From Candidatus Nitrosocaldus sp. (GTDB lineage: Archaea; Thermoproteota; Nitrososphaeria; Nitrososphaerales; Nitrosocaldaceae): DNA of 64,000 nucleotides. Under the pieces are notes generated by a model. That model was not told where the DNA came from. It was given only the letters and a program-made list of their open reading frames with translations, and did no database searches. A program made the translations under genes and the position numbers. Below are positions 1-64,000 of the stretch, piece after piece. The stretch spans positions 54,966 to 118,965 of the forward strand of contig JANWZS010000004.1 in assembly GCA_025054855.1 (NCBI GenBank). Reading direction: 5' to 3'. Numbering within the stretch: the first letter of the stretch is position 1; each line of letters opens with the position of its first letter.

Positions 1-758
1 CCCATCAGCCCATCGACCAGCCTTCTAGCCTTAGCCTCGGATGAGAGCACAAGCACCCTATCCCCATCAGCAAGTGAGAATACCTCCATGTGGCAGAACT
101 GCTCCAGCCTACAGTAGGATGCCCTTGCACCCAGAACCTCGTATACCTTCGCCGCACCATAAACTGCCAAGGGGTATGTCAAAACATCCCCAACTATGTA
201 TATGTGCCCATCGAGCACCATATCCCTTGAGTCGCTCTTGGCCTGTGAGAATATACCATCGATATCCACGCTTACTCTACCCATGCGTATGGCAAGTGAT
301 GCAGATGCCAACAGGGATGCGGTGAACCCTATGCTCCCTGCAGTGAGCATACCGCTCCTCCTGAACCTCAGGAGCATGCTCGAGTCTGCACCCCTTGCCA
401 ACCTGCTCTCAGCGTTTGCCGTGATGGCAACTACCTTCATACCATGCCTGCGTGCAATCTCCATGGCATCCAGCGCTGCCTTGGTTGAGCCAGAGATCGA
501 GACTATGTAGAGCATCATCCTCCTCCCAGCCAGTGAGCCCATGATGCTGGCAAGTTCAAGTGGGTCTATGCACTGTATCCTGAAGCCCGATAGCCTCTCA
601 GCGATCATGGCAGCGGCAAAGGAGTCACCGCTACCAGTTATCAGCGCTCTGCTCTGCTCATCACTGCTCAACCATGCACCATCCATCCCCTCCATCACCA
701 TCGGCAGATCATGAACCTGATAGTGTATCTCCTGCTCGTACGCATCCAGAGTGCCCAT
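1..758 (-). CDS. SIS-domain sugar isomerase/deaminase-like protein (3' end cut off by window)
   Basis: The frame opens at an ATG at 758 and runs off the left edge, giving about 252 residues. Two SIS half-domains are visible: a phosphosugar-binding turn ITGSGDSFAA near residue 40, the loop VSISGST near residue 85, and a second half beginning at IYIVGDVLTYPLAVYG near residue 195. The segment EQFCHMEVFSL resembles the active-site helix of SIS isomerases. The family includes glucosamine-6-phosphate synthase isomerase domains and archaeal phosphoglucose/phosphomannose isomerases; the exact substrate cannot be told. It lies 43 bp downstream of gatB on the same strand and may be read through from it. 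Confidence 0.75.
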   Translation of the reverse strand, partial: MGTLDAYEQEIHYQVHDLPMVMEGMDGAWLSSDEQSRALITGSGDSFAAAMIAERLSGFRIQCIDPLELASIMGSLAGRRMMLYIVSISGSTKAALDAMEIARRHGMKVVAITANAESRLARGADSSMLLRFRRSGMLTAGSIGFTASLLASASLAIRMGRVSVDIDGIFSQAKSDSRDMVLDGHIYIVGDVLTYPLAVYGAAKVYEVLGARASYCRLEQFCHMEVFSLADGDRVLVLSSEAKARRLVDGLM

Positions 759-801
759 GACTCACCAGTGGCATCACTGCATTATCTACATTTTGATATG
801 A

Positions 802-2337
802 TCACTTGCCCTCCCTGGTAACCCTCTCCCTGAGCATATCCAGCACCAACCTCGGGTCTGCTCTACCCTTGCTGTACCTCATCACCTTGCCCAGGAGGTA
901 GTTGAGCGCCTTCTCGTTGCTCAGGGCATCTATAACAGCCTTCCTCTCCTCCTTCAGAACCCTCTCAACTATGGGTGAGAGCTCATCCCTATCGCTCAGC
1001 ATGCCTGCATTCATGCTCTTCACAGCCTCCGATGGCAGGATTCCGGTTGAGATTGCACTCTGCATGATCTGCCTTGCCACCGTCCTGTTTATCCTGCCAG
1101 AGTCCACTAGCATGGCAAGCTCTGCTATATGCCTTGCGGTAACCTTTGCAAGTATGCTGTTGCTGCCACTGCCACTGCCACTGCCATCGCCATTGCCATT
1201 GCCATTGCCACCACCACCACTAACACCACTCCCACCATACCTCTCCATGTAGCCCTTCAGATCTGTTACTATCCAGTTTGCTATCGATCTGGCGTTATTA
1301 TAGTACTTCAGGCCTGTCTCCAGCATATCCGCCAGAACCTTCTCGCCAACTAGAACCCTGGCAGTATCCCTCTGTAGGTTATACTCCCTCACGAACCTCT
1401 CCACCCTTGCATGGGGTAACTCTGGCATGCTGCCCCTTATAGCCTCTACATCCATCCTGCTTATTTCTATGCTCGGTATATCTGGCTCTGGGAAGTACCT
1501 GTAATCCTCCTCCTCCTCCTTCGCCCTAGCCTGTACGGTGACCCTCCTGGCATCGTCCCAGTGCCTAGTCTCACCCCTTATCTCGATCCCTCTAGAGATC
1601 AGGTTCCTCTGCCTGGTCATCTCGAATGCTATGGCTCTCTCAACATCCCTGAACGAGTTGATGTTCTTTATCTCAACCCTGGCCTGATCTCCCATGGATA
1701 CGTTGGCATCGCACCTCACCGCACCCTCTAGCGTGGTATCGCATATGCCTAGATGCTCTAGTATGGATGCGAGCATGTTGAGGAAGACTCTTACCTCTCC
1801 AGGCTCCCTAAAGTCTGGCTCTGTGACTATCTCTACGAGTGCCACTCCAGCCCTGTTGTAGTCTACTAGTGCATAGTTCGATGTATCTATGCTACCCTCA
1901 TACACTAGCCTACCAGGGTCCTCCTCGAGCTGTAACCTCCTTATCCTCACCCTCTTACCTTCCAGATCATCCAGCACTATTGATCCACCAACACCAACAC
2001 TAGCCTGTTCATAGGCATTGTACTGGGTTATCTGGAAGTTCTTCGGCAGATCTGGGTAGAAGTAGTTCTTCCTGTAGAACGTTATCCTCTCTGGTATACT
2101 GCAGTTGAGTGCAAGTGCAAGCATGACAGCATACTCCACCGCCCTTTTGTTGAGGAGTGGGAGCGTACCAGGCATACCAAGGCACACAGGGCATACGTTC
2201 GTGTTCGGCTCCTTACCCCTGTACTCTGCTGGGCATGGGCAGAAGAGCTTGCTCCTAAGTGCTGTGAGCTGGCAGTGTATCTCCAGCCCTATCCTCACCA
2301 TCGCATCATCAGCGCTACCATTCATCAGAGCATGCAC
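802..2337 (-). CDS. gatB: Asp-tRNA(Asn)/Glu-tRNA(Gln) amidotransferase subunit B
   Basis: GatB is the tRNA-binding and kinase subunit of GatCAB, which amidates Asp mischarged on tRNA-Asn (in archaea GatDE usually serves Gln). Near the N-terminus RIGLEIHCQL and the CPVCLGMPG zinc/ATP-site region are family signatures; the tail-like YqeY domain follows after about residue 400. Length (511 aa) is slightly above the usual because of a low-complexity Gly/Asn/Asp/Ser insert at about residues 370-394, coded by a GGC/AAT/AGT-type repeat, between the cradle and tail domains. Its start overlaps the 3' end of gatA by 13 bp, so translation is probably coupled. Gene order C-A-B with aspS upstream supports the Asn-tRNA role. 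Confidence 0.95.
   Translation of the reverse strand: MHALMNGSADDAMVRIGLEIHCQLTALRSKLFCPCPAEYRGKEPNTNVCPVCLGMPGTLPLLNKRAVEYAVMLALALNCSIPERITFYRKNYFYPDLPKNFQITQYNAYEQASVGVGGSIVLDDLEGKRVRIRRLQLEEDPGRLVYEGSIDTSNYALVDYNRAGVALVEIVTEPDFREPGEVRVFLNMLASILEHLGICDTTLEGAVRCDANVSMGDQARVEIKNINSFRDVERAIAFEMTRQRNLISRGIEIRGETRHWDDARRVTVQARAKEEEEDYRYFPEPDIPSIEISRMDVEAIRGSMPELPHARVERFVREYNLQRDTARVLVGEKVLADMLETGLKYYNNARSIANWIVTDLKGYMERYGGSGVSGGGGNGNGNGDGSGSGSGSNSILAKVTARHIAELAMLVDSGRINRTVARQIMQSAISTGILPSEAVKSMNAGMLSDRDELSPIVERVLKEERKAVIDALSNEKALNYLLGKVMRYSKGRADPRLVLDMLRERVTREGK
1160..1229 (-). repeat. In-frame simple-sequence insert in gatB
   Basis: A run of near-perfect hexamers and triplets (GCCACT, GCCATT, CCA on the plus strand) codes for alternating Gly/Asn/Asp/Ser in GatB. 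It lies at a domain boundary and keeps the frame, so it looks like a tolerated microsatellite expansion. Confidence 0.8.
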
Positions 2338-3821
2338 CTCCTGACCTTACCCTCCCTGGCAGACTCTAGGGCATGGGCTATCCTCAGGAGCAGAGGCTCG
2401 CCGAGGTGCCCTGCCATGAACTGTATACCTATGGGCAGTCCATCGTGCATGCTGTACGGTATGGAGAGCGCTGGTATACCAGCCAGGTTGGCTACCACAG
2501 TGCATATATCTATGGTGTAGAGCCTCAAAGGATCTGATACCCTCTCACCTATCCTGGGAGGGAGCACTGGCATCGTGGGTGTCATCACGGCATCATGGTC
2601 CTTGAGCACCATCATCATCCCATCCCTTATCAGTGCCCTTGCCTGCTGTGCCTTCATGTAGTACCTCCCATAGTAGCCAGAGGAGAGCACGTACGTGCCC
2701 AGCATGATCCTCCTCTTGACCTCGCTACCGAAGTTGCTCCTTATGGTTGAGTAGAACTCGTTCCATGCAACGCCATCTGGCTGCATGGTATGGCCGTACC
2801 TCACACCATCGTATCTGGCAAGGTTGCTGCTCGCCTCCGCCATGGCTATGGTGTAGTATGATGCCAGAGCATACCTCAGCACCGGCATGGACACCTCTTC
2901 GACCGTGGCGCCGAGCTGCTCGACGCTGCTCACAGCATCCATCATACAGTCCCTCACAGGCGCATCCATCCCCTCGCTCTCCATCACCTCCTTGATCAGA
3001 GCGAACCTCAACCCCTTCAGGTCAGTGCACTCAAGCCTTAGGTCGAGTGTTGAGTCTATGCTCGTGTGGTCATGCTCATCCCTACCAGCAGCCCTGAGCA
3101 TGAGCGCTAGATCATGTACAGACCTGGCCATGAGCCCTATGCAGTCTAGGCTGCTGGCGTAGGAGATGAGCCCATATCTGCTGAGCAGCCCGTATGTTGG
3201 CTTCAGGCCGTAGACGGAGCAGAAGCTCGCTGGGCACCTCACAGACCCTCCAGTATCCGAACCTAGGGCTATACTTGCCATGCATGCAGCGAGTGCAGCA
3301 CCACTTCCCCCAGAGGAGCCTCCAGCGACCCTATCCTCTTTCCATGGGTTGCGTGTTGCACCGAACGCACTGAACTCAGTGGTCGAGCCCATGCCGAACT
3401 CGTCCATGTTGGTCTTGCCTATCACTATGGCCCCAGCACCCTTGAGCCTCTTCACAACCGTAGCATCGTACACTGGCACGTAATCAGCGAGCATCCTGGA
3501 TGCGCATGTAGTCCTTATGCCTAGGGTTGAGATGTTGTCCTTGACTGCGAGGGGCACGCCGAGCAGTGCCTGATCACCACCACCATGACCTGAATTGCTG
3601 TTACCATCACTACCAGCCCTCACCAACCTATCCATCTTCCTAGCCTCCTCTAGCGCATGCTCATTCACCGTTATGTACGCATTGATCCTCCCATCTATAC
3701 TCTCTATCCTCTCGAGGAGGCTTGCCATGTAATCCTCTATGCTCATCGAGCCACACCTGAACTCCTCTACCAGTTCGTATGCACTCAACGCAAGCCTACT
3801 ACTCCTGACCATAGAGATCAT
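2325..3821 (-). CDS. gatA: Asp-tRNA(Asn)/Glu-tRNA(Gln) amidotransferase subunit A
   Basis: GatA is the glutaminase of GatCAB and belongs to the amidase-signature family. The catalytic Lys is in GVPLAVKDN, and the Gly/Ser-rich signature GGSSGGSGAAL followed by GSDTGGSVRCPA supplies the Ser-cisSer-Lys triad. The 498-residue length is normal. A short Asn/Ser/Gly/His-rich insert (residues about 71-82) precedes the catalytic Lys segment. The gene starts 11 bp after gatC and overlaps gatB, forming a tight minus-strand operon C-A-B. Confidence 0.96.
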   Translation of the reverse strand: MISMVRSSRLALSAYELVEEFRCGSMSIEDYMASLLERIESIDGRINAYITVNEHALEEARKMDRLVRAGSDGNSNSGHGGGDQALLGVPLAVKDNISTLGIRTTCASRMLADYVPVYDATVVKRLKGAGAIVIGKTNMDEFGMGSTTEFSAFGATRNPWKEDRVAGGSSGGSGAALAACMASIALGSDTGGSVRCPASFCSVYGLKPTYGLLSRYGLISYASSLDCIGLMARSVHDLALMLRAAGRDEHDHTSIDSTLDLRLECTDLKGLRFALIKEVMESEGMDAPVRDCMMDAVSSVEQLGATVEEVSMPVLRYALASYYTIAMAEASSNLARYDGVRYGHTMQPDGVAWNEFYSTIRSNFGSEVKRRIMLGTYVLSSGYYGRYYMKAQQARALIRDGMMMVLKDHDAVMTPTMPVLPPRIGERVSDPLRLYTIDICTVVANLAGIPALSIPYSMHDGLPIGIQFMAGHLGEPLLLRIAHALESAREGKVRRCML

Positions 3822-3832
3822 CCTTGCATATG

Positions 3833-4105
3833 CTACTGGCCCATCCTCGGTGCCTTGATGAACCTACCCTTCGTATTCTTTGCATTGCTCAGCGCATCAC
3901 CATCGAATGCACATGGTACATCATCCCTCATCTCATCGTAGTCCCTGATCATCCTGTGCAACTCTACACCACCTCTCAGTTCATCCAGCATCTCAAAGTA
4001 CGCCAGTACCTCGTTCATCTGCCCAGCGTAGAGTTTCAACTCCTCATCCCCCATCCCTATCCTAGCGAGATGGGCAAGATGCCTAACCTCCTCAACACCA
4101 ACCAT
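3833..4105 (-). CDS. gatC: Asp-tRNA(Asn)/Glu-tRNA(Gln) amidotransferase subunit C
   Basis: This 90-residue protein fits the GatC belt subunit that wraps GatA and GatB. The N-terminal VRHLAHLARIGMGDEEL and the following helix ending in FEMLDEL match the family pattern (HLA.LARL ... L..IL.Y...L). The C-terminal part, about 45 residues, extends along GatA. It is the first gene of the gatCAB operon. An AT-rich, TATA-like stretch at 4137-4149 and a purine-rich GGAGGAG at about 4127-4134 lie upstream on the minus strand. Confidence 0.92.
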   Translation of the reverse strand: MVGVEEVRHLAHLARIGMGDEELKLYAGQMNEVLAYFEMLDELRGGVELHRMIRDYDEMRDDVPCAFDGDALSNAKNTKGRFIKAPRMGQ

Positions 4106-4199
4106 ATCACATCATTTACCCCATCTGCTCCTCCTGCATATATAAATATAAGCCACCTAGGCTGATGACCTACATACTCATGATATCTGTCGATGCATG

Positions 4200-5585
4200 T
4201 TACGGTACAAGCCTGTCTATATCCCTTGGGTAGAATGTCGCATCCCTTATATTCTCTACACCCGTTATGGTCATCAGGAACCTCTCCAGCCCCAACCCAA
4301 ACCCAGCGTGAGGTGGCATCCCATAATCGAATACCGTTAGATGGTAGGCGAAAGACTCTGGCTTGAGCCCCTGCCTCTTGAGCCTTGCCATGAGTTCATC
4401 CTTCCTGTTTATCCTGGTGCTCCCAGATGATACCTCAAGATCACCGTACATTAGGTCGAACGACTCGCTCAGGGCATCCCTACCCTCGCCATCCTTGACC
4501 TTGGTGTAGAATGGCCTCATGCTCGCTGGCCAGTCTACTATGAAGTAGTACCCCTTGAGTGCGCTACCTAGAGCCTTGAGATGCTCAGTGCCAAAGTCAT
4601 CACCCCACTCTATCCTCAACCCCTCCCCCTTGAGCATGTCTATGAGTTGGGAGTACCTGTACCTTGGGAGTGGCAACTCTGGTATGGCAGGGTCTACCCC
4701 AAGCATGCTGAACTCCTCCCTGCACCTCTCCTTGACATAGCCTATCACATGAGCTATCATCCCCTCAAGCGTCCTCATCACATCCTCATAGTCCACGAAC
4801 GCCTGCTCAACATCCACCGATATCGCCTCTGCCAAGTGCCTGTTCGTCCTCGATGGCTCTGCCCTGAATATGGGGGCTATCTCATACACCTTCTCGAATG
4901 CTAGTGTCAACTGCTCCTTGTACAGCTGTGGGCTCTGTGCAAGGAACGCCTCCCTATCGAAGTAGAAGATCGGGAAGAGCGCCGCACCCCCCTCAGATGC
5001 TGTAGAGATCATCTTTGGGGTGCTAACCTCCAGGAACCCCCTCTCATCCAGGTATGCCCTTATCGCCTTGAGCAGGTTATGCCTTACCCTGAACACAGCC
5101 CTTAGATAGTGCCTCCTGAGATCTACGGCCCTTATATCTAGTCGGGGGTCGAGTGGGAGGCTCCTGCTGTACACTGAGAATGGTGGTGCACTACTGGCCA
5201 GCGAGAGTATCCTCATCTCCCTGGGTATAACCTCCACACCCCTCGGGGCATTCTTCATACTCCTCGCTATACCCTTGACCGCTATGGAGGAGTGCTCCCT
5301 GAGCATCCTTGCCCTTGAGAAGAGGTGTGATGGGGATGGTGATGATGATCCTGCTCCAGGCTCTGCTGATGGTTCCGAACCCTCTGACCTCTTGAAGACC
5401 AGCTGCACCTCCCCATCCTTATCCGCCAGCATCACGAACAGTATGTTCCCATGGTCCCTTATGCTCGACACATAGCCCATGAGCGTGACCTCTCTACCAT
5501 CCATACCCTGAAGTTCTGATGAGTAGTGCGACCTCCTCCAATCGCCCAGATCATCCTCAAGGCTCATGCTAGCATGATTATCCAA
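4200..5585 (-). CDS. aspS: Aspartyl-tRNA synthetase, archaeal type (probably non-discriminating)
   Basis: Class II synthetase that charges Asp onto tRNA-Asp. The N-terminal OB-fold anticodon domain (about residues 15-125, with VTLMGYVSSIRDHG) is followed by the class II core: motif 2 in EIAPIFRAEPSRTNRH and motif 3 in GFGLGLERFLM. The AQSPQLYKEQ loop is typical of archaeal AspRS. Having gatCAB directly downstream suggests it also mischarges tRNA-Asn; that is inference from context. A short Gly/Ser/Pro-rich insert (about residues 72-88) lies in the OB domain. A second ATG at residue 7 could be the true start. Confidence 0.95.
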   Translation of the reverse strand: MDNHASMSLEDDLGDWRRSHYSSELQGMDGREVTLMGYVSSIRDHGNILFVMLADKDGEVQLVFKRSEGSEPSAEPGAGSSSPSPSHLFSRARMLREHSSIAVKGIARSMKNAPRGVEVIPREMRILSLASSAPPFSVYSRSLPLDPRLDIRAVDLRRHYLRAVFRVRHNLLKAIRAYLDERGFLEVSTPKMISTASEGGAALFPIFYFDREAFLAQSPQLYKEQLTLAFEKVYEIAPIFRAEPSRTNRHLAEAISVDVEQAFVDYEDVMRTLEGMIAHVIGYVKERCREEFSMLGVDPAIPELPLPRYRYSQLIDMLKGEGLRIEWGDDFGTEHLKALGSALKGYYFIVDWPASMRPFYTKVKDGEGRDALSESFDLMYGDLEVSSGSTRINRKDELMARLKRQGLKPESFAYHLTVFDYGMPPHAGFGLGLERFLMTITGVENIRDATFYPRDIDRLVP

Positions 5586-5634
5586 TACAAATTTAAGTTT
5601 AATGAAGATGACTTGATGTTATCAGTTCAATAGA

Positions 5635-6618
5635 TCACTTGGTTGATAGAGATCGCTCTATCAGCCCCATAACCTCCTCCCTGATGATATCCTTGTCAGT
5701 ATCTGCAGTGGTGATGTAGCCAGTGGCAAACCCAGCCTTGCCACCGCCCTTGCCACCGTACCTGGCAAGCATCTCCCTGAGCAGTATACTGCAGTCCAGC
5801 CTCGGATCATTGCTTGCTAGCGTAACACTCGCACCATCCTTCCTGCCGTTCAAGAACACCACCACCCTGTTATCAGCACAGCCCTTCACCATCATGCCAG
5901 CCCTCCTGATGAGCGTGTCGTCATCAAGCATGTGGAAGTGGCCATAGTATAGGTGAAGGTCGTTGATCCTTGTTATGCTCAATGAGTTCACAGCATCCTC
6001 CGTGACCCTCTTCGCCATCGCCCTAAGCATATCCAACTCTTCCAGCATGTTCTTCAGTGTATCCTCTAGAGTGTTCACATTGGCCTTGAGCATGGATGCT
6101 ATACCTGCAAGCCTAGCCACTGATCTCATAGCGTACTTCTTGGCCTCATCCCCGACCAGGTACTCTACCTTGATCATACCGCTCTCCCTCGATATGCCCT
6201 TGAGTATGAAGAAACCACACTCCCTGGTGTTGCTAACATGCTCCCTTATGCATGCTGAATAGTCGTAACCATCTATCTCCACAACCCTTACACCCCCAGA
6301 GATCCTTGCTTCATACGCCCTCATATCTGGGAATGCCTTCCTCGCCTCATCTAGGGAAGGGAATCTATGCTCCCTCACCACCCTACCCTCATCTATTATC
6401 CCGTTGGTTAGGAGCATAGCCTGAAGCACATCCTCTCTATCGAGATCTTTACATTTCATGTAGACCCTGTTCACATCATCTGCATGCTCAACCTTCATTA
6501 TCTGTATTCCCTGCCCAGTTATCTTCTGTAGTGCTCTAGCGAATATATGCTCTGCCGTATGCGCTCTAGCATGGTTGCTACTGTAGCCAACGCTACCATC
6601 TTCAGTGCCTTCTTGCAC
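5635..6618 (-). CDS. Alanyl-tRNA editing protein (AlaX-type with DHHA1 domain)
   Basis: Free-standing relative of the AlaRS C-terminal half that would hydrolyse Ser or Gly mischarged on tRNA-Ala. Zinc ligands of the editing site are visible as HTAEH (about residues 20-24) and the C-x3-H of ACIREH (about residue 123). The SGGVRVVEIDGYDYSAC segment matches the second-additional domain of AlaRS. After a coiled stretch (about 175-215) the protein ends in a DHHA1-like C-Ala domain with GGKGGGKAGFATG. There is no aminoacylation domain, so this is not a broken alaS but the long AlaX form. It lies 49 bp upstream of aspS on the same strand. Confidence 0.88.
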   Translation of the reverse strand: MQEGTEDGSVGYSSNHARAHTAEHIFARALQKITGQGIQIMKVEHADDVNRVYMKCKDLDREDVLQAMLLTNGIIDEGRVVREHRFPSLDEARKAFPDMRAYEARISGGVRVVEIDGYDYSACIREHVSNTRECGFFILKGISRESGMIKVEYLVGDEAKKYAMRSVARLAGIASMLKANVNTLEDTLKNMLEELDMLRAMAKRVTEDAVNSLSITRINDLHLYYGHFHMLDDDTLIRRAGMMVKGCADNRVVVFLNGRKDGASVTLASNDPRLDCSILLREMLARYGGKGGGKAGFATGYITTADTDKDIIREEVMGLIERSLSTK

Positions 6619-6698
6619 GATACTCCTAGACCATCAGCACTTAATCTGTATTCCTATCCAGGGGGAATACTTTTATTCAAGCATGTTATTCTTAGCCT

Positions 6699-6830
6699 AT
6701 GCCAGAGCGCACCATACCAGTGTGCTTTACAAGGGAGCAGGCCAAGGCGCTTGAAGAGTATGCAAGGGCCAAAGGGATGCTCAACCTCAGCCAAGCGGTA
6801 GAGGATATACTGAAGAGGTTTGAGGAGTAG
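6699..6830 (+). CDS. Small ribbon-helix-helix-like protein, 43 aa
   Basis: An ATG at 6699 follows a TATA-like ACTTTTATT (6669-6677) by about 26 nt, a layout that fits a leaderless transcript. The 43-residue product begins MPERTIPVCFTREQAKALEEY and ends in VEDILKRFEE. A short beta strand followed by two helices (EQAKALEEYARAK and LSQAVEDILKRF) matches the CopG/MetJ ribbon-helix-helix plan, so DNA binding as a dimer is plausible. The family assignment is by pattern only. The strong promoter-like spacing and the clean helix amphipathy make it likely to be a real gene. Confidence 0.65.
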   Translation: MPERTIPVCFTREQAKALEEYARAKGMLNLSQAVEDILKRFEE

Positions 6831-6933
6831 ACAGCGTACAGGAAGCAAGCGTGATGGACGCACAGATCATCTGATCGGGCATAGATTTCTTTCATGCATA
6901 TATTAATTAATGGTAGCATCTAACACCTGTGCG

Positions 6934-8028
6934 ATGAATGCCATAGGTACTCTAGGCTCGCACTGTGCACTGCAGGTACTCAAGGGGGCGAAGGATGAGG
7001 GCTTCAAGACCATACTTGTATGCGAGAGGAGGAGGGAGGGGCTGTACAGGAGGTTCAGGTTCATAGACAGGCTGATACCTGTGGAGGATTACAGGTTCGA
7101 GCATGCGTTCAGCGAGGGCATACAGAACGAACTGCATGACAACAACTGCATACTAGTACCCCATGGCACGTACATATCCAGTATGAAGATAGAGGAGATA
7201 GAGAGCATAAGGGTACCATTCTTCGGTAACAGATGGATACTCAGGTGGGAGGCTGATAGGGTGATGAAGGAGAGGCTGATGCTTGAGGCTAGGTTGAACG
7301 TGCCTAGGAGTGTGAGCATAGACGAACTTGGGAACAGTAGCAGCAGTAGTAGCGGTAGCGGTAGCAGTAGCAGTAGCAGTAGCAAGGATGCAGGCAGACT
7401 GGTGATAGCGAAGCTGCATGGTGCTGCTGGTGGCAAGGGCTACTTCCTTGCATGGGATAGGGAGAGCTTCATGGCCCAATACAACAAGCTCCTGAGCAAG
7501 GGTATGGTGAAGAGCCTGAACGACCTCTACATCCAGGAGTATGTACTTGGAGTGCCAGTATACCTGCAGTACTTCTACTCACCACTGAGCAGGGAGGTCG
7601 AGTTACTGGGCATAGATAGGAGGTATGAGTCGAACGTAGATGCCATAGGCAGGGTTCCAGCACTACAGCAGGAGCATTCAGGGATACACGAGGTCTCGTA
7701 CAATGTGGTGGGCAACAGCCCACTGGTGCTGAGGGAGTCTCTCCTGGATGAGGTCTACAGGATGGGTGAGAGGTTCGTGGCTGCGGCTGAGCGCCTGGTC
7801 AAGCCTGGTATGATAGGCCCATTCTGCATAGAGGGTGTGTATGATCAGGATGGGAGGTTCATATCATTCGAGTTCTCCGCAAGGATAGTCGCTGGCACCA
7901 ATCTCTACGTCAACGGCTCACCTTACTCATACCTGCTCTACGACGAGCCCATGAGCATGGGTAGGAGGATAGCGAGGGAAGTGAGGACTGCAATAGAGAG
8001 CAGGGAGCTGGATAAGGTGGTAACTTAA
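6934..8028 (+). CDS. purP: FAICAR synthetase PurP (formate-dependent)
   Basis: PurP is the archaeal ATP-grasp enzyme that formylates AICAR with formate to give FAICAR, the ninth purine step. The N-terminal IGTLGSHCALQVLKGAKDEGF, the central GNRWILRWEADR and GAAGGKGYF, and the C-terminal IGPFCIEGVYDQDGRFISFEFSARIVAGTN match the family. A poly-Ser/Gly insert of about 16 residues interrupts the ATP-grasp domain. An in-frame ATG at 6910 sits inside the TATA-like CATATATTAATTAA (6896-6909), so I prefer the ATG at 6934. That would be a leaderless start. Confidence 0.92.
   Translation: MNAIGTLGSHCALQVLKGAKDEGFKTILVCERRREGLYRRFRFIDRLIPVEDYRFEHAFSEGIQNELHDNNCILVPHGTYISSMKIEEIESIRVPFFGNRWILRWEADRVMKERLMLEARLNVPRSVSIDELGNSSSSSSGSGSSSSSSSKDAGRLVIAKLHGAAGGKGYFLAWDRESFMAQYNKLLSKGMVKSLNDLYIQEYVLGVPVYLQYFYSPLSREVELLGIDRRYESNVDAIGRVPALQQEHSGIHEVSYNVVGNSPLVLRESLLDEVYRMGERFVAAAERLVKPGMIGPFCIEGVYDQDGRFISFEFSARIVAGTNLYVNGSPYSYLLYDEPMSMGRRIAREVRTAIESRELDKVVT
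7336..7384 (+). repeat. AGC/AGT trinucleotide run in purP
   Basis: About sixteen AGC/AGT/GGT codons in tandem code for Ser with a few Gly. The run is in frame and sits between conserved blocks of PurP. Confidence 0.85.
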
Positions 8029-8069
8029 CTTAACTTAGCATCCTCACCTCTACCTATCATCACCGATTT

Positions 8070-8237
8070 TTATCTCGAGAGCAGTACGAATGCTATTACG
8101 AGCAGAAGGAATGTGGAGACGAATGGCAGTATAAGGAGTATCCTCATCAAACTCTCCATCCTTGCGAGCCTCTCCGACTCCTCCCTGATGCTATTGTACG
8201 TGTACTCGTACTCATCCTCATCCCTTGATGTTGACAT
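8070..8237 (-). CDS. Small single-pass membrane protein, 55 aa
   Basis: The ATG at 8237 opens a 55-codon frame. The first 30 residues are charged (MSTSRDEDEYEYTYNSIREE, then SERLARMESL). The rest is one hydrophobic helix (about residues 32-53) rich in Leu, Ile, Val and Phe, ending in SR. This is the plan of a tail-anchored protein facing the cytoplasm. Upstream on the minus strand an AT-rich AACTTAATAA lies about 27-35 nt before the start. I do not recognise a family. The opposite strand holds only a poor Ser-rich frame, so this reading is preferred. The rest of 8029-8441 shows only promoter sequence. Confidence 0.5.
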   Translation of the reverse strand: MSTSRDEDEYEYTYNSIREESERLARMESLMRILLILPFVSTFLLLVIAFVLLSR

Positions 8238-8415
8238 GTGCTATGCACACTACACTACCTTATTAAGTTTTCCATATAAGGAGAAAATAACGTAGTTTAT
8301 AACTCTAGGTGAAGTTCTTGGGATGTTTACCGTTACTGGGGCACTGCATGTATGGTGCTTAGGAGTACATGCATACATGCTGAGCCCCACGATATAGCAT
8401 CAGCATACAGGAATG

Positions 8416-8430
8416 AAACTTTTATATGCC
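8416..8430 (+). promoter_or_regulatory. TATA box for the acyl-CoA synthetase beta/alpha pair
   Basis: AAACTTTTATATGCC carries an archaeal BRE/TATA-like core. Its centre is about 19-28 nt ahead of the candidate starts at 8442 (ATG) and 8451 (GTG), which argues against an in-frame ATG upstream at 8352. Confidence 0.65.
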
Positions 8431-8441
8431 AGAGGAGTCGA

Positions 8442-9587
8442 ATGGTGTGCGTGCGCTTACTCGAGTATCAGGCGAAGATGCTCTTCAGGGATTATGGCAT
8501 CCCTGTGCCCAGGGGTTATCTGGCAACCAGCATTGAAGAGGCGAGGCAGTATGCAAGGGAGTTGGGCTTCCCACTGGTGCTCAAGGCACAGGTAAGGATT
8601 GGGGGCAGGGGCAAGGCTGGTATAGTGAAGGTCTGCAGAGACCCCAGCGCATTCGAGCCCATCTTCATGGAGATGATGGGTAAGAATGTGCAGGGGGAGA
8701 CTGTGAGGAGCATCCTCCTCGAGGAGTTCATGCCACATGACAGGGAGCTCTACCTCTCCATATTCCTGGACAGGAGCAAGAGGTCTTATACCGTGATAGC
8801 ATCACCAGAGGGCGGTGTTGAGATAGAGGGTGTTGCCAACAAGGTAGTCCATACGCTGGATATAGATGCCAAGGAGAGCAGCAGGTTACTCCTCCATGAT
8901 ATCGCATCGTACATGGGGTTCGATGAGGATGGTAGCAACTTCGTAGATGTGGCAGGGAGGCTGATAAGGCTGGTGGATGAGAAGGAGGCCGAACTTGCGG
9001 AGATAAACCCCATGGCCGTGAGTGGTGATGGCAGAATAGTTGCTCTGGATGCAAAGGTCATAGTGGATGATAACGCACTCTTCAGGCATGAGGAGCTGAA
9101 GGTGTTTGAGGAGGAGAGCGTTGAGGTCGAGGCCAGGAGGAGCGGCTTCTCCCTAGTAGAGTTGGATGGTGATATTGCAGTGGTAGGCAATGGTGCTGGT
9201 CTAGTCATGTCGACCATGGATATGCTGAGCGATGCAGATGGGAGGGCAGCATGCTTCCTCGATGTTGGTGGTGGTGCCACTCTGGAGAATATATACAAGG
9301 CACTATCCCTTGTGAGCAGACTGGGCAACGTCAGGGCCATACTCGTGAACCTGTACGGTGGTATAGTCGATACGAGCATAGTGGCAAAGGCCATACTGAA
9401 TGCCTACAGGGATAACATCATACATGTGCCAGTGTTTGCTAGGATAGCTGGCAGGAACTCAGATATAGCAAAGGAGATGCTGAAGGGTACAAGGGCAGTC
9501 ATGTTCGAGTCTGTAGAGGAGGCCATAGAGCGTGCTGTAGATGCTGTGAGGCAGAGCAGGCAGGCAGGTAGTAGTAGTAGTAGGTGA
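8442..9587 (+). CDS. sucC: Succinyl-CoA synthetase (ADP-forming) beta subunit-like
   Basis: ATP-grasp subunit that would phosphorylate the partner alpha subunit during succinyl-CoA/succinate interconversion. Conserved blocks: LLEYQAKMLFRDYGIPVPRG, LKAQVRIGGRGKAGIV, the metal/nucleotide region AELAEINPMAV, and the C-terminal LDVGGGATLENI. The NxxGGIV segment reads NLYGGIVDTS rather than the usual NIFGGIVRCD, and the following VFARIAGRNS is also altered. The acid substrate may therefore not be succinate. The start is ATG 8442 or GTG 8451 from TATA spacing. The alpha subunit follows 6 bp later. Confidence 0.85.
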   Translation: MVCVRLLEYQAKMLFRDYGIPVPRGYLATSIEEARQYARELGFPLVLKAQVRIGGRGKAGIVKVCRDPSAFEPIFMEMMGKNVQGETVRSILLEEFMPHDRELYLSIFLDRSKRSYTVIASPEGGVEIEGVANKVVHTLDIDAKESSRLLLHDIASYMGFDEDGSNFVDVAGRLIRLVDEKEAELAEINPMAVSGDGRIVALDAKVIVDDNALFRHEELKVFEEESVEVEARRSGFSLVELDGDIAVVGNGAGLVMSTMDMLSDADGRAACFLDVGGGATLENIYKALSLVSRLGNVRAILVNLYGGIVDTSIVAKAILNAYRDNIIHVPVFARIAGRNSDIAKEMLKGTRAVMFESVEEAIERAVDAVRQSRQAGSSSSR

Positions 9588-9593
9588 TATCGA

Positions 9594-10553
9594 TTGTCTA
9601 CTACCAAGGGCGGGGCAGGGTTACAGGGACCAAGGCAGGTCATAGATATATTCAGGATACTCCAGGGCAGTAAGAGCGATGAGGACTACAACAGGAAGCC
9701 CGTTATAGTCCAGGGGATAACCGGGAAGTTCGGTAGCCTCCACACCAGGCTAATGCGTGAGTATGGCACCAACATAGTCGCTGGCGTCACCCCTGGCAAG
9801 GGAGGGCAGCAGTTCGATGGCATACCAGTGTACGATAGTGTCAAGGATGCAGTCAGGGAGCATAGGGCAGAGATATCCGTTGTGTTCGTGCCAGCACAGT
9901 TCTTCCTCAACGCTGCCATAGATGCTCTAACCAACGGGATAAGGCTGATGGTCGCTATACCTGAGCATGTACCTGTCAGGGATACGCTCAGATGCATAAA
10001 GCTTGCTAGGGAGCATAACTCTGTTGTTGTAGGGCCAAACACACCAGGTATAATAGTGCCAGGGGTCATGAAGTTAGGGATAATGCCTGCTCAGCCATTC
10101 AGCAAGGGGAGTACGGTGGTGATATCCAGGAGTGGCACGCTCATGTACGAGATATCCCATAGGTTAACGCTTGCTGGGTTCGGGCAGAGGCTCTGCCTTG
10201 GTATAGGAGGAGATCCTGTGAACTGCCTAACCCTGATAGAGTGCTTCGAACTGATCAGGGATAGGGATGATGTGGACTCTGTGGTCGTTGTGGGGGAGAT
10301 AGGGGGAAGCGCTGAGGAGCAGCTTGCAGAGTACATTATCTCAACCAACTTCAGGAAGCCAGTCGTTGCATACATAGCAGGGAGGAGTGCACCGAAGGAG
10401 AAGCGTATGGGCCATGCTGGTGCGATAGTCTACGGCACATACGGCTCTGCAGAGTCCAAGGTTAGCATGTTCGCAAAGGCAGATGTACCTGTTGCAAAGA
10501 GGCCTGCAGAGGTACCCATACTACTGGAGAAGAAGATGCGGATGAGGAGATGA
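9594..10553 (+). CDS. sucD: Succinyl-CoA synthetase (ADP-forming) alpha subunit-like
   Basis: CoA-binding and phospho-His subunit. VIVQGITGKFGSLHTRLMREYGTNIVAGVTPGKGG is the family N-terminal block in two pieces, and the phosphorylated His is in KRMGHAGAIV near residue 275. GEIGGSAEEQLAEYI is conserved. The usual GPNCPG reads GPNTPG here, and the GGDP loop is followed by VNCLTLIE instead of the common IPGSNFID, so substrate range may differ. The start is a TTG at 9594. The first 33 residues are not conserved and a later start cannot be excluded. Forms an operon with the beta subunit. Confidence 0.85.
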   Translation: MSTTKGGAGLQGPRQVIDIFRILQGSKSDEDYNRKPVIVQGITGKFGSLHTRLMREYGTNIVAGVTPGKGGQQFDGIPVYDSVKDAVREHRAEISVVFVPAQFFLNAAIDALTNGIRLMVAIPEHVPVRDTLRCIKLAREHNSVVVGPNTPGIIVPGVMKLGIMPAQPFSKGSTVVISRSGTLMYEISHRLTLAGFGQRLCLGIGGDPVNCLTLIECFELIRDRDDVDSVVVVGEIGGSAEEQLAEYIISTNFRKPVVAYIAGRSAPKEKRMGHAGAIVYGTYGSAESKVSMFAKADVPVAKRPAEVPILLEKKMRMRR

Positions 10554-10652
10554 GAGTAGTAGCAGTGGTAATGGTAGGATGGATGATGGTGGACTACTAA
10601 CGAGGGTTTAGAGGAAGGTAAAAATAAATACCAATGCAGTCTGATGGTGGAT

Positions 10653-10820
10653 ATGCCCATAACGGATACGTTCAAGAAGCAGATAGCACAGAGGAGGAGG
10701 CTCTTCTTCAAGATCTGCTTCAAGTGTGGTGCAAAGAACCACATAGATGCTGTGCGCTGTAGAAAGTGTAGAGGGGATCAGCTGCGCCTGAAGAACAGAA
10801 CCCTAGGGGCAAAGAAGTAG
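10653..10820 (+). CDS. rpl40e: Large ribosomal subunit protein eL40
   Basis: A 55-residue basic protein beginning MPITDTFKKQIAQRRR with a four-Cys zinc ribbon: CFKC with a preceding Cys (ICFKCGAKN) and CRKC (VRCRKCRGD). Length, charge and Cys spacing match archaeal L40e of the 50S subunit. An AT-rich AAAAATAAATA (10620-10631) lies about 28 nt upstream, fitting a leaderless promoter. The stop at 10818-10820 is 80 bp ahead of tRNA-Val. Confidence 0.9.
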   Translation: MPITDTFKKQIAQRRRLFFKICFKCGAKNHIDAVRCRKCRGDQLRLKNRTLGAKK

Positions 10821-10900
10821 GCAAACCCATCATAACGGCGCATGGTTGCTATGCAAAGATATAAGATGAGGCCCCCTTCCCTTTATACACTGATCGAGGA

Positions 10901-10975
10901 GGGCGGGTGGTCTAGCCTGGTTAGGACGCGGCTCTCACACAGCCGAGGTCGAGGGTTCGACTCCCTCCTCGCCCA
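10901..10975 (+). tRNA. tRNA-Val (anticodon CAC)
   Basis: The acceptor GGGCGGG pairs with CTCGCCC with one G-U pair, and the discriminator is A. The anticodon stem CGGCT/AGCCG closes the loop CTCACAC with anticodon CAC. The T arm GAGGG-TTCGACT-CCCTC is normal. CCA is encoded just after (10976-10978). A TATA-like CTTTATAC lies at 10881-10888. No intron is seen. Confidence 0.95.
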
Positions 10976-11062
10976 CCAATCCCACCAATATCACATGTGT
11001 TTGTACGCATATACGCTCTTACAGATGGCATTTATATCTGATTAGTTGATAATATAGAGGGG

Positions 11063-11566
11063 ATGAAGATAGGTAGGAGTGATAGATATAGGGAGAGGTT
11101 AAGGCATGCAGATGACTTTAAGGATGTATTTTCCATCGTTAAAGATGCTGTAGAGCATAGGTTTGGGATGAGGAGGGCGGGTCTTAACCTGATGCTTCAG
11201 GATATGCCATCGTTCGTTGGTGCCTATCATGTGCTGGGCTCAAACTCCATAGTTGTTAACAGGTACATACTCAATGCCGTGAAGAGCATAGCAAGGGATA
11301 GGGAGGAGTACAACTCGTACGTATTCGTTGTACTTGCACATGAGTACATGCATAGCCTAGGCATAGTCGATGAGTATAGGGTTAGGAGCATGACGTATGA
11401 GTTGTGCAGAGATATCCTAGGGGATGGGCATAAAGCAACCATAATGGCTAGAGGCGATCCGATGTCATACTTCCCTGAGTTGAGGAGGCTAACAAGGCTT
11501 GCATTCGGTAGGGAGTACGAACTTGTAAGGGAGTTCGATACCTCCAACATATCGTACATTGCATAA
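11063..11566 (+). CDS. Putative zinc metalloprotease (HExxH), 167 aa
   Basis: The motif VVLAHEYMHSLGIVDEY (about residues 92-108) is a zincin HExxH helix, with a downstream Glu or Asp as possible third ligand (GIVDEYR). The N-terminal part predicts an alpha/beta fold (AGLNLMLQD, SIVVNRYIL) as in small archaeal metallopeptidases. There is no signal peptide or membrane segment, so it should be cytoplasmic. Substrate unknown. The gene begins 84 bp after tRNA-Val. TTAGTTGATAATATAGAGG upstream offers a TATA-like stretch. Confidence 0.7.
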   Translation: MKIGRSDRYRERLRHADDFKDVFSIVKDAVEHRFGMRRAGLNLMLQDMPSFVGAYHVLGSNSIVVNRYILNAVKSIARDREEYNSYVFVVLAHEYMHSLGIVDEYRVRSMTYELCRDILGDGHKATIMARGDPMSYFPELRRLTRLAFGREYELVREFDTSNISYIA

Positions 11567-11627
11567 TTCGTAAGATAATTACAAACGATTATTTAGCAGT
11601 TTGCACATATTAGTAGTGCTGGTGGGC

Positions 11628-12095
11628 ATGTTGATAAGGCAGGATGATAACTCTGAGGATAGAGAGGAGAGTATAGAGGATCTAACCTCCAAGGTCTTCA
11701 AGTTGATAGTTGAGCAGGGGAAGGAGGGTATACTCCAGAGCAGGCTATGGAAGGAACTTAACCTGACCAGTAGGGATGGTTCGAGGATAGCCATGAGGCT
11801 GGAGAAGAGAGGCCTAGTCACAAGGCAGAGGGTTCTGGAGAATGGGAGGTGGACCTTCAGGCTCATAGCGTTAAGGCTCCCACTGGATACAACGAGTATA
11901 GAGGGTGCACCATGTATAACATGCAACCTTGAGAGTATGTGCACTGAGGATGGTAGTGTGAGCCCAAATACATGCAGGTTGATAGAGAACTGGGTTCTAG
12001 TAGAGATGAGTAAGAGGATGGATGCTAAGAAAGATATCACCAATACCACTACAGCAACTACTACTAACATACAAATAGAGAGCATGCAGGAATGA
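11628..12095 (+). CDS. Transcription factor TFE-beta / aRPC34-like winged-helix Fe-S protein
   Basis: The N-terminal 85 residues form a winged helix (KVFKLIVEQGKEGILQSRLW, then SRIAMRLEKRGLVTR). A four-Cys cluster follows: CITC, then MC, then NTC, with VSPNTCRLIENWV matching the Fe-S region of the RPC34/RPC39 orthologue known from Crenarchaeota and Thaumarchaeota. There TFE-beta acts with TFE-alpha and TFB at the polymerase pre-initiation complex. The C-terminal 25 residues are a Thr-rich tail from ACT-type repeats. I prefer the ATG at 11628 over a TTG at 11601. The assignment rests on domain order and Cys spacing. Confidence 0.72.
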   Translation: MLIRQDDNSEDREESIEDLTSKVFKLIVEQGKEGILQSRLWKELNLTSRDGSRIAMRLEKRGLVTRQRVLENGRWTFRLIALRLPLDTTSIEGAPCITCNLESMCTEDGSVSPNTCRLIENWVLVEMSKRMDAKKDITNTTTATTTNIQIESMQE

Positions 12096-12101
12096 GCAGG
12101 G

Positions 12102-12827
12102 ATGAGGTTAGAGGAGGCCAGGCGTGACCAATACAGGAGGCTAGCGAAGGAGGAAGGGTACAGGAGCAGGGCCGCATACAAGCTGCTGGAGATCAACAGA
12201 TCCTTCCATATATTTAGAAGGGGGGATAAGGTTCTGGATATAGGGTGCTACCCTGGTGGCTGGTTACAGGTTGCAGGTGATGCAGTAGGTATGGATGGGC
12301 TTGTGATAGGTGTTGATGTCAGGGAGATGGATGTAGATGGGGGTAGGGGTAGGGGTAGAGGCCAGGGGGAGGAGGATGGAGGTGTGGGTGGGGGGTTTGG
12401 GGCAAACATCAGGTTCATACGTATGAGCGTTGAGGATGATGCTCTAGCAGCAAGGATCAGAGCAGTGGGTGTAAACGGTACCGTAGATGTGATACTCTCT
12501 GATGTATCCCCTAACCTCTCTGGGATATGGAGCCTAGACCATGCAAGGCAGATACACCTGAGCAGGAGGGTGCTCGATCTGGCAAGGGTTCTGCTCAAGC
12601 ATGATGGTATTGCAGTGCTCAAGGTATTCGATGGTGATATGCTCAGGGAGTTCATAAACGATGCTAGAAGGTGCTTCAAGAGGGTCTATGTGTACAAGCC
12701 CAAGGCCAGCAGGAAGGAGAGCAGCGAACTGTACCTGGTATGCAAAGGGTTCAGGCCTGCAGTTAAGAGCAACAGGTCAGGTAAAGGAGCTGATGATGTT
12801 AATCGGATAGAGAAGATCGGCAGTTGA
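12102..12827 (+). CDS. rlmE: 23S rRNA 2'-O-methyltransferase RlmE/FtsJ family
   Basis: SAM-dependent ribose methylase. The K-D-K-E tetrad is visible: Lys in RAAYKL (about residue 27), Asp in ILSDVSPN, Lys in AVLKVFDGD, and Glu in SRKESSELY. The SAM motif is VLDIGCYPGGW. An Arg/Gly/Glu-rich insert (about residues 80-105), coded by GGGGTA-type repeats, sits between motif I and the catalytic Asp. The gene begins 6 bp after the TFE-beta-like gene, so the two may be cotranscribed. Confidence 0.9.
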   Translation: MRLEEARRDQYRRLAKEEGYRSRAAYKLLEINRSFHIFRRGDKVLDIGCYPGGWLQVAGDAVGMDGLVIGVDVREMDVDGGRGRGRGQGEEDGGVGGGFGANIRFIRMSVEDDALAARIRAVGVNGTVDVILSDVSPNLSGIWSLDHARQIHLSRRVLDLARVLLKHDGIAVLKVFDGDMLREFINDARRCFKRVYVYKPKASRKESSELYLVCKGFRPAVKSNRSGKGADDVNRIEKIGS

Positions 12828-12835
12828 CCATATGG

Positions 12836-14029
12836 TCAGCAACCATCTACCAGTGCCCTTACTATCCTGCATATCTCATCTATGCTGGCATCTGTCCTGA
12901 AGCCCCTGGGCGATAGGCATGTCCTGCATGCCCTGAATCCACTGCCCCTGAGCGCATCCAGTATGCTTGCAGTGGTTGGAGGCCTTACCCTGAGCATGCT
13001 AGTGATCTCATCCACTGTGTAGTAGAGCGCATCCTCCTCCCTGCTCTCCTCCTTGGCCATCCTAACTATATCCAACGCTCTCTTGTCAAGAGAGAGGCTA
13101 TACGCATCATCACCAATTACCCTGTTCATCAGATCCACGAACCCTGCATCCATCATCCTGTCTATCCATAGAGGACCAGCCCTGCCCAACCTGCCATTGC
13201 ATATGCTGCATTCTACCACCTGCTGCTCATCCATACCTGCTGTGAACCTGTTTGCACATGCACTGCAGTGGTACACGTATCCAAGCCTCGCAGGCATCTC
13301 ATCCGCATACCTTGGGCCTACCCTTACCCTAGCATATACACGCATGTAATGCCTCGTACTCTGCACGAATAGTGGTTCTACACCCATCTCAAGCCTCGAT
13401 GCTACCATGCTGAGCATCCCCAGGAGCAGCCTGAGCCCTACCTCGTTTGCGTACTCGCACCTCATCGATCTCCCATGGTACCTCCTCAACGCTATCCTTG
13501 GGTATATCCCGTACAGTACGGGTGTATCGGTCGCTGTCATGCTCAGCATACCCCCATCCACTATGGCCCTCAGTGCACAGTCTACATATGGTGCTGGTGT
13601 ACCGAAGGGATCTATATCCACCATACCGAACCTGGAGCCCCTGGATGAGTGCTCCATGAGGAACCTGTATGCTGTATCCACGCTGAACCTGCAGAGGCGC
13701 TCAACCCCGTTCAGGATCGATGCCTCCCTGGCTATCTCCACTGCGATAGGGTTGACATCGTTTATGTAGACCTCATCCATGCCCTTGACCTCAACCGCAA
13801 CCCTCAGCGCCCTCGCTCCTATCCCTGCAAGTGCATCAGCAAAACTCCTCTCTCTCATATCCTGGGTGGTGATGTACGCATTGTATGCCAGCACGGATAC
13901 ATCCCTGCTCACCCTTGCTGCTGGGTTGTAGAATGCTGGCTGCTTTGGTGGTACATCGCTTACCAGCGAGGCCTCTGGCACCAGTAGCCTGCTCCTGCCC
14001 TCGACTATCTCCCTCAACCCCTCAGCCAT
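12836..14029 (-). CDS. trm1: tRNA (guanine26-N2)-dimethyltransferase
   Basis: Trm1 dimethylates G26 of tRNA. The N-terminal VFYNP-like PKQPAFYNPAARVSRD, the SAM-site ALAGIGARALRVAVEV, the catalytic-region DIDPFGTPAPYVDCAL and ATDTPVLYG are family marks. A zinc ribbon is formed by CSAC and CSIC (about residues 254-277), and the C-terminal domain includes the VRPPTTAS helix. Length (397 aa) is typical. Its 3' end is 8 bp from the convergent rlmE stop. THEP1 diverges upstream. Confidence 0.94.
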   Translation of the reverse strand: MAEGLREIVEGRSRLLVPEASLVSDVPPKQPAFYNPAARVSRDVSVLAYNAYITTQDMRERSFADALAGIGARALRVAVEVKGMDEVYINDVNPIAVEIAREASILNGVERLCRFSVDTAYRFLMEHSSRGSRFGMVDIDPFGTPAPYVDCALRAIVDGGMLSMTATDTPVLYGIYPRIALRRYHGRSMRCEYANEVGLRLLLGMLSMVASRLEMGVEPLFVQSTRHYMRVYARVRVGPRYADEMPARLGYVYHCSACANRFTAGMDEQQVVECSICNGRLGRAGPLWIDRMMDAGFVDLMNRVIGDDAYSLSLDKRALDIVRMAKEESREEDALYYTVDEITSMLRVRPPTTASILDALRGSGFRACRTCLSPRGFRTDASIDEICRIVRALVDGC

Positions 14030-14071
14030 GCTCTCATTGGTTTATTAGGTGCGTGCCTCATAAATGCATAG

Positions 14072-14623
14072 ATGCTCATACTGATCACGGGTGAGCCAGG
14101 TGTAGGGAAGAGCACTCTCCTGCTCAGGCTGGTAGGGATGCTCAAGGATGATGGTGTGGATGTTGGAGGTGTTGTAGCAAGGGAGGTGAGGGATGCTAGA
14201 GGGGGGAGGAGGACGGGCTTTGAGTTCCTTGACGTTGCGGATGGCTCAAGGGCAAGGCTGGCATCCATAGGAATAGAAGGGCCGAGGGTAGGTAGGTATG
14301 GGGTTGACCTCGATGGCTGTAGAGCTGCTGCAGGCATGCTCAGAAGGACAGTTGAGCGCTGTAGGGTTGTGGTATTTGATGAGATAGGGCCTATGGAGCT
14401 GCTCTCCCAGGATATGGTGCATGCTCTCGAGCATCTCCTAGATGCTATGGATAGCAAGGGTATAGTTGTGGTTGCGGTTGCACACAAGAGGCTCAGACAT
14501 GACCTGGTGAGCAGGTACAGGGAGAGGGCATCCATCACCGTGGAGGTTGACAGGGGGAATAGGGACTCTCTGCCCACCAGGCTCCTATACATAATAAAGG
14601 ATAAATGGGGTAGGTTAAGGTAG
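14072..14623 (+). CDS. Nucleoside-triphosphatase THEP1 family
   Basis: Small P-loop NTPase with Walker A GEPGVGKST (residues 7-15), Walker B VVVFDEIGPMEL (about 100-111) and the sensor region VVAVAHKR. Length (183 aa) fits the THEP1/YME family, known to hydrolyse ATP and GTP in vitro; its cellular job is not settled. It starts 42 bp from the divergent trm1 start. TerC follows 12 bp after its stop, suggesting cotranscription. Confidence 0.88.
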   Translation: MLILITGEPGVGKSTLLLRLVGMLKDDGVDVGGVVAREVRDARGGRRTGFEFLDVADGSRARLASIGIEGPRVGRYGVDLDGCRAAAGMLRRTVERCRVVVFDEIGPMELLSQDMVHALEHLLDAMDSKGIVVVAVAHKRLRHDLVSRYRERASITVEVDRGNRDSLPTRLLYIIKDKWGRLR

Positions 14624-14635
14624 GTCTATAGATAG

Positions 14636-15595
14636 GTGATGGATGAGGCTGGTGGTGATGGCTTTATGCTGAGTTCGCTGACACTGCTAGAGTTCCACAT
14701 AATAATAGCAGTACTCATAGCGGTTGATCTACTCATGGGGATGAGGAGGAAGCATGGGATGAGTGTGAAGGAGTCAACCATCTGGAGCATCATATGGATA
14801 GGATTTGGTGTTGCATTCGGTGTGTTCCTGAGTTATGAGTACCCAGCATCGGATGTTCTTGACTACTTCACCATATTCGTGCTCGAAAAGTCCCTTAGCG
14901 TTGACAACCTCTTCGTCTTCGCTGCAATATTCAGTTACTTTGCCACCCCTGTTACTGCAAGGCCCCTCGTCCTCTACGTAGGGGTCATAAGCGCTATAAT
15001 AATGAGGGCATTGTTCATATACGCTGGTATCGCTGCACTCGAGGCGTTTCCATGGATAGTCTTCATCTTTGCAGCAATACTCATCTACAGCGGGATGAAG
15101 ATATGGAAGAATACCATGGAGATGGCACATATTGAGAGGAATCCTATAGTGAGATTCGCCAAGCGATACCTTCCCATAGCAGACAGGTACGATGGGAACA
15201 GGTTCGTCCTAACCAAGAGCCCGCTCCTCCTCTCCCCCCTGATCCTTGTGCTCTTTGCCATAGAGGCTAGTGATCTCATGTTCGCTATAGACTCTATACC
15301 TGCTGCTCTAGCGATATCCAAGGACTTCACCATAGTCTACACATCCAATATAGCGGCTGTGCTAGGCCTCAGATCGCTCTACTTCCTGGTCGATCACATA
15401 CTCTTCAGGTTCAAGTACCTCAACAAGGGTCTTGGCGTTGTCCTTGCACTACTCGGCGTGAAGTTCATACTCGAGGGCTTCCACATAGATCTCCCGAAGG
15501 AGGTTGCAGTAGCATCTACACTGAGCATAATAGGGGCATCGATAATCCTGTCTATAGTAAGCGATAGGAGGTCGAACAATAAGAGAAGTAAGTGA
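14636..15595 (+). CDS. TerC/Alx-family integral membrane protein
   Basis: Nine or so hydrophobic segments and two internal repeats, each with the family's acidic motif: LEKSLSVDNLFVF (about residue 88) and EASDLMFAIDSIPA (about residue 210). TerC/Alx proteins are linked to metal ion homeostasis, notably manganese export in bacteria. The initiator is uncertain: GTG 14636 context reads GTGATGGATGAG, so ATG 14639 is equally possible. Probably cotranscribed with THEP1. Confidence 0.9.
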   Translation: MMDEAGGDGFMLSSLTLLEFHIIIAVLIAVDLLMGMRRKHGMSVKESTIWSIIWIGFGVAFGVFLSYEYPASDVLDYFTIFVLEKSLSVDNLFVFAAIFSYFATPVTARPLVLYVGVISAIIMRALFIYAGIAALEAFPWIVFIFAAILIYSGMKIWKNTMEMAHIERNPIVRFAKRYLPIADRYDGNRFVLTKSPLLLSPLILVLFAIEASDLMFAIDSIPAALAISKDFTIVYTSNIAAVLGLRSLYFLVDHILFRFKYLNKGLGVVLALLGVKFILEGFHIDLPKEVAVASTLSIIGASIILSIVSDRRSNNKRSK

Positions 15596-15657
15596 TATAG
15601 GCCATATCTGATGCACATGCCTACAAAAGGATTTATTGACCCTGCACCAACGAACGA

Positions 15658-16458
15658 GTGGTGTTGAGTAGGGTAGCAGGGGCGGATGAGGCGGGAAGGG
15701 GAGCGGTGATAGGCCCACTCGTCGTTGCTGCTGTAGCGGTTGATGCATCCAATATAGATACGCTTATAGGGCTTGGGGTGAGGGACTCCAAACTCCTAGA
15801 TGGGAGGAGTAGGATGAGGCTCTACAGCAGGATAGTGGAGCTTGGTGAATGTGCGGTATGCGTAGCGGAGCCCAGGGTGATAGATAGATACGTGCATAAT
15901 CACGCCCTGAACATACTGGAGGCTAGGATGTTTGCTCATGTTCTATCGAGGCTCAAGCCCGTGCTTGCTTATGTCGATGCCTGCGACACAAGGCCAGAGA
16001 GGTTCAGTGCGATGATTGCAAGGGTGCTTGATGATGATCATGGTGATGATCATGGTGATTGTGAAGATGATGGTGAAGATGATGATCATGGCACATCCAT
16101 CATGATAAGCTCTGCACACAAGGCAGACAGGGACAATGTGCTCGTTGCAGCTGCATCTATAGTGGCCAAGGTCACTAGGGACAGGATGATCGATGATATG
16201 AGGAGGGTGTACGGGGACTTTGGCTCTGGTTACCCATCGGATCGCAGAACAAGGAGGTTCATAGAGTATCTGCTAACCAGTAGTGCGATAAGTGAGTACA
16301 ACTCTGGCAGGTATTACAGACCCCCTGGCATTGACGTGATCTATCTCAAAGATGATACGGAGGATGGGCATGATGGCTATTGCAGTGCAACAAGGCATAG
16401 GTTCGACTTCATAAGGTACTCATGGAGACCTGTGAGGGCACTCCTTGCAAGCGCATGA
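15658..16458 (+). CDS. rnhB: Ribonuclease HII
   Basis: Cleaves RNA in RNA-DNA hybrids. The signature GADEAGRGAVIGPLVVA opens the protein, with catalytic Asp and Glu in it. AYVDACDTRPERF and the later ADRDNVLVAAASIVAKVTRD hold the other acidic and basic residues, and GSGYPSDRRT is conserved. An Asp/His/Gly-rich insert of about 20 residues lies mid-protein. Start codons GTG at 15658 and 15661 are equally good. It converges on the fibrillarin gene, the stops being about 4 bp apart. Confidence 0.95.
   Translation: MVLSRVAGADEAGRGAVIGPLVVAAVAVDASNIDTLIGLGVRDSKLLDGRSRMRLYSRIVELGECAVCVAEPRVIDRYVHNHALNILEARMFAHVLSRLKPVLAYVDACDTRPERFSAMIARVLDDDHGDDHGDCEDDGEDDDHGTSIMISSAHKADRDNVLVAAASIVAKVTRDRMIDDMRRVYGDFGSGYPSDRRTRRFIEYLLTSSAISEYNSGRYYRPPGIDVIYLKDDTEDGHDGYCSATRHRFDFIRYSWRPVRALLASA
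16030..16090 (+). repeat. GAT/CAT-rich in-frame insert in rnhB
   Basis: Repeats of GATGATCATGGT type code for Asp/His/Gly/Glu. The insert lies between two conserved RNase HII blocks and could bind metal ions, though it may be neutral. Confidence 0.8.
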
Positions 16459-16461
16459 TCG

Positions 16462-17157
16462 CTACGCCTTGCGTGCTATAACCATAGCATGATCCTTATC
16501 GAAGGGCTCAAGGTATATGACCTTCTCTATGGAGAAGCCGTTGCTCCTCAACTTTGCGACCTCCTCCTCCACTATACTCCTTGGCTCCTTGGTCACATCT
16601 ATGCTCCTGGTCTTAACGATGAGCATGAGATGACCTCCATCCTTTAGGTATGCCCTTGCATTCGCTAATGCTATCTCTGTCTGATCCTGCTGTGCTATAT
16701 CACAGTATATCACATCTACCTTCCCTGCCATGGCGGGGTAATGCTGGTACCTCCTCGCATCCTCGACTATTGGTATGACGTTCCTCCTGTGCCTTGCAAC
16801 CCTCTCAATGAGCTCCCTTGCAACCCTTGGCGCTGACTCTACAGCGTACACCACGCCCCTGTATGCTATATCTGAGATGTGGCTTACGGTAGTGCCAGTA
16901 GAGGCTCCAAGGTAGAGTATCCTGCTCGACCTCTCTATCGGTAGATTCCTGAGGCCCTTGATTATGGCAGCAGCGAGCTTGCTCCTGAACGGGTCCCATA
17001 CCCTGTACTCCACACCATCATCCATGCTCACGAGTTGCTCGCCATACACCTGTACTCCCTTGACTAGGTTCCTCGTGCATAGCCTCTCCTCCCCTCCAAC
17101 CTCCACGACCTTTATGCCCTTCTCCTCAGCCCCCTCTACCTCAAGCATCACTAGCAC
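16462..17157 (-). CDS. flpA: Fibrillarin-like rRNA/tRNA 2'-O-methyltransferase
   Basis: Catalytic subunit of the C/D-box sRNP, which methylates ribose sites picked by guide RNAs. Seen: YRVWDPFRSKLAAAI, SAM motif ILYLGASTGTTVSHIS, VYAVESAPR, VDVIYCDIAQQDQ and LMLIVKTRSID. Length 231 aa is normal. Its start touches the stop of nop5 (1-bp overlap), a pairing found in most archaea. Confidence 0.96.
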   Translation of the reverse strand: MLVMLEVEGAEEKGIKVVEVGGEERLCTRNLVKGVQVYGEQLVSMDDGVEYRVWDPFRSKLAAAIIKGLRNLPIERSSRILYLGASTGTTVSHISDIAYRGVVYAVESAPRVARELIERVARHRRNVIPIVEDARRYQHYPAMAGKVDVIYCDIAQQDQTEIALANARAYLKDGGHLMLIVKTRSIDVTKEPRSIVEEEVAKLRSNGFSIEKVIYLEPFDKDHAMVIARKA

Positions 17158-18563
17158 TACCTCCTCTGACTTCTCCTTCTCCTCATCCCCCTCCCACTAT
17201 CCCCTCCATTACCACCCCTCTCTTCATGCCCATGTCTCTTCCCTCCACCTTCTCCTCCCCCCTGCCTCCTCCTCTCATCCTTGGCTCTCCCCCTGCCTCC
17301 CCTCCTCCGTGTCTCCTCCCCCTCCCTCACCCCCTTCCCTCCTTCGCTCTCATGCCTCGGCTCCGAATACTTCTCCCTTATCTCCTCAAGCCTCTCATTC
17401 AGCCTTGTAAGAAGCGTATCATCCCTCGTGCCAGTGAACGCATCAACCCTCGCTGCTACAGCAACCTTGGTTGCTATGGCTCTGGCGATCTTGCCCCTCT
17501 GCCACCTTGGTGCTGAGTGCACCGATGGGTGCTGGAATATTATGCCGTGCTTTGGGGGTCTGGTACCTGTCCTCAGCGCCCTGAAGAGCGCCTTCTCTGC
17601 ACCCAGAACCTGGATGGTGCTTGCAGGTAGCAGTGCTAGCCTCTCGAGCCCCCCAGCCTTGGCTATGAGCCTCGCTCCTATGGTCGCTCCAAGTATACCC
17701 TTCAGGTTTGGTGCCACCCTATCCATCTCATCCTCCATATGCTTTGCCAGGGTATCCCTCTGCCTGGATAGATGCCTGATCTCCTCCGCCAGCCTCTGTA
17801 TCAGGATGAGGTTCTCATCGCTTATCATGCCCCCCTTGCTCGTCGCTGCTGCCCTTGCTACAGCCTCAGCCTTCTCCTGCATGCCCATGCCTCTCAACGC
17901 CTCCTGGGTTATGGCATCCCTCCTCCCTAACCTAATCACTATCTCACAGTACGCTGCGAGGCTCTGCACAATACCCTCGAGCTCTGGGAAGTGTAGACCA
18001 TACCACTCCCTCAACCTTGCCCCCATCATGTTTATCACCTTATCCAACTCGTCTATGGCGTTTATGCACTGGATTATATGCTGGTCAGGTCTTGCGGATG
18101 CCTCTGCAACCTTGAGTGATGATAGGGCTAGTGCGAACTCGTGGAGTGCAAGGAGTGCATCCTGCTCACTGCTGGCAAGTCCAGATGCTACCATTATATC
18201 CATCTTCCTGTGCTGTACCCTCAACTGCTCCTCCACACCCATCTCTACAGCATCGAATCCATGCTTCAGTGCAGCCTCTAACAGTGCAGGGTCATTGCAT
18301 GCTAGTGATGTGTAACCCTTCTCCCTGAGGGATGAGAGTAGTGGCCCAAGCCTCTCCCCTCCCTCCATCCCGCTCTTGATCATGCTGTAATCCCTGGCCA
18401 TGCTCTCCCTCCTGAACCTCAGCACATCTATAACCTTTGGCCCATCGTGGGCATGATCCAGGGCAACCACCCCATTCTCAAGCAGTATCAGATCGCACCT
18501 ACCCATACCCCTTGATTGGTCAAGGCCTATTAAAAATGTAGCATTGGTTATATAACACAGCAC
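17157..18563 (-). CDS. C/D-box sRNP protein Nop5 (Nop56/58)
   Basis: Scaffold of the C/D-box sRNP that joins L7Ae-bound guide RNA to fibrillarin. The N-terminal fibrillarin-binding domain (about 1-120), coiled-coil (about 125-250) and Nop domain (about 260-390, with GAEKALFRALRTGTRPPKHG and QRGKIARAIA) are in order. The last 70 residues are a Lys/Arg/Glu/Gly-rich tail. Cotranscribed with flpA directly downstream. Confidence 0.95.
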   Translation of the reverse strand: MLCYITNATFLIGLDQSRGMGRCDLILLENGVVALDHAHDGPKVIDVLRFRRESMARDYSMIKSGMEGGERLGPLLSSLREKGYTSLACNDPALLEAALKHGFDAVEMGVEEQLRVQHRKMDIMVASGLASSEQDALLALHEFALALSSLKVAEASARPDQHIIQCINAIDELDKVINMMGARLREWYGLHFPELEGIVQSLAAYCEIVIRLGRRDAITQEALRGMGMQEKAEAVARAAATSKGGMISDENLILIQRLAEEIRHLSRQRDTLAKHMEDEMDRVAPNLKGILGATIGARLIAKAGGLERLALLPASTIQVLGAEKALFRALRTGTRPPKHGIIFQHPSVHSAPRWQRGKIARAIATKVAVAARVDAFTGTRDDTLLTRLNERLEEIREKYSEPRHESEGGKGVREGEETRRRGGRGRAKDERRRQGGGEGGGKRHGHEERGGNGGDSGRGMRRRRSQRR

Positions 18564-18580
18564 ATGCTTATCTATGCGGT

Positions 18581-19504
18581 GTGGATACAGGTGTAGAGTT
18601 CGCTGGCCTAAGGTTGAGGAACCCTACCATGCTGGCATCTGGGATACTTGGGATATCGTATGAGGTGATGGAGCGGGTGTATGAGGCAGGTGCAGGGGCG
18701 GTGATAAGCAAGAGCATAAGCGTAGAGCCCAGGGAGGGGTACAGAGGGCCTATAATAGTGAGGGTAGACTCTGGCTACGTCAATGCCGTAGGCCTGGCCA
18801 ACCCTGGTGTTGATCATCTCGTGCAGGAGTTGAGTAGGCATGGTTACGCTGAAGGCTCTAGCATTGGCAAGGTACCCATAATAGTCAACCTCGTAGGCTC
18901 TGATGTGGATGAGTTCGTATACATGGTGAGGAGGTTAGACCATCTGAGCATAATAGGATACGAACTGAACCTCTCATGCCCCCATGTAGAGAAGGTTGGG
19001 CTGGAGGTTGGTGATGATCCCGAACTGGTGAGCAGGATAGTCAGGGGTATAAGAGCGGTCACGGGTAAGCCAGTGATAGCCAAGCTCGGGTTGGGTGCGG
19101 TGGATATGCTTGAGGTGGCCAGGGCTGCGATGGACTCTGGTGCCAGCGCAGTAACAGCCATAAACACCATCAGAGCCATGGTCATAGATGTGGATACACG
19201 CATGCCTGTGCTGGGCAACAGGGTCGGAGGGTTGTCTGGTAGAGCGATAAAGCCTGTTGCAGTGAGGTGTGTATACGAACTGTACAGGGCAGGGATACCA
19301 GTTGTAGGATGCGGGGGTATATACGACTGGAGGGATGCTGTAGAGTTCATGCTTGCTGGAGCAGAGGCGGTGCAGGTAGGGAGTGCGGTAGGGGATGGAT
19401 GGCTGGATGTATTCAACGATATAAACATGGGTATACGCAGGTATATGGAGAGGAATGGCCTCAAGAGCGTGAGGGAGTTGGTGGGTGTTGCGCACAGGTA
19501 CTGA
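18581..19504 (+). CDS. pyrD: Dihydroorotate dehydrogenase B, catalytic subunit
   Basis: FMN barrel enzyme of pyrimidine synthesis. GLRLRNPTMLASGILG at the start, ELNLSCPHVEKVG, KPVIAKLG, and the phosphate-binding VVGCGGIYDWRDAVEFMLAGAEAVQVGSA are clear. Partner pyrK follows with the start codon at the pyrD stop, which marks the NAD-linked type 1B enzyme. GTG start; an ATG at 18566 is out of frame. Confidence 0.95.
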   Translation: MDTGVEFAGLRLRNPTMLASGILGISYEVMERVYEAGAGAVISKSISVEPREGYRGPIIVRVDSGYVNAVGLANPGVDHLVQELSRHGYAEGSSIGKVPIIVNLVGSDVDEFVYMVRRLDHLSIIGYELNLSCPHVEKVGLEVGDDPELVSRIVRGIRAVTGKPVIAKLGLGAVDMLEVARAAMDSGASAVTAINTIRAMVIDVDTRMPVLGNRVGGLSGRAIKPVAVRCVYELYRAGIPVVGCGGIYDWRDAVEFMLAGAEAVQVGSAVGDGWLDVFNDINMGIRRYMERNGLKSVRELVGVAHRY

Positions 19505-19505
19505 G

Positions 19506-20330
19506 ATGCTCGATAGGGATAGGATGAGGCTGGTCAGGGTGGAGGAGGTTAGGGATGAGAGCCCAACGGTGCGAACTCTGATCTTCAGGGATGAACAGGC
19601 GTACAGGGCATCTGCAGGGCAGTTCCTCATGGTATGGATACCCAGGGTCGATGAGGTGCCTATGAGCGTCATGCTCGATCCGTACGATAGGGAGGGATAC
19701 GCCGCACTGACCGTGAGGAGGCACGGATACTCCTCCACCGCCCTGTACAACATGCAGGTGGATGGCATGATAGGTGTTAGGGGTCCATACGGGAGGGGGT
19801 TCAGTGCTACAGATGGTAACGTGATACTTGTAGGAGGGGGTACTGGACTCGTGCCACTGCTGAGGTTATGCAGGGTACTCTCAGCGAGGATCACGTTCAT
19901 CATGGGTTCCAGGAGCAGGGATGAGGTGATATTCGAGGAGCTTGCGAGGAGGCTGGTGGGTAGCAACGGCAGGGTTGTGGTATGCACGGATGATGGCAGT
20001 TATGGCCTGAAGGGCTATGCTACAGATGCGCTCAAGACTGTGCTTGATGATACCATAGGCAAGAAGGGCGAGAGGGTCGATATGGTATACACGTGTGGTC
20101 CAGAGGCCATGATGCTCAAGGTTCTGAGGATGGCTCATGAGTACGGTGTAGAGGCTCAAGCGAGTCTGGAGAGGATAATGAAGTGCGGTATAGGCCTATG
20201 CTCCTCCTGCTGTATAGGCAGGTACGTGCTCTGCAGGGATGGTCCTGTTATGAATGCGAGGGATATCCTTGCACTTGAGGAGTTCGGCCACTATGCAAGG
20301 GATAAGAGTGGCAGGCTCATCAGGATATGA
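19506..20330 (+). CDS. pyrK: Dihydroorotate dehydrogenase B, electron transfer subunit
   Basis: FAD and [2Fe-2S] protein passing electrons from PyrD to NAD. FAD region: SAGQFLMVWIPRVDEVPMS and RRHGYSSTAL. NAD region: VRGPYGRGF, ILVGGGTGLVPLLRL. Near the C-terminus MKCGIGLCSSCCIGRYVLCRDG gives the Cys set for the cluster (C-x4-C-x2-C and a later C). The ATG at 19506 begins 1 bp after the pyrD stop; an in-frame TTG at 19485 would overlap it. Confidence 0.93.
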   Translation: MLDRDRMRLVRVEEVRDESPTVRTLIFRDEQAYRASAGQFLMVWIPRVDEVPMSVMLDPYDREGYAALTVRRHGYSSTALYNMQVDGMIGVRGPYGRGFSATDGNVILVGGGTGLVPLLRLCRVLSARITFIMGSRSRDEVIFEELARRLVGSNGRVVVCTDDGSYGLKGYATDALKTVLDDTIGKKGERVDMVYTCGPEAMMLKVLRMAHEYGVEAQASLERIMKCGIGLCSSCCIGRYVLCRDGPVMNARDILALEEFGHYARDKSGRLIRI

Positions 20331-20471
20331 TATGGATAGAGCACAGCACCAACTGACCCATCGCATCTGATGCCCTCATCCATACTCGCATACTCGCATG
20401 CACTATGTATTGCACATGGGATCTACCAGCGTTTATAGCCAGGCTCAAGCATATACACAAAAATACCTCTT

Positions 20472-20487
20472 GGGGGAAGAATCCCCC
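20472..20487 (+). other. Stem-loop just ahead of tRNA-Leu
   Basis: GGGGG (20472-20476) and CCCCC (20483-20487) form a five-pair stem with loop AAGAAT, ending 3 nt before the tRNA. The CCCCCGCA that follows (20483-20490) equals the tRNA's own 3' acceptor strand and could pair with its 5' strand. Confidence 0.6.
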
Positions 20488-20490
20488 GCA

Positions 20491-20575
20491 GCGGGGGTTG
20501 CCTAGCCTGGTCAAAGGCGCGAGGCTTAGAACCTCGTCCCATAGGGGTTCGTGGGTTCAAATCCCACCCCCCGCA
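20491..20575 (+). tRNA. tRNA-Leu (anticodon TAG)
   Basis: Acceptor GCGGGGG pairs fully with CCCCCGC; discriminator A. Anticodon stem GAGG/CCTC closes loop CTTAGAA with anticodon TAG. A long variable arm (GTCCCATAGGGGTTC region) marks a class II tRNA, and the T arm is GTGGG-TTCAAAT-CCCAC. CCA is not encoded. A TATA-like TTTATAGCC lies at 20431-20439, implying a leader of about 30 nt. Confidence 0.95.
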
Positions 20576-20650
20576 CTTGCTGTATGTGCAGAGGAATAAG
20601 GAAGAGGAAGGAAGGAAAGGTTATTTAGTATTCACATGCTAGTAAGGCGC

Positions 20651-21169
20651 ATGAACCTTAGGACTGTGATAAGGGAGTTCCCAGACTTCCCGGAGAAGGG
20701 CGTGCTCTTCAGGGACATAAGCCCATTGTTGAAGAGTGCTAGTGCACTGAACTACATAGTGGAGAGGTTCCATGAGCACTTCAAGGTCAAGCGTGTCGAT
20801 GTGATAGCGGGGATAGAGTCCAGAGGGTTCATAATAGCCTCTGCATTGGCGATGAGGTTCGGGTGCGGTATGGTGATGATAAGGAAGCAGGGCAAGTTGC
20901 CTGGTAGGACAAGGAGCATAGACTACACGATAGAGTATGGCAAGGCAACCATGGAGATACAGGAGGATGCCGTATCTGCTGGGGATAACGTGCTCATAGC
21001 CGATGACCTCATAGCAACTGGTGGCACGGCCTCTGCTGCAGCAAGGCTTGTAGAGGGTCTAGGGGCTAGGGTTGCTGGCTTTGCCTTCGTCATAGAGCTT
21101 GCCAGGCTCAAGGGGAGGGAGCTGCTCAAGGGCTACGATGTATGCTCGCTGGTGGTCTATGATGAGTGA
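20651..21169 (+). CDS. apt: Adenine phosphoribosyltransferase
   Basis: Purine salvage: adenine plus PRPP to AMP. FPDFPEKGVLFRDISPLL, GIESRGFIIASALA, and the PRPP loop VLIADDLIATGGTASAAARL are diagnostic. The TATA-like GGTTATTTAG centred near 20624 is 26 nt before the ATG at 20651, so I prefer it to the ATG at 20636. Its stop overlaps the start of the MTAP gene, whose reaction yields adenine, so the two form a salvage operon. Confidence 0.94.
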   Translation: MNLRTVIREFPDFPEKGVLFRDISPLLKSASALNYIVERFHEHFKVKRVDVIAGIESRGFIIASALAMRFGCGMVMIRKQGKLPGRTRSIDYTIEYGKATMEIQEDAVSAGDNVLIADDLIATGGTASAAARLVEGLGARVAGFAFVIELARLKGRELLKGYDVCSLVVYDE

Positions 21170-21962
21170 GGGTGTACATGCGAGTATAGCGATAATCGGG
21201 GGCACTGGCATATACGATGTTGGTATGCTAGAGGATGCAAGGGAGGTGAAGGTATACACACCTTATGGCGATACATCGGATATGATCACCGTAGGCAAGT
21301 ATGCTGGTAAGAGCATAGCCTTCCTTCCCAGGCACGGGAAGGAGCACAGGATACCCCCTCACAGGATACCTGCTAGAGCGAACATATGGGCCCTGAAGCA
21401 GATAGGGGTGAGGAGGATAATCGCACCAGCAGCAGTAGGAAGCATGAGGGATGGGATCGGGCCTGGGGATATAGTCATACCAGATCAGTTCATAGACTTT
21501 ACGAAGAGGAGGGAGTACACATTCTACGATGGAGGGGAGGTGTGCCACGTCTCTCTGGCAGATCCGTTCTGCCCTGAACTGAGGAGGATAGCGGTTGAGC
21601 AGTGCAAGGCTCTGAACCTTGGAGTGCATGAGAGAGGCACGTACATATGCATAGAGGGGCCTAGATACTCGACCAGGGCTGAATCACTGTTCTTCAGGGA
21701 TATGATGAAGGCTGATGTCATAGGGATGACACTAGTGCCTGAATGCGTTCTAGCAAGGGAGATGGAGATATGCTATCTCAGCATAGCAACAGTTACGGAT
21801 TACGATGTGTGGGCTGAGAAGCCTGTAAGCACGCAGGAGGTTATAGATACGCTGAGGAAGAACTCTGCAAATGTGAAGAGGCTGCTCAGGGAGGTCATAC
21901 CAAGGATACCAGATGAGAGGAAATGTGCATGCAAGGATGCGCTCAAGGATGCTATGATCTGA
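21162..21962 (+). CDS. mtnP: S-methyl-5'-thioadenosine phosphorylase
   Basis: Splits methylthioadenosine into adenine and methylthioribose-1-phosphate. IAIIGGTGIYDVG, LPRHGKEHRIPPHRIPARAN, CIEGPRYSTRAES and VTDYDVWAEKPVS are MTAP motifs and match MTAP better than purine nucleoside phosphorylase. The ATG at 21162 overlaps the apt end by 8 bp; longer upstream frames code for apt-derived sequence and are not used. Confidence 0.93.
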   Translation: MSEGVHASIAIIGGTGIYDVGMLEDAREVKVYTPYGDTSDMITVGKYAGKSIAFLPRHGKEHRIPPHRIPARANIWALKQIGVRRIIAPAAVGSMRDGIGPGDIVIPDQFIDFTKRREYTFYDGGEVCHVSLADPFCPELRRIAVEQCKALNLGVHERGTYICIEGPRYSTRAESLFFRDMMKADVIGMTLVPECVLAREMEICYLSIATVTDYDVWAEKPVSTQEVIDTLRKNSANVKRLLREVIPRIPDERKCACKDALKDAMI

Positions 21963-22044
21963 CCTACTGAACGACCAGCCTGGATGCTATAACACTCCAT
22001 ATCTTCTCTTCTATTCATTCCATTAATTACATACTATTCACTAC

Positions 22045-23175
22045 CTACTTCGCCTTCTGGAGTTGCTCATAGGCTACATCCTCACCCTGCTTTATAAGGT
22101 CCCTGATGGTCCTCCTTGAAAAGTCTGCATTCTTGAGCAGGTACGGTGTATCCAGTTCCCTCCTGCTTATCTTGTGTACAACCAGCACCTCAGCCCCATG
22201 GCTCTCTATCAGATCCCTGTACGCATCTATCACATCGGATGGGATGCCCTCCCCCCTCTCCATCAGCCTGCTGTACAACAGCTCCACCAGATCTATCAGG
22301 CGTGTGATCCTGTTGAAGACCTCTATATCATGGGATGTCTTGTCACTGAACGTTATATCCCTCGAGCGGTCTACGACCTCTATGATATTACGTGGTAGGT
22401 TGCTCCTCACCTGCGGGTAGTTCTCTACCAGGTAAACCTCCTTGTCACTCCTTGGCGATGCTATGAGCACCTCCCTCAGAGGAGTGTTACTTATCAGCGC
22501 CCCATCCCATGCAAATACCCCATCACCAACCTCCACCCATGGGAAACCGTACTGTGATGCTGCCGTGCTAGCAAGTACATGCTTCGCCTCTATCTGCATC
22601 CTAGCGCTATCGAATATCAGATGCTCTGCAGTGAGCACATTGACGGCAGTGATTATGAGCCTCGTACCCCCACCACCAGGCCTCAACCTCGTAAAGTCCA
22701 CGTACTTGGAGAGCGTATCCTTCATCACAGAGTGGTCATACAGGTACGTCCAGTTACCCCACCGGTATATACCTCCCATACCGTAATCGTATGGCGATTG
22801 CATCCAGCGGGGTACGAAGACCTTGGGCACACCGAAGAGCATGGAGTTCAGAGCACCAGAGGATATCCTCTTGAACTGCATGCCTTCAGTGCTATACACT
22901 GGTATGAGCAACTCTGGTATGATCTCATAACTGCTCTCTGCAACCTCGAGCCAGAACTCCTCGAGTGCCTTATCTGGCTCATCGCTCCTGCTCCCAGCTA
23001 TTATTGCAGCGTTGACCGCACCTATCGATGTGCCTGCTACTACATCGAAGACTATTCCTAGCCTGCGTAGTGCCTTGAATACCCCACACGCAAATGCGCC
23101 AAGGGAGCCTCCCCCCTGAAGTACCAGCACCTTCTCCACCTGTCTATTCCTTCTACGGGCCATCGAGGAGTCCAT
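22045..23175 (-). CDS. Patatin-like phospholipase
   Basis: Ser-Asp dyad acyl hydrolase. The oxyanion loop LVLQGGGSLGAFACGV (about 17-32), nucleophile elbow VAGTSIGAVNAA (about 45-57) and the Asp in WDGALISNTPL (about 222-232) are present. No signal peptide, so cytoplasmic or peripheral at the membrane. Length 376 aa. Patatins in archaea are poorly studied, and the lipid substrate, probably ether-lipid-related or foreign acyl ester, is unknown. Likely single-gene unit, convergent with MTAP. Confidence 0.88.
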   Translation of the reverse strand: MDSSMARRRNRQVEKVLVLQGGGSLGAFACGVFKALRRLGIVFDVVAGTSIGAVNAAIIAGSRSDEPDKALEEFWLEVAESSYEIIPELLIPVYSTEGMQFKRISSGALNSMLFGVPKVFVPRWMQSPYDYGMGGIYRWGNWTYLYDHSVMKDTLSKYVDFTRLRPGGGGTRLIITAVNVLTAEHLIFDSARMQIEAKHVLASTAASQYGFPWVEVGDGVFAWDGALISNTPLREVLIASPRSDKEVYLVENYPQVRSNLPRNIIEVVDRSRDITFSDKTSHDIEVFNRITRLIDLVELLYSRLMERGEGIPSDVIDAYRDLIESHGAEVLVVHKISRRELDTPYLLKNADFSRRTIRDLIKQGEDVAYEQLQKAK

Positions 23176-23250
23176 GCCTTGGCACCATCATAATCATACA
23201 GTTACATATCTTTCTTGCTTTGCTTTAATCTTTACCATAGCACGGATCAT

Positions 23251-24729
23251 TCATGGCTCTAGCCTAGGCAGTACGAGTGTGCCGAGGGTGGTGACGAAGA
23301 GCACTATAAGCCCTATCGCTATAGCATTCAGAACTATACCCTTCCTGAACATCTCGCCTATGCTTACCCTACCCCTCTCATATACTAGGGCATTGGGTGG
23401 TGTACCCATGGGCAGTAGGAATGCTAGCGATGATGCAACAGTTACTGCAAAGAGTATGGGCAGAGGAGGCCAGGCGTTGAGGAGAACCATGTTAGTGACC
23501 ACTGGTATGAATACTGCTGCTGTTGCCGTATTGGACTTTATGTTCGAGACAGACATTATCAGTGCAACCAACAGCATCATAACCAACTCATATGGGAGTA
23601 TACCGATGAATGAGAGTACCTCTGCCAACCACATTGCCAGACCAGAGTTGATGAACGAGAGTGAGAGTGCGAGACCCCCTCCCAGCAGGAAGAGTATACC
23701 GAACGGCATCTTCTCCACCTCCGCCCAGTCCAGTATACGCTCCCTCCTCCCATGCGGTATGACGAAGAGCGATATCCCTCCAGCTATCGCTATAACGGAG
23801 TTGGTTATCATTGACGATTCAGGTAGCCAGTATGGGGAGGTGAACATGAGTGCAAGTACTATGACCAGTACGAGCAGAACTATAATCTGGCTCCTGCTCC
23901 ATCCAGCGCCACCCTCCATCCTTAGTACATCCCTTATCGTATCGTATGAGCCTTGTACGTTCAACCCCCTGGTGAGCATGAGGCCTGCAATGGCGAGCAT
24001 GGTGAACGATAGTGGTGCACCGAGCATAGACCACTCTGCAAATGATACACTGTATCCAAACGTCTTCATGACGGTACCCGCAAATATGAGGTTTGGGGGT
24101 GCACCGACCAGTGTGGCAACGCTACCTATGGATGATGCGTACGCTATGCCCAGCATGAGTGCTACCGTGAAGTCCCTCCCTAGGACTACGGTCTGGCTAG
24201 ACCTCATGACATTGGTGATCACCTGTGCTATAGGGAGCATGACAAGCACTGCAGTAGTGCTCAGCACTACCATGGATAGCAGTGCAGTTGCTATCATGAA
24301 CCCCCAGACTATACGCCTTGGTGAGTAGCCGAATACGGATATGAGCATGAGCGCTATCCTCCTATGTAGACCTGACTTCTCTATGCTTATGGCTATGAGG
24401 AACATGCCAAGGAGGAGCACTACTATAGGATGCATGTACTCCGATGCGACATCTGTTAGTGGCATTATACCCATCATGGGCAGTAACGCCAATGGGAGTA
24501 GCGCAGTTGCGTATACGGATATGGCCTCCGTTACCCACCAGACTATCATCCATGATGCTATCGCTAGCACTATCCTACCCTCTTCTGATAATCCCGTGGG
24601 TGTTGGGGCTATGAGTATGAGGAGGAATGATATCGGGCCAATTATGGAACCGATGGTCTTTATGCTCACACCGCTCATACTGAGCATACAAGGTCCAACC
24701 TCTAAAATGTATCGAGATGGTATGACCAT
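23251..24729 (-). CDS. SLC13/DASS-family anion transporter
   Basis: About 12 hydrophobic segments across 492 residues. Two family signatures are seen: GAPPNLIFAG (Ser/Thr-Asn-Thr-type substrate loop, here varied) and the SNIKSNTATAAVFIPVV block near residue 395, followed by PMGTPPNALVY. DASS carriers move dicarboxylates, phosphate or sulfate with Na+. Substrate cannot be told. The minus-strand reading is right because the opposite strand shows no domain. Confidence 0.88.
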   Translation of the reverse strand: MVIPSRYILEVGPCMLSMSGVSIKTIGSIIGPISFLLILIAPTPTGLSEEGRIVLAIASWMIVWWVTEAISVYATALLPLALLPMMGIMPLTDVASEYMHPIVVLLLGMFLIAISIEKSGLHRRIALMLISVFGYSPRRIVWGFMIATALLSMVVLSTTAVLVMLPIAQVITNVMRSSQTVVLGRDFTVALMLGIAYASSIGSVATLVGAPPNLIFAGTVMKTFGYSVSFAEWSMLGAPLSFTMLAIAGLMLTRGLNVQGSYDTIRDVLRMEGGAGWSRSQIIVLLVLVIVLALMFTSPYWLPESSMITNSVIAIAGGISLFVIPHGRRERILDWAEVEKMPFGILFLLGGGLALSLSFINSGLAMWLAEVLSFIGILPYELVMMLLVALIMSVSNIKSNTATAAVFIPVVTNMVLLNAWPPLPILFAVTVASSLAFLLPMGTPPNALVYERGRVSIGEMFRKGIVLNAIAIGLIVLFVTTLGTLVLPRLEP

Positions 24730-24790
24730 CTAGCAACCAACCTAGCAGTACCAGTACCCATCAGTCTGATCCGGTTCTGCTAGTTACCCC

Positions 24791-25129
24791 CTAATGCTCC
24801 GTTATTATATCCCCTTCTACCATCTTCCTCTGCACTATAACCAGTACATGCTCAGGATCGTAGCCCATACGCCTCAGCATGGCCTCTGCCCTCCTGCTTA
24901 CCTTGATATACACGTTGTGCCCCCCTATCCTCCCAAACGCTACACCCCTGAACCTTATCTTCTCTCCATCGAGTGTAAAGTAACCTCTCAGCATGCTCGT
25001 TACATCACCAGCATCTACACCTGTCACGTAGACCTTGATATCATAATGATGCTCAGTACTGCTTGCATCTGCACTGCTGCCAATGTCACTGCTACCAGTA
25101 TCACTGCCATCAGCATCCTTGCTGCTCAT
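24791..25129 (-). CDS. Unknown protein, 112 aa
   Basis: No family recognised. A Ser/Asp/Gly-rich N-terminus (about 25 residues) leads to an alpha/beta domain with DIKVYVTGV, GGHNVYIKVSRRAEAMLRRMG and a beta-rich end VLVIVQRKMVEGDIIT. Basic and acidic residues are mixed; no Cys and no membrane segment. The start overlaps the stop of the upstream gene by 4 bp (ATGA type), placing it last in a three-gene unit with a zinc-ribbon-like protein and a winged-helix protein. Confidence 0.6.
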   Translation of the reverse strand: MSSKDADGSDTGSSDIGSSADASSTEHHYDIKVYVTGVDAGDVTSMLRGYFTLDGEKIRFRGVAFGRIGGHNVYIKVSRRAEAMLRRMGYDPEHVLVIVQRKMVEGDIITEH

Positions 25130-25518
25130 TCCAGTTCGATCTCCTTATTTATCAGACCATCTATGGCAAATAGCCTGTGATCATCATCTATCCTGAAGTC
25201 CCTTGCTCGTAACCTCACATTTCCATCTATACACTCATGCTCTATAGTTGCAGAGCCATCCCTGCGCACCTTCACCAGCGCCCAATCGGACCTCAACTTG
25301 CATGTGAGTAAGAACCACGACTCCCCATCCTCTATGCTTGGCATCCCTATCTCTGGCGATATATCCAGTATGCCGAGCCTCTTCTCCTCAGCAAAAATTC
25401 TCCTGCACTTCACACACCTCCACACATCGACCGCTCCAACCATCCTGTTCCTGTGCCTTATGTTAACCACGCCATAGTATACGTTGCTATGCACGCATTC
25501 ATTGCTCATACATCTCAC
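25126..25518 (-). CDS. Unknown protein with Cys pairs, 130 aa
   Basis: N-terminal Cys residues (RCMSNEC) and a CVKC pair (about residues 35-38) suggest a zinc ribbon. The rest is beta-rich: WFLLTCKLRSDWALVKVRRDG and ATIEHECIDGNVRL. No known family recognised. Overlaps its neighbours on both sides by 4 bp (starts at the upstream stop; its stop meets the next start), so the three proteins are made together and may form one complex. Confidence 0.62.
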   Translation of the reverse strand: MRCMSNECVHSNVYYGVVNIRHRNRMVGAVDVWRCVKCRRIFAEEKRLGILDISPEIGMPSIEDGESWFLLTCKLRSDWALVKVRRDGSATIEHECIDGNVRLRARDFRIDDDHRLFAIDGLINKEIELE

Positions 25519-25877
25519 CTCCTGGCATCGTCGTATACCTTCGCAAGTATGCTTGCTATACCATCTATCCTCTCGTTCCTCTTGACCTCTCTATTCATCC
25601 TCAAGCAGAGCATCCTGTACATGTTCGTTACTGCAAACCTCGGATTCAACGCCTCATACCTTCCATTGATCTCTATGCACGCACCATCATCCACCAACCT
25701 AGATAGCGCATCCTTTACCCTCTCCACATCCATACCCAACCCATCTGCAATCTCCCTAGTGTTGAGCATACCCTTCCTCAGGAGTAGCATGTAGACCTTG
25801 ATGAGATCCATGCTAACCATCAGCTCCCTAGCCATGGCATCCTCAACCTCCTCCATAGATACCATACAATCCATCAT
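25515..25877 (-). CDS. Winged-helix DNA-binding protein (TrmB/ArsR-like), 120 aa
   Basis: Helix-turn-helix with LIKVYMLLLRKGMLNTREIADGLGMDVERVKDALSRLVDDG, the pattern of TrmB/MarR-like winged helices (about residues 23-66). It is followed by a beta wing (ACIEINGRYEAL) and C-terminal helices that may dimerise. No ligand domain. It opens the three-gene minus-strand unit and diverges from ubiX 85 bp away, so it may act on that shared upstream region. This is inference. Confidence 0.72.
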   Translation of the reverse strand: MMDCMVSMEEVEDAMARELMVSMDLIKVYMLLLRKGMLNTREIADGLGMDVERVKDALSRLVDDGACIEINGRYEALNPRFAVTNMYRMLCLRMNREVKRNERIDGIASILAKVYDDARR

Positions 25878-25965
25878 CCCTGCGTAGGATTATAAAGGTT
25901 GATCTAAGCAGGTAGGTGAGCAGGCAAGCAAATGAATAAAGCAGGAGAATGCAGAGTAGGAGGTG

Positions 25966-26523
25966 ATGCGCATACTCGTATGTATCAGTGGAGGTTCGGG
26001 CGTGGTATACGGGATAAGGCTGCTTGAGGCATTGAAGACCCTTGGTGTAGAGAGCCATCTCATAATGAGCAGGTGGGCCGAGGAGTGCATAAGACTCGAG
26101 ACAGATCTCAGCGTAGAGGCAGTTAGGGCTCTTGCAGATCATGTGTACAGCAACGAGGACCTAGCAGCAAGGCCATCGAGTGGCTCATTCAAGTTGGATG
26201 GTACGGTGATCATACCGTGCAGCATGAAGACCCTTGCGAGCATAGCCCTAGGTCTCGATGAGACGCTCATATCAAGGGCAGCCATGGTTGCCATGAAGGA
26301 GTCCAGGAAGCTGGTGCTTGTTCCCAGGGAGACGCCATTGACTGCGGTGCATATAGAGCATATGCTCAACCTTGCTAGGCTAGGGGTCGTGATACTCCCT
26401 GCCATGCCTGGGTTCTACCATAGACCAAGGAGCATAGACGATCTGATCAACCATATAGTGGGTAAGGTACTGGACCAGTTTGGTATAGAGCATGATCTCT
26501 TCAGGAGATGGGAGGGTAGGTGA
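25966..26523 (+). CDS. ubiX: Flavin prenyltransferase UbiX
   Basis: Adds a dimethylallyl group to FMN, giving the prenyl-FMN cofactor of UbiD decarboxylases. The FMN motif ILVCISGGSGVVYGIRLLEAL, the CSMKTLASIALG loop, VLVPRETPLTAVHIEHMLNLARLG and ILPAMPGFYHRP are family marks. A purine-rich AGGAGGTG stands directly ahead of ATG 25966; a GTG at 25963 is possible. No ubiD partner is in the window. Confidence 0.93.
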   Translation: MRILVCISGGSGVVYGIRLLEALKTLGVESHLIMSRWAEECIRLETDLSVEAVRALADHVYSNEDLAARPSSGSFKLDGTVIIPCSMKTLASIALGLDETLISRAAMVAMKESRKLVLVPRETPLTAVHIEHMLNLARLGVVILPAMPGFYHRPRSIDDLINHIVGKVLDQFGIEHDLFRRWEGR

Positions 26524-26592
26524 GCAAGCATACGATGAATGGATTTGCATCCCATGGGATAGCTATTATAGGATCATCACATAATCAGATCA

Positions 26593-26790
26593 TCATCCAG
26601 CGAGTTTCTTTGCCACCTTGAATGAGAATCCCATGGCTATGATATACACTACTAGGCTCACTATGATGGCTGTGAGTATGCTGTTGGTCATCCTCCATGT
26701 TACGAGGAACGATGCTACTGCAGGTACTCCCATGACCAGCGCAACTATGGTACCCTTTGCATATATCCCAAACCTTGATACCTTGCCCAT
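26593..26790 (-). CDS. Small two-helix membrane protein, 65 aa
   Basis: Begins MGKVSRFGIYAKG, then two hydrophobic helices (about residues 12-32 and 37-57), ending in a basic FKVAKKLAG. A TATA-like GCTTATAAG lies on the minus strand about 35 nt upstream. Function unknown. The hydrophobic pattern and positive-inside ends argue for a real protein; similar short frames are common near housekeeping genes in this lineage. Confidence 0.62.
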   Translation of the reverse strand: MGKVSRFGIYAKGTIVALVMGVPAVASFLVTWRMTNSILTAIIVSLVVYIIAMGFSFKVAKKLAG

Positions 26791-26895
26791 GTGGGTTATG
26801 CGCCCGAAGGGATATAATTATCTTATAAGCGCTCTGACTACACCTGTTCGTTAGCACTCTGAAAAGATTTTATATATAATGGGAGAAGTCAGTAT

Positions 26896-27369
26896 ATGCA
26901 TAGATTATCCAAGTATAGACCCACAGGGTACGACAAGAATGCAGGGTTCATAATAGTACTGCTGGCACTGCTCTTCTTTGGGGCTATGTATGCTATACTC
27001 ACCAGGGTGGATAATGGGTATGCAGGGTTCATAATGCTCATAGCCGCATCTGGGTTCATAGCGTACTGGACGATGCACCTCAGGAGGGTATTCAGGGTGG
27101 AGGAGGCAAAGCCTGTGATGCACAAGATGGAGCAGCACAAGGACTGGGTGTACGACCTCATCAGGGGTGAGAATGAGATAATATTCGTTGCTGAGGTCCC
27201 AGGGCCAGAGGAGGAGGTCAACGCCAGGCTAGTGAACGGGACACTGTACATAAATGGGGGGCAGAACTTCAACAAGTCCATACCCTTGGATGTGAATGAG
27301 GATATGGGGATAGCCGAGTTCAGGTACAGGAATGGTATACTCACGCTGAAGATAAAGAGGTTGATGTGA
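26896..27369 (+). CDS. Membrane-anchored Hsp20-like (alpha-crystallin fold) protein
   Basis: Two hydrophobic helices near the N-terminus (about residues 17-36 and 43-62) precede a cytoplasmic domain. In that domain EIIFVAEVPGPEEEVNARLVNGTLYING and the closing RYRNGILTLKIKRL have the strand order of an Hsp20/alpha-crystallin domain (EVPG..., NG.L.I, NGILT). The TATA-like TTTATATATAATGG at 26869-26882 is about 20-25 nt from the ATG. A membrane-tethered small heat-shock fold is unusual. Function unknown. Confidence 0.68.
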   Translation: MHRLSKYRPTGYDKNAGFIIVLLALLFFGAMYAILTRVDNGYAGFIMLIAASGFIAYWTMHLRRVFRVEEAKPVMHKMEQHKDWVYDLIRGENEIIFVAEVPGPEEEVNARLVNGTLYINGGQNFNKSIPLDVNEDMGIAEFRYRNGILTLKIKRLM

Positions 27370-27524
27370 TTCACGGTCAGTCAGGACGCCTGATCGATGG
27401 CTCATCACCATCGCATACACTGGACAATCTGTGATCCGTTGGACTGGAAGGGCAGGGAGAGAGGAGTAAGGCTAGAGCGCTAGTAGTGTTACACACCACT
27501 CTTACTACATCACGCCACTCTAGA

Positions 27525-28970
27525 CTAGAGGCTCTTTGCCATCTCCAGCTTCTCTGGCAGGTAATCATCAGTTATCTTTGTCAGGCCATACTTGGCGAAT
27601 GCCTCCAACTCACTCTTCCTCTTCATCTTCATGAAGAGCTCGAGTTCACTCTTCCATATATCCGATTGGTAGCGTGGGTCCTGCTTGAGTTCATGGCACC
27701 TCTTCACATCCTGCTCGGTCATGGGATCTGTGGGCAGTCTATACCTCTGGATATCGCTCGCCCATACACCTATCCACTTTGCATCTGGCACGGTCAGTTC
27801 CCTGAGGTGTGCTGCATTCGCAGAGCCAGACTTGATGACCATGGCTATATGCTCCCCATACACATCACCATCTGTAAGTATGTACACTGGGAGGTTGAGC
27901 TCCCTGTTGAGCCTCATGAGCAGGTACCTGGTAGATCTGGGTGCCTGCCCTGCGGTATCCACTATTATAGCCTTGAACCTCTCGTGCACATTCTCCTCCA
28001 CGAACCTGGTGAATATACCCCCCTTCTCAACAGCAAGCACCATCTCCGCACTAGTATCTATGAACTCTGCACTGCTCAGGCTTGGGCCTATAAGGTAACC
28101 GTCTGGGTGATCTGAGAGGTTGAGCCTCCTCCCCTCATACCCTGGTACAGTGTACTCTATCGTGAGATCGCCGAATATGCTGCTCCTCTCCTCTGGGTAT
28201 ATGTTGAAGTCCTCCCTGGCAAGCGAGAGCAATGCTTCAAGATCTGTTATTATGTGATCTGACTCCGCCTGATCCTCAAAGTCTATGTTGAATGCCTGAG
28301 CAGAGTAGTACACATCCCTCAGTGTGCTGGTCTTGCCCTCATTCACCAGCTTATCCACGAAGAATGCCAGCCAGATCAGTTGGGTGAACGGCCTGAGATG
28401 CCTTATGTTCTTTGCGGATCTGACTATCCTTGCGTTACCCAGGACATACTGCCTAAGCCTCTTATCGTAGACTATGTTGGCGACCGACCTGCTCGGTATA
28501 TGCACCTCTGGGAATATACCATTGTCAAGATCATGGTATATCCTCCTCCCCAGATCCACAAGCGCTGTCTTGACCTTGTTCCTCCTCTCCCTCTGCGACT
28601 CTACACTGATACTCCTCCTTGTTGTGCTGCCCCTGTCAGTTGCTGCAGGAGTGCCCTCTGCCACTGATCCCTTACCCTTACCCTTGGTCTTGACCCTCTC
28701 ACTCGCATCATCCATCCCCTTCACGGAGACCCTGTTGCCCTTACCGCCCTTGTAACTCTTACTCTTCGGTGTAGAGGCATGCATGCCCTTGCCTCTCCTC
28801 CCTCCTGCATCCCCACCCTTCATCATCCTGCTGGCACCTGCTCCTCCACCACTCCTACTACCCCTGTATCTGTTATCCCTGCCTCTGTCCTTACCCTTTC
28901 CCTCCCTTCTACTCTTCTCCTTCATCCCATTCTCCCTCCCCCTACTCCTCCTCCCCACCCCTCTAGCCAT
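27525..28970 (-). CDS. top6A: DNA topoisomerase VI subunit A
   Basis: Cutting subunit of the type IIB topoisomerase, a Spo11 relative. After a Lys/Arg/Gly-rich tail of about 120 residues, the winged-helix CAP domain carries the catalytic Tyr in STLRDVYYSAQAF (about 221-222). The Toprim domain has VEKGGIF (Glu) and the DxD in LTDGDVYGEHIA. The basic tail is longer than in most archaeal homologues and may bind DNA without order. Lies just downstream of top6B. Confidence 0.96.
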   Translation of the reverse strand: MARGVGRRSRGRENGMKEKSRREGKGKDRGRDNRYRGSRSGGGAGASRMMKGGDAGGRRGKGMHASTPKSKSYKGGKGNRVSVKGMDDASERVKTKGKGKGSVAEGTPAATDRGSTTRRSISVESQRERRNKVKTALVDLGRRIYHDLDNGIFPEVHIPSRSVANIVYDKRLRQYVLGNARIVRSAKNIRHLRPFTQLIWLAFFVDKLVNEGKTSTLRDVYYSAQAFNIDFEDQAESDHIITDLEALLSLAREDFNIYPEERSSIFGDLTIEYTVPGYEGRRLNLSDHPDGYLIGPSLSSAEFIDTSAEMVLAVEKGGIFTRFVEENVHERFKAIIVDTAGQAPRSTRYLLMRLNRELNLPVYILTDGDVYGEHIAMVIKSGSANAAHLRELTVPDAKWIGVWASDIQRYRLPTDPMTEQDVKRCHELKQDPRYQSDIWKSELELFMKMKRKSELEAFAKYGLTKITDDYLPEKLEMAKSL

Positions 28971-28990
28971 CCTTCACCACCATACCATCC

Positions 28991-30904
28991 CTATCCATCC
29001 ATACCGTTAGCCCCTTCCACAGCACCACTGCCCACCCCTTCATGCCCATCCTGCACCGATGCACCATCCACCACTTCCATATCCATACCTGCGAGCTCCT
29101 GCTCATACTGCTCCCCTAGCCTCAACAGTGCCTTGTACCTGGGCGCTCTCTCAGCCCTGCTCAGCTCCATGGCGAACCTGGCCAGCAGTGGTATGTACCT
29201 CGAGTAGAGCCCGAGCCTCTTCCTCGCCATGGCAAGGTTACCCTTCCTGCTCAGGTGTATGGATAGCCTCCTTGCAAGGAACCTTATTGCGTTCTTCAAC
29301 TCATACTCTATCTCTGGCCTATCTGCTATGTACTCCTTGCCTACGGTCTTGTACGGTATCCTGGTTGAGCATATATGCGTCACTATCGCTATAGGCATCT
29401 CATCTGCACTAACCTTGTACCTTGCCCAGTCTATCTCATCTATTACCTTCCATGCGACATCACTCCCCTCATCGTACAGGAGGGGGATCTTGTTGGCGAA
29501 CCTGTACAGCCTTATCCCCTTACCCTCTATGCCTCCTCCATACGCTATCCCCGCCTCGACTATGAATGGGAAGCCAGAGTACGCACTCGCTGGCCTCTGC
29601 ACCACAGCCACGAACTCTGGCTTGAATATGCTCCTTATCCCTGCCTCCAGCGCATCCCCTCCTATGGGTGATAGGCATGTGGCATCTGGTGGGAGGAAGC
29701 CGCTGTGCCTCTGCATGGCATCGGCCAACCTCACTATCTCATCGTTGCTCAGCATACCTATCCTCTTCCCCCCATCCATGCCGGCATACTCGAGGAACCT
29801 CTTCGCTGTGCTTGCCCCTACCCTCTGGAAGTTCTTCACGAGGAAGGATAGCAGTGTATCGCCCATGGCTATGGAGAGTAGGTGGGACCTGAAAGGCTCG
29901 ATATCCTTCATCCTTGCCGTAGCATACTCGCCATCGAGAAGCAGTGTGTAGTGGACCTCGCCTGCAAGAGGATCTATCCTGTCTATCCTCACCTTGTCCA
30001 TATCCTCTACCTTTAGATCGAGCATTATGAGGAGGGAGACCGCAGTCCTTACATCCTTGGATAGCCTATCCCAGCGCTCCCTCGCAACACCAACCAGATC
30101 ATCCCCATGCCTTGCAACCTCCCTGATCAGTCTCTCCTTGGCCTCATGCATGGCTATGGAGCCTATCTCATTCTGTATGAGCCTCCTGAGCGTCTCAACG
30201 TCTATACCTGCTGGATGCGGCTTGACCTCTACCGGGGGGTTGGGCATCCTATCCATTATCCTCCTGAACGATAGACTGCTCCCGCTCGGCTCCTCGAGCA
30301 TGATATCTGCGTACGGGGTTATCAGTGCCGTCTGTGCTATGTAATCCCTCACCTTCTGCTGTGCCTTCGAGTAGTCCCCAACGAGCGTGATGCTGACCTC
30401 CAACCCCCTGCCATCTCTAGCATCGCTACTCTTACTCAGTATTATGGGCTTGTTCCTCTGTATATCAAGCATCATGACGTACTCGTGCATGTAACCATCC
30501 CTCACAGTCCTTATCACCGCTGGCCTGTTGGTGGTTATCTGCCCATAGAGTATAGCCATGGTAGCTCCAAGACCGAACATGCCCCTACTCTGCCTCAGCG
30601 TGAACTTTGTACCGTAGAGGACCTTCCCGAAGGCAAGGGGCACATGCTCTGGGTCTATGGCAGGGCCATTATCCCTGACGCTTACTGTATACTGCTTCGG
30701 ATCCGGCATGCCCTGTGCATCATCATGCTCCCTTATAGAGACGCTCACCTCAGGGAGTATGCCAGAGGAGTCACATGCATCGAGCGAGTTCTCCACCAGC
30801 TCCCTGACGGTCATGTAGAGTGCCCTAGTAGGGTTGCTGAACCCTGCCAGATCCCTGTTCCTGTAGAAGAACTCGGATGGGCTTATCTCCATGAACGTGC
30901 TCAT
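28991..30904 (-). CDS. top6B: DNA topoisomerase VI subunit B
   Basis: ATPase subunit with GHKL domain: SEFFYRNRDLAGF, VRELVENSLDACD (Mg/ATP Asn), VRDNGPAI and the lid RQSRGMFGLGATMA. A helix-two-turns-helix and transducer region with the switch Lys follow. An upstream frame extends to 31090, but the ATG at 30904 lies 1 bp after the KH-protein stop and begins MSTFMEISPSEFFYR, the normal family start. The C-terminal 30 residues are Gly/Asp-rich. Confidence 0.95.
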   Translation of the reverse strand: MSTFMEISPSEFFYRNRDLAGFSNPTRALYMTVRELVENSLDACDSSGILPEVSVSIREHDDAQGMPDPKQYTVSVRDNGPAIDPEHVPLAFGKVLYGTKFTLRQSRGMFGLGATMAILYGQITTNRPAVIRTVRDGYMHEYVMMLDIQRNKPIILSKSSDARDGRGLEVSITLVGDYSKAQQKVRDYIAQTALITPYADIMLEEPSGSSLSFRRIMDRMPNPPVEVKPHPAGIDVETLRRLIQNEIGSIAMHEAKERLIREVARHGDDLVGVARERWDRLSKDVRTAVSLLIMLDLKVEDMDKVRIDRIDPLAGEVHYTLLLDGEYATARMKDIEPFRSHLLSIAMGDTLLSFLVKNFQRVGASTAKRFLEYAGMDGGKRIGMLSNDEIVRLADAMQRHSGFLPPDATCLSPIGGDALEAGIRSIFKPEFVAVVQRPASAYSGFPFIVEAGIAYGGGIEGKGIRLYRFANKIPLLYDEGSDVAWKVIDEIDWARYKVSADEMPIAIVTHICSTRIPYKTVGKEYIADRPEIEYELKNAIRFLARRLSIHLSRKGNLAMARKRLGLYSRYIPLLARFAMELSRAERAPRYKALLRLGEQYEQELAGMDMEVVDGASVQDGHEGVGSGAVEGANGMDG

Positions 30905-30905
30905 T

Positions 30906-31577
30906 CTAACGGTCATCACCTCCACTGCTACCCCTACCATCACTGCTCCCGTTGCCCCTACCTCCCTCACCAATACCGCTACCCTGCTCGCTGGTAACAC
31001 TGCTATCCTCCCAGAGCCTGAGCCTCTCCATCTTAGCCCTCCTTCTGGCCCTCTGGAGCATGCTGTACACTGTTGAGTGCATGCTTCCACCCATCAGCAT
31101 GGTAACGGCCTCGCCCGCAAGCCTGACCTCCTCCGCCCTCCCTATTATGGCGACGTAGTGCCCATACACTGAGATGTATGCACCGCTCAACTCCTCTATC
31201 AGCCTCCTTGCCTTACCATTGGAGCCTATTAGCCTGCCCTTGACCCTCTGGAGTGCACTCGCTGACCTACCCACCTGCTCCTTCAGATCTATAACGCTTA
31301 TCATGCACTCCTCATCGTTGAGTAGCCTCATCGCACGCTCTGGTGAGAACCCCCTTGCCACTGCGGTTATGAACTCTACTGCCTTGAATACCCTAACATC
31401 GATACTGCCTTCAGCATCACTCACTGCACCTGTTATGGTCACGCTCCCCTCCTCGCTATCTATGTAGAGCCTTACACTGCATGAACGCTCGACCATCTCC
31501 TTCACCCTACCATCCCTGCCTATGAGCACACCTATCCTATCCCTTGGCACCTTCACTACCTGCTTGAACTCCATCAT
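30906..31577 (-). CDS. KH-domain RNA-binding protein (archaeal Dim2/Pno1-like)
   Basis: Two KH folds: first with VKVPRDRIGVLIGRDGRVKE (GxxG loop GRDG), second with RVKGRLIGSNGKARRLIE (GSNG). The middle (GFSPERAMRLLND) matches archaeal Krr1/Pno1-like rRNA processing proteins, known to act with Rio kinases in 18S/16S maturation. The final 40 residues are Ser/Gly-rich. Its 5' end overlaps rio1 by about 40 bp and it is followed by top6B, an order common in archaea. Confidence 0.88.
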   Translation of the reverse strand: MMEFKQVVKVPRDRIGVLIGRDGRVKEMVERSCSVRLYIDSEEGSVTITGAVSDAEGSIDVRVFKAVEFITAVARGFSPERAMRLLNDEECMISVIDLKEQVGRSASALQRVKGRLIGSNGKARRLIEELSGAYISVYGHYVAIIGRAEEVRLAGEAVTMLMGGSMHSTVYSMLQRARRRAKMERLRLWEDSSVTSEQGSGIGEGGRGNGSSDGRGSSGGDDR

Positions 31578-32361
31578 CCCTTATCATGCCCAGTAGATAA
31601 TTTATATCATGAACCTCTACCCCGCTCCTGCTGAAGAACCTGTTCACGTTCCTTGCATCCCTGAGCAGGAACTCACCTGCATTGGGATGCCTGACATCTA
31701 CTGCCGATCCAAAGTCGAATATCACTATCCTATCATCGTGCAGGAATATGTTGAACTCCGAGAGGTCTGCATGCACCAGCCTGGCATCCCTGTACAGCCT
31801 GATCATGTTATCCACAACCTGCTCATAGTGCCTTCTGCTCACAGTGCACTGGTTGAGCGTTGGTGCTGGTACGCCATCGCTACCTATGAACTCCATCAGG
31901 AGTACGTTGCCCTCCACATGTATAGGCTTTGGCACGCTGACATGGCTTGAGTATGCCCTGCTCAGATTCTTGAACTCCTTCCTTGCCCAGAGCATGATGA
32001 TGTTACGCATTCCCTTCTTAACCTTCTTGAACCTTGGGTCGCCAACTATGTACTGAAGCCTATGCCTGAACTCCGCTGTAGCAACGAGGTATATCTTCAC
32101 AGCCAGACTGCTCCCATCCTCTCCAACACCCCAGTACACCCTCGACTCCTTCCCGCTTGCCACAACACCATTCAGGTATGCTAGGTGGCCAGAGTTCATC
32201 ATGCTGTAGAGTGTGAGCAGTGTCTTGGTATCGAACACCTCCTCCCTGACCTTGACCAGGGATGCATCCTTCTCCTTCATCCTCTGCTCCCTGTCTATCC
32301 TTATGAGCTCCCTGAGCACTCTCCTGTCTATCCTCTCCTCCTTGCCATAGTCATACCCCAA
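31537..32361 (-). CDS. rio1: RIO1-family serine protein kinase
   Basis: Atypical kinase of ribosome maturation. Nucleotide loop VASGKESRVYWG, Lys in LAVKIYL, catalytic LVHADLSEFNIF and metal-site IFDFGSAV. N-terminal RIO helix region about 1-60. The metal loop reads DFGSAV, where bacterial/eukaryal RIO1 often has DVSQ-type sequence. The last 40 bp overlap the KH-protein gene, so both are likely made from one mRNA. Confidence 0.94.
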   Translation of the reverse strand: MGYDYGKEERIDRRVLRELIRIDREQRMKEKDASLVKVREEVFDTKTLLTLYSMMNSGHLAYLNGVVASGKESRVYWGVGEDGSSLAVKIYLVATAEFRHRLQYIVGDPRFKKVKKGMRNIIMLWARKEFKNLSRAYSSHVSVPKPIHVEGNVLLMEFIGSDGVPAPTLNQCTVSRRHYEQVVDNMIRLYRDARLVHADLSEFNIFLHDDRIVIFDFGSAVDVRHPNAGEFLLRDARNVNRFFSRSGVEVHDINYLLGMIRDDGVQAGSEGAKG

Positions 32362-32409
32362 CTATCATACACCTTAGGATAGTGACCATACCAACTACTA
32401 ACTAACTAA

Positions 32410-32736
32410 CTAAAAATCCTGTGGGAGGTAACCGTTTGCCTTGAGCCAGTCAACCTGTGCAAGGGTATACCTCCATACTATATCCCCCCTCTCATCGCTC
32501 TTAAAGTCCCATGGCGCTATGAGCACGACATCGTTATCCCTAACCCATATCTTCCTCTTCAGCTTCCCCCTTATCCTCCCTATCCTATTCTTGTTATCCA
32601 CGCACTTGACGAGTACGTGATCGCTCCCGAGCATCTTTATCACTCTACCGAGTATCTCACCCTCTGCTGGTAGCACGAGCTCCTTGAGTTCCGCTTCGCT
32701 GAGGACCTTCCTCTTACCCATGCGTATAATATCCAT
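32410..32736 (-). CDS. eif1A: Translation initiation factor aIF1A
   Basis: OB-fold factor that binds the A site of the small subunit. EGEILGRVIKMLGSDHVLVKCVDNKNRIGRIRGKLKRKIWVRDNDVVLIAPWD spans the OB fold in the family order, and the C-terminal WLKANGYLP helix is typical. The ATG at residue 6 (MGKRKVLSE) may be the true start. A tandem TAACTAAC tract (32397-32412) follows its stop. Confidence 0.95.
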   Translation of the reverse strand: MDIIRMGKRKVLSEAELKELVLPAEGEILGRVIKMLGSDHVLVKCVDNKNRIGRIRGKLKRKIWVRDNDVVLIAPWDFKSDERGDIVWRYTLAQVDWLKANGYLPQDF

Positions 32737-32762
32737 GGTAATCTATTTCTAGTTTTGCATCT

Positions 32763-33065
32763 CTAGTAACTGTGCACGAACTTGAAGAGCATGAGGAATG
32801 GTACCCCTGCTATGTACCTGACGCTATGTGCAGATGCCAGCCTCATCTCCAGCGCCCTTGCCACTATCCTCTTCCCTACCAGGTTCGCTATGGAGCATGA
32901 TCTGAGCAGTGCTATGGCATCCTCCTCGCCTATGCGCTCATGGAAGTAATCCCTGCTTATCTCCACCTCTAGGCTACCCTCCCTTATCCTGCTACCTATC
33001 AGTTCCTCATCACATATATTTATCATCAGTGAACCCTGGTACTCTATGCTTCTAGAGTAGTACAT
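32763..33065 (-). CDS. DUF424-family protein
   Basis: INICDEELIGSRIREGSLEVEISRDYF and the ending VPFLMLFKF match the small archaeal family DUF424, of unknown role but regularly found beside aIF2-beta and aIF1A. Here it starts 10 bp after the aIF2-beta stop. The ATG at residue 14 is an alternative start. No catalytic motif visible. Confidence 0.82.
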   Translation of the reverse strand: MYYSRSIEYQGSLMINICDEELIGSRIREGSLEVEISRDYFHERIGEEDAIALLRSCSIANLVGKRIVARALEMRLASAHSVRYIAGVPFLMLFKFVHSY

Positions 33066-33075
33066 ACCTGCTAGA

Positions 33076-33498
33076 CTAGACGAACTTGCCCTTTATAGGC
33101 GACCTTGCCCCACACGCCTCGCATGCAAGGAATATGAGCCTCTTCACCTTCTCAACCCTCGTATCTGGTGAGTTGCATACAGGGCATATAACGTACTCCT
33201 TGATGTACCTCTGCAGTAGTGAGTTGAAGATGGATGCCTCCCAGTTACCAACGAAGAACGCCTTCTCATTGACTATGTTCGCTGATGAGCCTATCTCCTT
33301 GGCCATGAAGAGCAGCAACTTCTCTGGGTCCCTGCGGAGTATCTTTGGATAGTCATCGAAGTTCCTCAGTATGGTTCTGTTCCCAGACCATACAACATCT
33401 GGCTGTGGTATCTCTAGCCTGAATGCACCCTTGCTCCCTCGAGATGGGATCTTGCTGTACAACCTGTTGAGTAGCATCTCATACCTTGAATCATCCAT
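33076..33498 (-). CDS. eif2B: Translation initiation factor aIF2 subunit beta
   Basis: Part of the aIF2 trimer bringing Met-tRNAi to the ribosome. N-terminal helix (YEMLLNRLYSKIP), the alpha/beta core with NEKAFFVGNWEASIFNSLLQRYIKEYV, and a zinc ribbon CPVC ... CEACGA at the C-terminus. Length 140 aa is normal. First gene of a unit with DUF424 and aIF1A. Confidence 0.95.
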   Translation of the reverse strand: MDDSRYEMLLNRLYSKIPSRGSKGAFRLEIPQPDVVWSGNRTILRNFDDYPKILRRDPEKLLLFMAKEIGSSANIVNEKAFFVGNWEASIFNSLLQRYIKEYVICPVCNSPDTRVEKVKRLIFLACEACGARSPIKGKFV

Positions 33499-33705
33499 GT
33501 ATGATGGTTACATATGCCTAGTAATATACCTTCACGCTACCACCACGTTCATTACTGACAGACCAAATTATCATATATTGACCATCTTCTGAAAAGTATT
33601 TGAGCGATTTTTTTTATGAAACCATCAATAATCAATATTTATGGCCGCCAAGCAATGTATAGAATATATTAGCAAGGTAACGCTATCTATAGTAGTGGTG
33701 ATCTG

Positions 33706-34434
33706 TTGGTAAACACTGTAGTACTGCAGCAACCAATACCTATCTTGCTGTCAATGGAAGTAACGTACTTAGCTGGTGTTAGTGGTACCATAACAACATA
33801 CACGCCATCATTTGGTAGCAACGATCATAGGGATTACATGGTGTACATGGTAGGTGGAGCTGGTCATACTATAGGTGCTGGAGTGCAATGGTGGAAGCAT
33901 CCATATTATGGGCTAATGAATAGATTGATTGTCTATGTATATGAACATGGCGTAGGCCATGCCCATATATTCGCTGAGGATAACTCTGCGATACCTAACG
34001 GTGCTTCCCTTACCGCCTCTGTTATACAGGTCTCGCCCAACAGCACATGCTGGGATGCTAAAGCCAAGTATGGAACTAAGGAACTCAGCTATAGGAAGTG
34101 TATCAACGGGTTTACTGCTGGGCAACCAGGTGCGGTAAGCAGAGTCATATCCTCCCAGTACAGCTCATCCAACAAACTGAAGGAGAGGTTCCCTAACCTT
34201 CCATACTATTACTGGCAGGGTTCAACGCTCATGTGGAAGGACTTCAATACAGATGTTACAGAGATGAAGTGTCTTAGCGATGTTGATGAGGATTACCAGA
34301 GTATCTATGGGACTAACTGGGTTATAACTTCTATCAATGGCTACAAGGAGTTCGGTACTGGCCCACCTACTTATACTACAGATAACTGCATCATCGATGC
34401 TGATGCTGTTGGATGGGACCCCAATGGTGAGTGA
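33706..34434 (+). CDS. Unknown beta-rich protein, possibly 5'-truncated
   Basis: No family recognised. The 242 residues are rich in Tyr, Gly, Ser and Thr with four Cys, a make-up typical of exported proteins. GTITTYTPSFGSNDHRDYMVYM and VQWWKHPYYGLMNRLIVYVYEHG look like jelly-roll strands. The only starts in this frame are TTG 33706 or CTG 33703; no ATG or GTG lies between the stop at 33670-33672 and the first conserved-looking strand. There is no signal peptide, which is odd. It may be a fragment of a longer protein. The 3' end overlaps the next gene by 4 bp. Confidence 0.5.
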   Translation: MVNTVVLQQPIPILLSMEVTYLAGVSGTITTYTPSFGSNDHRDYMVYMVGGAGHTIGAGVQWWKHPYYGLMNRLIVYVYEHGVGHAHIFAEDNSAIPNGASLTASVIQVSPNSTCWDAKAKYGTKELSYRKCINGFTAGQPGAVSRVISSQYSSSNKLKERFPNLPYYYWQGSTLMWKDFNTDVTEMKCLSDVDEDYQSIYGTNWVITSINGYKEFGTGPPTYTTDNCIIDADAVGWDPNGE

Positions 34435-35150
34435 GCATGATGAAAGGCACACTTGTAATCGTTGCAGTATTGATGGTTGCAGTTGCTATAGTTGTAGCGC
34501 TCATATCAACCAGTACAAGGGCAACCCAGGCAATTGATGAGGAACTGAGGGAACTGAGCAAGAACCCATGCATACCAGATGCGCTTGAGATAGCACAGAA
34601 GAATATGCCATTCGGTATAAAGATAAGGACACCTAAGGATCTGCCAGAAGGGTACAGGCTCGCTGGTATAACTGGTGTACTGGAACCTGGGGGATCGCCT
34701 GGTGGATGGATAGATCTCTATTACTGGGATAAGGATGGATGCGCACTGACCTCAGGGATAAATGAGCATGATCTTATGATGCAGTATAAAGCAGTAAAGG
34801 TAACGATATTGGTACCTAGAAGCCCTGAAGGCGACTACAAGGACGGTGATGATTTTGCTGAACAGTACTACTACTCCTACTACCTAAGCAGGAAGGACGA
34901 GTTCAGGGCAGATGTTAGATTGGTAGAATTGAGCAATGGATACAAGGGCTATGGTAACGATCCATTCATGGGCACAGGGAAGTGGATAAGGATAGAGGAG
35001 GGTGATGGGAGTGAGAGGGTCGTGCATGAGGAGCCATATCCAGAGCCAGGGAGGATAGCATTCTTCCATGAGGAGGATAAGACCGTATACATAGTTATGG
35101 CAGATATGCCCCTTGAGGAGCTGATGAGGATGGCAGAGTCTATCAACTAA
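34431..35150 (+). CDS. Membrane-anchored exported protein (DUF4367-like)
   Basis: One N-terminal hydrophobic helix (about residues 5-27) anchors an outside domain of about 210 residues. The stretch IKIRTPKDLPEGYRLAG and GWIDLYYWDKDG resemble the LPxGY-type extracellular fold of DUF4367 proteins. The N-terminal part of the domain has a Cys pair (NPC ... DGC). It overlaps the stop of the preceding exported-type gene by 4 bp, so the two may act together at the surface. Function unknown. Confidence 0.68.
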   Translation: MSMMKGTLVIVAVLMVAVAIVVALISTSTRATQAIDEELRELSKNPCIPDALEIAQKNMPFGIKIRTPKDLPEGYRLAGITGVLEPGGSPGGWIDLYYWDKDGCALTSGINEHDLMMQYKAVKVTILVPRSPEGDYKDGDDFAEQYYYSYYLSRKDEFRADVRLVELSNGYKGYGNDPFMGTGKWIRIEEGDGSERVVHEEPYPEPGRIAFFHEEDKTVYIVMADMPLEELMRMAESIN

Positions 35151-35205
35151 CCCTCCATTTTAATTTTTGTTTAGCCAATTCAATATAAAAATAAGATGAG
35201 ATGCC

Positions 35206-37320
35206 TCACCTGCTACCTGTCAACCTTCCCCACTCTGCTAGTGCGCTTGCAGCCCTCACCCATGGTATTATCTCGTTGTACACAGGTATTCCAGCCTTCT
35301 CTATCTCTCTCACCATCTTCGCTGTGTATGGCCCTCCTATTGCACCAGCGAGTATCGGCTTCCTCCTCTGCCTATTCAGTTCGGCAAGGACCTGCACTAT
35401 ATTCTCATCCAGGGGATCGTCCTGGAAGACGAACCATGGCATTATTATATCCACATTAGGATCATCCATGAAGCGTTCTATTGCGAACCTGTAATCGCTC
35501 GATGTTGCTGAACCTGTGACGTCCATGGGGTTGCCTATCACGAACGTTGGAGGGTAGTGCTCCTTGAATGCCTTGAGCGTAGCATCTGTAACTGGGGCAA
35601 CCTCCAGCCCTAGCCTCTCAAAGTGGTCAACAGCAGAGATCACAGGCCCTATACCATTCGATACCAGTGCTACCCTGCTACCCTTGGCTGCTGGCTGCCA
35701 TGCGAGTGCCTTCAGCGTCCCAACCAGCTCCTGGTAACTGTCAACTAGTATGACCCCAGCCTGCTTGAGCGCACCCTTCACCACAGCATAACTCCCTCCC
35801 ATCGAGCCTGTATGGGATACTGCCTGCTTTGCACCCCTCTGTGTCCTACCACTCTTCCATATCACTATGGGCTTGCCCTTCTCCCTTATCACCCTCCTTG
35901 CTGTATTCACGAACTTCCTACCATCACCAAAGCCCTCGACGTACAGGCCTATGACCCTGGTGTTGGGATCATTTGCTAGATACCATATCATATCAGCCTC
36001 ATCCACATCCGCCCTGTTCCCATAGCTTATCATCTTGCTCATACCAAAGGATTCAGCACTCTCCATGAATGAGATCCCTATGGTACCGCTCTGTGTAAGG
36101 AACGATACGGGGCCTAGGGGAGGTCTCAGCATCCTCGCATGCCCTTGGAATGCGGCATCAAGCCTGTTCTCAGCATTGAACATGCCTATGCAGTTGGGCC
36201 CTATTACACGCATATCATACCTCTCAGCAAGCTCCTTTATCCTTTGCTCAGCCTCGGCCCTCTCCCCTCCCAGTTCCTTTCCTCCTCCAGATATGATAAG
36301 TATGTTATGTATGCCGAGCTTGGCTGCCTGCTCCATTATCGCTGGAGTCTGGAGTACATCCACAACCACAACAACGAGGTCCACTGGCTTGCCTATATCC
36401 TCTAGAGACTTGTATGCCTTGAGGCCCATGATCTGATCCCTGGTTGGGTTTATTGGATACACCTCGCCCTTGTACTCGTGCATGGCAAGGCTGTCTAGCA
36501 CTGAGTAGCCTACCTTGCCAGGTGTCGATGATGCGCCTACAACTGCTACGGACTTGGGGTAGAAGAACTTCTCCATATGCCTTATGTTCGGCTCTGCATT
36601 GGATATGGGACTGTCTAGAGGCTTCTCCCTAAGTATCATCTTCGCATCCAGCACAGCATAGTCATCTGGGTAGAGCACTATGGGGTTGAAGTCTATGCTG
36701 TCGTAGTACGCTGCTATATCCATGCCCAGCCTCCCGATGTTCACCAGAGCATCAGCGAGCATGCTCTTGTCTATTGGCTTTGAGCCCCTGAACCCCTCGA
36801 GCACCTTCCTCCCGTTCAACTCCTCTACCATCTCTAGGGCATCGCTCTTGGTTATTGGGAGCATCCTGAACGATACATCCCTGAATACTTCGGTGAATAT
36901 CCCTCCTAGCCCAACCATTATCACTGGCCCGAACTGCTCATCGTACTGTAATCCAACTATCATCTCCACGCCCTGGGGCATCATCTTCTCAAGCAGTATC
37001 CCCTTCACATCGTACTTCGCTGCCAGCCTCCCATGCATATCGTTGAACACTTCCCTAACCTCCTGCTCACTCCTTACCCCGACCCTTACACCCCCTACAT
37101 CCGTCTTGTGGAGTATCTCTGGCGATACCACCTTCATGACCAGGGGGAAGCCTATCCTCCTAGCCTCTCGCACAGCCTCGTCTGCACTCTTCACTAACGC
37201 ATATGCTGGTACCTTTATGCCATACGAGGTCAGTATATGCTTCGCCTGCTCCTCAGTTATCACCTTGTGCCTGTTTGCCATCGTCTCCTTGAGTAACTGC
37301 TCAACGCTCATGCCCATCAA
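35206..37320 (-). CDS. ADP-forming acyl-CoA synthetase, fused beta-alpha (3HP/4HB cycle candidate)
   Basis: A single 704-residue chain holds an ATP-grasp (beta) half (about 10-230, with [20 protein letters not shown]) followed by a CoA-binding half (about 250-700) with [27 protein letters not shown] and the phospho-His loop [10 protein letters not shown]. In thaumarchaea, fused synthetases of this family make 3-hydroxypropionyl-CoA and 4-hydroxybutyryl-CoA in carbon fixation (known from Nitrosopumilus). Which acid this one uses cannot be told here. ATG at residue 4 may be the start. It overlaps the next upstream gene's end by 4 bp. Confidence 0.88.
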
Positions 37321-38033
37321 TGCGTTCCCTTCTTGCTATTTTTATATAAACTTATCATGCTCCTGAGGTTCCTGTAGAGTATGTTTGCTGTATGCTCAAG
37401 CATCCCCACCCTGTACCTGACATCCTCTCCAAGTGCGTTGATGCTCACACCTGAACCCTGAAGGTCCATGCTGTACTCCTCAGCCCACTCATGTATCATA
37501 TGCTCATCCACCTCCACATGGAACTGTATACCTATGGCACTGCCTAGCATGAATGCCTGGTTGGGGTACTGGTTAGACTGTGCAAGCCTAACAGCACCAT
37601 CTGCAAGATCGTATGTATCGTTGTGCCATTGGAAGACGAGGAGGCTATCATCGAGGCCTCTGAATACAGATCTCAGACCATGCTCCGTCAAGTTCACCGT
37701 ATACCAGCCTATCTCCTTCACATGCCCCCTGTAGACCCTTGCACCTGTAACCTTTGCCAGCAGTTGGGAGCCTAGGCATATTCCGAGCATAGGCATATTA
37801 TGCTTTATAGCCTCCAGGATGAGCATCTCCTCCCTCCTCAGATATGCCAGATCATCGTACGCAGATGCTGGGCCTCCAAGCACAATCAATGCATCGTAAC
37901 CCTCCAGGGTATCTGGAAGTTGCTCCTTCACAGCCAAGATAGTATCCATTGAGAACCCATCATGCTCAAACATGGGCTTGAGAGTGCCTAGATGCTCGCA
38001 TGAAGCATTCTGTACCACAAGTAACCTGGGCAT
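37317..38033 (-). CDS. Class I glutamine amidotransferase, GMP synthase-like
   Basis: Triad Cys in LGICLGSQL, His in [10 protein letters not shown] and the following Glu. Other marks: [12 protein letters not shown] and [11 protein letters not shown]. This is the stand-alone type resembling GuaA's glutaminase half, seen next to many enzymes. Partner unknown. The ATG at 38033 is chosen because the TATA-like AATTATATTA on the minus strand (38055-38064) is about 26 nt upstream; an in-frame start at 38066 would lie inside or above it. Confidence 0.86.
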
Positions 38034-38054
38034 AGCATATCGTGGTGAAGGTGT

Positions 38055-38064
38055 AATATAATTC
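38055..38064 (-). promoter_or_regulatory. TATA box of the amidotransferase gene
   Basis: AATTATATTA read on the minus strand stands 22-31 nt before the ATG at 38033, consistent with a leaderless mRNA. Confidence 0.55.
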
Positions 38065-38140
38065 AAGTCGATCTATCTGCAGATACACATACGGATACAG
38101 CGAATATGCATGTACGTGTATGTATGTAGGCCAATATGTG

Positions 38141-39262
38141 CTATGTGATGTAACCTGGGGCATCACCAAACGCATACAGCACTCCATCCCTAGAGCCTAC
38201 GAATACCCTAGCATGGGATATGCATGGAGATGCATCTACAGCATCCATGGTCGGGAATAACCATAGCAGTGCACCAGTATCAGCATCTACAGCGTATATC
38301 CTAGAGTCTAGAGAGCATACAAACAGCATACCACTACCCTCTGCCAGTGCTGGGGTAGACCATACCCTATCCCCAGTCTTGACCCTCCATAGCATGCTAC
38401 CATCCATTGCATCTAGTGCATAAACATGTGCATCCGATGAGCCGAAGAATACCCTAGAGTTGGAGTATGCGGGGGATGAGAGTATTGGATGCTCCGATAC
38501 CCTCCTGCTCCACACTATCGAGCCATCATCCATGCTTATGCAGTATACGTGACCAGAGTAGGTTGAGATGAACGCATGTTCACCTGCTATGCATGGTGAT
38601 GATGACCTTATCTTCCCGTCGAGGCTGCTCTTCCATATCACTTTACCATCATCTATGCTCAGAGAGTACAGGTTAGAGTCATCTGAACCTACTATCACGC
38701 TCCTCCTCCTGCTATCGTAGGCTGGTGATGACCATACCTCGCCCTCTGTCCTGAACCTCCATGCTATCCTACCACCAGCACTGCTTCCTGATGCATCCAC
38801 TGCATACACATACCCATCCAGCGCCCCAAGCACTACACGAGCATCAGCATAGCATGGCGATGAGAACACATCCCCCTCTACACCCAACTCCCATAGTAGG
38901 TTACCATTCTCAGCATCCAGAGCGAATATGATGTTCCCATCCCCAGACCTCTGCTCATCAAGCCATCTGCTGAACGTTGCCGCAACTATCATCCCACTGC
39001 TCCGATCATCCTCCACAAACACTGGAGTCGATACTATGGGCATGGAGCATCTGTACACCCATCTCATCCTGCCTGATAACTCCACAGCATACACAGAACC
39101 AGCGAGTGTAGATGCATACAGCATGTTAGAGCATATGCATGATGCGACCATGGGCTCAAGTCTGAGAACCCAGTGGAGCGATGGCCTTCTAGCGATGCTC
39201 TGCCCTACAGCACTCCTCCTCCTCTCATCACGCTTGAACGATGGCCAGTAGTGCTCATCCAT
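38141..39262 (-). CDS. PQQ-type beta-propeller repeat protein
   Basis: Six to eight repeats of about 40 residues, each with the W-x-x-x-T-G/V...S-SP-x3 pattern (for example FSSPCYADARVVLGALDGYVYAVDASG and its kin: VWSSPAYDS, IRSSSPCIA, ILSSPAYSN, VWSTPALAE). Such propellers act as protein-binding platforms; PQQ binding is not implied. No signal peptide seen, though this family is often exported. ATG 39262 fits a TATA at about 39283-39291; a TTG at 39286 is in frame but within it. Confidence 0.86.
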   Translation of the reverse strand: MDEHYWPSFKRDERRRSAVGQSIARRPSLHWVLRLEPMVASCICSNMLYASTLAGSVYAVELSGRMRWVYRCSMPIVSTPVFVEDDRSSGMIVAATFSRWLDEQRSGDGNIIFALDAENGNLLWELGVEGDVFSSPCYADARVVLGALDGYVYAVDASGSSAGGRIAWRFRTEGEVWSSPAYDSRRRSVIVGSDDSNLYSLSIDDGKVIWKSSLDGKIRSSSPCIAGEHAFISTYSGHVYCISMDDGSIVWSRRVSEHPILSSPAYSNSRVFFGSSDAHVYALDAMDGSMLWRVKTGDRVWSTPALAEGSGMLFVCSLDSRIYAVDADTGALLWLFPTMDAVDASPCISHARVFVGSRDGVLYAFGDAPGYIT

Positions 39263-39299
39263 TATAAAGTTTAAATCCCGATCCAATTAATATCTGCTG

Positions 39300-39722
39300 T
39301 TGCAGAGGATAGATGAGCAAGAGGTTGGGCAGATAAGGAGCCTCATAGAGATGCTCAACTACGAGAGCAGCAATGGTGCTGTAGTACTCGTTGAGGGGAA
39401 GAGGGATAGCGATGCCTTGAAGGCCCTGGGCTTCTCTGGCAGGGTAACCATGCTCAACAGCCACAGAGGCCTCAGCAGGCTCGTCGATAGCCTAGAGCAT
39501 GCAAGCAAGGTCATACTGCTCCTGGATATGGACAGCAAGGGTAAGTACCTTACACAGAGGATACTCTGCATGATAGCGAACAGGAAGAGCGTAGATCTCT
39601 TCTACAAGAGGAGGCTCATGGAGATAACAAGGGGCAGGATAAGGAGCATAGAGGAGCTGATGGCATACAGGCACTGTATAGCGATGACCAACCCATTGGC
39701 AGATGCACTGGCTAGCATCTAG
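39300..39722 (+). CDS. Small Toprim-domain protein (UPF0292/RNase M5-like)
   Basis: A 140-residue protein whose middle is a Toprim fold: GAVVLVEGKRDSDALKALG (catalytic-type Glu) and VILLLDMDSKGKYLTQ (DxD). C-terminal helices follow. Such proteins cleave or bind nucleic acid; archaeal versions are uncharacterised. The start is probably the TTG at 39300, about 27 nt after the TTTAAA box at 39270-39275. It shares a short promoter region with the divergent propeller gene. Confidence 0.78.
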   Translation: MQRIDEQEVGQIRSLIEMLNYESSNGAVVLVEGKRDSDALKALGFSGRVTMLNSHRGLSRLVDSLEHASKVILLLDMDSKGKYLTQRILCMIANRKSVDLFYKRRLMEITRGRIRSIEELMAYRHCIAMTNPLADALASI

Positions 39723-40864
39723 AGCCTATCCCCGATCATCCCTATCACATGCTCCGCTATGGCAGGGGATGCGGTGAACCCTGGTGACTCTATCCCTATG
39801 AGGTGTATCAGGTTAGAGGGATGCTCCTCTACAACAAAGTCTGGCTCCTCACTGCTACCATACCCAGCGAGCCTTGCCCTTATACCATAGTACCCATACT
39901 CCAGATCCTCCCTGTTAATACCATCTACCATGTTCGCTGCACTGGAGTAGAACTCATCCATGCTCCTGTTCAACCTGCCCTTGACCCCATCGCTCTCCTC
40001 ATCCTTGCTCTCCACGTAGATGGCATTGGGCCCTATGGCTATGGTACCATCCAGTCTCTTGGTCAGGTGTATCCCTAGACCCCTGTGATCGAATGTTGGT
40101 ATGGGGTATATGAGGGAGTTGACTAGGTGAGGCTTCCTCCTCACTAGATAATACTCGCCTATGCATGGATAGATCCTGTACCTCCTCAGACCTACCATAT
40201 TGGCTATATCATCTGCATGTACACCTGCACTGTTGACTATCAGCCTAGCATGCACAGTCCTCCTGGACTCTCTCTGCCTACTATTAACCATCTCAACCCT
40301 GTAACCATCCACAACCTCATCTATCCCTGTGACTGTGCTGTTGAGCATGAACTCTACTCCAGATGCCCTTGCACGTTCATACAGTGTATACGCAAGCATA
40401 GTTGCATCGGTCACTCCAGCGCTCCCAACCCATAAGCCTAGATCTCCCCTGGCATACCTCTCTATCCTCCCTACCTCATCCCCCTGCACAACCCTCACCC
40501 CATCCACACCGTTCGCATGACCCCTCCTCTGCAGCTCCTCCAGGGCACCTGCACCGCCATCGTTGGTGCAGAGTATCAGCATACCACTCCTCCTGTACGG
40601 TATGGAGAGCCTATCCAGCAACTGGTACATCATCCTGTTGCCCTTGACGCAGAACCTGGCCTTCAGTGTACCAGGTTTAGCATGTATGCCAGAGTGTATG
40701 ACTCCAGAGTTCCTGCCACTCGCATGGAGTGCTACTGCACACTCCTTATCTATGCACAGAACCCTAGCCCTGAGCCTTCCATCATGGTGCAGGTTACCAA
40801 GCATGTAGGATATGAAGAGCCCAACTATACCAGAGCCTATGACCGCAACATCGTACCTATCCAT
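39719..40864 (-). CDS. lhgO: L-2-hydroxyglutarate oxidase-like FAD oxidoreductase
   Basis: DAO-fold flavoprotein. FAD motif YDVAVIGSGIVGLFISYML, the SGRNSGVIHSGIHAKPGTLKARFC block typical of LhgO, and the C-terminal HLIGIESPGFTASPAIAEHV. Expected reaction: L-2-hydroxyglutarate to 2-oxoglutarate, electrons to the membrane pool or O2; archaeal substrate not shown. ATG 40864 fits a TATA box 26 nt upstream; a longer frame to 40912 crosses that box. Confidence 0.86.
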   Translation of the reverse strand: MDRYDVAVIGSGIVGLFISYMLGNLHHDGRLRARVLCIDKECAVALHASGRNSGVIHSGIHAKPGTLKARFCVKGNRMMYQLLDRLSIPYRRSGMLILCTNDGGAGALEELQRRGHANGVDGVRVVQGDEVGRIERYARGDLGLWVGSAGVTDATMLAYTLYERARASGVEFMLNSTVTGIDEVVDGYRVEMVNSRQRESRRTVHARLIVNSAGVHADDIANMVGLRRYRIYPCIGEYYLVRRKPHLVNSLIYPIPTFDHRGLGIHLTKRLDGTIAIGPNAIYVESKDEESDGVKGRLNRSMDEFYSSAANMVDGINREDLEYGYYGIRARLAGYGSSEEPDFVVEEHPSNLIHLIGIESPGFTASPAIAEHVIGMIGDRL

Positions 40865-40885
40865 TAACGATTGTACAGATGCAAC

Positions 40886-40895
40886 ACTTATATCT
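40886..40895 (-). promoter_or_regulatory. TATA box of lhgO
   Basis: On the minus strand AGATATAAGT sits 22-31 nt before ATG 40864. The divergent dnaG has its own TATA-like TGTTATACTA at 40915-40924. Confidence 0.6.
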
Positions 40896-40941
40896 AAGGG
40901 TTCTGTATGCATCTTGTTATACTAAAGAGAGGAGAGAAATA

Positions 40942-42210
40942 TTGCCTAATTCAGGGGTTGTTAAATACAATGTAAAGATAAGGTTCGAGGTGGATGGGAT
41001 AGTGGAGAGGGCTGACATAATAGGGGCCCTCTTTGGGCAGACGGAGGGGCTACTAGGCCCAGAGATGAACCTGAACGAGCTGCAGAGGACGTCGAAGGTT
41101 GGGAGGATAGAGGTTACCCTAGAGGTCAAGGGCAACAAGAGTACTGGCGAGGTTATCATACCCATGAGTGCTGATATAAGCACAACAGCGCTCATAGCAG
41201 CAGCAGTAGAGACCATAGACAAGGTTGGGCCATTCAATGCAAGGTTCACCCTGGATGTTATAGAGGATGTCAGGGAGCTTAAGAAGAAGATGATAGTCGA
41301 GAGGGCGAAGAAGATAGTTCAGGAGTGGGCTACAAAGACTATGAGCGAGTCCGAGGAGATGCTCAAGGATATATACGATGCTGTAAAGCCTGCAAAGTTA
41401 ACTACGTATGGCAAGGAGCACCTTGCATGTGGTGCTGGCGTATTCGACTCTGACTGGATAATACTGGTTGAGGGTAGGGCAGATGTTATAAACCTGTTGA
41501 GGGCAGGGTACGATAACGCAATAGCTATAGAGGGGGCGAAGATATCCGATGCGGTCATGAAGTTGAGCAGGGAGAAGGGCTATGTAGTTGCATTCCTGGA
41601 TGGTGATAGGGCAGCAGACCTGATCCTTCGAGAGCTCCAGAATACGGTGAGGATAGATAAGGTCGTCAGGGCACCACAGGGCAAGGAGGTTGAGGACCTC
41701 ACACCTCTAGAGATACAGGAGCTGCTCAAGGATGTGGAGCCACCACAGCAGCAGGAGGTGAGGAGTAAGGTAAGGGAGCGTGACAGAGAGAGGGATAGGG
41801 ACAGGGATAGAGAGAGGGAGGATGCTGGTGGAGGCACAAGGTACAGGGAGAGGGCAGCAAGGGAAGGTGGTGGTAGCAGCAGGGAGGTCGTTGTTGAGGA
41901 GGTTGCCATAGACGAGGCGCTGGCAGGCAAGATAAGGGAGGCATTCTCTTCCATAAACGAGACCCTAGAGGCTGTAGCATTGAGCGCTGATATGCAGCAG
42001 AGGTTCAGAGTACCAGTGAGCGAGGTTGTGCAGAAGCTCCAGGAGGAGAAGGATGTCAGGTATCTTATACTGGATGGGATCATAACCCAGAGGCTTCTAG
42101 ATGCGTGCTCAAAGGCTGGTGTAGAGTATGTGATAGGCCACAGGATGGCCGATATAAAGAACCCGTACAGCATAAAGACCATCACATTCAACCAGTTAAG
42201 ACTCACATGA
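40942..42210 (+). CDS. dnaG: DnaG-like primase (archaeal, exosome-associated)
   Basis: Archaeal DnaG, a Toprim protein known as an exosome subunit that favours poly(A), with some primase activity. Start-side VKYNVKIRFEVDGIVERADIIGALFGQTEGLLG; Toprim: DWIILVEGRADVINLLRAGYDNAIAIEG and YVVAFLDGDRAADLI. An Arg/Asp/Glu-rich linker (about residues 272-292) separates Toprim from the C-terminal helical domain. The TTG at 40942 gives MPNSGVVKY and lies about 22 nt after TGTTATACTA. RibK's start overlaps its stop by 4 bp. Confidence 0.94.
   Translation: MPNSGVVKYNVKIRFEVDGIVERADIIGALFGQTEGLLGPEMNLNELQRTSKVGRIEVTLEVKGNKSTGEVIIPMSADISTTALIAAAVETIDKVGPFNARFTLDVIEDVRELKKKMIVERAKKIVQEWATKTMSESEEMLKDIYDAVKPAKLTTYGKEHLACGAGVFDSDWIILVEGRADVINLLRAGYDNAIAIEGAKISDAVMKLSREKGYVVAFLDGDRAADLILRELQNTVRIDKVVRAPQGKEVEDLTPLEIQELLKDVEPPQQQEVRSKVRERDRERDRDRDREREDAGGGTRYRERAAREGGGSSREVVVEEVAIDEALAGKIREAFSSINETLEAVALSADMQQRFRVPVSEVVQKLQEEKDVRYLILDGIITQRLLDACSKAGVEYVIGHRMADIKNPYSIKTITFNQLRLT
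41774..41822 (+). repeat. Arg/Asp/Glu codon repeat in dnaG
   Basis: AGGGAC/AGGGAT/AGAGAG units code for a charged RD/RE run. It forms a likely disordered linker between the Toprim and C-terminal domains. Confidence 0.8.
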
Positions 42211-42911
42211 GCGAAATAAAGATACAGCACATACTGACCATGGCTGAGTTGCTGCTGAGGGGCGCTAGGGATAACTATGTAAGCATAACAACGAGGGAGC
42301 TGGGGGCAGAGATAGGCAGGTCACAGCAGGCAGCATCCAAGCACCTGCTTGAACTAGAGGAGAAGGGTTACATAAGCAGGAGGAGGGTTGGTCAGGGGTT
42401 CCGTGTCAAGGTCACAGAGAAGGGCTACAGGGAGATGCAGTTGCTCTTCCTTAAACTCAGGGCTGCGATTGAGCCACTACCCAAGGTCATAGACTTGGTT
42501 GGTGTAGCAGTTGCAGGTATGGGGGAGGGGGGCTACTACATGTCCCTCGAGGGCTACAGGAGCCAGTTCATAGAGAGGTTAGGGTTCGACCCCTATCCTG
42601 GTACCCTGAACATAAAGTTGGAGAAGATATACATAGACATCAAGAGGGAGTTGGTCATGTACCCTCCAGCAGTGACCATAGATGGGTTCAGTGATGGCAA
42701 GAGGACGTACGGTTGGGTCAAGTGCTACACCGCAAGGATCAACGATAGTATAGATGGTGCTATGCTCGTGCTTGAGAGGACGCACCATGATGAGAGCATA
42801 GTGGAGGTCATAGCCCCAGTGAAGATACTGGATGCTCTAGGCCTAAGGTATGGGGACAGGATAGATGTCAAGGTATTCATACAGCACCAGCACCAGCACC
42901 AGGAAGAATAG
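42207..42911 (+). CDS. ribK: CTP-dependent riboflavin kinase with N-terminal winged helix
   Basis: Residues 1-85 are a winged helix (VSITTRELGAEIGRSQQAASKHLLELEEKG). The C-terminal domain (about 90-225) is archaeal RibK, the CTP-using enzyme making FMN: GMGEGGYYMSLEGY, FDPYPGTLNIKL and the closing LRYGDRIDVKVF. The HTH suggests it also regulates flavin genes, as proposed for such fusions. ATG 42207 overlaps dnaG by 4 bp. Ends in a His/Gln repeat (HQHQHQ) coded by CAGCAC. Confidence 0.93.
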   Translation: MSEIKIQHILTMAELLLRGARDNYVSITTRELGAEIGRSQQAASKHLLELEEKGYISRRRVGQGFRVKVTEKGYREMQLLFLKLRAAIEPLPKVIDLVGVAVAGMGEGGYYMSLEGYRSQFIERLGFDPYPGTLNIKLEKIYIDIKRELVMYPPAVTIDGFSDGKRTYGWVKCYTARINDSIDGAMLVLERTHHDESIVEVIAPVKILDALGLRYGDRIDVKVFIQHQHQHQEE

Positions 42912-42943
42912 GCCAGATGGTAGCAGGATGGTAGCAACTCCTA

Positions 42944-42977
42944 CGAGCAAGCAAACAAGCAAGCAAACAAGCAAGAA
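42944..42977 (+). repeat. Short tandem repeat (AAGCAAAC / AAGCAAGC units)
   Basis: Between ribK and the convergent rhodanese gene, CAAGCAAA-type octamers repeat about four times. Too short and irregular for CRISPR. Confidence 0.7.
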
Positions 42978-42998
42978 AGATCTAGCACCAATCAGCGA

Positions 42999-43880
42999 TT
43001 ACTCTGCAGAGAGGTCCCAGTAGTGAGCATCCTTGAAGCCCTCTACAGGAAGGTTCAGGGACCTCCACTCCTTGAGCGATCTTGCATATAGCCTGACATT
43101 ACTGTACCCTGCCAGCCTCAACGCATAGTATGATAGGCCAGATAGCGTACCAACACTACCACAGTAGACTATGACCTCATCATCCCTCGATATCCTCCTG
43201 TATGATAGGAGCGCATCTATCTCCTCTATAGGCTTGAGTATCCTCTCCTCGCCAGTGAATGCCTTCCATGGTATATTCACAGCATAGGGGATGTGATGGT
43301 CAAGGTAGTTCAGCCTCTCCCTAACATCCAGCAGTACCCTCTTGCCTGTACTCGTGCTGGTGCCTTTACCCTGCTGCAACTGCTTGATCCCCTCGAGTAT
43401 AGCCTGTATGTAGTCGTAGGTTGCGAGTATGCTGTGATCTGCACTTACATCGGCAAGTGTATAGCCCTCATGTTGTTGATCAACCCTACCTGCTCCCCTC
43501 TCTATACCATATCCCAATGATGACCATCTGCCGTATGTGATGGAGAGTAGCGATACCTTCTCATGGCCTATGTACTCTAGTGCCCATGCCACCCTTGCTG
43601 CCAGGGCACCAAACGTGTCATCGTAAACTATCACATGCTTGGAGTCATCAACACCGAGACGCTTGAAGAGCATGTGCAGTTGCCTAGGGTCCATGCTCTC
43701 CAGTACCCTTGCCAATGGGAGGGATACCGCACGGGGTATATGGCCCTGCATGTAATCCTCCTCCTTGCGCACATCTATGAGCACTACACCATTATCTCCA
43801 CCATCACTATGATCCCCCCTGTTGAGCATGGAGAGCAACTCCTCTGGCTCCACGAGCACAGGATACCTCCTTGCCAACAT
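42999..43880 (-). CDS. Tandem-rhodanese sulfurtransferase
   Basis: Two rhodanese domains (about 5-140 and 150-290). The first has Asp in place of the active Cys (VIVYDDTFG). The second has the active loop VIVYCGSVGTLSG. Family: thiosulfate or 3-mercaptopyruvate sulfurtransferase. Active loop CGSVGT is not the classic CRKGVT or CGSGVT, so the donor is open. ATG 43880 overlaps the upstream reductase stop by one base (TGATG), so the two are translationally coupled, linking it to sulfur or nitrogen reduction. Confidence 0.86.
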   Translation of the reverse strand: MLARRYPVLVEPEELLSMLNRGDHSDGGDNGVVLIDVRKEEDYMQGHIPRAVSLPLARVLESMDPRQLHMLFKRLGVDDSKHVIVYDDTFGALAARVAWALEYIGHEKVSLLSITYGRWSSLGYGIERGAGRVDQQHEGYTLADVSADHSILATYDYIQAILEGIKQLQQGKGTSTSTGKRVLLDVRERLNYLDHHIPYAVNIPWKAFTGEERILKPIEEIDALLSYRRISRDDEVIVYCGSVGTLSGLSYYALRLAGYSNVRLYARSLKEWRSLNLPVEGFKDAHYWDLSAE

Positions 43881-45712
43881 CAAGCAGCACACTCACCCCT
43901 GGCAGTCCTGACTATGAACCTCGAGTCACTACCGTAATCCACGTAGCTCTCTGGGTCCTCTGCTGGTGGTGGAAGCCTCGATGCCTCCTCGATTATGGGT
44001 TTGAGGTCATCTATACCCTTGATCTTACCCGTACCCTTCCCATCCAGCACCCTATCTATCCACGATGCGAGACTCTCCCCTTCAAGCCTCTCCTCCCTGT
44101 ACACATCTATCAGCCTGAGGATCACATCTATTATCCTCTTAGCAGGAACCCTAGCAACCACCCTGCCCAGGGCACTATCCTTGCCTACCTTACCTCCCAG
44201 GAGCATGTTGTATGCTGGGGTAAGAGAGTTGTTTATCCTTACGGCAGCACCGAAGAACCCTATGGTTGCTATCATATGCTGGCCACATGAGTTTGGGCAG
44301 CCACTCAACTTGATGGTTGCATCCTTGAGGCTCTCATCCATATCCAATCCAAGTTCTATCAGCCTGCTCCTTATCTCCTTCGCAAGCCTATGTGCATTGG
44401 TTATGGCCAGGTTGCATGATGTGGTGCTCGTGCATCCTACCACGGATGCTATGCTCAAGGCACCATGGTTTGCCAGCCCAGCCTCAGATAACCTCCTGTA
44501 CAACTCTACCAACCTGCTCTTCATCACCCATCTCAGTGCGAACCCTTGGGTTGGTGTGGTTATCACATGCCCCTCATGCGAGAACTCCCTGCATATACCT
44601 GCTAGGGCTCTCAGCTGCCTTGCAGTCACATCACCAGCGGGGAGTGGTATGAAGACCACAGCGTAGCCCTTCTGCCTCTGATCCATGACGTTGCTCTTAA
44701 CCCATCTATCGAAGCCATCTGGCATGTTGAAGGGCCTCAACTCCACCACCATCGCATCCTGCCCCATCTCTGGTGCATCGACCTTGATCTCCCTTATGTA
44801 GAGTTTTGCAAGCACCGATCTGGTCATCTCCACAGCCCTCCTCTCCTTCAGAACCAGTTCCCTGAACCTCTCGAAGCCCATATCGTGCACTAGGTAGCGC
44901 ATCCTGTTCCTGTGCATCTTCTCCCTATCCCCAAGCCTATCGAATAGCCTCACCACTGCCATGCATGTTGATAGGAGCATATCCTCTGGCGTGAACTCCT
45001 CCAGGAGTTCAGCAAGGTATGATGCTGGTCCAAGACCACCGCCTATGTATACCCTGAACCCCCTGATCGATCTACCATCCGCACCATGTTTAAGCACAGG
45101 CACTAGCCCGACATCCGCTATCCTCGCATAGCTGTGCTCATCACAGCATGCGAAGTTGAACTTGAACTTCCTTGGGAGGTTCTGACACATGGGGTTGCGC
45201 AGGAAGAACCTTGCGAGTGCCTTTGCGTATGGAGTGACATCGAACGGCTCGTTCATGCATACACCTGCGAACGGGGAGCATGTCACATTCCTTATGGTGT
45301 TACCACATGCTTCCCTTGTGGTTAGACCAACCTCAACCAGCCCCTTCTCAACTGCAGGGGCGTCATCGAGGTAGACCCAGTGCATCTGTATATTCTGTCT
45401 AGTGGTTACATGCACACTCCCTATGGAGAAGTCCTCGCTCAACTTTGCCAGTCTGATGAGTTGCTCTGGGTAGAGTATGCCAGCGGGAACCTTTATCCTG
45501 ATCATCGTGTAGTTCTGGTTCAGCCTAGAGCCGTACATGCCATGCTGTAGCCTGAACCTCCTGAACTCATCATCGCTCACCTTCCCTTCTCTGTAGAGCC
45601 TGATCATCTCCTCAACGCTTGTAACCTCCTCAGGTAGCCCCCACTGCTCCCTCCCTCCCCCTCCTTCACTCTCATGAGTATGCTTGATACTTCGTTCCTG
45701 ATGCTTTTGCAT
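43880..45712 (-). CDS. Ferredoxin-dependent siroheme reductase (nitrite/sulfite)
   Basis: Two ferredoxin-like half-domains and a [4Fe-4S]-siroheme site: C-x5-C in GCTSTTSCNLA and C-x3-C in SGCPNSCGQ. Anion-site elements are VTTRQNIQMHWV and ACGNTIRNVTCSP. The type is assimilatory, six electrons, taking nitrite to ammonia or sulfite to sulfide. In AOA such a gene (nirA-like) is known. Coupling to a sulfurtransferase leans toward sulfur. ATG 45712 follows a TATA-like TTTAAATATAAC by about 26 nt; ATG 45730 would lie too near it. Confidence 0.9.
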   Translation of the reverse strand: MQKHQERSIKHTHESEGGGGREQWGLPEEVTSVEEMIRLYREGKVSDDEFRRFRLQHGMYGSRLNQNYTMIRIKVPAGILYPEQLIRLAKLSEDFSIGSVHVTTRQNIQMHWVYLDDAPAVEKGLVEVGLTTREACGNTIRNVTCSPFAGVCMNEPFDVTPYAKALARFFLRNPMCQNLPRKFKFNFACCDEHSYARIADVGLVPVLKHGADGRSIRGFRVYIGGGLGPASYLAELLEEFTPEDMLLSTCMAVVRLFDRLGDREKMHRNRMRYLVHDMGFERFRELVLKERRAVEMTRSVLAKLYIREIKVDAPEMGQDAMVVELRPFNMPDGFDRWVKSNVMDQRQKGYAVVFIPLPAGDVTARQLRALAGICREFSHEGHVITTPTQGFALRWVMKSRLVELYRRLSEAGLANHGALSIASVVGCTSTTSCNLAITNAHRLAKEIRSRLIELGLDMDESLKDATIKLSGCPNSCGQHMIATIGFFGAAVRINNSLTPAYNMLLGGKVGKDSALGRVVARVPAKRIIDVILRLIDVYREERLEGESLASWIDRVLDGKGTGKIKGIDDLKPIIEEASRLPPPAEDPESYVDYGSDSRFIVRTARGECAA

Positions 45713-45734
45713 ATAGCAGTATGATAACATCGTT

Positions 45735-45746
45735 ATATTTAAAACT
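45735..45746 (-). promoter_or_regulatory. TATA box of the siroheme reductase operon
   Basis: TTTAAATATAAC (minus strand) is 23-34 nt ahead of ATG 45712. Confidence 0.55.
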
Positions 45747-45874
45747 TCTTTAAATAAATATTGCTGGATGAGGTACCATTCATAATATAATTGGCATGTA
45801 TATTACGTGTAGCACTGCTAGAGGTGCATATCCCATCAGATGATGGTATACCAGCAGTACAATTAATACGTTCA

Positions 45875-46576
45875 TCATAGTACTCCTACAGCAAAACCTA
45901 CGGCCATCGCTGCCAGTACAGATGCGGTTACCTTGGGCAGATACCTGCTATATCGTATGATCCTATGCTGAACATACGTGTATGTCTTCACAGCAAGTAC
46001 AGTAACCCCCACAAGTGCTATGGCTACAGCAGTGGCATAGGCAGTGAGCAGCAGGAGTGGATCGACCCCTCCTCCTACTGCTAAAGCAAGGATGACAAAC
46101 TCCTCCTCATGTGCAAAACCCAGCACCAGTGCAGTACCTGCTATTACACGCAGGCCTGGTATGGTCCTCGCTAGATGCACATGCATGTGTGAGTGGTAGC
46201 CTGTATCCTTGTGCCAGTGCATGTGCTCATGCTCTATGGTATGTGTATTACCATGGAGATGGCCATGTTGGGTATCCAGGTCCTCACCTTCCTCCCTCCA
46301 GAATATATATGCCAGAACCCCTAAGGCTATGGCAACGCCATACTGTATGTACTGATGGGGTATCTCTACCATCGAAGAGATCAAGATGTATGCCATAACA
46401 GCGACCATCGATGATAGGAGATGGGCACCTGCTATGATCCCTGAGCTTATAAAGCTGCTTGCCAACGGCCTCTTACTCTGCATGGAGTATAGCACTGCTA
46501 CCAACCAGCCATGCGATGGATTGACCCCATGCAGTAACCCAAATACCATGGCTCCTACAAGTACACCATCTATCAT
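45875..46576 (-). CDS. NicO/RcnA-like nickel (cobalt) transporter with His-rich loop
   Basis: Six or so hydrophobic helices. The first holds GLLHGVNPSHGW, like the HALEPGHG motif of NicO/RcnA. A His-rich loop (about residues 105-135; for example HGHLHGNTHTIEHEHMHWH) is typical of Ni/Co binding. LGFAHEEEFVIL carries more metal-type residues. It lies beside the urease genes, so nickel supply to urease is the likely job; import or export cannot be told. ATG 46576 fits a TATA at 46603-46612. A longer frame to 46672 exists. Confidence 0.82.
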   Translation of the reverse strand: MIDGVLVGAMVFGLLHGVNPSHGWLVAVLYSMQSKRPLASSFISSGIIAGAHLLSSMVAVMAYILISSMVEIPHQYIQYGVAIALGVLAYIFWREEGEDLDTQHGHLHGNTHTIEHEHMHWHKDTGYHSHMHVHLARTIPGLRVIAGTALVLGFAHEEEFVILALAVGGGVDPLLLLTAYATAVAIALVGVTVLAVKTYTYVQHRIIRYSRYLPKVTASVLAAMAVGFAVGVL

Positions 46577-46602
46577 GGTTAAACAGGTATGGTAGCATCG
46601 CT

Positions 46603-46612
46603 TAACTATATA
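46603..46612 (-). promoter_or_regulatory. TATA box of the nickel transporter gene
   Basis: On the minus strand an ATATATAGTT-type box lies 27-36 nt ahead of ATG 46576. The divergent gene at 46672 has its own box near 46638-46646. Confidence 0.5.
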
Positions 46613-46671
46613 TTGCTTCTTATATACCCGATTGGTTAAAATATGGGTTTTCTCTATTGAATGTATCAGCA

Positions 46672-47247
46672 ATGGATGATATCAGAGAAAGAATAGAATT
46701 CTTATGCGATATCACTGAAGAGGATAAGAATAATATAACCATACTGGTCGGTATAGCCGATGAGACCGTATTCAATCACCTCAACATAAGGTGTAGAGGC
46801 TTCAACATAGTTATATGCGAGGGCGAGTGGGCGATGACCGTGCAGAGCATAAGCCATAGGAGTAGATATGGAGGGGAGGTTATGGAGTTCAGCGATACTA
46901 ACGGCGCATCTTTCACAGATACCAGGCTGAAGGAGATCATCATAAGGAGGGATAAGGCAAACTTTGGTAACTACCTGCATGAGATGGTGTTTGCAGCTAT
47001 GCATGAGGGGCTCCCTAGACGCCTCAGAGAAGCACTGGCCTGGTACTTTACGTTAGAGATGCTTAAACCATACAGATACGCCAAACCTACCTATCCCAAC
47101 TGGGTGATAGACCTCTACCTCCAGCCCATAAGGTACCTTGTAAGTGTATTCGGTGTAGATTTCGCAAAGGACCTTGCGCTGGGCAGTATCGATGTTGATG
47201 ACTCTCTCCTCCCAAAGGATGTGCAGAGGTTGTTCCTGCCTGAATGA
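46672..47247 (+). CDS. Unknown protein resembling a degenerate peptidase-MA zincin
   Basis: The segment LHEMVFAAMHEGLPRRLREALAWYF (written in two parts: LHEMVFAAMHEG and LPRRLREALAWYF) has the layout of peptidase-MA-like proteins (HExxH ... LPxWLxEGLA-Y), but the second metal His of HExxH is Phe (HEMVF). Two other His and a Glu remain. It could be an inactive relative or use other ligands. No signal peptide. It sits between the nickel carrier and the urease genes, and diverges from the former. ATG 46672 is preferred over TTG 46657. Confidence 0.6.
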   Translation: MDDIRERIEFLCDITEEDKNNITILVGIADETVFNHLNIRCRGFNIVICEGEWAMTVQSISHRSRYGGEVMEFSDTNGASFTDTRLKEIIIRRDKANFGNYLHEMVFAAMHEGLPRRLREALAWYFTLEMLKPYRYAKPTYPNWVIDLYLQPIRYLVSVFGVDFAKDLALGSIDVDDSLLPKDVQRLFLPE

Positions 47248-47296
47248 CTAATCACAGTAGCAATGTTTAACATTATTATACTCCCCATCCTGTAAT

Positions 47297-47461
47297 ATGT
47301 ACGAGGAGTACCCTATGAGCATTAAAAGGTATAAGAGGGGTCGGGCGATATGGTGCAATGATTGTGATGCAGTATTCGATACATTGCAGGTTGCGGAGGA
47401 GCATGTAGAGCAGACTGGCCATACCATAAAGGTGATAGAGTTCGTAACCGATAGAGGATGA
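47297..47461 (+). CDS. Small C2H2 zinc-finger-like protein, 54 aa
   Basis: A 54-codon frame from ATG 47297. The finger reads AIWCNDCDAVFDT ... AEEHVEQTGHTIK: C-x2-C-x13-H-x5-H. This is the classic C2H2 spacing, slightly long. Basic N-terminus (SIKRYKRGR). Small one-finger proteins of this type occur across Nitrososphaeria; function unknown. It follows 49 bp after the upstream gene, on the same strand. Confidence 0.68.
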   Translation: MYEEYPMSIKRYKRGRAIWCNDCDAVFDTLQVAEEHVEQTGHTIKVIEFVTDRG

Positions 47462-47510
47462 ATGCAGGATACATATTGTTATGGTTAGAGGATAGCAAGG
47501 GAGATATGTG

Positions 47511-48521
47511 TCAGCCCTTCCTTATCCCACTGAATCTAGCATTAAGAACAACTCTCCTTACTATTCTGACCACTTCATACGCAAAGCCCCTTACATCCTC
47601 TGCTACGCTACCAAGCAACCTAACCATTACACCAGAATCATTGGGTAGTATAGATGCCCCTCCAACTATGTTGAAGTGCTTAAGGGCAGAGTTCACCTCC
47701 TCACTTATAGCATTAACGTATTCTGTCCTAGTCAGTATGTAGATGCTCCCAACCACATCACGATCATCAAGTATGCCCATAGTCTTGAGGTTACTCTTCT
47801 TTGGCTCCAGGACTACGTTATCTATGAACCTTATGCTACCGTACTGGTTCCTGGCTATAGCCTTCATATAGCATATATCGTACTGGAATGCCTCATCCCT
47901 TGCAACCCTCCCAGGTACTATGATATCAGAGTAGACTAGCGTGCCATGCTCATGCACGTTCAGGTTAACCCTCTGATAGAAGCGTGAGTCCCTGTAAGGG
48001 ATTATCTGATCAGGTATATACTCCATGTAGCAGTCCTTATCGACGCTGATATTAACCATCTGGGTAGCATAGTTCCTATTCATCCTGTATATCCTGGTTG
48101 CACCCTGGGTGGTTACATGCAGCATTGCCTTATTCCTTAACACTATATCCATCCTGTACCTATCCCCCTGAAGTACCCCTCCAGATGGGGACATGATGTA
48201 CACATACGCCATCCCTGGTAACGACTCCTCAAGGTACATTGCTTTAAGCACTACCAATGGCACCTTTGAGAACTTTTCCTTTATCACCGTTCTACCATTA
48301 CTGGCACCCTCAAGCATCAGGTAGAGCAGGCCAGTCTTACCAGCTCTCCCCACCTCCAACTGTGCCAGCTTCGCTTCATACGCTAACACCTCAGGCGGTA
48401 TATCATCTGGTATGTAGAACTCTATCCTCGTATGGTCTATAGCGTTGGGATAGGTAGCAGTATTGTTATCATAGTTACTATTACCATCACTGCCAACAGC
48501 CTTCACATCACCATTGCTCAT
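47511..48521 (-). CDS. ureD: Urease accessory protein UreD (UreH)
   Basis: Scaffold that binds apo-urease with UreF and UreG during nickel loading. GKTGLLYLMLEGASNGRTVIKEKFSKVPLVVLK (in parts), MSPSGGVLQGDRYRMDI, TTQGATRIYRM and MEYIPDQIIPYRDSRFYQ are UreD blocks. The first 30 residues are Asn/Asp-rich and variable. It is separated from ureG by 81 bp and has its own TATA-like box, so it may be transcribed alone as well as by read-through. Confidence 0.93.
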   Translation of the reverse strand: MSNGDVKAVGSDGNSNYDNNTATYPNAIDHTRIEFYIPDDIPPEVLAYEAKLAQLEVGRAGKTGLLYLMLEGASNGRTVIKEKFSKVPLVVLKAMYLEESLPGMAYVYIMSPSGGVLQGDRYRMDIVLRNKAMLHVTTQGATRIYRMNRNYATQMVNISVDKDCYMEYIPDQIIPYRDSRFYQRVNLNVHEHGTLVYSDIIVPGRVARDEAFQYDICYMKAIARNQYGSIRFIDNVVLEPKKSNLKTMGILDDRDVVGSIYILTRTEYVNAISEEVNSALKHFNIVGGASILPNDSGVMVRLLGSVAEDVRGFAYEVVRIVRRVVLNARFSGIRKG

Positions 48522-48550
48522 AATATTACCCCATATCTACCCTGCATACC

Positions 48551-48560
48551 CGCATAAATT
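48551..48560 (-). promoter_or_regulatory. TATA box of ureD
   Basis: AATTTATGCG on the minus strand, 30-39 nt ahead of ATG 48521. Other AT-rich stretches are close, so the exact box is uncertain. Confidence 0.4.
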
Positions 48561-48602
48561 GATTTTATCTTTATTCCTCATATTAAATGGAATTTACATT
48601 GA

Positions 48603-49265
48603 TCATCTGCTGATTGGCTTTGGCGGTGCCTCGAACAGCACATCCCTTATCACATGCTCCACAACCTTATCTATCCCCTCCCCAGTCTTGCAGTTGACGA
48701 AGACGAATGGCTTGCTCCCTCTCACTATCCTTGCATCCCTCTCCATTATGCTGAGATCTGCACCAACGTATGGAGCAAGGTCTACCTTGTTTATGACCAA
48801 GAGGTCGCACGTCTCTATCCCTAGCCCCCTCTTCCTAGGATACTTGTCTCCAGCAGAGACATCGACTATGTATATGAAGTAATCGGCAAGTGCTGGGCTG
48901 AATGTAGTCGTTATATTATCCCCTCCACTCTCTATCACTATGAGGTCAAGGTACGGATACTTGCTCTCCAGCTCCTCAACTATGGCCAAGTTCATGGAAG
49001 GATCTTCACGTATCGCTGTATGCGGGCATCCTCCAGTTGCTACCCCTATCACAAGCTCCTCTGGCACTATACCCATCTCCTTGGCAAGATGCCTACGCAT
49101 CCTCTCAGCATCCTCCTTGGATACAACGTCGTTGGATATTATACCTACCTTGTACCCCCTTGCTGCCAGTATCGGTACTATCCTCTCTATCAGCATGGTC
49201 TTGCCAGAGCCTACTGGACCACCTACTCCTAGCCTCGGTATCCTCTTACTGCTCATATGTAACAT
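48603..49265 (-). CDS. ureG: Urease accessory GTPase UreG
   Basis: SIMIBI GTPase that drives nickel insertion. P-loop GVGGPVGSGKTML, VVSKEDAERMRR, the metal-binding GVATGGCPHTAIRED (CPH motif), IESGGDNITTTFSPALADYFIYIVDV in pieces and the base-specific NKVDLAP. Frames extend to 49349, but ATGs at 49265 and 49256 fit the family start and stand 8-17 bp after ureF. Order E-F-G-D downstream of the chaperonin. Confidence 0.95.
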   Translation of the reverse strand: MLHMSSKRIPRLGVGGPVGSGKTMLIERIVPILAARGYKVGIISNDVVSKEDAERMRRHLAKEMGIVPEELVIGVATGGCPHTAIREDPSMNLAIVEELESKYPYLDLIVIESGGDNITTTFSPALADYFIYIVDVSAGDKYPRKRGLGIETCDLLVINKVDLAPYVGADLSIMERDARIVRGSKPFVFVNCKTGEGIDKVVEHVIRDVLFEAPPKPISR

Positions 49266-49273
49266 CTCTGATC

Positions 49274-50119
49274 TCAAGTTATAAACATTTTCGTAGCAAG
49301 CCTCTCGTGCATCATCTGCACTATATCTATCTCTGGGGCGAACTGCCACATGCTCGATAACGGCTTATCTATATTCTCCTTCACAACAGTAACCATCAAT
49401 GGCTTAAGATCATCAACAATCATCTGCCCTTGAAAGTGATTGAGCATGCCAAGCCTCAACGCTGCGCCTATCACGCTTATGGAGAAGGAGTATAACAGTA
49501 TGAGCCCAGCCTTGGGCTTTGGTATGCTGAATACGTTGCATGCCACTGCTAAGGCTACTGGATACACACCGTTGGCCTTCTTGGATCTTACAGCATCATC
49601 ATAGGACTCCAGTATAGAGTAATTATTATTACTACTGCTACTACTGCTATCTGCCTTCCTATTACTAACTATATGATTCAAGCATCTTATCAGTTGTATG
49701 CCAGATCTTACAGATGCCTCCCTTATCTCCTTTATCAGCCTCATGGAGAATAGCATGTTATCTATCTCTACCAGCCTAGCCAGATTGGATTCCCCTGCTG
49801 CTTGATAAGCGTTACCAAGTGCAACACAGTCTGCAGGACCTATCTGCTGCTTCAGGAACACAGCCAATAGACTCTTCAGATGCTCCGCACTCTTCACCCT
49901 CTTGTTATAAAAGAACATCTCTAATCCATTTGATGTCGTATACATACCAGTTGGAAAGAAGGAGTCTGCCAGCTGCATCATGCTTATATCCTCCACACTC
50001 ATTGCACATGTCATACCATCATTGCTCTTACCATCAGCACTACTGCGTACTTTGCTACTAATGCTACTGCTGTCATTACTGCTCTTCTCTCTTGCATCTA
50101 CATCTGTATCAGTGCTCAT
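49274..50119 (-). CDS. ureF: Urease accessory protein UreF
   Basis: All-helical partner of UreD and UreG. MQLADSFFPTGMYTTSNGLEMF, QQIGPADCVALGNAY and GVYPVALAVA are family blocks. A Ser/Asn homopolymer insert (residues about 155-163) sits between helices. An N-terminal Ser/Asp-rich stretch of about 40 residues precedes the core. ATG 50119 overlaps the ureE stop by 11 bp. Confidence 0.92.
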   Translation of the reverse strand: MSTDTDVDAREKSSNDSSSISSKVRSSADGKSNDGMTCAMSVEDISMMQLADSFFPTGMYTTSNGLEMFFYNKRVKSAEHLKSLLAVFLKQQIGPADCVALGNAYQAAGESNLARLVEIDNMLFSMRLIKEIREASVRSGIQLIRCLNHIVSNRKADSSSSSSNNNYSILESYDDAVRSKKANGVYPVALAVACNVFSIPKPKAGLILLYSFSISVIGAALRLGMLNHFQGQMIVDDLKPLMVTVVKENIDKPLSSMWQFAPEIDIVQMMHERLATKMFIT

Positions 50120-50633
50120 GTACCTCAGCACCTTCCTCTGGCTCAAAGACCATCCTTACCTTCTCAACCACGAGATGATCTAGTATGGGATCAAGCAGTC
50201 TCCTCAGCATCTCCATCTCGGTATCAGCCTGTATAGGGAAGTAGATGCTTCTATCCTCAACCTTTATTGGTCTATGCAGGTTTCCTATAGTATGCCCTAT
50301 CCTAGCAGCCATCTCTACAGCATGATCTGCAGGGGTATCATCCCTTATCCTTACCATCGCAAGGTCCTCCTCCTCAAGCTCCACAACTATCATCCTCTCA
50401 TCAGAGAGGTGGATCACATCACCATGCCTTAACCTAGAGCCCTGAGGCAGTGTTATGATCACATCACTCCCCTTATCCGTTGACTTGCGCATCCTCACCC
50501 TCTCAGTCTCCATCCTGCTTATCCTCACGGTCTCACACAACCCTTGCTTTGACATATCTTCATACCTTGCTCTGAGCATGCTATCCCTGTTTACATTGCC
50601 TAGTATTGAACCAACATGTATGCTAGCACTCAT
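50109..50633 (-). CDS. ureE: Urease nickel metallochaperone UreE
   Basis: Peptide-binding N-terminal domain (RISRMETERVRMRKSTDKGSDVIITLPQGSRLRHGDVIHL, in parts) and a nickel-binding C-terminal ferredoxin-like domain with AARIGHTIGNLHRPIKVE, whose GHxxGNxH is the usual site. It lacks a long His tail (ends VHEH). Its start overlaps the 119-residue upstream gene by 4 bp. Confidence 0.93.
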   Translation of the reverse strand: MSASIHVGSILGNVNRDSMLRARYEDMSKQGLCETVRISRMETERVRMRKSTDKGSDVIITLPQGSRLRHGDVIHLSDERMIVVELEEEDLAMVRIRDDTPADHAVEMAARIGHTIGNLHRPIKVEDRSIYFPIQADTEMEMLRRLLDPILDHLVVEKVRMVFEPEEGAEVHEH

Positions 50634-50989
50634 CCCCTCCTGCTCACCCTTGCCTCCCTCATCCTCTTAACAGCATCATGCATATCCAGCATCCTCTGCG
50701 TAGTATCTACTGGCCCATGATGCTGGTATGCAGATCTATCAACAGACGCAAATAGTAGTCCATTGTTATTGAACTTGACCCTTGCACCTATCTCAAACCT
50801 CTCCGCTATGACACATGTAGTCACCCTATGGTATGGATAGTCCAGGTTCAGGTGGGTTGATGGATCGATGTAGCCTGACATCGCTGCTATCCTCCCTGCA
50901 ACTATTGTAACATGCCTTATCCTGCTGGGATCTACAACATACATATTCTCATCAACATTTGACTCCTCTACACAATGGCGTATAAGCAA
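50630..50989 (-). CDS. Unknown urease-cluster protein, 119 aa
   Basis: No family recognised. Beta-rich centre (HVTIVAGRIAAMSGYID, TTCVIAERFEIGARVKFNNNGLLF), then a helix rich in Arg (MLDMHDAVKRMREARVSRR). Several His (HLNLDYPYH, YQHHG) could bind metal. It sits 9 bp after the chaperonin-like gene and overlaps ureE by 4 bp, so it is made together with the urease maturation proteins. A role in maturation or nickel handling is inferred from context only. Confidence 0.65.
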   Translation of the reverse strand: MLIRHCVEESNVDENMYVVDPSRIRHVTIVAGRIAAMSGYIDPSTHLNLDYPYHRVTTCVIAERFEIGARVKFNNNGLLFASVDRSAYQHHGPVDTTQRMLDMHDAVKRMREARVSRRG

Positions 50990-50998
50990 CCTTATTAC

Positions 50999-52546
50999 TC
51001 ACCTCTTGCTCTCCGATAGTGCCTGCTGGCTTAGGTCCTCTGCAGCAAGGTTCCTGTCTATCCTCAGCACTGCCTTTGCTATCTCACCAGCAGCCTTTAG
51101 GGCAGTTGTCTTGACCAGCAATGGATCGAGTACACCTGCCTCCATCATATCTATTGGTTCACCTGTGTTTATATCTATACCAAATGTATCTGGCAGTGCC
51201 TTTGCGGTCATGACCTTCTCCAACCCGTTGAAGCCAGCGTTAGTAAGTATCTGCCTCATTATGCTCTCCAGCGCTGCTGCTACCACATCCACACCAACCT
51301 GCTCCAGACCCTTCAGCTTCAGGCCCTTCATCTTATCTATTACATGCAACTCTGCAGCACCCCCTCCAGCAACTATACCCTTGTTCAGTGCAGCCTCTGC
51401 AGCATTCACCCCATCCCTGGCAGCCCTCCACCGCTCCAGAGACGTCTCCTTCGTTGTGCCAGAGACCACTATTGTGACTATGTTCCTGTTCTTCCCACCC
51501 TCTATGTATATGATGCTGTTATCCTCATCCTCATATACCCTATCCGCATGACCAAGGGCATCTTGTCTAAGATCATCCATGATCCTCACAGGCTTTGCAC
51601 CAGTGTAACGTGCCACATGCTCTATCTCATCCGTAGAGATCAGTGCACCGAACACCCTCCTACTTATCAGTAGGTTCTCTACAGCATCATCGATCTCAGG
51701 GGATGCTATGAGTATTACATTGGCTCCAGTTGCCAGCATGGCATCAACCATCTCCTTTGCCTTTGCTACCCTGTCCTTCTCCATGGTGAGTATATCCTCA
51801 TACCTGCTGTTCCCCTTCAACCATGACTCCTTAACAGGCTTCAGATCCAACCTGCACAGGAGTATCCTCGCATCCCTTACCTCAGGTGGTAGATCCCTAT
51901 CCAGTCTACCCCTCTCAAGTATCAGACCAGAGACGACCTTATCATCCACATTCATCCTCCTCACCACCTTTATCGATCTGTCAAAGTCATAGGAGCCATT
52001 ATGGAGTGCGTTATGATTTACAGATCTTATTGCATGTATAACTAGAGATGCAAGTCTCTTGCCATCCAGCTTCGATGCCAATGATGTGTTAACCACATGC
52101 TCCAACTCAACACCATCGACGGTTATCCTCCTTGCTGCTCTCTCCAGCAACTCACATGCATAGTGTACACCACTCTCTATACCCTCAACTACCTTGGTAG
52201 GATGCACTCCCAGCTCCTTTATCAGCCTCTTGCCCTCCTTGACCATCTCTGCTGCCATGACCACTGCTGTTGTAGTACCATCACCAACCAACTGCTCCTG
52301 CCTCTCAGCAATCTCAACAACCATCCTTGCTACTGGGTGTATGGTCTTCAACGATAGCAGTATGGTTACACCATCGTTGGATACATGCCTGTTCATAGCC
52401 TGATCTATGAGGAGCTTATCCAACCCCTTTGGACCAAGAGTGGTTCTTACGGTATCTGCCACTGCTATGACAGCGTTAGCGTTAGACTCCAATGCATCAA
52501 ACTCTATGTTCTGTGCCATAGGACGCCACACGCTTGCATTACTCAT
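50999..52546 (-). CDS. Diverged thermosome (group II chaperonin) subunit in the urease cluster
   Basis: Full chaperonin: ATP-site LGPKGLDKLL, SNDGVTIL, VGDGTTTAVVMAAEM, and GIVAGGGAAELHV with the Asp of ERWRAARDGV near it. The apical and lid regions are present and length (515 aa) is near normal. It departs from usual thermosomes: GGGAAE for GGGAVE and MRQILTNAGFNG for PRTLAENAGLD. No GGM tail. It has its own TATA-like box and is followed by the unknown gene and ureE-F-G. A urease-dedicated chaperonin is inference. Confidence 0.9.
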   Translation of the reverse strand: MSNASVWRPMAQNIEFDALESNANAVIAVADTVRTTLGPKGLDKLLIDQAMNRHVSNDGVTILLSLKTIHPVARMVVEIAERQEQLVGDGTTTAVVMAAEMVKEGKRLIKELGVHPTKVVEGIESGVHYACELLERAARRITVDGVELEHVVNTSLASKLDGKRLASLVIHAIRSVNHNALHNGSYDFDRSIKVVRRMNVDDKVVSGLILERGRLDRDLPPEVRDARILLCRLDLKPVKESWLKGNSRYEDILTMEKDRVAKAKEMVDAMLATGANVILIASPEIDDAVENLLISRRVFGALISTDEIEHVARYTGAKPVRIMDDLRQDALGHADRVYEDEDNSIIYIEGGKNRNIVTIVVSGTTKETSLERWRAARDGVNAAEAALNKGIVAGGGAAELHVIDKMKGLKLKGLEQVGVDVVAAALESIMRQILTNAGFNGLEKVMTAKALPDTFGIDINTGEPIDMMEAGVLDPLLVKTTALKAAGEIAKAVLRIDRNLAAEDLSQQALSESKR

Positions 52547-52565
52547 GTTGTATGAGTCGTATGGT

Positions 52566-52577
52566 AAAATAAAAAAG
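52566..52577 (-). promoter_or_regulatory. TATA box of the chaperonin-ureEFG unit
   Basis: CTTTTTTATTTT on the minus strand lies 20-31 nt ahead of ATG 52546, so this unit can be transcribed apart from ureABC. Confidence 0.6.
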
Positions 52578-52613
52578 ATTTTGGTTATTGTACGCCTTAT
52601 CTTACCGCTTCCA

Positions 52614-54341
52614 TTACGCTATGAAGTACCTCTGCGCCAGCGCAAGCTCCTTGGCTGGTTCTACAGTCGCTATCTTGCCATCTATCTTAACCTCATAGGT
52701 CTCCGGGTCTATCTCTATCCTTGGCGTATTAGCATTCCATACCATGTCCTTCTTGCTTATGTTCCTGCAGTTCCTCACTGGGAGCACTATCTTCTCCAAC
52801 CCAAGCCTGTTCTTCACACCCAACTCCATCGCCCTCTTCGATACGAATGTGAAGCTTGTATTCTTCACAGCCCTACCGAATGCACCGAACATAGGCCTGT
52901 AGAAGACTGGTTCTGGTGTTGGTATGGATGCATTAGGATCTCCCATTATAGACCATGCTATGAACCCTCCCTTGAAGACCATCTTCGGCTTTGCTGGGAA
53001 GAACGGTATAGGATAAACTACTATATCGGCGTACTTGCCTGGCTCCAGCGAGCCCACATAGTCTGCTATGCCATGTGTCTTTGCGCAGTTTATTGTCGTC
53101 TTCGCTATGTACCTCTTTGCTCTATAGTTATCGTTATCCGTAGAATCCTCCTTCAGCTTACCCCTCATCTTCTTCATCTTGTCTGCAGTCTGCCATGCCC
53201 TCAGCGTCACCTCGCCTATCCTACCCATCGCCTGGCTATCAGATGAGTACATGCTCAATACTCCCTCATCATGGAGCACATCCTCTGCTGCTATGGTCTC
53301 TGCCCTGATCCTGGACTCTGCGAATGCAACATCCTCTGGCACTGCAGGGTTGAGATGATGACAGAACATCAGCATATCCAGATGCTCATCGACCGTGTTG
53401 ACTGTATATGGCCTTGTTGGGTTGGTTGATGATGGTAGTGCGAACTCCTCTGCTGCTATCTTCATTATATCTGGTGCGTGACCTCCTCCAGCACCCTCTG
53501 TATGGTATGTGTGTATAGTTCTCCCATCTATCGCATTTATTGTATCCTCAACGTACCCACACTCATTGAGGGTATCTGTGTGTATTGCTACCTGTGTATC
53601 CGTCATATCCGCTGCTCTAAGTGATGCATCTATCACTGCTGGTGTAGTGCCCCAGTCCTCGTGTATCTTGGTCCCTATGGCACCAGCATCTATCTGCTCC
53701 AACTGTGTTGCAAGTGAGGGATGAGAGTCGTTACCCTTGCCCAGGAACCCAAAGTTGACTGGAAAGTCCTCCACAGCCTCCAGCATCCTGCTCATGTTGA
53801 ATACCCCAGGTGTGCATGTTGTAGCATTAGTACCATCTGCAGGACCAGTGCCCCCTCCTATGAGCGTAGTTGTACCAGCACTTATCGCCTCTATGTAGAG
53901 CTGGGGGCATATGAAGTGTATATGCGTATCTATATGCCCTGGTGTGCATACTGTATGCTCTCCTGCAGTTGCTTCTGTGCATGCAGAGACGACCATGTTA
54001 GGATTCACATCATCCATTATGTATGGATTGCCAGCCTTGCCTACACCTGCTATCTTCCCATCCTTTATGCCTATATCTGCCTTGACTATGCCTAGGATGG
54101 GATCGAGTATCAGTGCGTTGGTTATCACATGATCCAGTGCACCATTAGCATTAGTGATCCCTGGTGCCTGTGCCAGCCCATCCCTTATCGTCTTGCCTCC
54201 ACCAAATACACACTCATCCCCTGGGGTTATGAGGTCCTTCTCAACCTCTATTATAATATCTGTATCTCCTAGCCTAACCCTGTCCCCCTTGCTGGGACCA
54301 TACAGTTCCGTGTACTGCTTCCTTGTTAACTTGAGAACCAT
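52614..54341 (-). CDS. ureC: Urease subunit alpha
   Basis: Catalytic subunit: urea to ammonia and carbamate. All active-site residues are visible: nickel His 140 and 142 (HIDTHIHF), carbamylated Lys 225 (GTKIHEDWG) with His 227, His 254 (AIHTDTL), His 280 ([11 protein letters not shown]), flap Cys 327 (FCHHL) and Asp 368 (SSDSQAMGR). 575 residues, a full bacterial-type alpha chain. Transcribed after ureA and ureB. Confidence 0.98.
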
Positions 54342-54350
54342 GCTCTCACC

Positions 54351-54737
54351 TCATGCCCCCTTGTAGCCCCTCAGCCTAGCCTTCTCCAACGCCATCCTCT
54401 TCACTACACTGGATGTTGTGCTACCCATTGTCAAGCCACCACATCCATAGAAGACCTTCCTGCCTCCAAACTCAACAAGCTCAACCTCCTTTGTATCACC
54501 TGGCTCGAATCTCACTGCTGTGCCTGCAGGTATGTTGAGCCTGTAACCAAATGCCTTCTCCCTAGGGAACTCCAGTGCCCTGTTGACCTCGAAGAAGTGG
54601 GTATGCGATCCAACCTGTATAGGTCTATCACCTGTATTCTTCACGGTAACCTTGATGGTCTTCCTGCCCTCATTGCATACAACAGGCTCTGCAGAGAGTA
54701 TGTATTCCCCTGGCTTCATACTCCTATCACCTCTCAC
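54351..54737 (-). CDS. ureB: Urease subunit beta
   Basis: Small subunit of the trimer. [39 protein letters not shown] and [24 protein letters not shown] (in parts) are family marks. The likely start is the ATG at residue 6 (MKPGEYIL, 54722); the longer frame overlaps ureA by 4 bp. Separate from ureA here, unlike the fused form of Helicobacter. Confidence 0.96.
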
Positions 54738-55036
54738 TGTATTGGATCATGCACAGTCACCAACTTTGTACCATCTGGGAACGTTGCCTCTACTTGCACA
54801 GTATGTATCATATCTGCTACTCCATCCATCACATCACTCCTCTTCAGAATAGTCTTCGCCTCCTTCATCAACTGCGCTACACTCTTGCCCTCCCTCGCCC
54901 CTTCAACAACGTAGTTGGCGATGTATGCAACAGCCTCCACATAGTTCAGCTTCAAGCCCCTACTCTTGCGTTGCGCTGCGATCTGTGCTGCTGTCCATAT
55001 CAACATCTTTTCTATTTCTCTAGGTGCTAACATCAT
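54734..55036 (-). CDS. ureA: Urease subunit gamma
   Basis: 100 residues: [46 protein letters not shown] (in parts), [23 protein letters not shown] 55036 (or 55033) is chosen since a TATA-like CTGATAATTATTG region on the minus strand (about 55054-55065) stands 26 nt upstream. A frame to 55069 crosses this box. First gene of ureABC. Confidence 0.96.
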
Positions 55037-55053
55037 ACTAATCAGCTCTATAC

Positions 55054-55062
55054 AATAATTAT
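55054..55062 (-). promoter_or_regulatory. TATA box of ureABC
   Basis: ATAATTATT on the minus strand, 18-26 nt ahead of the ATG pair at 55036/55033. Confidence 0.5.
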
Positions 55063-55177
55063 CAGGCAAATATTTTAGAATTTTTAGTAAGAATTAATAT
55101 AAGTCAACTCATCAGTAAAGCAATTCAGTCGATGTCTACAAAAAATAAGTTTGCTGAGTCTTGTTGCTATGCATCTG

Positions 55178-56338
55178 CTAAGGCCTTGCCCATCCTATCC
55201 CTGCTGGTATGTACTGGAACCCTGCAAGACCAAGCAAGAATATCCATGCTGTGAATACGAATGGTCCGGTAAGTGCAGGGAGACCCCATCTCCCGAACAG
55301 GTTCTGGAATGCAGGCATCATGAACGAGCATGCTACTGTAGCCAGTACAGCGTAGAGGAATGTCTGCCATGTCAATGGTACAAAACTAGTCAGTGCTATC
55401 ATGACAAGTACCTGATTGAACCCATGCAACCCCATCCTTATCTCTGCAGTAGGTAGCTTCTGCAGTATGGCCATCCCTGCACCTATGGCAGAGCCTATTA
55501 GTGCCATGGCTCCTGCTAGATAGAGTGGAGATGTCGGGTCCCACTGTGTTGTGTATGCATTTGTGAACAGTCTTGATACCGTTGTGCCATCTGGGGCAGT
55601 GTATGTAGTAGCCAGCAGCTCGAATGACAGTGTAAGCCCAACTACCCAGAATATGCCAGTCTTCCAGTTCTCTACGAACGTCACCTGCGAGACACCCTTG
55701 AGCACTGCTATCATGAACTCCTTTGGCGTCCATCTGAATGAATGCTCAGGCTCAGGGTTACTGCTACCAGGCATCAACTTGCTGACACTCGTACCACTGG
55801 CAACTGCAGCAACTATAGGCTCTGTCTGTGCTGGGGCTGGCCATATGTTATGCCCAAACCTCTTCGTTGCAAGCATTATGGCCCAAGTTGTGAATATGAA
55901 CGATGATGTGAACCCTGGTATAGCCCAGCCTTGTCCTCCTAGTACAAACCAGTCACCCATGACGTGTGCAAATGCCATCCATGATACAGCCGTCCATGCA
56001 GCACCGAATATGGAGATGGCAAATGTTGCACGATTCGATTTGACGAATGGGCCAGACCAGAACGCCATCCCAGTTAGGATGGAGTTATAGCCGAAGAGTC
56101 CAAACGTTACAAGATCGTATGGTGCGCCCATCATAAGTGCCATCCCTGCACCTATCAATCCTGCTATAACCATCATGACACCTGCTCGCCATGATGCCAA
56201 CAGTACTCCAGCAAGTATCAGTATCCCGTTCAGGGGAGAACTGAACAATGGAACTTCAGATATTCCATTGAAGAGTATGTAGAAGAAGTCCAGTAGAGGG
56301 TCTCCAGTACTGTAGCTAGGGCAACATGTTCCTGCCAT
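55178..56338 (-). CDS. Urea transporter, UT (SLC14-like) family
   Basis: About ten hydrophobic helices in 386 residues. Two repeated halves carry NGISEVPLFSSPLNGILILAGVLL and its later counterpart (LFSTYTT-like, with LPTAEIRMGLHGFNQVLVMIAL), the LNxxL-type signatures of UT channels. UT proteins let urea pass down its gradient. It precedes ureABC on the same strand by about 140 bp. An AT-rich block at 56356-56400 holds a possible TATA (GAATTAAATC) about 26 nt upstream. Confidence 0.9.
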   Translation of the reverse strand: MAGTCCPSYSTGDPLLDFFYILFNGISEVPLFSSPLNGILILAGVLLASWRAGVMMVIAGLIGAGMALMMGAPYDLVTFGLFGYNSILTGMAFWSGPFVKSNRATFAISIFGAAWTAVSWMAFAHVMGDWFVLGGQGWAIPGFTSSFIFTTWAIMLATKRFGHNIWPAPAQTEPIVAAVASGTSVSKLMPGSSNPEPEHSFRWTPKEFMIAVLKGVSQVTFVENWKTGIFWVVGLTLSFELLATTYTAPDGTTVSRLFTNAYTTQWDPTSPLYLAGAMALIGSAIGAGMAILQKLPTAEIRMGLHGFNQVLVMIALTSFVPLTWQTFLYAVLATVACSFMMPAFQNLFGRWGLPALTGPFVFTAWIFLLGLAGFQYIPAGIGWARP

Positions 56339-56558
56339 GCAGTAATGAATTACAAGGCGATTTAATTCTTTTTTAAAAATATTAGGATTTAATTTATAAC
56401 ATACTAAACTGATCTAAATAAGTTATCGTGTACTATAGATTGCATAAATACTGCTGGTAACCTGTTGCCCTGCTGATTGGTTGATATGTGAGTGCTGTGT
56501 ACGCATTACGGTTAGGTTCAGTAACAGACTACATCAACACGTATAATATTTAAAATAA

Positions 56559-56570
56559 TCTTTATAGATA
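56559..56570 (+). promoter_or_regulatory. TATA box of the DUR3-kinase fusion gene
   Basis: TCTTTATAGATA is 20-31 nt ahead of ATG 56590 and follows an AT-rich block. The 250-bp gap 56339-56589 is the shared control region with the divergent urea channel. Confidence 0.6.
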
Positions 56571-56589
56571 GATCGTATAATAGTCAGAT

Positions 56590-59349
56590 ATGGTCCCTAT
56601 ACTATCTGAAGGTGTAGGATACTTTATACTAATTGGACTTGGTTCTATACTGGCACTGATAGTCACACTGCTGATCAAGGCAGAGTTCAAATGGTTGGGA
56701 ACGAAGGTTACATCGGAGTGGTTCTCTACAGCAGGGAGGAACATAGGGACTGGGCTAGTGGCAGCATCTGTGGTATCAGCATGGACGTGGGCTGCAACGC
56801 TACTCCACTCATCTACAGTAGCATACCAATTCGGCATAAGTGGCCCATTCTGGTACGCTGCTGGCGCAAGCATACAGATAGTGCTCTTTGCAATACTTGC
56901 TATAGAACTGAAGAGGAGGGCTCCAACGGCACATACATTCACAGAGATCATACACGCCCGTTTTGGAAGCAGCACACACAAGATATTCCTCTTCTTTGCA
57001 CTCATGACCAATGCCATAGTTACTGCAATGCTAGTGCTTGGAGGCGCAGCTGCCGTGCATGCTCTGACTGGTGTGGATATACACATAGCAGCACTGCTTA
57101 TACCGCTTGGAGTCATCATATACACATTCTTTGGAGGCTTAAAGGCAACGTTCCTAGCAGATTACCTCAACGTAGCACTGATATTCATAGTTCTATTGAT
57201 ATTCGTTACAGTCATCTACTTCGTAAGCCCAGAGATAGGAGGTATAACAGGCATGTACAGTAAGCTGACGGCAGCATCTACACTGAGACCTATAGAGGGT
57301 AATGCCTTTGGCTCATATCTGACCATGGCTTCCACTGGGGCACTCATATTTGGTATAATAAATATAGTTGGGAACTTTGGTACTGTATTCGTTGATCAGG
57401 CTTACTGGCAGAGGGCTATAGCAGCAGAGCCTAGGGCTGCAGCAAAGGGGTTCCTGCTTGGAGGGCTAGCATGGTTCGCTATACCATTCACCTTGGCTAC
57501 CACGCTGGGCTTGACTGCAGTTGCAGTAGGCATTACGATCAGCCAGACGGACGTGGGTGCTGGGTTGGCAGCACCCATGGCAGCATCACATATACTGGGG
57601 GATGTAGGTGCAATACTACTCCTTACCATGCTGTTCATGGCTGTAACATCTAGTGGTTCTGCTGAACTCATAGCGGTATCATCACTAGTAACGTACGATA
57701 TCTACAGGGCATATATAAGAAGGAGAGCAACAGGGAAGGAGCTGATAAAAGTTGCTAGGTTAGTAATAATCACATTTGGTGTAGGGATAGGCATACTGGC
57801 ATCTCTGTTGCTTCAACTAGGCGTCAACCTTCAATACGTATACCTCTCGATGGGCATACTGATAAGCTCTGCTGTGGTTCCAATAGCCTTATCTGTACTA
57901 TCTAAACGAGCGAACAAGATGGCAGTTACGCTGGGTGCACTACTGGGTCTTGCTTGTGGTGTATCGATCTGGCTCTACTCAGCAAGCATGCTATATGGAG
58001 AGGTATCCATCTACTCTACAGGGCAGAGCATACCTCTCTTGCTTGGAAACATAACATCCCTATCTGTTAGTGCTGCTATATCACTCATCTACAGTATCCT
58101 CAGACCAGAGAGGTTCGATTTCAATGTACTGAAGAGGAGTATAAAGACGGTGGATGATAAGATAAGATCACTTCTTGAGGATAGAGATGATGCATTCCTG
58201 GAGAGGGCTAGACGGTTCACGTATAGGTATGCAGTAGCATTGACATTAGCACTGGTTGTTGTATGGCCACTACCCTTATACTTCTCCAACTATATCTTCT
58301 CCGAGGCTATATACTATGTATGGGTTACCATAGCAATAATATGGGCCAGCGTAGCAGCCATAGTGATAATAGTACTACCACTGGTAGAGGAGAGGAGCAG
58401 GATAATGCACGTATGGAAGAACATCATAATACCAACCGTACTGGCGGCGATAATGGCTGTAGCCATCATAGTATCCATACTGCTATACTCATCCATAGAA
58501 GAGAAGAACAAGGATGTGGCTGAGCATATCCTAGTATTCATATACAGCCTCCTATGCGTCATGGGAGGCTTTGCAGCAGTAGTCATAATGCTCAACATGA
58601 AGCTCTCCAAGTTGGTTGAGATAAGGACTAGGGAGTTGGAACTGGCCAATGCAGAGCTGAAGCGTAAGGATAGGCTCAAGGATGAGTTCATAAGCATAGC
58701 ATCACACGAACTTAGAACCCCGATCCAGCCTATCCTAGGATTCGTAAACCTAGCAAGGAGAGGTAAGATAGATCCAGATACAGCTTTGGATGGGATACTC
58801 AGGCATGCAAAGAGGCTACAGCATCTCACAAATGAGATACTCGATGTAAGCAGGATAGAGAGCGGGAACCTTGTATTACACATGGAGAGGGTGAGGATAA
58901 ACGATATAATAGTCGATGTGGTCAATGCCCTAAGACCAAGTATAAGCAGTGAGGTATCGCTGGATGTCAAGCTCGATGAGGATGTGGAGGTGTATGTGGA
59001 TAAGATGAGGATCAACCAGGTTATAACGAACGTACTGGATAATGCAATAAAGTTCACAAAGCATGGTAGGATAAGCATAGAGAGCAGGGTATTAAAGAAC
59101 AAGGAGAGGATAGAGATAAGCATAAGTGATACTGGAGGGGGTATACCGGAGGATCTACTCCCCGTTCTATTTGAGAAGTTCGTTACGAAGAGCCTATACG
59201 ATGGTAATCAGTATGGCGTGGGGTTGGGCCTGTTCATAAGCAGGGCTATAGTTAATGCGCATAAGGGGGAGATAACTGCTTACAACAACGATAGAGGTGG
59301 TGCAACATTCATAATAACGCTTCCCTTTGATAGCACGAGGTGCTTATGA
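56590..59349 (+). CDS. DUR3-like urea/solute symporter fused to a histidine kinase (transceptor candidate)
   Basis: Residues 1-510 are a sodium:solute symporter of the DUR3 urea type, with about 13 helices: SAWTWAATLLHSSTVAYQFG, SGPFWYAAGASIQI and RRAPTAHTFTEIIHARFG are near-diagnostic. A linker (about 510-540) leads to four more helices (about 545-680). Then comes a HisKA domain with phospho-acceptor His 706 (ASHELRTPIQP) and an HATPase with N box NVLDNAIKFTKHG, G1 DTGGGIPED and G2 GVGLGLFISRAIV. CbrA-like SSS-kinase fusions are known in bacteria; an archaeal one beside urease and with DUR3-type sequence is notable. Likely senses or imports urea and signals to the adjacent regulator. Confidence 0.93.
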   Translation: MVPILSEGVGYFILIGLGSILALIVTLLIKAEFKWLGTKVTSEWFSTAGRNIGTGLVAASVVSAWTWAATLLHSSTVAYQFGISGPFWYAAGASIQIVLFAILAIELKRRAPTAHTFTEIIHARFGSSTHKIFLFFALMTNAIVTAMLVLGGAAAVHALTGVDIHIAALLIPLGVIIYTFFGGLKATFLADYLNVALIFIVLLIFVTVIYFVSPEIGGITGMYSKLTAASTLRPIEGNAFGSYLTMASTGALIFGIINIVGNFGTVFVDQAYWQRAIAAEPRAAAKGFLLGGLAWFAIPFTLATTLGLTAVAVGITISQTDVGAGLAAPMAASHILGDVGAILLLTMLFMAVTSSGSAELIAVSSLVTYDIYRAYIRRRATGKELIKVARLVIITFGVGIGILASLLLQLGVNLQYVYLSMGILISSAVVPIALSVLSKRANKMAVTLGALLGLACGVSIWLYSASMLYGEVSIYSTGQSIPLLLGNITSLSVSAAISLIYSILRPERFDFNVLKRSIKTVDDKIRSLLEDRDDAFLERARRFTYRYAVALTLALVVVWPLPLYFSNYIFSEAIYYVWVTIAIIWASVAAIVIIVLPLVEERSRIMHVWKNIIIPTVLAAIMAVAIIVSILLYSSIEEKNKDVAEHILVFIYSLLCVMGGFAAVVIMLNMKLSKLVEIRTRELELANAELKRKDRLKDEFISIASHELRTPIQPILGFVNLARRGKIDPDTALDGILRHAKRLQHLTNEILDVSRIESGNLVLHMERVRINDIIVDVVNALRPSISSEVSLDVKLDEDVEVYVDKMRINQVITNVLDNAIKFTKHGRISIESRVLKNKERIEISISDTGGGIPEDLLPVLFEKFVTKSLYDGNQYGVGLGLFISRAIVNAHKGEITAYNNDRGGATFIITLPFDSTRCL

Positions 59350-59396
59350 TTCATGGATCCATGGATTCCTATAATTGGCACCACGCTCTGCCCAGA

Positions 59397-59915
59397 TCAC
59401 CTTAACCTTTCTATGCTCTCCAACAGATCCTTTACCTGCTCCTGTGTCAGATCGAATTCATTCAACTCCTTAAGGTATTCATTCAACTCCTGGAGTTTCT
59501 TATACGATGTCTCATCCTCGATCATATTTATCAGTGTATCTAGTTCGAATGGCTTCTGAATGAGTTCTACCACATGTCTAAGTTGTTTGATGGAATCTAG
59601 CAGAGTCTCCTTCACATACGCCGATGCAAATATTATCCTTTGCTGGGGATTTAGGCTCAATATCTCTCTTGCAACACTCATACCGTTCACCTTCGGCATC
59701 CTGTAATCGAGTACAACCACATCAAATGCAGATGGACTGGTATTCCCATGGCCTGCATCTCCTGCACGCTTGTATATCTGCCTTAATCCCTCCTTATATA
59801 TTCTGGTACATGCCTCCCCATCGATGGCTAGAATAACCTCATGGTTCCTCTCCTCTAACGCTATCTTGTATTGGATCGCAGTATCTATCTCGTCCTCTGC
59901 TATGAGTATCCTCAT
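59397..59915 (-). CDS. Response regulator with REC domain and helical tail
   Basis: REC domain: acidic pair in AEDEID, phospho-acceptor Asp 70 (VVVLDYRMPKVNG), Ser/Thr in FASAYV and Lys in IQKPFE. A Gly/His/Ser-rich insert (about residues 42-62) lies before strand 3. The C-terminal 45 residues are charged helices (KKLQELNEYLKELNEFDL) with no DNA-binding domain, so output is likely by protein contact. It converges on the DUR3-kinase gene with a 47-bp gap, making it the probable partner. Confidence 0.9.
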   Translation of the reverse strand: MRILIAEDEIDTAIQYKIALEERNHEVILAIDGEACTRIYKEGLRQIYKRAGDAGHGNTSPSAFDVVVLDYRMPKVNGMSVAREILSLNPQQRIIFASAYVKETLLDSIKQLRHVVELIQKPFELDTLINMIEDETSYKKLQELNEYLKELNEFDLTQEQVKDLLESIERLR

Positions 59916-60004
59916 AGATATGTATCACTCTACTTATCTTATTAACCTTTTTAACCTATACTTTATGCAATAAATACATAGCCAGCACTCCATATGGTAG
60001 GAGC

Positions 60005-60238
60005 ATGATTATGGGGGAAGCGATATGGTTAGAGTCTCACATACGTATGGTACATGTCATTATACTGGCAGTTTATCACTTCGTAGTTGGGTTGGTAATC
60101 ATCGATATTGGGTTGAGTATAGCATACAAGACCAACCATATATCGCTTATCCGTCACGGTATAATGGATAAGAATAATGTAACCACACCAGAGTATTCGT
60201 GGGAATATTATCGCTTAATTAAGTATTATAAAAAATAA
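60005..60238 (+). CDS. Small membrane protein, 77 aa (tentative)
   Basis: One hydrophobic helix (about residues 15-40) follows a short charged start (MIMGEAIWLESHIR) and a Tyr/Lys-rich tail. Base make-up is more AT-rich than neighbours. No family recognised. Its 3' end lies 34 bp ahead of the ParB-like gene, overlapping that gene's promoter flank. May be real but rests on one frame and hydrophobicity only. Confidence 0.4.
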   Translation: MIMGEAIWLESHIRMVHVIILAVYHFVVGLVIIDIGLSIAYKTNHISLIRHGIMDKNNVTTPEYSWEYYRLIKYYKK

Positions 60239-60241
60239 AAA

Positions 60242-60251
60242 GTTTTATATA
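60242..60251 (+). promoter_or_regulatory. TATA box of the ParB-like gene
   Basis: GTTTTATATA is 22-31 nt ahead of ATG 60273, as in other leaderless genes here. Confidence 0.65.
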
Positions 60252-60269
60252 CTTCTTTCGAATAGAAGT
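60251..60269. promoter_or_regulatory. Inverted repeat between TATA and start of the ParB-like gene
   Basis: ACTTCT-TTCGAAT-AGAAGT: 6-bp perfect arms around a 7-bp spacer with a TTCGAA core. It covers the region just before the start codon and could be an operator or a ParB binding site. Confidence 0.55.
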
Positions 60270-60272
60270 TAT

Positions 60273-61151
60273 ATGTATAGAGAGTTAGAGAATAGGCTAG
60301 CAGATTCTGTGGTAGAGAATGTTGAGATAAAGCTGATAAGAGCATCCAAGTATTCGATAAGGCATAGTACTGAACTTGAGATAAGTAAGATAAGGGAACT
60401 TGCTTCTAGCATACAGCAGCATGGATTGCTCCAGCCTATACTGGTTAGACCAGTAGAGGATGAGCTTGAGGTTGTAGCAGGGCATAGAAGGCTTCAAGCA
60501 TGCAAATCTCTAAGATGGAGAACCATACCATGCATAATAAAAGAGTTGAACGACAAGGAAGCATACGAGATACAGTTGGTAGAGAATATTCAAAGGCAGA
60601 CATTAGATCCGATAGAGGAGGCTGAGGCATTCAGCAAGTATGTCATGGAGTATGGCTGGGGAGGTGTTACTGAGTTGGCAAGGCGTATAGGAAAGAGCGA
60701 AGAGTATGTATCCCATAGGATACAACTGCTGAGACTGCCAGAGAGTATAAAGCAGGAGATCAATATGGGAAGGCTGAGTGTGAGTCATGCACTGGAACTG
60801 GTCAACCTGAGTCCTTCTGTGCAGGAGAAGATGGTTAATGCTATAATACAGAATAGTCTATCGGTGAAGGCTGTAAGGGAGCTGAAGAGATTACGATCGT
60901 TTGAGGTTGAAGAAGGGGAATCTTACATAAAGGATAAGTCAACTTACATAAATGAGAAGAGGATACGTATACTCAAGAAGACTATAATAGCACTCAAACT
61001 CACACTCTACAGATTGGACTCTCTCATAGAAGAGACCAAGAAGACGCTTGAGCCTAACGATGCAGTAACCATTACAAATACTCTAATGTATATCAGATTG
61101 ACTGTACATAACCTTATAGATGAGGCTATAAAGGCCAAACACCATACATGA
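60273..61151 (+). CDS. ParB/Spo0J-like DNA-binding protein
   Basis: ParB N-domain (about 15-110): KIRELASSIQQHGLLQPILVRP, the CTP-site motif VAGHRRLQACKSL and QLVENIQRQTL. Then the HTH domain (about 115-185) with GVTELARRIGKSEEYVSHRIQLLRL and a coiled-coil-like end (about 225-290). ParB proteins bind parS and load SMC or segregate DNA. No parA is in view, so it may be a solo regulator. An inverted repeat overlaps its promoter. Confidence 0.9.
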   Translation: MYRELENRLADSVVENVEIKLIRASKYSIRHSTELEISKIRELASSIQQHGLLQPILVRPVEDELEVVAGHRRLQACKSLRWRTIPCIIKELNDKEAYEIQLVENIQRQTLDPIEEAEAFSKYVMEYGWGGVTELARRIGKSEEYVSHRIQLLRLPESIKQEINMGRLSVSHALELVNLSPSVQEKMVNAIIQNSLSVKAVRELKRLRSFEVEEGESYIKDKSTYINEKRIRILKKTIIALKLTLYRLDSLIEETKKTLEPNDAVTITNTLMYIRLTVHNLIDEAIKAKHHT

Positions 61152-61492
61152 ACATCCCTGCTCATCAAGATTTATATCTACATATTGTACCATGACTCGC
61201 CACACGATGATAACTCTCCTACTGTTCCTCTCATACGTTCATATCGTACGAGTACATCTATCATGACTATTGGCAGATCTAGCAACATGGTAGAGGAATA
61301 CGTAAATATAGGTGAGACGCTGACCATACTCCCTATCACTATCCTGTTAGTTTAGATCATCTCTTGCATTATCCATTATAATCATCACCACTTCCTATCT
61401 CTCGTCGACCGTGACTGCACTCTACTGCATTCTATCAACTATTGGATACTGAATCAATGCATCCCTTTATGCACTCCCATCATGTATGAGGC
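61152..61492. other. Intergenic region with no clear gene
   Basis: 341 bp between the ParB-like gene and the convergent CARF gene. Only short frames are present, the best being 30 codons from ATG 61263. A TTTATATC box at 61181-61188 is seen without an evident gene after it. No tRNA, repeat or strong hairpin found by eye. Confidence 0.5.
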
Positions 61493-62410
61493 TCATGAGA
61501 GTAGTTCTCTGACCCAGTCCCTCAACCCTACCTTGCTGTTGAGTTCCCCCTTGCTCTCTATCAGCCCTCTCTCCTCTAGCATATCCACTACCTCAGCGCC
61601 TATACCCCTCTCCAGTATGGCATCCCTCGGCTCATCCCTGTAATCCTTACCAAATATCATCTCTACATACCCCTTCACCCTCTCATCCAGTGCTAGGGGT
61701 ATAGCAGGTATGCTCACTAGCTCCCTCGTCGCTTCATACACATAGTAGATGCCATCTGCACCAGCAAGCAGTGCTGCTATGACTGCTGCGGTCGACTCTG
61801 GCTTGAATCCTGCAGTTGCCAGTACGTATACCCTCTCTACTTCATCAGCACCCATATCATGGGTGGTTGACCCTCTCTTCCTCCTCTTCACCATCCTCAC
61901 AACCTTGCTCATCAGGTCTATCATGCACTCTTGGAACTGCTCCAGTGCCTTCGCCTTGGAGAAGCCTTGAACCTCAACCCTCTCAACCCGTAATCCTCGC
62001 TCGTTCCTCAGGTACTCCTCCATCACTCTTGCGCAGAGGAGGCCTGAACCTGTATCGGAGTGGTATAGGAATACGTTGCTTATATCATCTGGAAGGAGCC
62101 TGTTATCCCGTATGAGTAGATCCATAGTGTTTATCTCAGCTGTAGCATAGCTCCCACCCCTCTCCCTTATGTAATCTAGAAGCGATTGGAATAACTCGCT
62201 CCCAGAGTACGCATGCTTATCCCTTATCTCGCTATCCTCAATGGAACCCGGTTCAAGTCTGGATAGTCTAGATATATTGTACCTGTTATTCATCTCAACC
62301 AGTCTTTTATGTAGTGCATCGCTTATACCTTGGGGCTTCGTTGGACTGGCATCGCTCGCAGCATTACGAAGAAGAGACGTTCCACATGTCACAAGCAAAG
62401 TTACCCTCAT
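61493..62410 (-). CDS. CARF-domain protein, CRISPR ring-nuclease-like (Crn1/APE2256 family)
   Basis: Rossmann-like CARF fold starting VTLLVTCGTSLLRN and the diagnostic central block VLATAGFKPESTAAVIAALLAGADGIYYVYE followed by VSIPAIPL, written in parts. In this family the GFK Lys and an N-terminal Ser act on cyclic tetra-adenylate. Residues after about 240 form a helical winged-helix-like tail; no HEPN RNase motif (R-x4-6-H) is evident, favouring a ring nuclease over Csx1. No cas gene or CRISPR array is in the window. ATG 62410 is preferred to 62449. Confidence 0.78.
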   Translation of the reverse strand: MRVTLLVTCGTSLLRNAASDASPTKPQGISDALHKRLVEMNNRYNISRLSRLEPGSIEDSEIRDKHAYSGSELFQSLLDYIRERGGSYATAEINTMDLLIRDNRLLPDDISNVFLYHSDTGSGLLCARVMEEYLRNERGLRVERVEVQGFSKAKALEQFQECMIDLMSKVVRMVKRRKRGSTTHDMGADEVERVYVLATAGFKPESTAAVIAALLAGADGIYYVYEATRELVSIPAIPLALDERVKGYVEMIFGKDYRDEPRDAILERGIGAEVVDMLEERGLIESKGELNSKVGLRDWVRELLS

Positions 62411-62685
62411 GGCACGAGGTCCAGCAGCATCACTTTTATGCGTTATCATGCATTAGGATAAGCATGCCAGCTAACTAGACCGTTGATGTTATAGATTAGC
62501 CCTCATCCCCATGGCAAACTATCGTGATATGGACTCTAGGGTATCAGCATATCCTGACCTGAATCTGCCTGCGAGAGCATGCCTCACACTACTCATATAG
62601 TACGTACCTAACATACGTTATATAACACATGTTATATCACTCAGCCTACTGCTGGCATTAAATATCATCGCCATATATCTGGCCT

Positions 62686-63144
62686 ATGCGTACATTGCTA
62701 GCAGTGTGTATAGCAGTCTGGACCCTGCTCGGTGTATTCCTGCTGCTAGATATAAGCAAGGAGTTCGCATTTGCAGATATACATAAATTCGAGGACTCGA
62801 TAGTCGATGCAACTAACAAGGTTAGGGCAGAACATGGTCTGCCATCGCTGGTCAAGGATGCCATGCTTACGGAGAATGCGAAGAGGTACGCAATAGTCAA
62901 TGCGGACAAGGGATTCATATCCCATAACCATGAACCACTAACCTCGAGGATGCCAAGCAGCTGCATCTCCATAGGGGAGAACCTATACCAGGGAAGGGAT
63001 GGTAGTGGAGAGGGCATAGTCAATGCTTGGATGAGGTCACCAGCACACAGGGAGAATATACTCGATGCGGAATGGGAGAGGATAGGCGTTGGGGTAGCAA
63101 GGATAGGAAGCCAGATAGTGGCAGTGCAGTTGTTCTGTAGATAG
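62686..63144 (+). CDS. Exported CAP/SCP-domain protein
   Basis: Signal peptide or anchor (residues about 4-22, LLAVCIAVWTLLGVFLLL), then a CAP domain of YkwD type: ATNKVRAEHGLPSLVKD, LTENAKRYA, the metal-site SHNHE, ISIGENLYQG and WMRSPAHRENIL. CAP proteins bind lipids or act as proteases; archaeal roles are unknown. Has Cys pairs (SSC near the middle and FCR at the end) that fit an exported fold. Confidence 0.86.
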   Translation: MRTLLAVCIAVWTLLGVFLLLDISKEFAFADIHKFEDSIVDATNKVRAEHGLPSLVKDAMLTENAKRYAIVNADKGFISHNHEPLTSRMPSSCISIGENLYQGRDGSGEGIVNAWMRSPAHRENILDAEWERIGVGVARIGSQIVAVQLFCR

Positions 63145-63251
63145 ATGAGCCAGTATCGGCCCATCCCGCTATGACCACCTTTTCTTATCATTATCATCAT
63201 CGCTGCAGTTGTATTACACATATAATAACCCCCTCCCTGTGATTACATGGC

Positions 63252-64000
63252 ATGTTTGAGATAAGGCATAGCGATCTAGCAGGTAGGATAGGTAGGTTAA
63301 GGACCAGGCATGGTACAGTGGAGACTCCAGCATTCCTGCCCGTTGTGCATCCCGTTAGGCAGGAGGTGGAGGTCAGTGAGCTGGAGAGGATGGGCTTTGA
63401 TATGCTGATAACCAATGCGTACATAACGCTGAAGGAGTATGGTGATGTTAGGGATATACATGATATACTCAACTACAGCAAGCCGATAATGACCGACTCT
63501 GGAGGGTACCAGGTTCTGGTGTACGGCAGTGTAGATGTCGATAGCCTGACCATGGCCAGGTTCCAGGCAAGGATAGGGAGTGATGTTGCGGTACCATTGG
63601 ACAAGCCCACTGGATTCGGTCTACCAAGGGGCAAGGCAGAGCAGTACGTTGAACTTACGCTCAAGGCTGCCGAGGAGGCCATGATGATGGGCGATCGATC
63701 GACCGTATGGGCTGCACCCATACAGGGGGGAGAGCACCTAGATCTGGTCGAGTACTCAAGCAGGAGGCTGCTAGAGATGGGGTATGAGTTCTTCGCCCTA
63801 GGTAGCCCAACCGAACTGATGGAGGCCTACGAGTTCTATACACTAGCAAGGATGATAGTCACTGCTAGAACGGTGGTACCGTTGAGCAAGCCCATGCACC
63901 TCTTCGGCGCTGGGCACCCTCTAACCATACCACTGGCAGTTGCCCTTGGATGCGATACGTTCGACTCTGCATCCTACATACTCTATGCGAAGGATGGGAG
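63252..64000 (+). CDS. tgtA: tRNA-guanine(15) transglycosylase, archaeosine type (3' end cut off)
   Basis: Exchanges G15 of archaeal tRNA for preQ0 en route to archaeosine. MFEIRHSDLAGRIGRLRTRHG, ETPAFLPVVHPVRQ, the nucleophile region PIMTDSGGYQVLVYG, APIQGG and PLSKPMHLFGAGHP match the family in order. 249 residues are in the window; the C-terminal part, including any PUA domain, is outside. ATG 63252 gives the normal start. Confidence 0.94.
   Translation, partial: MFEIRHSDLAGRIGRLRTRHGTVETPAFLPVVHPVRQEVEVSELERMGFDMLITNAYITLKEYGDVRDIHDILNYSKPIMTDSGGYQVLVYGSVDVDSLTMARFQARIGSDVAVPLDKPTGFGLPRGKAEQYVELTLKAAEEAMMMGDRSTVWAAPIQGGEHLDLVEYSSRRLLEMGYEFFALGSPTELMEAYEFYTLARMIVTARTVVPLSKPMHLFGAGHPLTIPLAVALGCDTFDSASYILYAKDG

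Follow-up and report, generated by a model that had tools for sequence, protein, structure and literature searches.

The locus analysed here raises the question of whether an archaeal protein that joins a urea symporter to a histidine kinase, encoded beside the urease genes of an ammonia oxidiser, acts as a urea transceptor with a two-component system of its own. Urea use is thought to shape the niches of ammonia-oxidising archaea (PMC12686405), and Nitrosocaldus cavascurensis, a cultured member of the genus, grows on urea according to its genome paper. On the evidence of sequence comparison, we regard a urea transceptor with a dedicated two-component system as the probable answer, and hold it with moderate confidence. 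The window, that is, the whole stretch of DNA analysed, comprises 64,000 nucleotides of a Nitrosocaldus genome (GCA_025054855.1, hereafter G000; 1.56 Mb, 98.9% complete). The features on which the argument depends are the following, where DUR3-HK denotes the fusion of symporter and kinase.

47511..55069, minus strand: urease locus with ureA, ureB, ureC, an Hsp60-like gene, a 119-aa orf, ureE, ureF, ureG and ureH/D (open reading frames, conserved synteny)
55178..56338, minus strand: UT-family urea channel (Pfam UT, E 1.6e-51)
56339..56589, no strand: divergent intergenic region between UT and DUR3-HK (three-genome alignment)
56590..58407, plus strand: DUR3-type urea symporter core, aa 1-606, with 15 TM helices (phmmer, Foldseek, invariant positions)
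58408..58659, plus strand: fusion-specific two-helix hairpin and linker helix, aa 607-690, lying past the point where untailed and Usp-tailed DUR3 proteins all end
58678..58866, plus strand: HisKA domain, aa 697-759 (Pfam), with the phospho-acceptor His706 at 58705-58707 by residue position
58999..59331, plus strand: HATPase_c domain, aa 804-914, with N, G1, F and G2 boxes (Pfam, residue positions, nearest solved kinases)
59397..59915, minus strand: convergent response regulator of 172 aa, REC only (Pfam, three-ortholog alignment, residues)
60273..61151, plus strand: ParB/Spo0J-like DNA-binding protein that co-travels with the urea locus (Pfam ParB_N and HTH_ParB)

The DUR3-HK frame (56590-59349, plus strand) translates into a single protein of 919 aa. 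Pfam matches to SSF at residues 45-455 (E 5e-25), HisKA at 697-759 (1e-15) and HATPase_c at 804-914 (3e-27) put an SLC5 domain and, C-terminal to it, a histidine kinase in one chain, the arrangement of the SLC5/STAC sensor kinases CbrA and CrbS/MxtR. The H, N, G1, F and G2 boxes of an orthodox HisKA/HATPase_c kinase are all intact, with His706 in SHELRTP, LDNAIKF at 816 in the N box, DTGGGIP at 847 in G1 and GVGLGL at 876 in G2. We rechecked the frame, the Pfam domains and the motif positions, and all coordinates and residue numbers of the sequence-only reading hold, as does its complete HisKA-HATPase kinase with phospho-His 706. The 919-aa protein is common to three Nitrosocaldus genomes, namely G000, G067 (one closed contig, which appears to be N. 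cavascurensis) and G360, with 87-91% identity. Among these genomes dN/dS values are 0.08-0.11 for the symporter, 0.03-0.09 for the hairpin and linker and 0.08-0.11 for the kinase; judged by these ratios, both halves of the protein are evidently under purifying selection. The equal frame in three genomes, one of which is closed, and dN/dS values of about 0.1 or less rule out an artefact of assembly or frameshift.

The symporter half had been assigned to the DUR3 type, and it groups with DUR3 by E-values, structure match and tree. In phmmer searches residues 4-605 match the chains of plant DUR3 structures at E 1e-180, whereas the next SLC5 proteins score about 1e-8 or weaker, and identity to the plant DUR3 proteins with urea-bound structures is 40-45%. 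The AF2 model has 15 core helices as in solved DUR3, and its first-ranked Foldseek match is Arabidopsis DUR3 9j7d (TM 0.90 by target length, rmsd 2.6), a dimer solved with urea. The difference in E-values and the Foldseek ranking rule out a proline, acetate or sugar carrier. Plant DUR3 (Arabidopsis 9j7c, 9j7d and 9x5u, maize 9vim) belongs to the same symporter family across the 15-helix core and is likewise dimeric, but it has no kinase tail. As a proxy in place of named urea-contact residues, we scored the 175 positions that never vary among the untailed DUR3 proteins of archaea, bacteria and plants. All three Nitrosocaldus fusions keep 156 of them, and most of the 19 changed positions are also altered in DUR3 proteins with a Usp tail; E359 and M350 are kept in the fusions and are often or always changed in the Usp-tailed proteins. 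DUR3-HK is, furthermore, the sole SSF-family protein in the G000 genome. Given the DUR3 match, the fold, the retained invariant positions and the single SSF protein of the genome, the Nitrosocaldus symporter half is likely to be competent for transport.

Four extra helices had been noticed between the symporter and the kinase. Two of them (~605-632 and ~643-666) are indeed specific to the fusion, whereas the other two (~534-558 and ~572-600) are present in every archaeal and plant DUR3. The fusion-specific pair encloses an extracellular loop of 10 residues (~633-642). Lysines and arginines in the predicted loops follow a positive-inside pattern (28 inside versus 4 outside), which points to a cytosolic kinase. 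In the AF2 model one continuous helix runs from residue 638 to 723 and reaches the phospho-histidine, at low confidence; the kinase half of the model is unreliable because only two alignment rows cover it, and confidence is too low to show coupling. Pfam returned no match at all in residues 456-696 of DUR3-HK, and so no PAS domain before HisKA; residues 600-696, occupied by two TM helices and one linker helix, seem to leave no room for a soluble four-helix bundle such as STAC.

The regulator ends 47 bp from the kinase stop, tail to tail with it, and has the catalytic residues expected of a REC partner: Asp70, an acidic pair near residue 8, Ser98 and Lys121. Open reading frames, Pfam and these residues bear out the earlier description of a REC-only regulator with Asp 70 converging at that distance. 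Pfam detects no DNA-binding or output domain in it, and its C-terminal helical tail (aa ~134-172) is almost identical in an alignment of the orthologs from three species. Family searches return DUR3-HK as the only HisKA kinase in each of G000, G067 and G360, and the other HATPase_c proteins in G000 and G067 are CheA and Topo VI B only. The three REC proteins of G000 are this regulator, a CheY-type protein and CheB, a pattern repeated in G067 and G360. DUR3-HK and the regulator are the cell's only non-chemotaxis two-component system. Since the genome has one HisKA kinase and one non-chemotaxis regulator, and since the same convergent layout is found elsewhere, the regulator, previously described as cognate-looking, is very probably the partner of DUR3-HK.

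The relatives of the two proteins support this pairing independently of the argument by elimination. Within the class, the kinases most similar to that of DUR3-HK (50-57% identity) mostly lie next to the regulators most similar to its partner (50-61%), in a tail-to-tail layout with spacings of -3 to 71 bp, as in G108, G111, G143, G131 and G135. In the kinase tree the fused kinase of Nitrosocaldus nests among these convergent pairs of other ammonia oxidisers. Many of the nearest stand-alone kinases consist of a helix, a large presumed extracellular region, a second helix and the kinase, and their similarity to the fusion starts near the second helix. We infer that the fusion arose when DUR3 was joined to a convergent kinase/regulator cassette already present in ammonia-oxidising archaea, the symporter taking the place of the kinase's own extracellular sensor domain.

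The UT channel and the urease genes lie upstream of the fusion and divergent to it, as the open reading frames, the Pfam UT match and synteny agree with the first reading in placing them. The gene names in the urease locus rest on similarity and established gene order, and its conserved 119-aa orf has no Pfam match. In the three-genome alignment of the intergenic region, TTTAAAATAATCTTTATAGAT is conserved ahead of the start of the fusion gene, and an A/T block lies close to UT. The proposed link between the fusion and urease extends to relatives: the two occur together in all three urease-bearing Nitrosocaldus genomes, and the fusion is absent from the three without urease. In each of these last (G079, G098 and G163) ureC, DUR3 and HisKA are all missing and REC proteins number only two; kinase, regulator and urease are jointly present or absent in six of the six genomes of the genus. 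As the three share one locus, this pattern and the sole-system finding may reflect a single gain or loss, which counts against the case for a transceptor. The ParB-like gene was not found in the urease-negative Nitrosocaldus genomes; elsewhere it adjoins both Usp-tailed and kinase-tailed DUR3 genes where the flank allows. The genome of another genus of the family (G136) is without urease and has two unrelated kinases.

To place the fusion among its relatives, we surveyed DUR3 domain orders in 400 Nitrososphaeria genomes. DUR3 is found in 78 of them, in three architectures: untailed (~655-690 aa, apart from a few longer proteins), Usp-tailed at the C-terminus (~740-870 aa) and kinase-tailed (889-919 aa). 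Tailed and untailed proteins form separate clades in the tree. The Usp family is generally viewed as ATP-binding and regulatory. Usp-tailed genes usually stand in the order ParB, Lrp-like, DUR3 (with or without UT) and urease, and Nitrosocaldus keeps this order with the REC regulator in the position of the Lrp-like gene and the kinase in that of Usp. DUR3-Usp of other ammonia-oxidising archaea thus has an orthologous symporter in the same ParB-regulator-DUR3-UT-urease locus, but differs in its C-terminal domain and in its Lrp/AsnC-like neighbour. This neighbour falls below the Pfam cut-off and was recognised by profile search against solved structures; it is absent from the family of Nitrosocaldus. 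The orientations of ParB, regulator and DUR3 are each flipped in Nitrosocaldus compared to the Usp-type locus, which argues for replacement at a position rather than simple inheritance.

Kinase-tailed DUR3 also occurs in a second form, of Nitrosotenuis type, in which complete SSF, HisKA and HATPase_c domains are carried by full-length genes (914 aa in G003 and 889 aa in G297). The domain order is equal, including the two extra TM helices, but the kinase comes from another clade and the symporter has diverged, with 121 of the 175 invariant positions kept and 54 lost, compared to 156 kept in Nitrosocaldus. No regulator was found within ~20 kb of the fusion in G003, and no urease genes in the flanks examined of either Nitrosotenuis-type fusion. 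In the kinase tree the two kinds of fused kinase fall in different halves, and a single clade is rejected (p-AU 7e-60), which rules out one shared fusion event with the kinase kept since. One origin of the fusion is not rejected by the symporter tree (p-AU 0.31), where the long branches of G003 and G297 make the history of this half uncertain. Rejection by one tree and neutrality of the other leave either two fusions or a later swap of the kinase. The fusion of G003 is probably SU86_09525 of strain SAT1, described in 2016 as a truncated transporter plus a truncated kinase in a strain without growth on urea (PMC4814877); the gene published as a truncated pseudogene appears to be a full-length fusion. 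We see a slightly better than even chance that the dedicated urea transceptor, the sole non-chemotaxis two-component system of a thermophilic ammonia oxidiser, belongs to a wider scheme in which the DUR3 proteins of ammonia-oxidising archaea serve as a plug-in platform, with tail and regulator exchanged together (Usp with the Lrp-like protein, or kinase with REC) and the kinase fused at least two times.

If DUR3-HK is a urea transceptor, as the first reading proposed and the comparisons support, the dimeric DUR3 half would move its last helices as it binds or turns over urea, and this shift would pass down the continuous helix into the dimerisation helix of the kinase. Autophosphorylation at His706 and the flow of phosphate to Asp70 of the regulator would change as a result. 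The dimeric structures of plant DUR3 fit a dimeric kinase. Once phosphorylated, the regulator would use its conserved C-terminal helix to act on another protein by contact. A candidate target is the co-travelling ParB-like protein, through which expression of urease and of the urea channel might be adjusted; this is the most speculative step.

The foremost alternative is that DUR3-HK is a sensor only, whose symporter half would bind urea to control the kinase without importing it while UT does the uptake. A separate UT channel always adjoins the fusion, and the Nitrosotenuis fusions have lost nearly a third of the DUR3-invariant residues (54 of 175), SAT1, which appears to be G003, being a strain that does not use urea. 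The Nitrosocaldus symporter, however, keeps the great majority of these positions (156 of 175), E359 and M350 among them, in a genome with no other SSF-family protein, and we consider a pure sensor unlikely. Next comes a reversal of direction, in which kinase and regulator would serve as an input that turns urea transport on and off, as the Usp tail may in other ammonia oxidisers, instead of reporting urea to the urease genes. The Usp tail at the orthologous locus, from a generally regulatory family, could be an input to the transporter and not an output, which counts against a transceptor, and a regulator that lacks a DNA-binding domain might have a protein target such as the transporter. Yet the fused kinase appears to derive from a family of conventional sensor kinases, which have extracellular sensor regions and are encoded convergently with regulators, and the Nitrosocaldus fusion, unlike the Usp version, brings a separate regulator gene, so that reversed signalling seems rather improbable.

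Much less probable is that the fusion handles some other substrate, such as a polyamine or another small amide, and sends a signal not tied to urease. Sequence gives no certain substrate, and polyamine transport has been reported for some eukaryotic DUR3 proteins; against this stand the linkage of the locus with urease and UT, its joint presence and absence with ureC, and the 40-45% identity to the plant DUR3 proteins solved with bound urea. Finally, an inactive relic or an artefact of annotation or assembly is largely refuted and scarcely credible, although PMC4814877 read the related SAT1 gene as truncated: the 919-aa frame is equal in three genomes, one closed, with low dN/dS (~0.1 or less) throughout and intact kinase boxes, and the Nitrosotenuis-type genes are full-length with SSF, HisKA and HATPase_c.

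Bacterial CbrA, to which the fusion had been likened, is a known SSS-kinase protein of a class established in the literature. CbrA of Pseudomonas, a nutrient transceptor, likewise has an N-terminal SLC5 symporter, a cytosolic histidine kinase and a dedicated regulator. It differs in that it carries histidine, has STAC and PAS before the kinase and signals to CbrB, a sigma54-dependent transcription factor, whereas DUR3-HK has a DUR3 symporter, a linker of two TM helices without PAS and a REC-only regulator. Counting against a transceptor are the linker, in which neither the PAS nor the STAC domain of CbrA was recognised, the regulator's lack of an output domain, and the coupling of transport and signalling in CbrA itself, which is not settled in the literature. 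A 2021 review with a SMART survey (PMC7918813) gives Ca. Nitrosocaldus cavascurensis as its archaeal example of SSS-HisKA proteins, and the protein so listed is almost certainly of the DUR3-HK family; in the review's text 'urea' and DUR3 have 0 occurrences, and its relevant passages do not mention the locus, the regulator or a function. In genome papers the Nitrosocaldus gene figures as a urea transporter of SSS type within the urease cluster, and a nitrifier paper treats dur3 genes as plain transporters. The fusion had been put forward as a candidate for an undescribed system, which is too strong for a class already known, with Nitrosocaldus listed in the 2021 review and the probable Nitrosotenuis fusion reported as broken in 2016. 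In the open literature searched we found no statement of a urea-type transceptor, nor of the sole-system finding, the Usp tail or the two kinase origins. As a candidate urea sensor encoded by a single gene, with a single candidate partner and no rival kinase, DUR3-HK bears on the means by which ammonia-oxidising archaea detect urea and come to prefer it to ammonia. The genes recorded until now simply as dur3 transporters comprise three architectures, and in two of these the tail is of a regulatory type.

At the urea locus of most ammonia-oxidising archaea, the C-terminus of DUR3 is a universal stress protein domain (PF00582), and no mention of such a Usp tail on archaeal DUR3 was found in the literature searched. 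These DUR3-Usp loci and several other features are as follows, L-numbers being loci in other Nitrososphaeria genomes:

L114, L116, L118-L120, L122-L149: DUR3-Usp loci
L118:8303-8860 and equivalents: Lrp/AsnC-like regulator, divergent, conserved, adjoining DUR3-Usp
Window 60273-61151, plus strand: ParB/Spo0J-like gene
L112:8352-11096 and L113:3871-6540: DUR3-kinase fusion of a Nitrosotenuis-like genus
Window 59397-59513: C-terminal tail of the REC-only regulator

Whether its tail is Usp or kinase, DUR3 is adjoined by a ParB/Spo0J-like gene at nearly all urea loci with sufficient flank, and this gene is missing from the urease-negative Nitrosocaldaceae. Given both its position and this absence, the encoded protein looks like a regulator of the locus rather than a partition protein. 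The Lrp/AsnC-like neighbour of DUR3-Usp matches the LrpA profile (E 2.8e-8) and scores under the Pfam cut-offs, so that it is probably carried as "hypothetical" in annotations.

Judging from sequence, the Nitrosotenuis-like DUR3-kinase may represent either a fusion independent of that in the window or a later swap of the kinase. The strain SAT1 gene reported as a truncated pseudogene (PMC4814877) is probably this same fusion. Just downstream of the fusion in G297, the genome holding L113, lies a further multi-helix histidine kinase frame on the same strand (L113:530-2883).

Across three species the REC-only regulator is nearly identical over its final ~39 residues, whereas an internal loop varies freely. 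This tail, which regulators of this family from other ammonia oxidisers also carry, could possibly form an output surface.

Other genes in the window include one for a 119-aa protein without a Pfam match (50630-50989, minus strand), which lies between Hsp60 and ureE and is conserved in urease clusters. A CRISPR ring-nuclease-like protein (Cas_APE2256/TIGR02619; 61493-62449, minus strand) adjoins the urea locus, and an archaeal protein with a CAP/SCP (YkwD-like) domain is encoded at 62686-63144 (plus strand).
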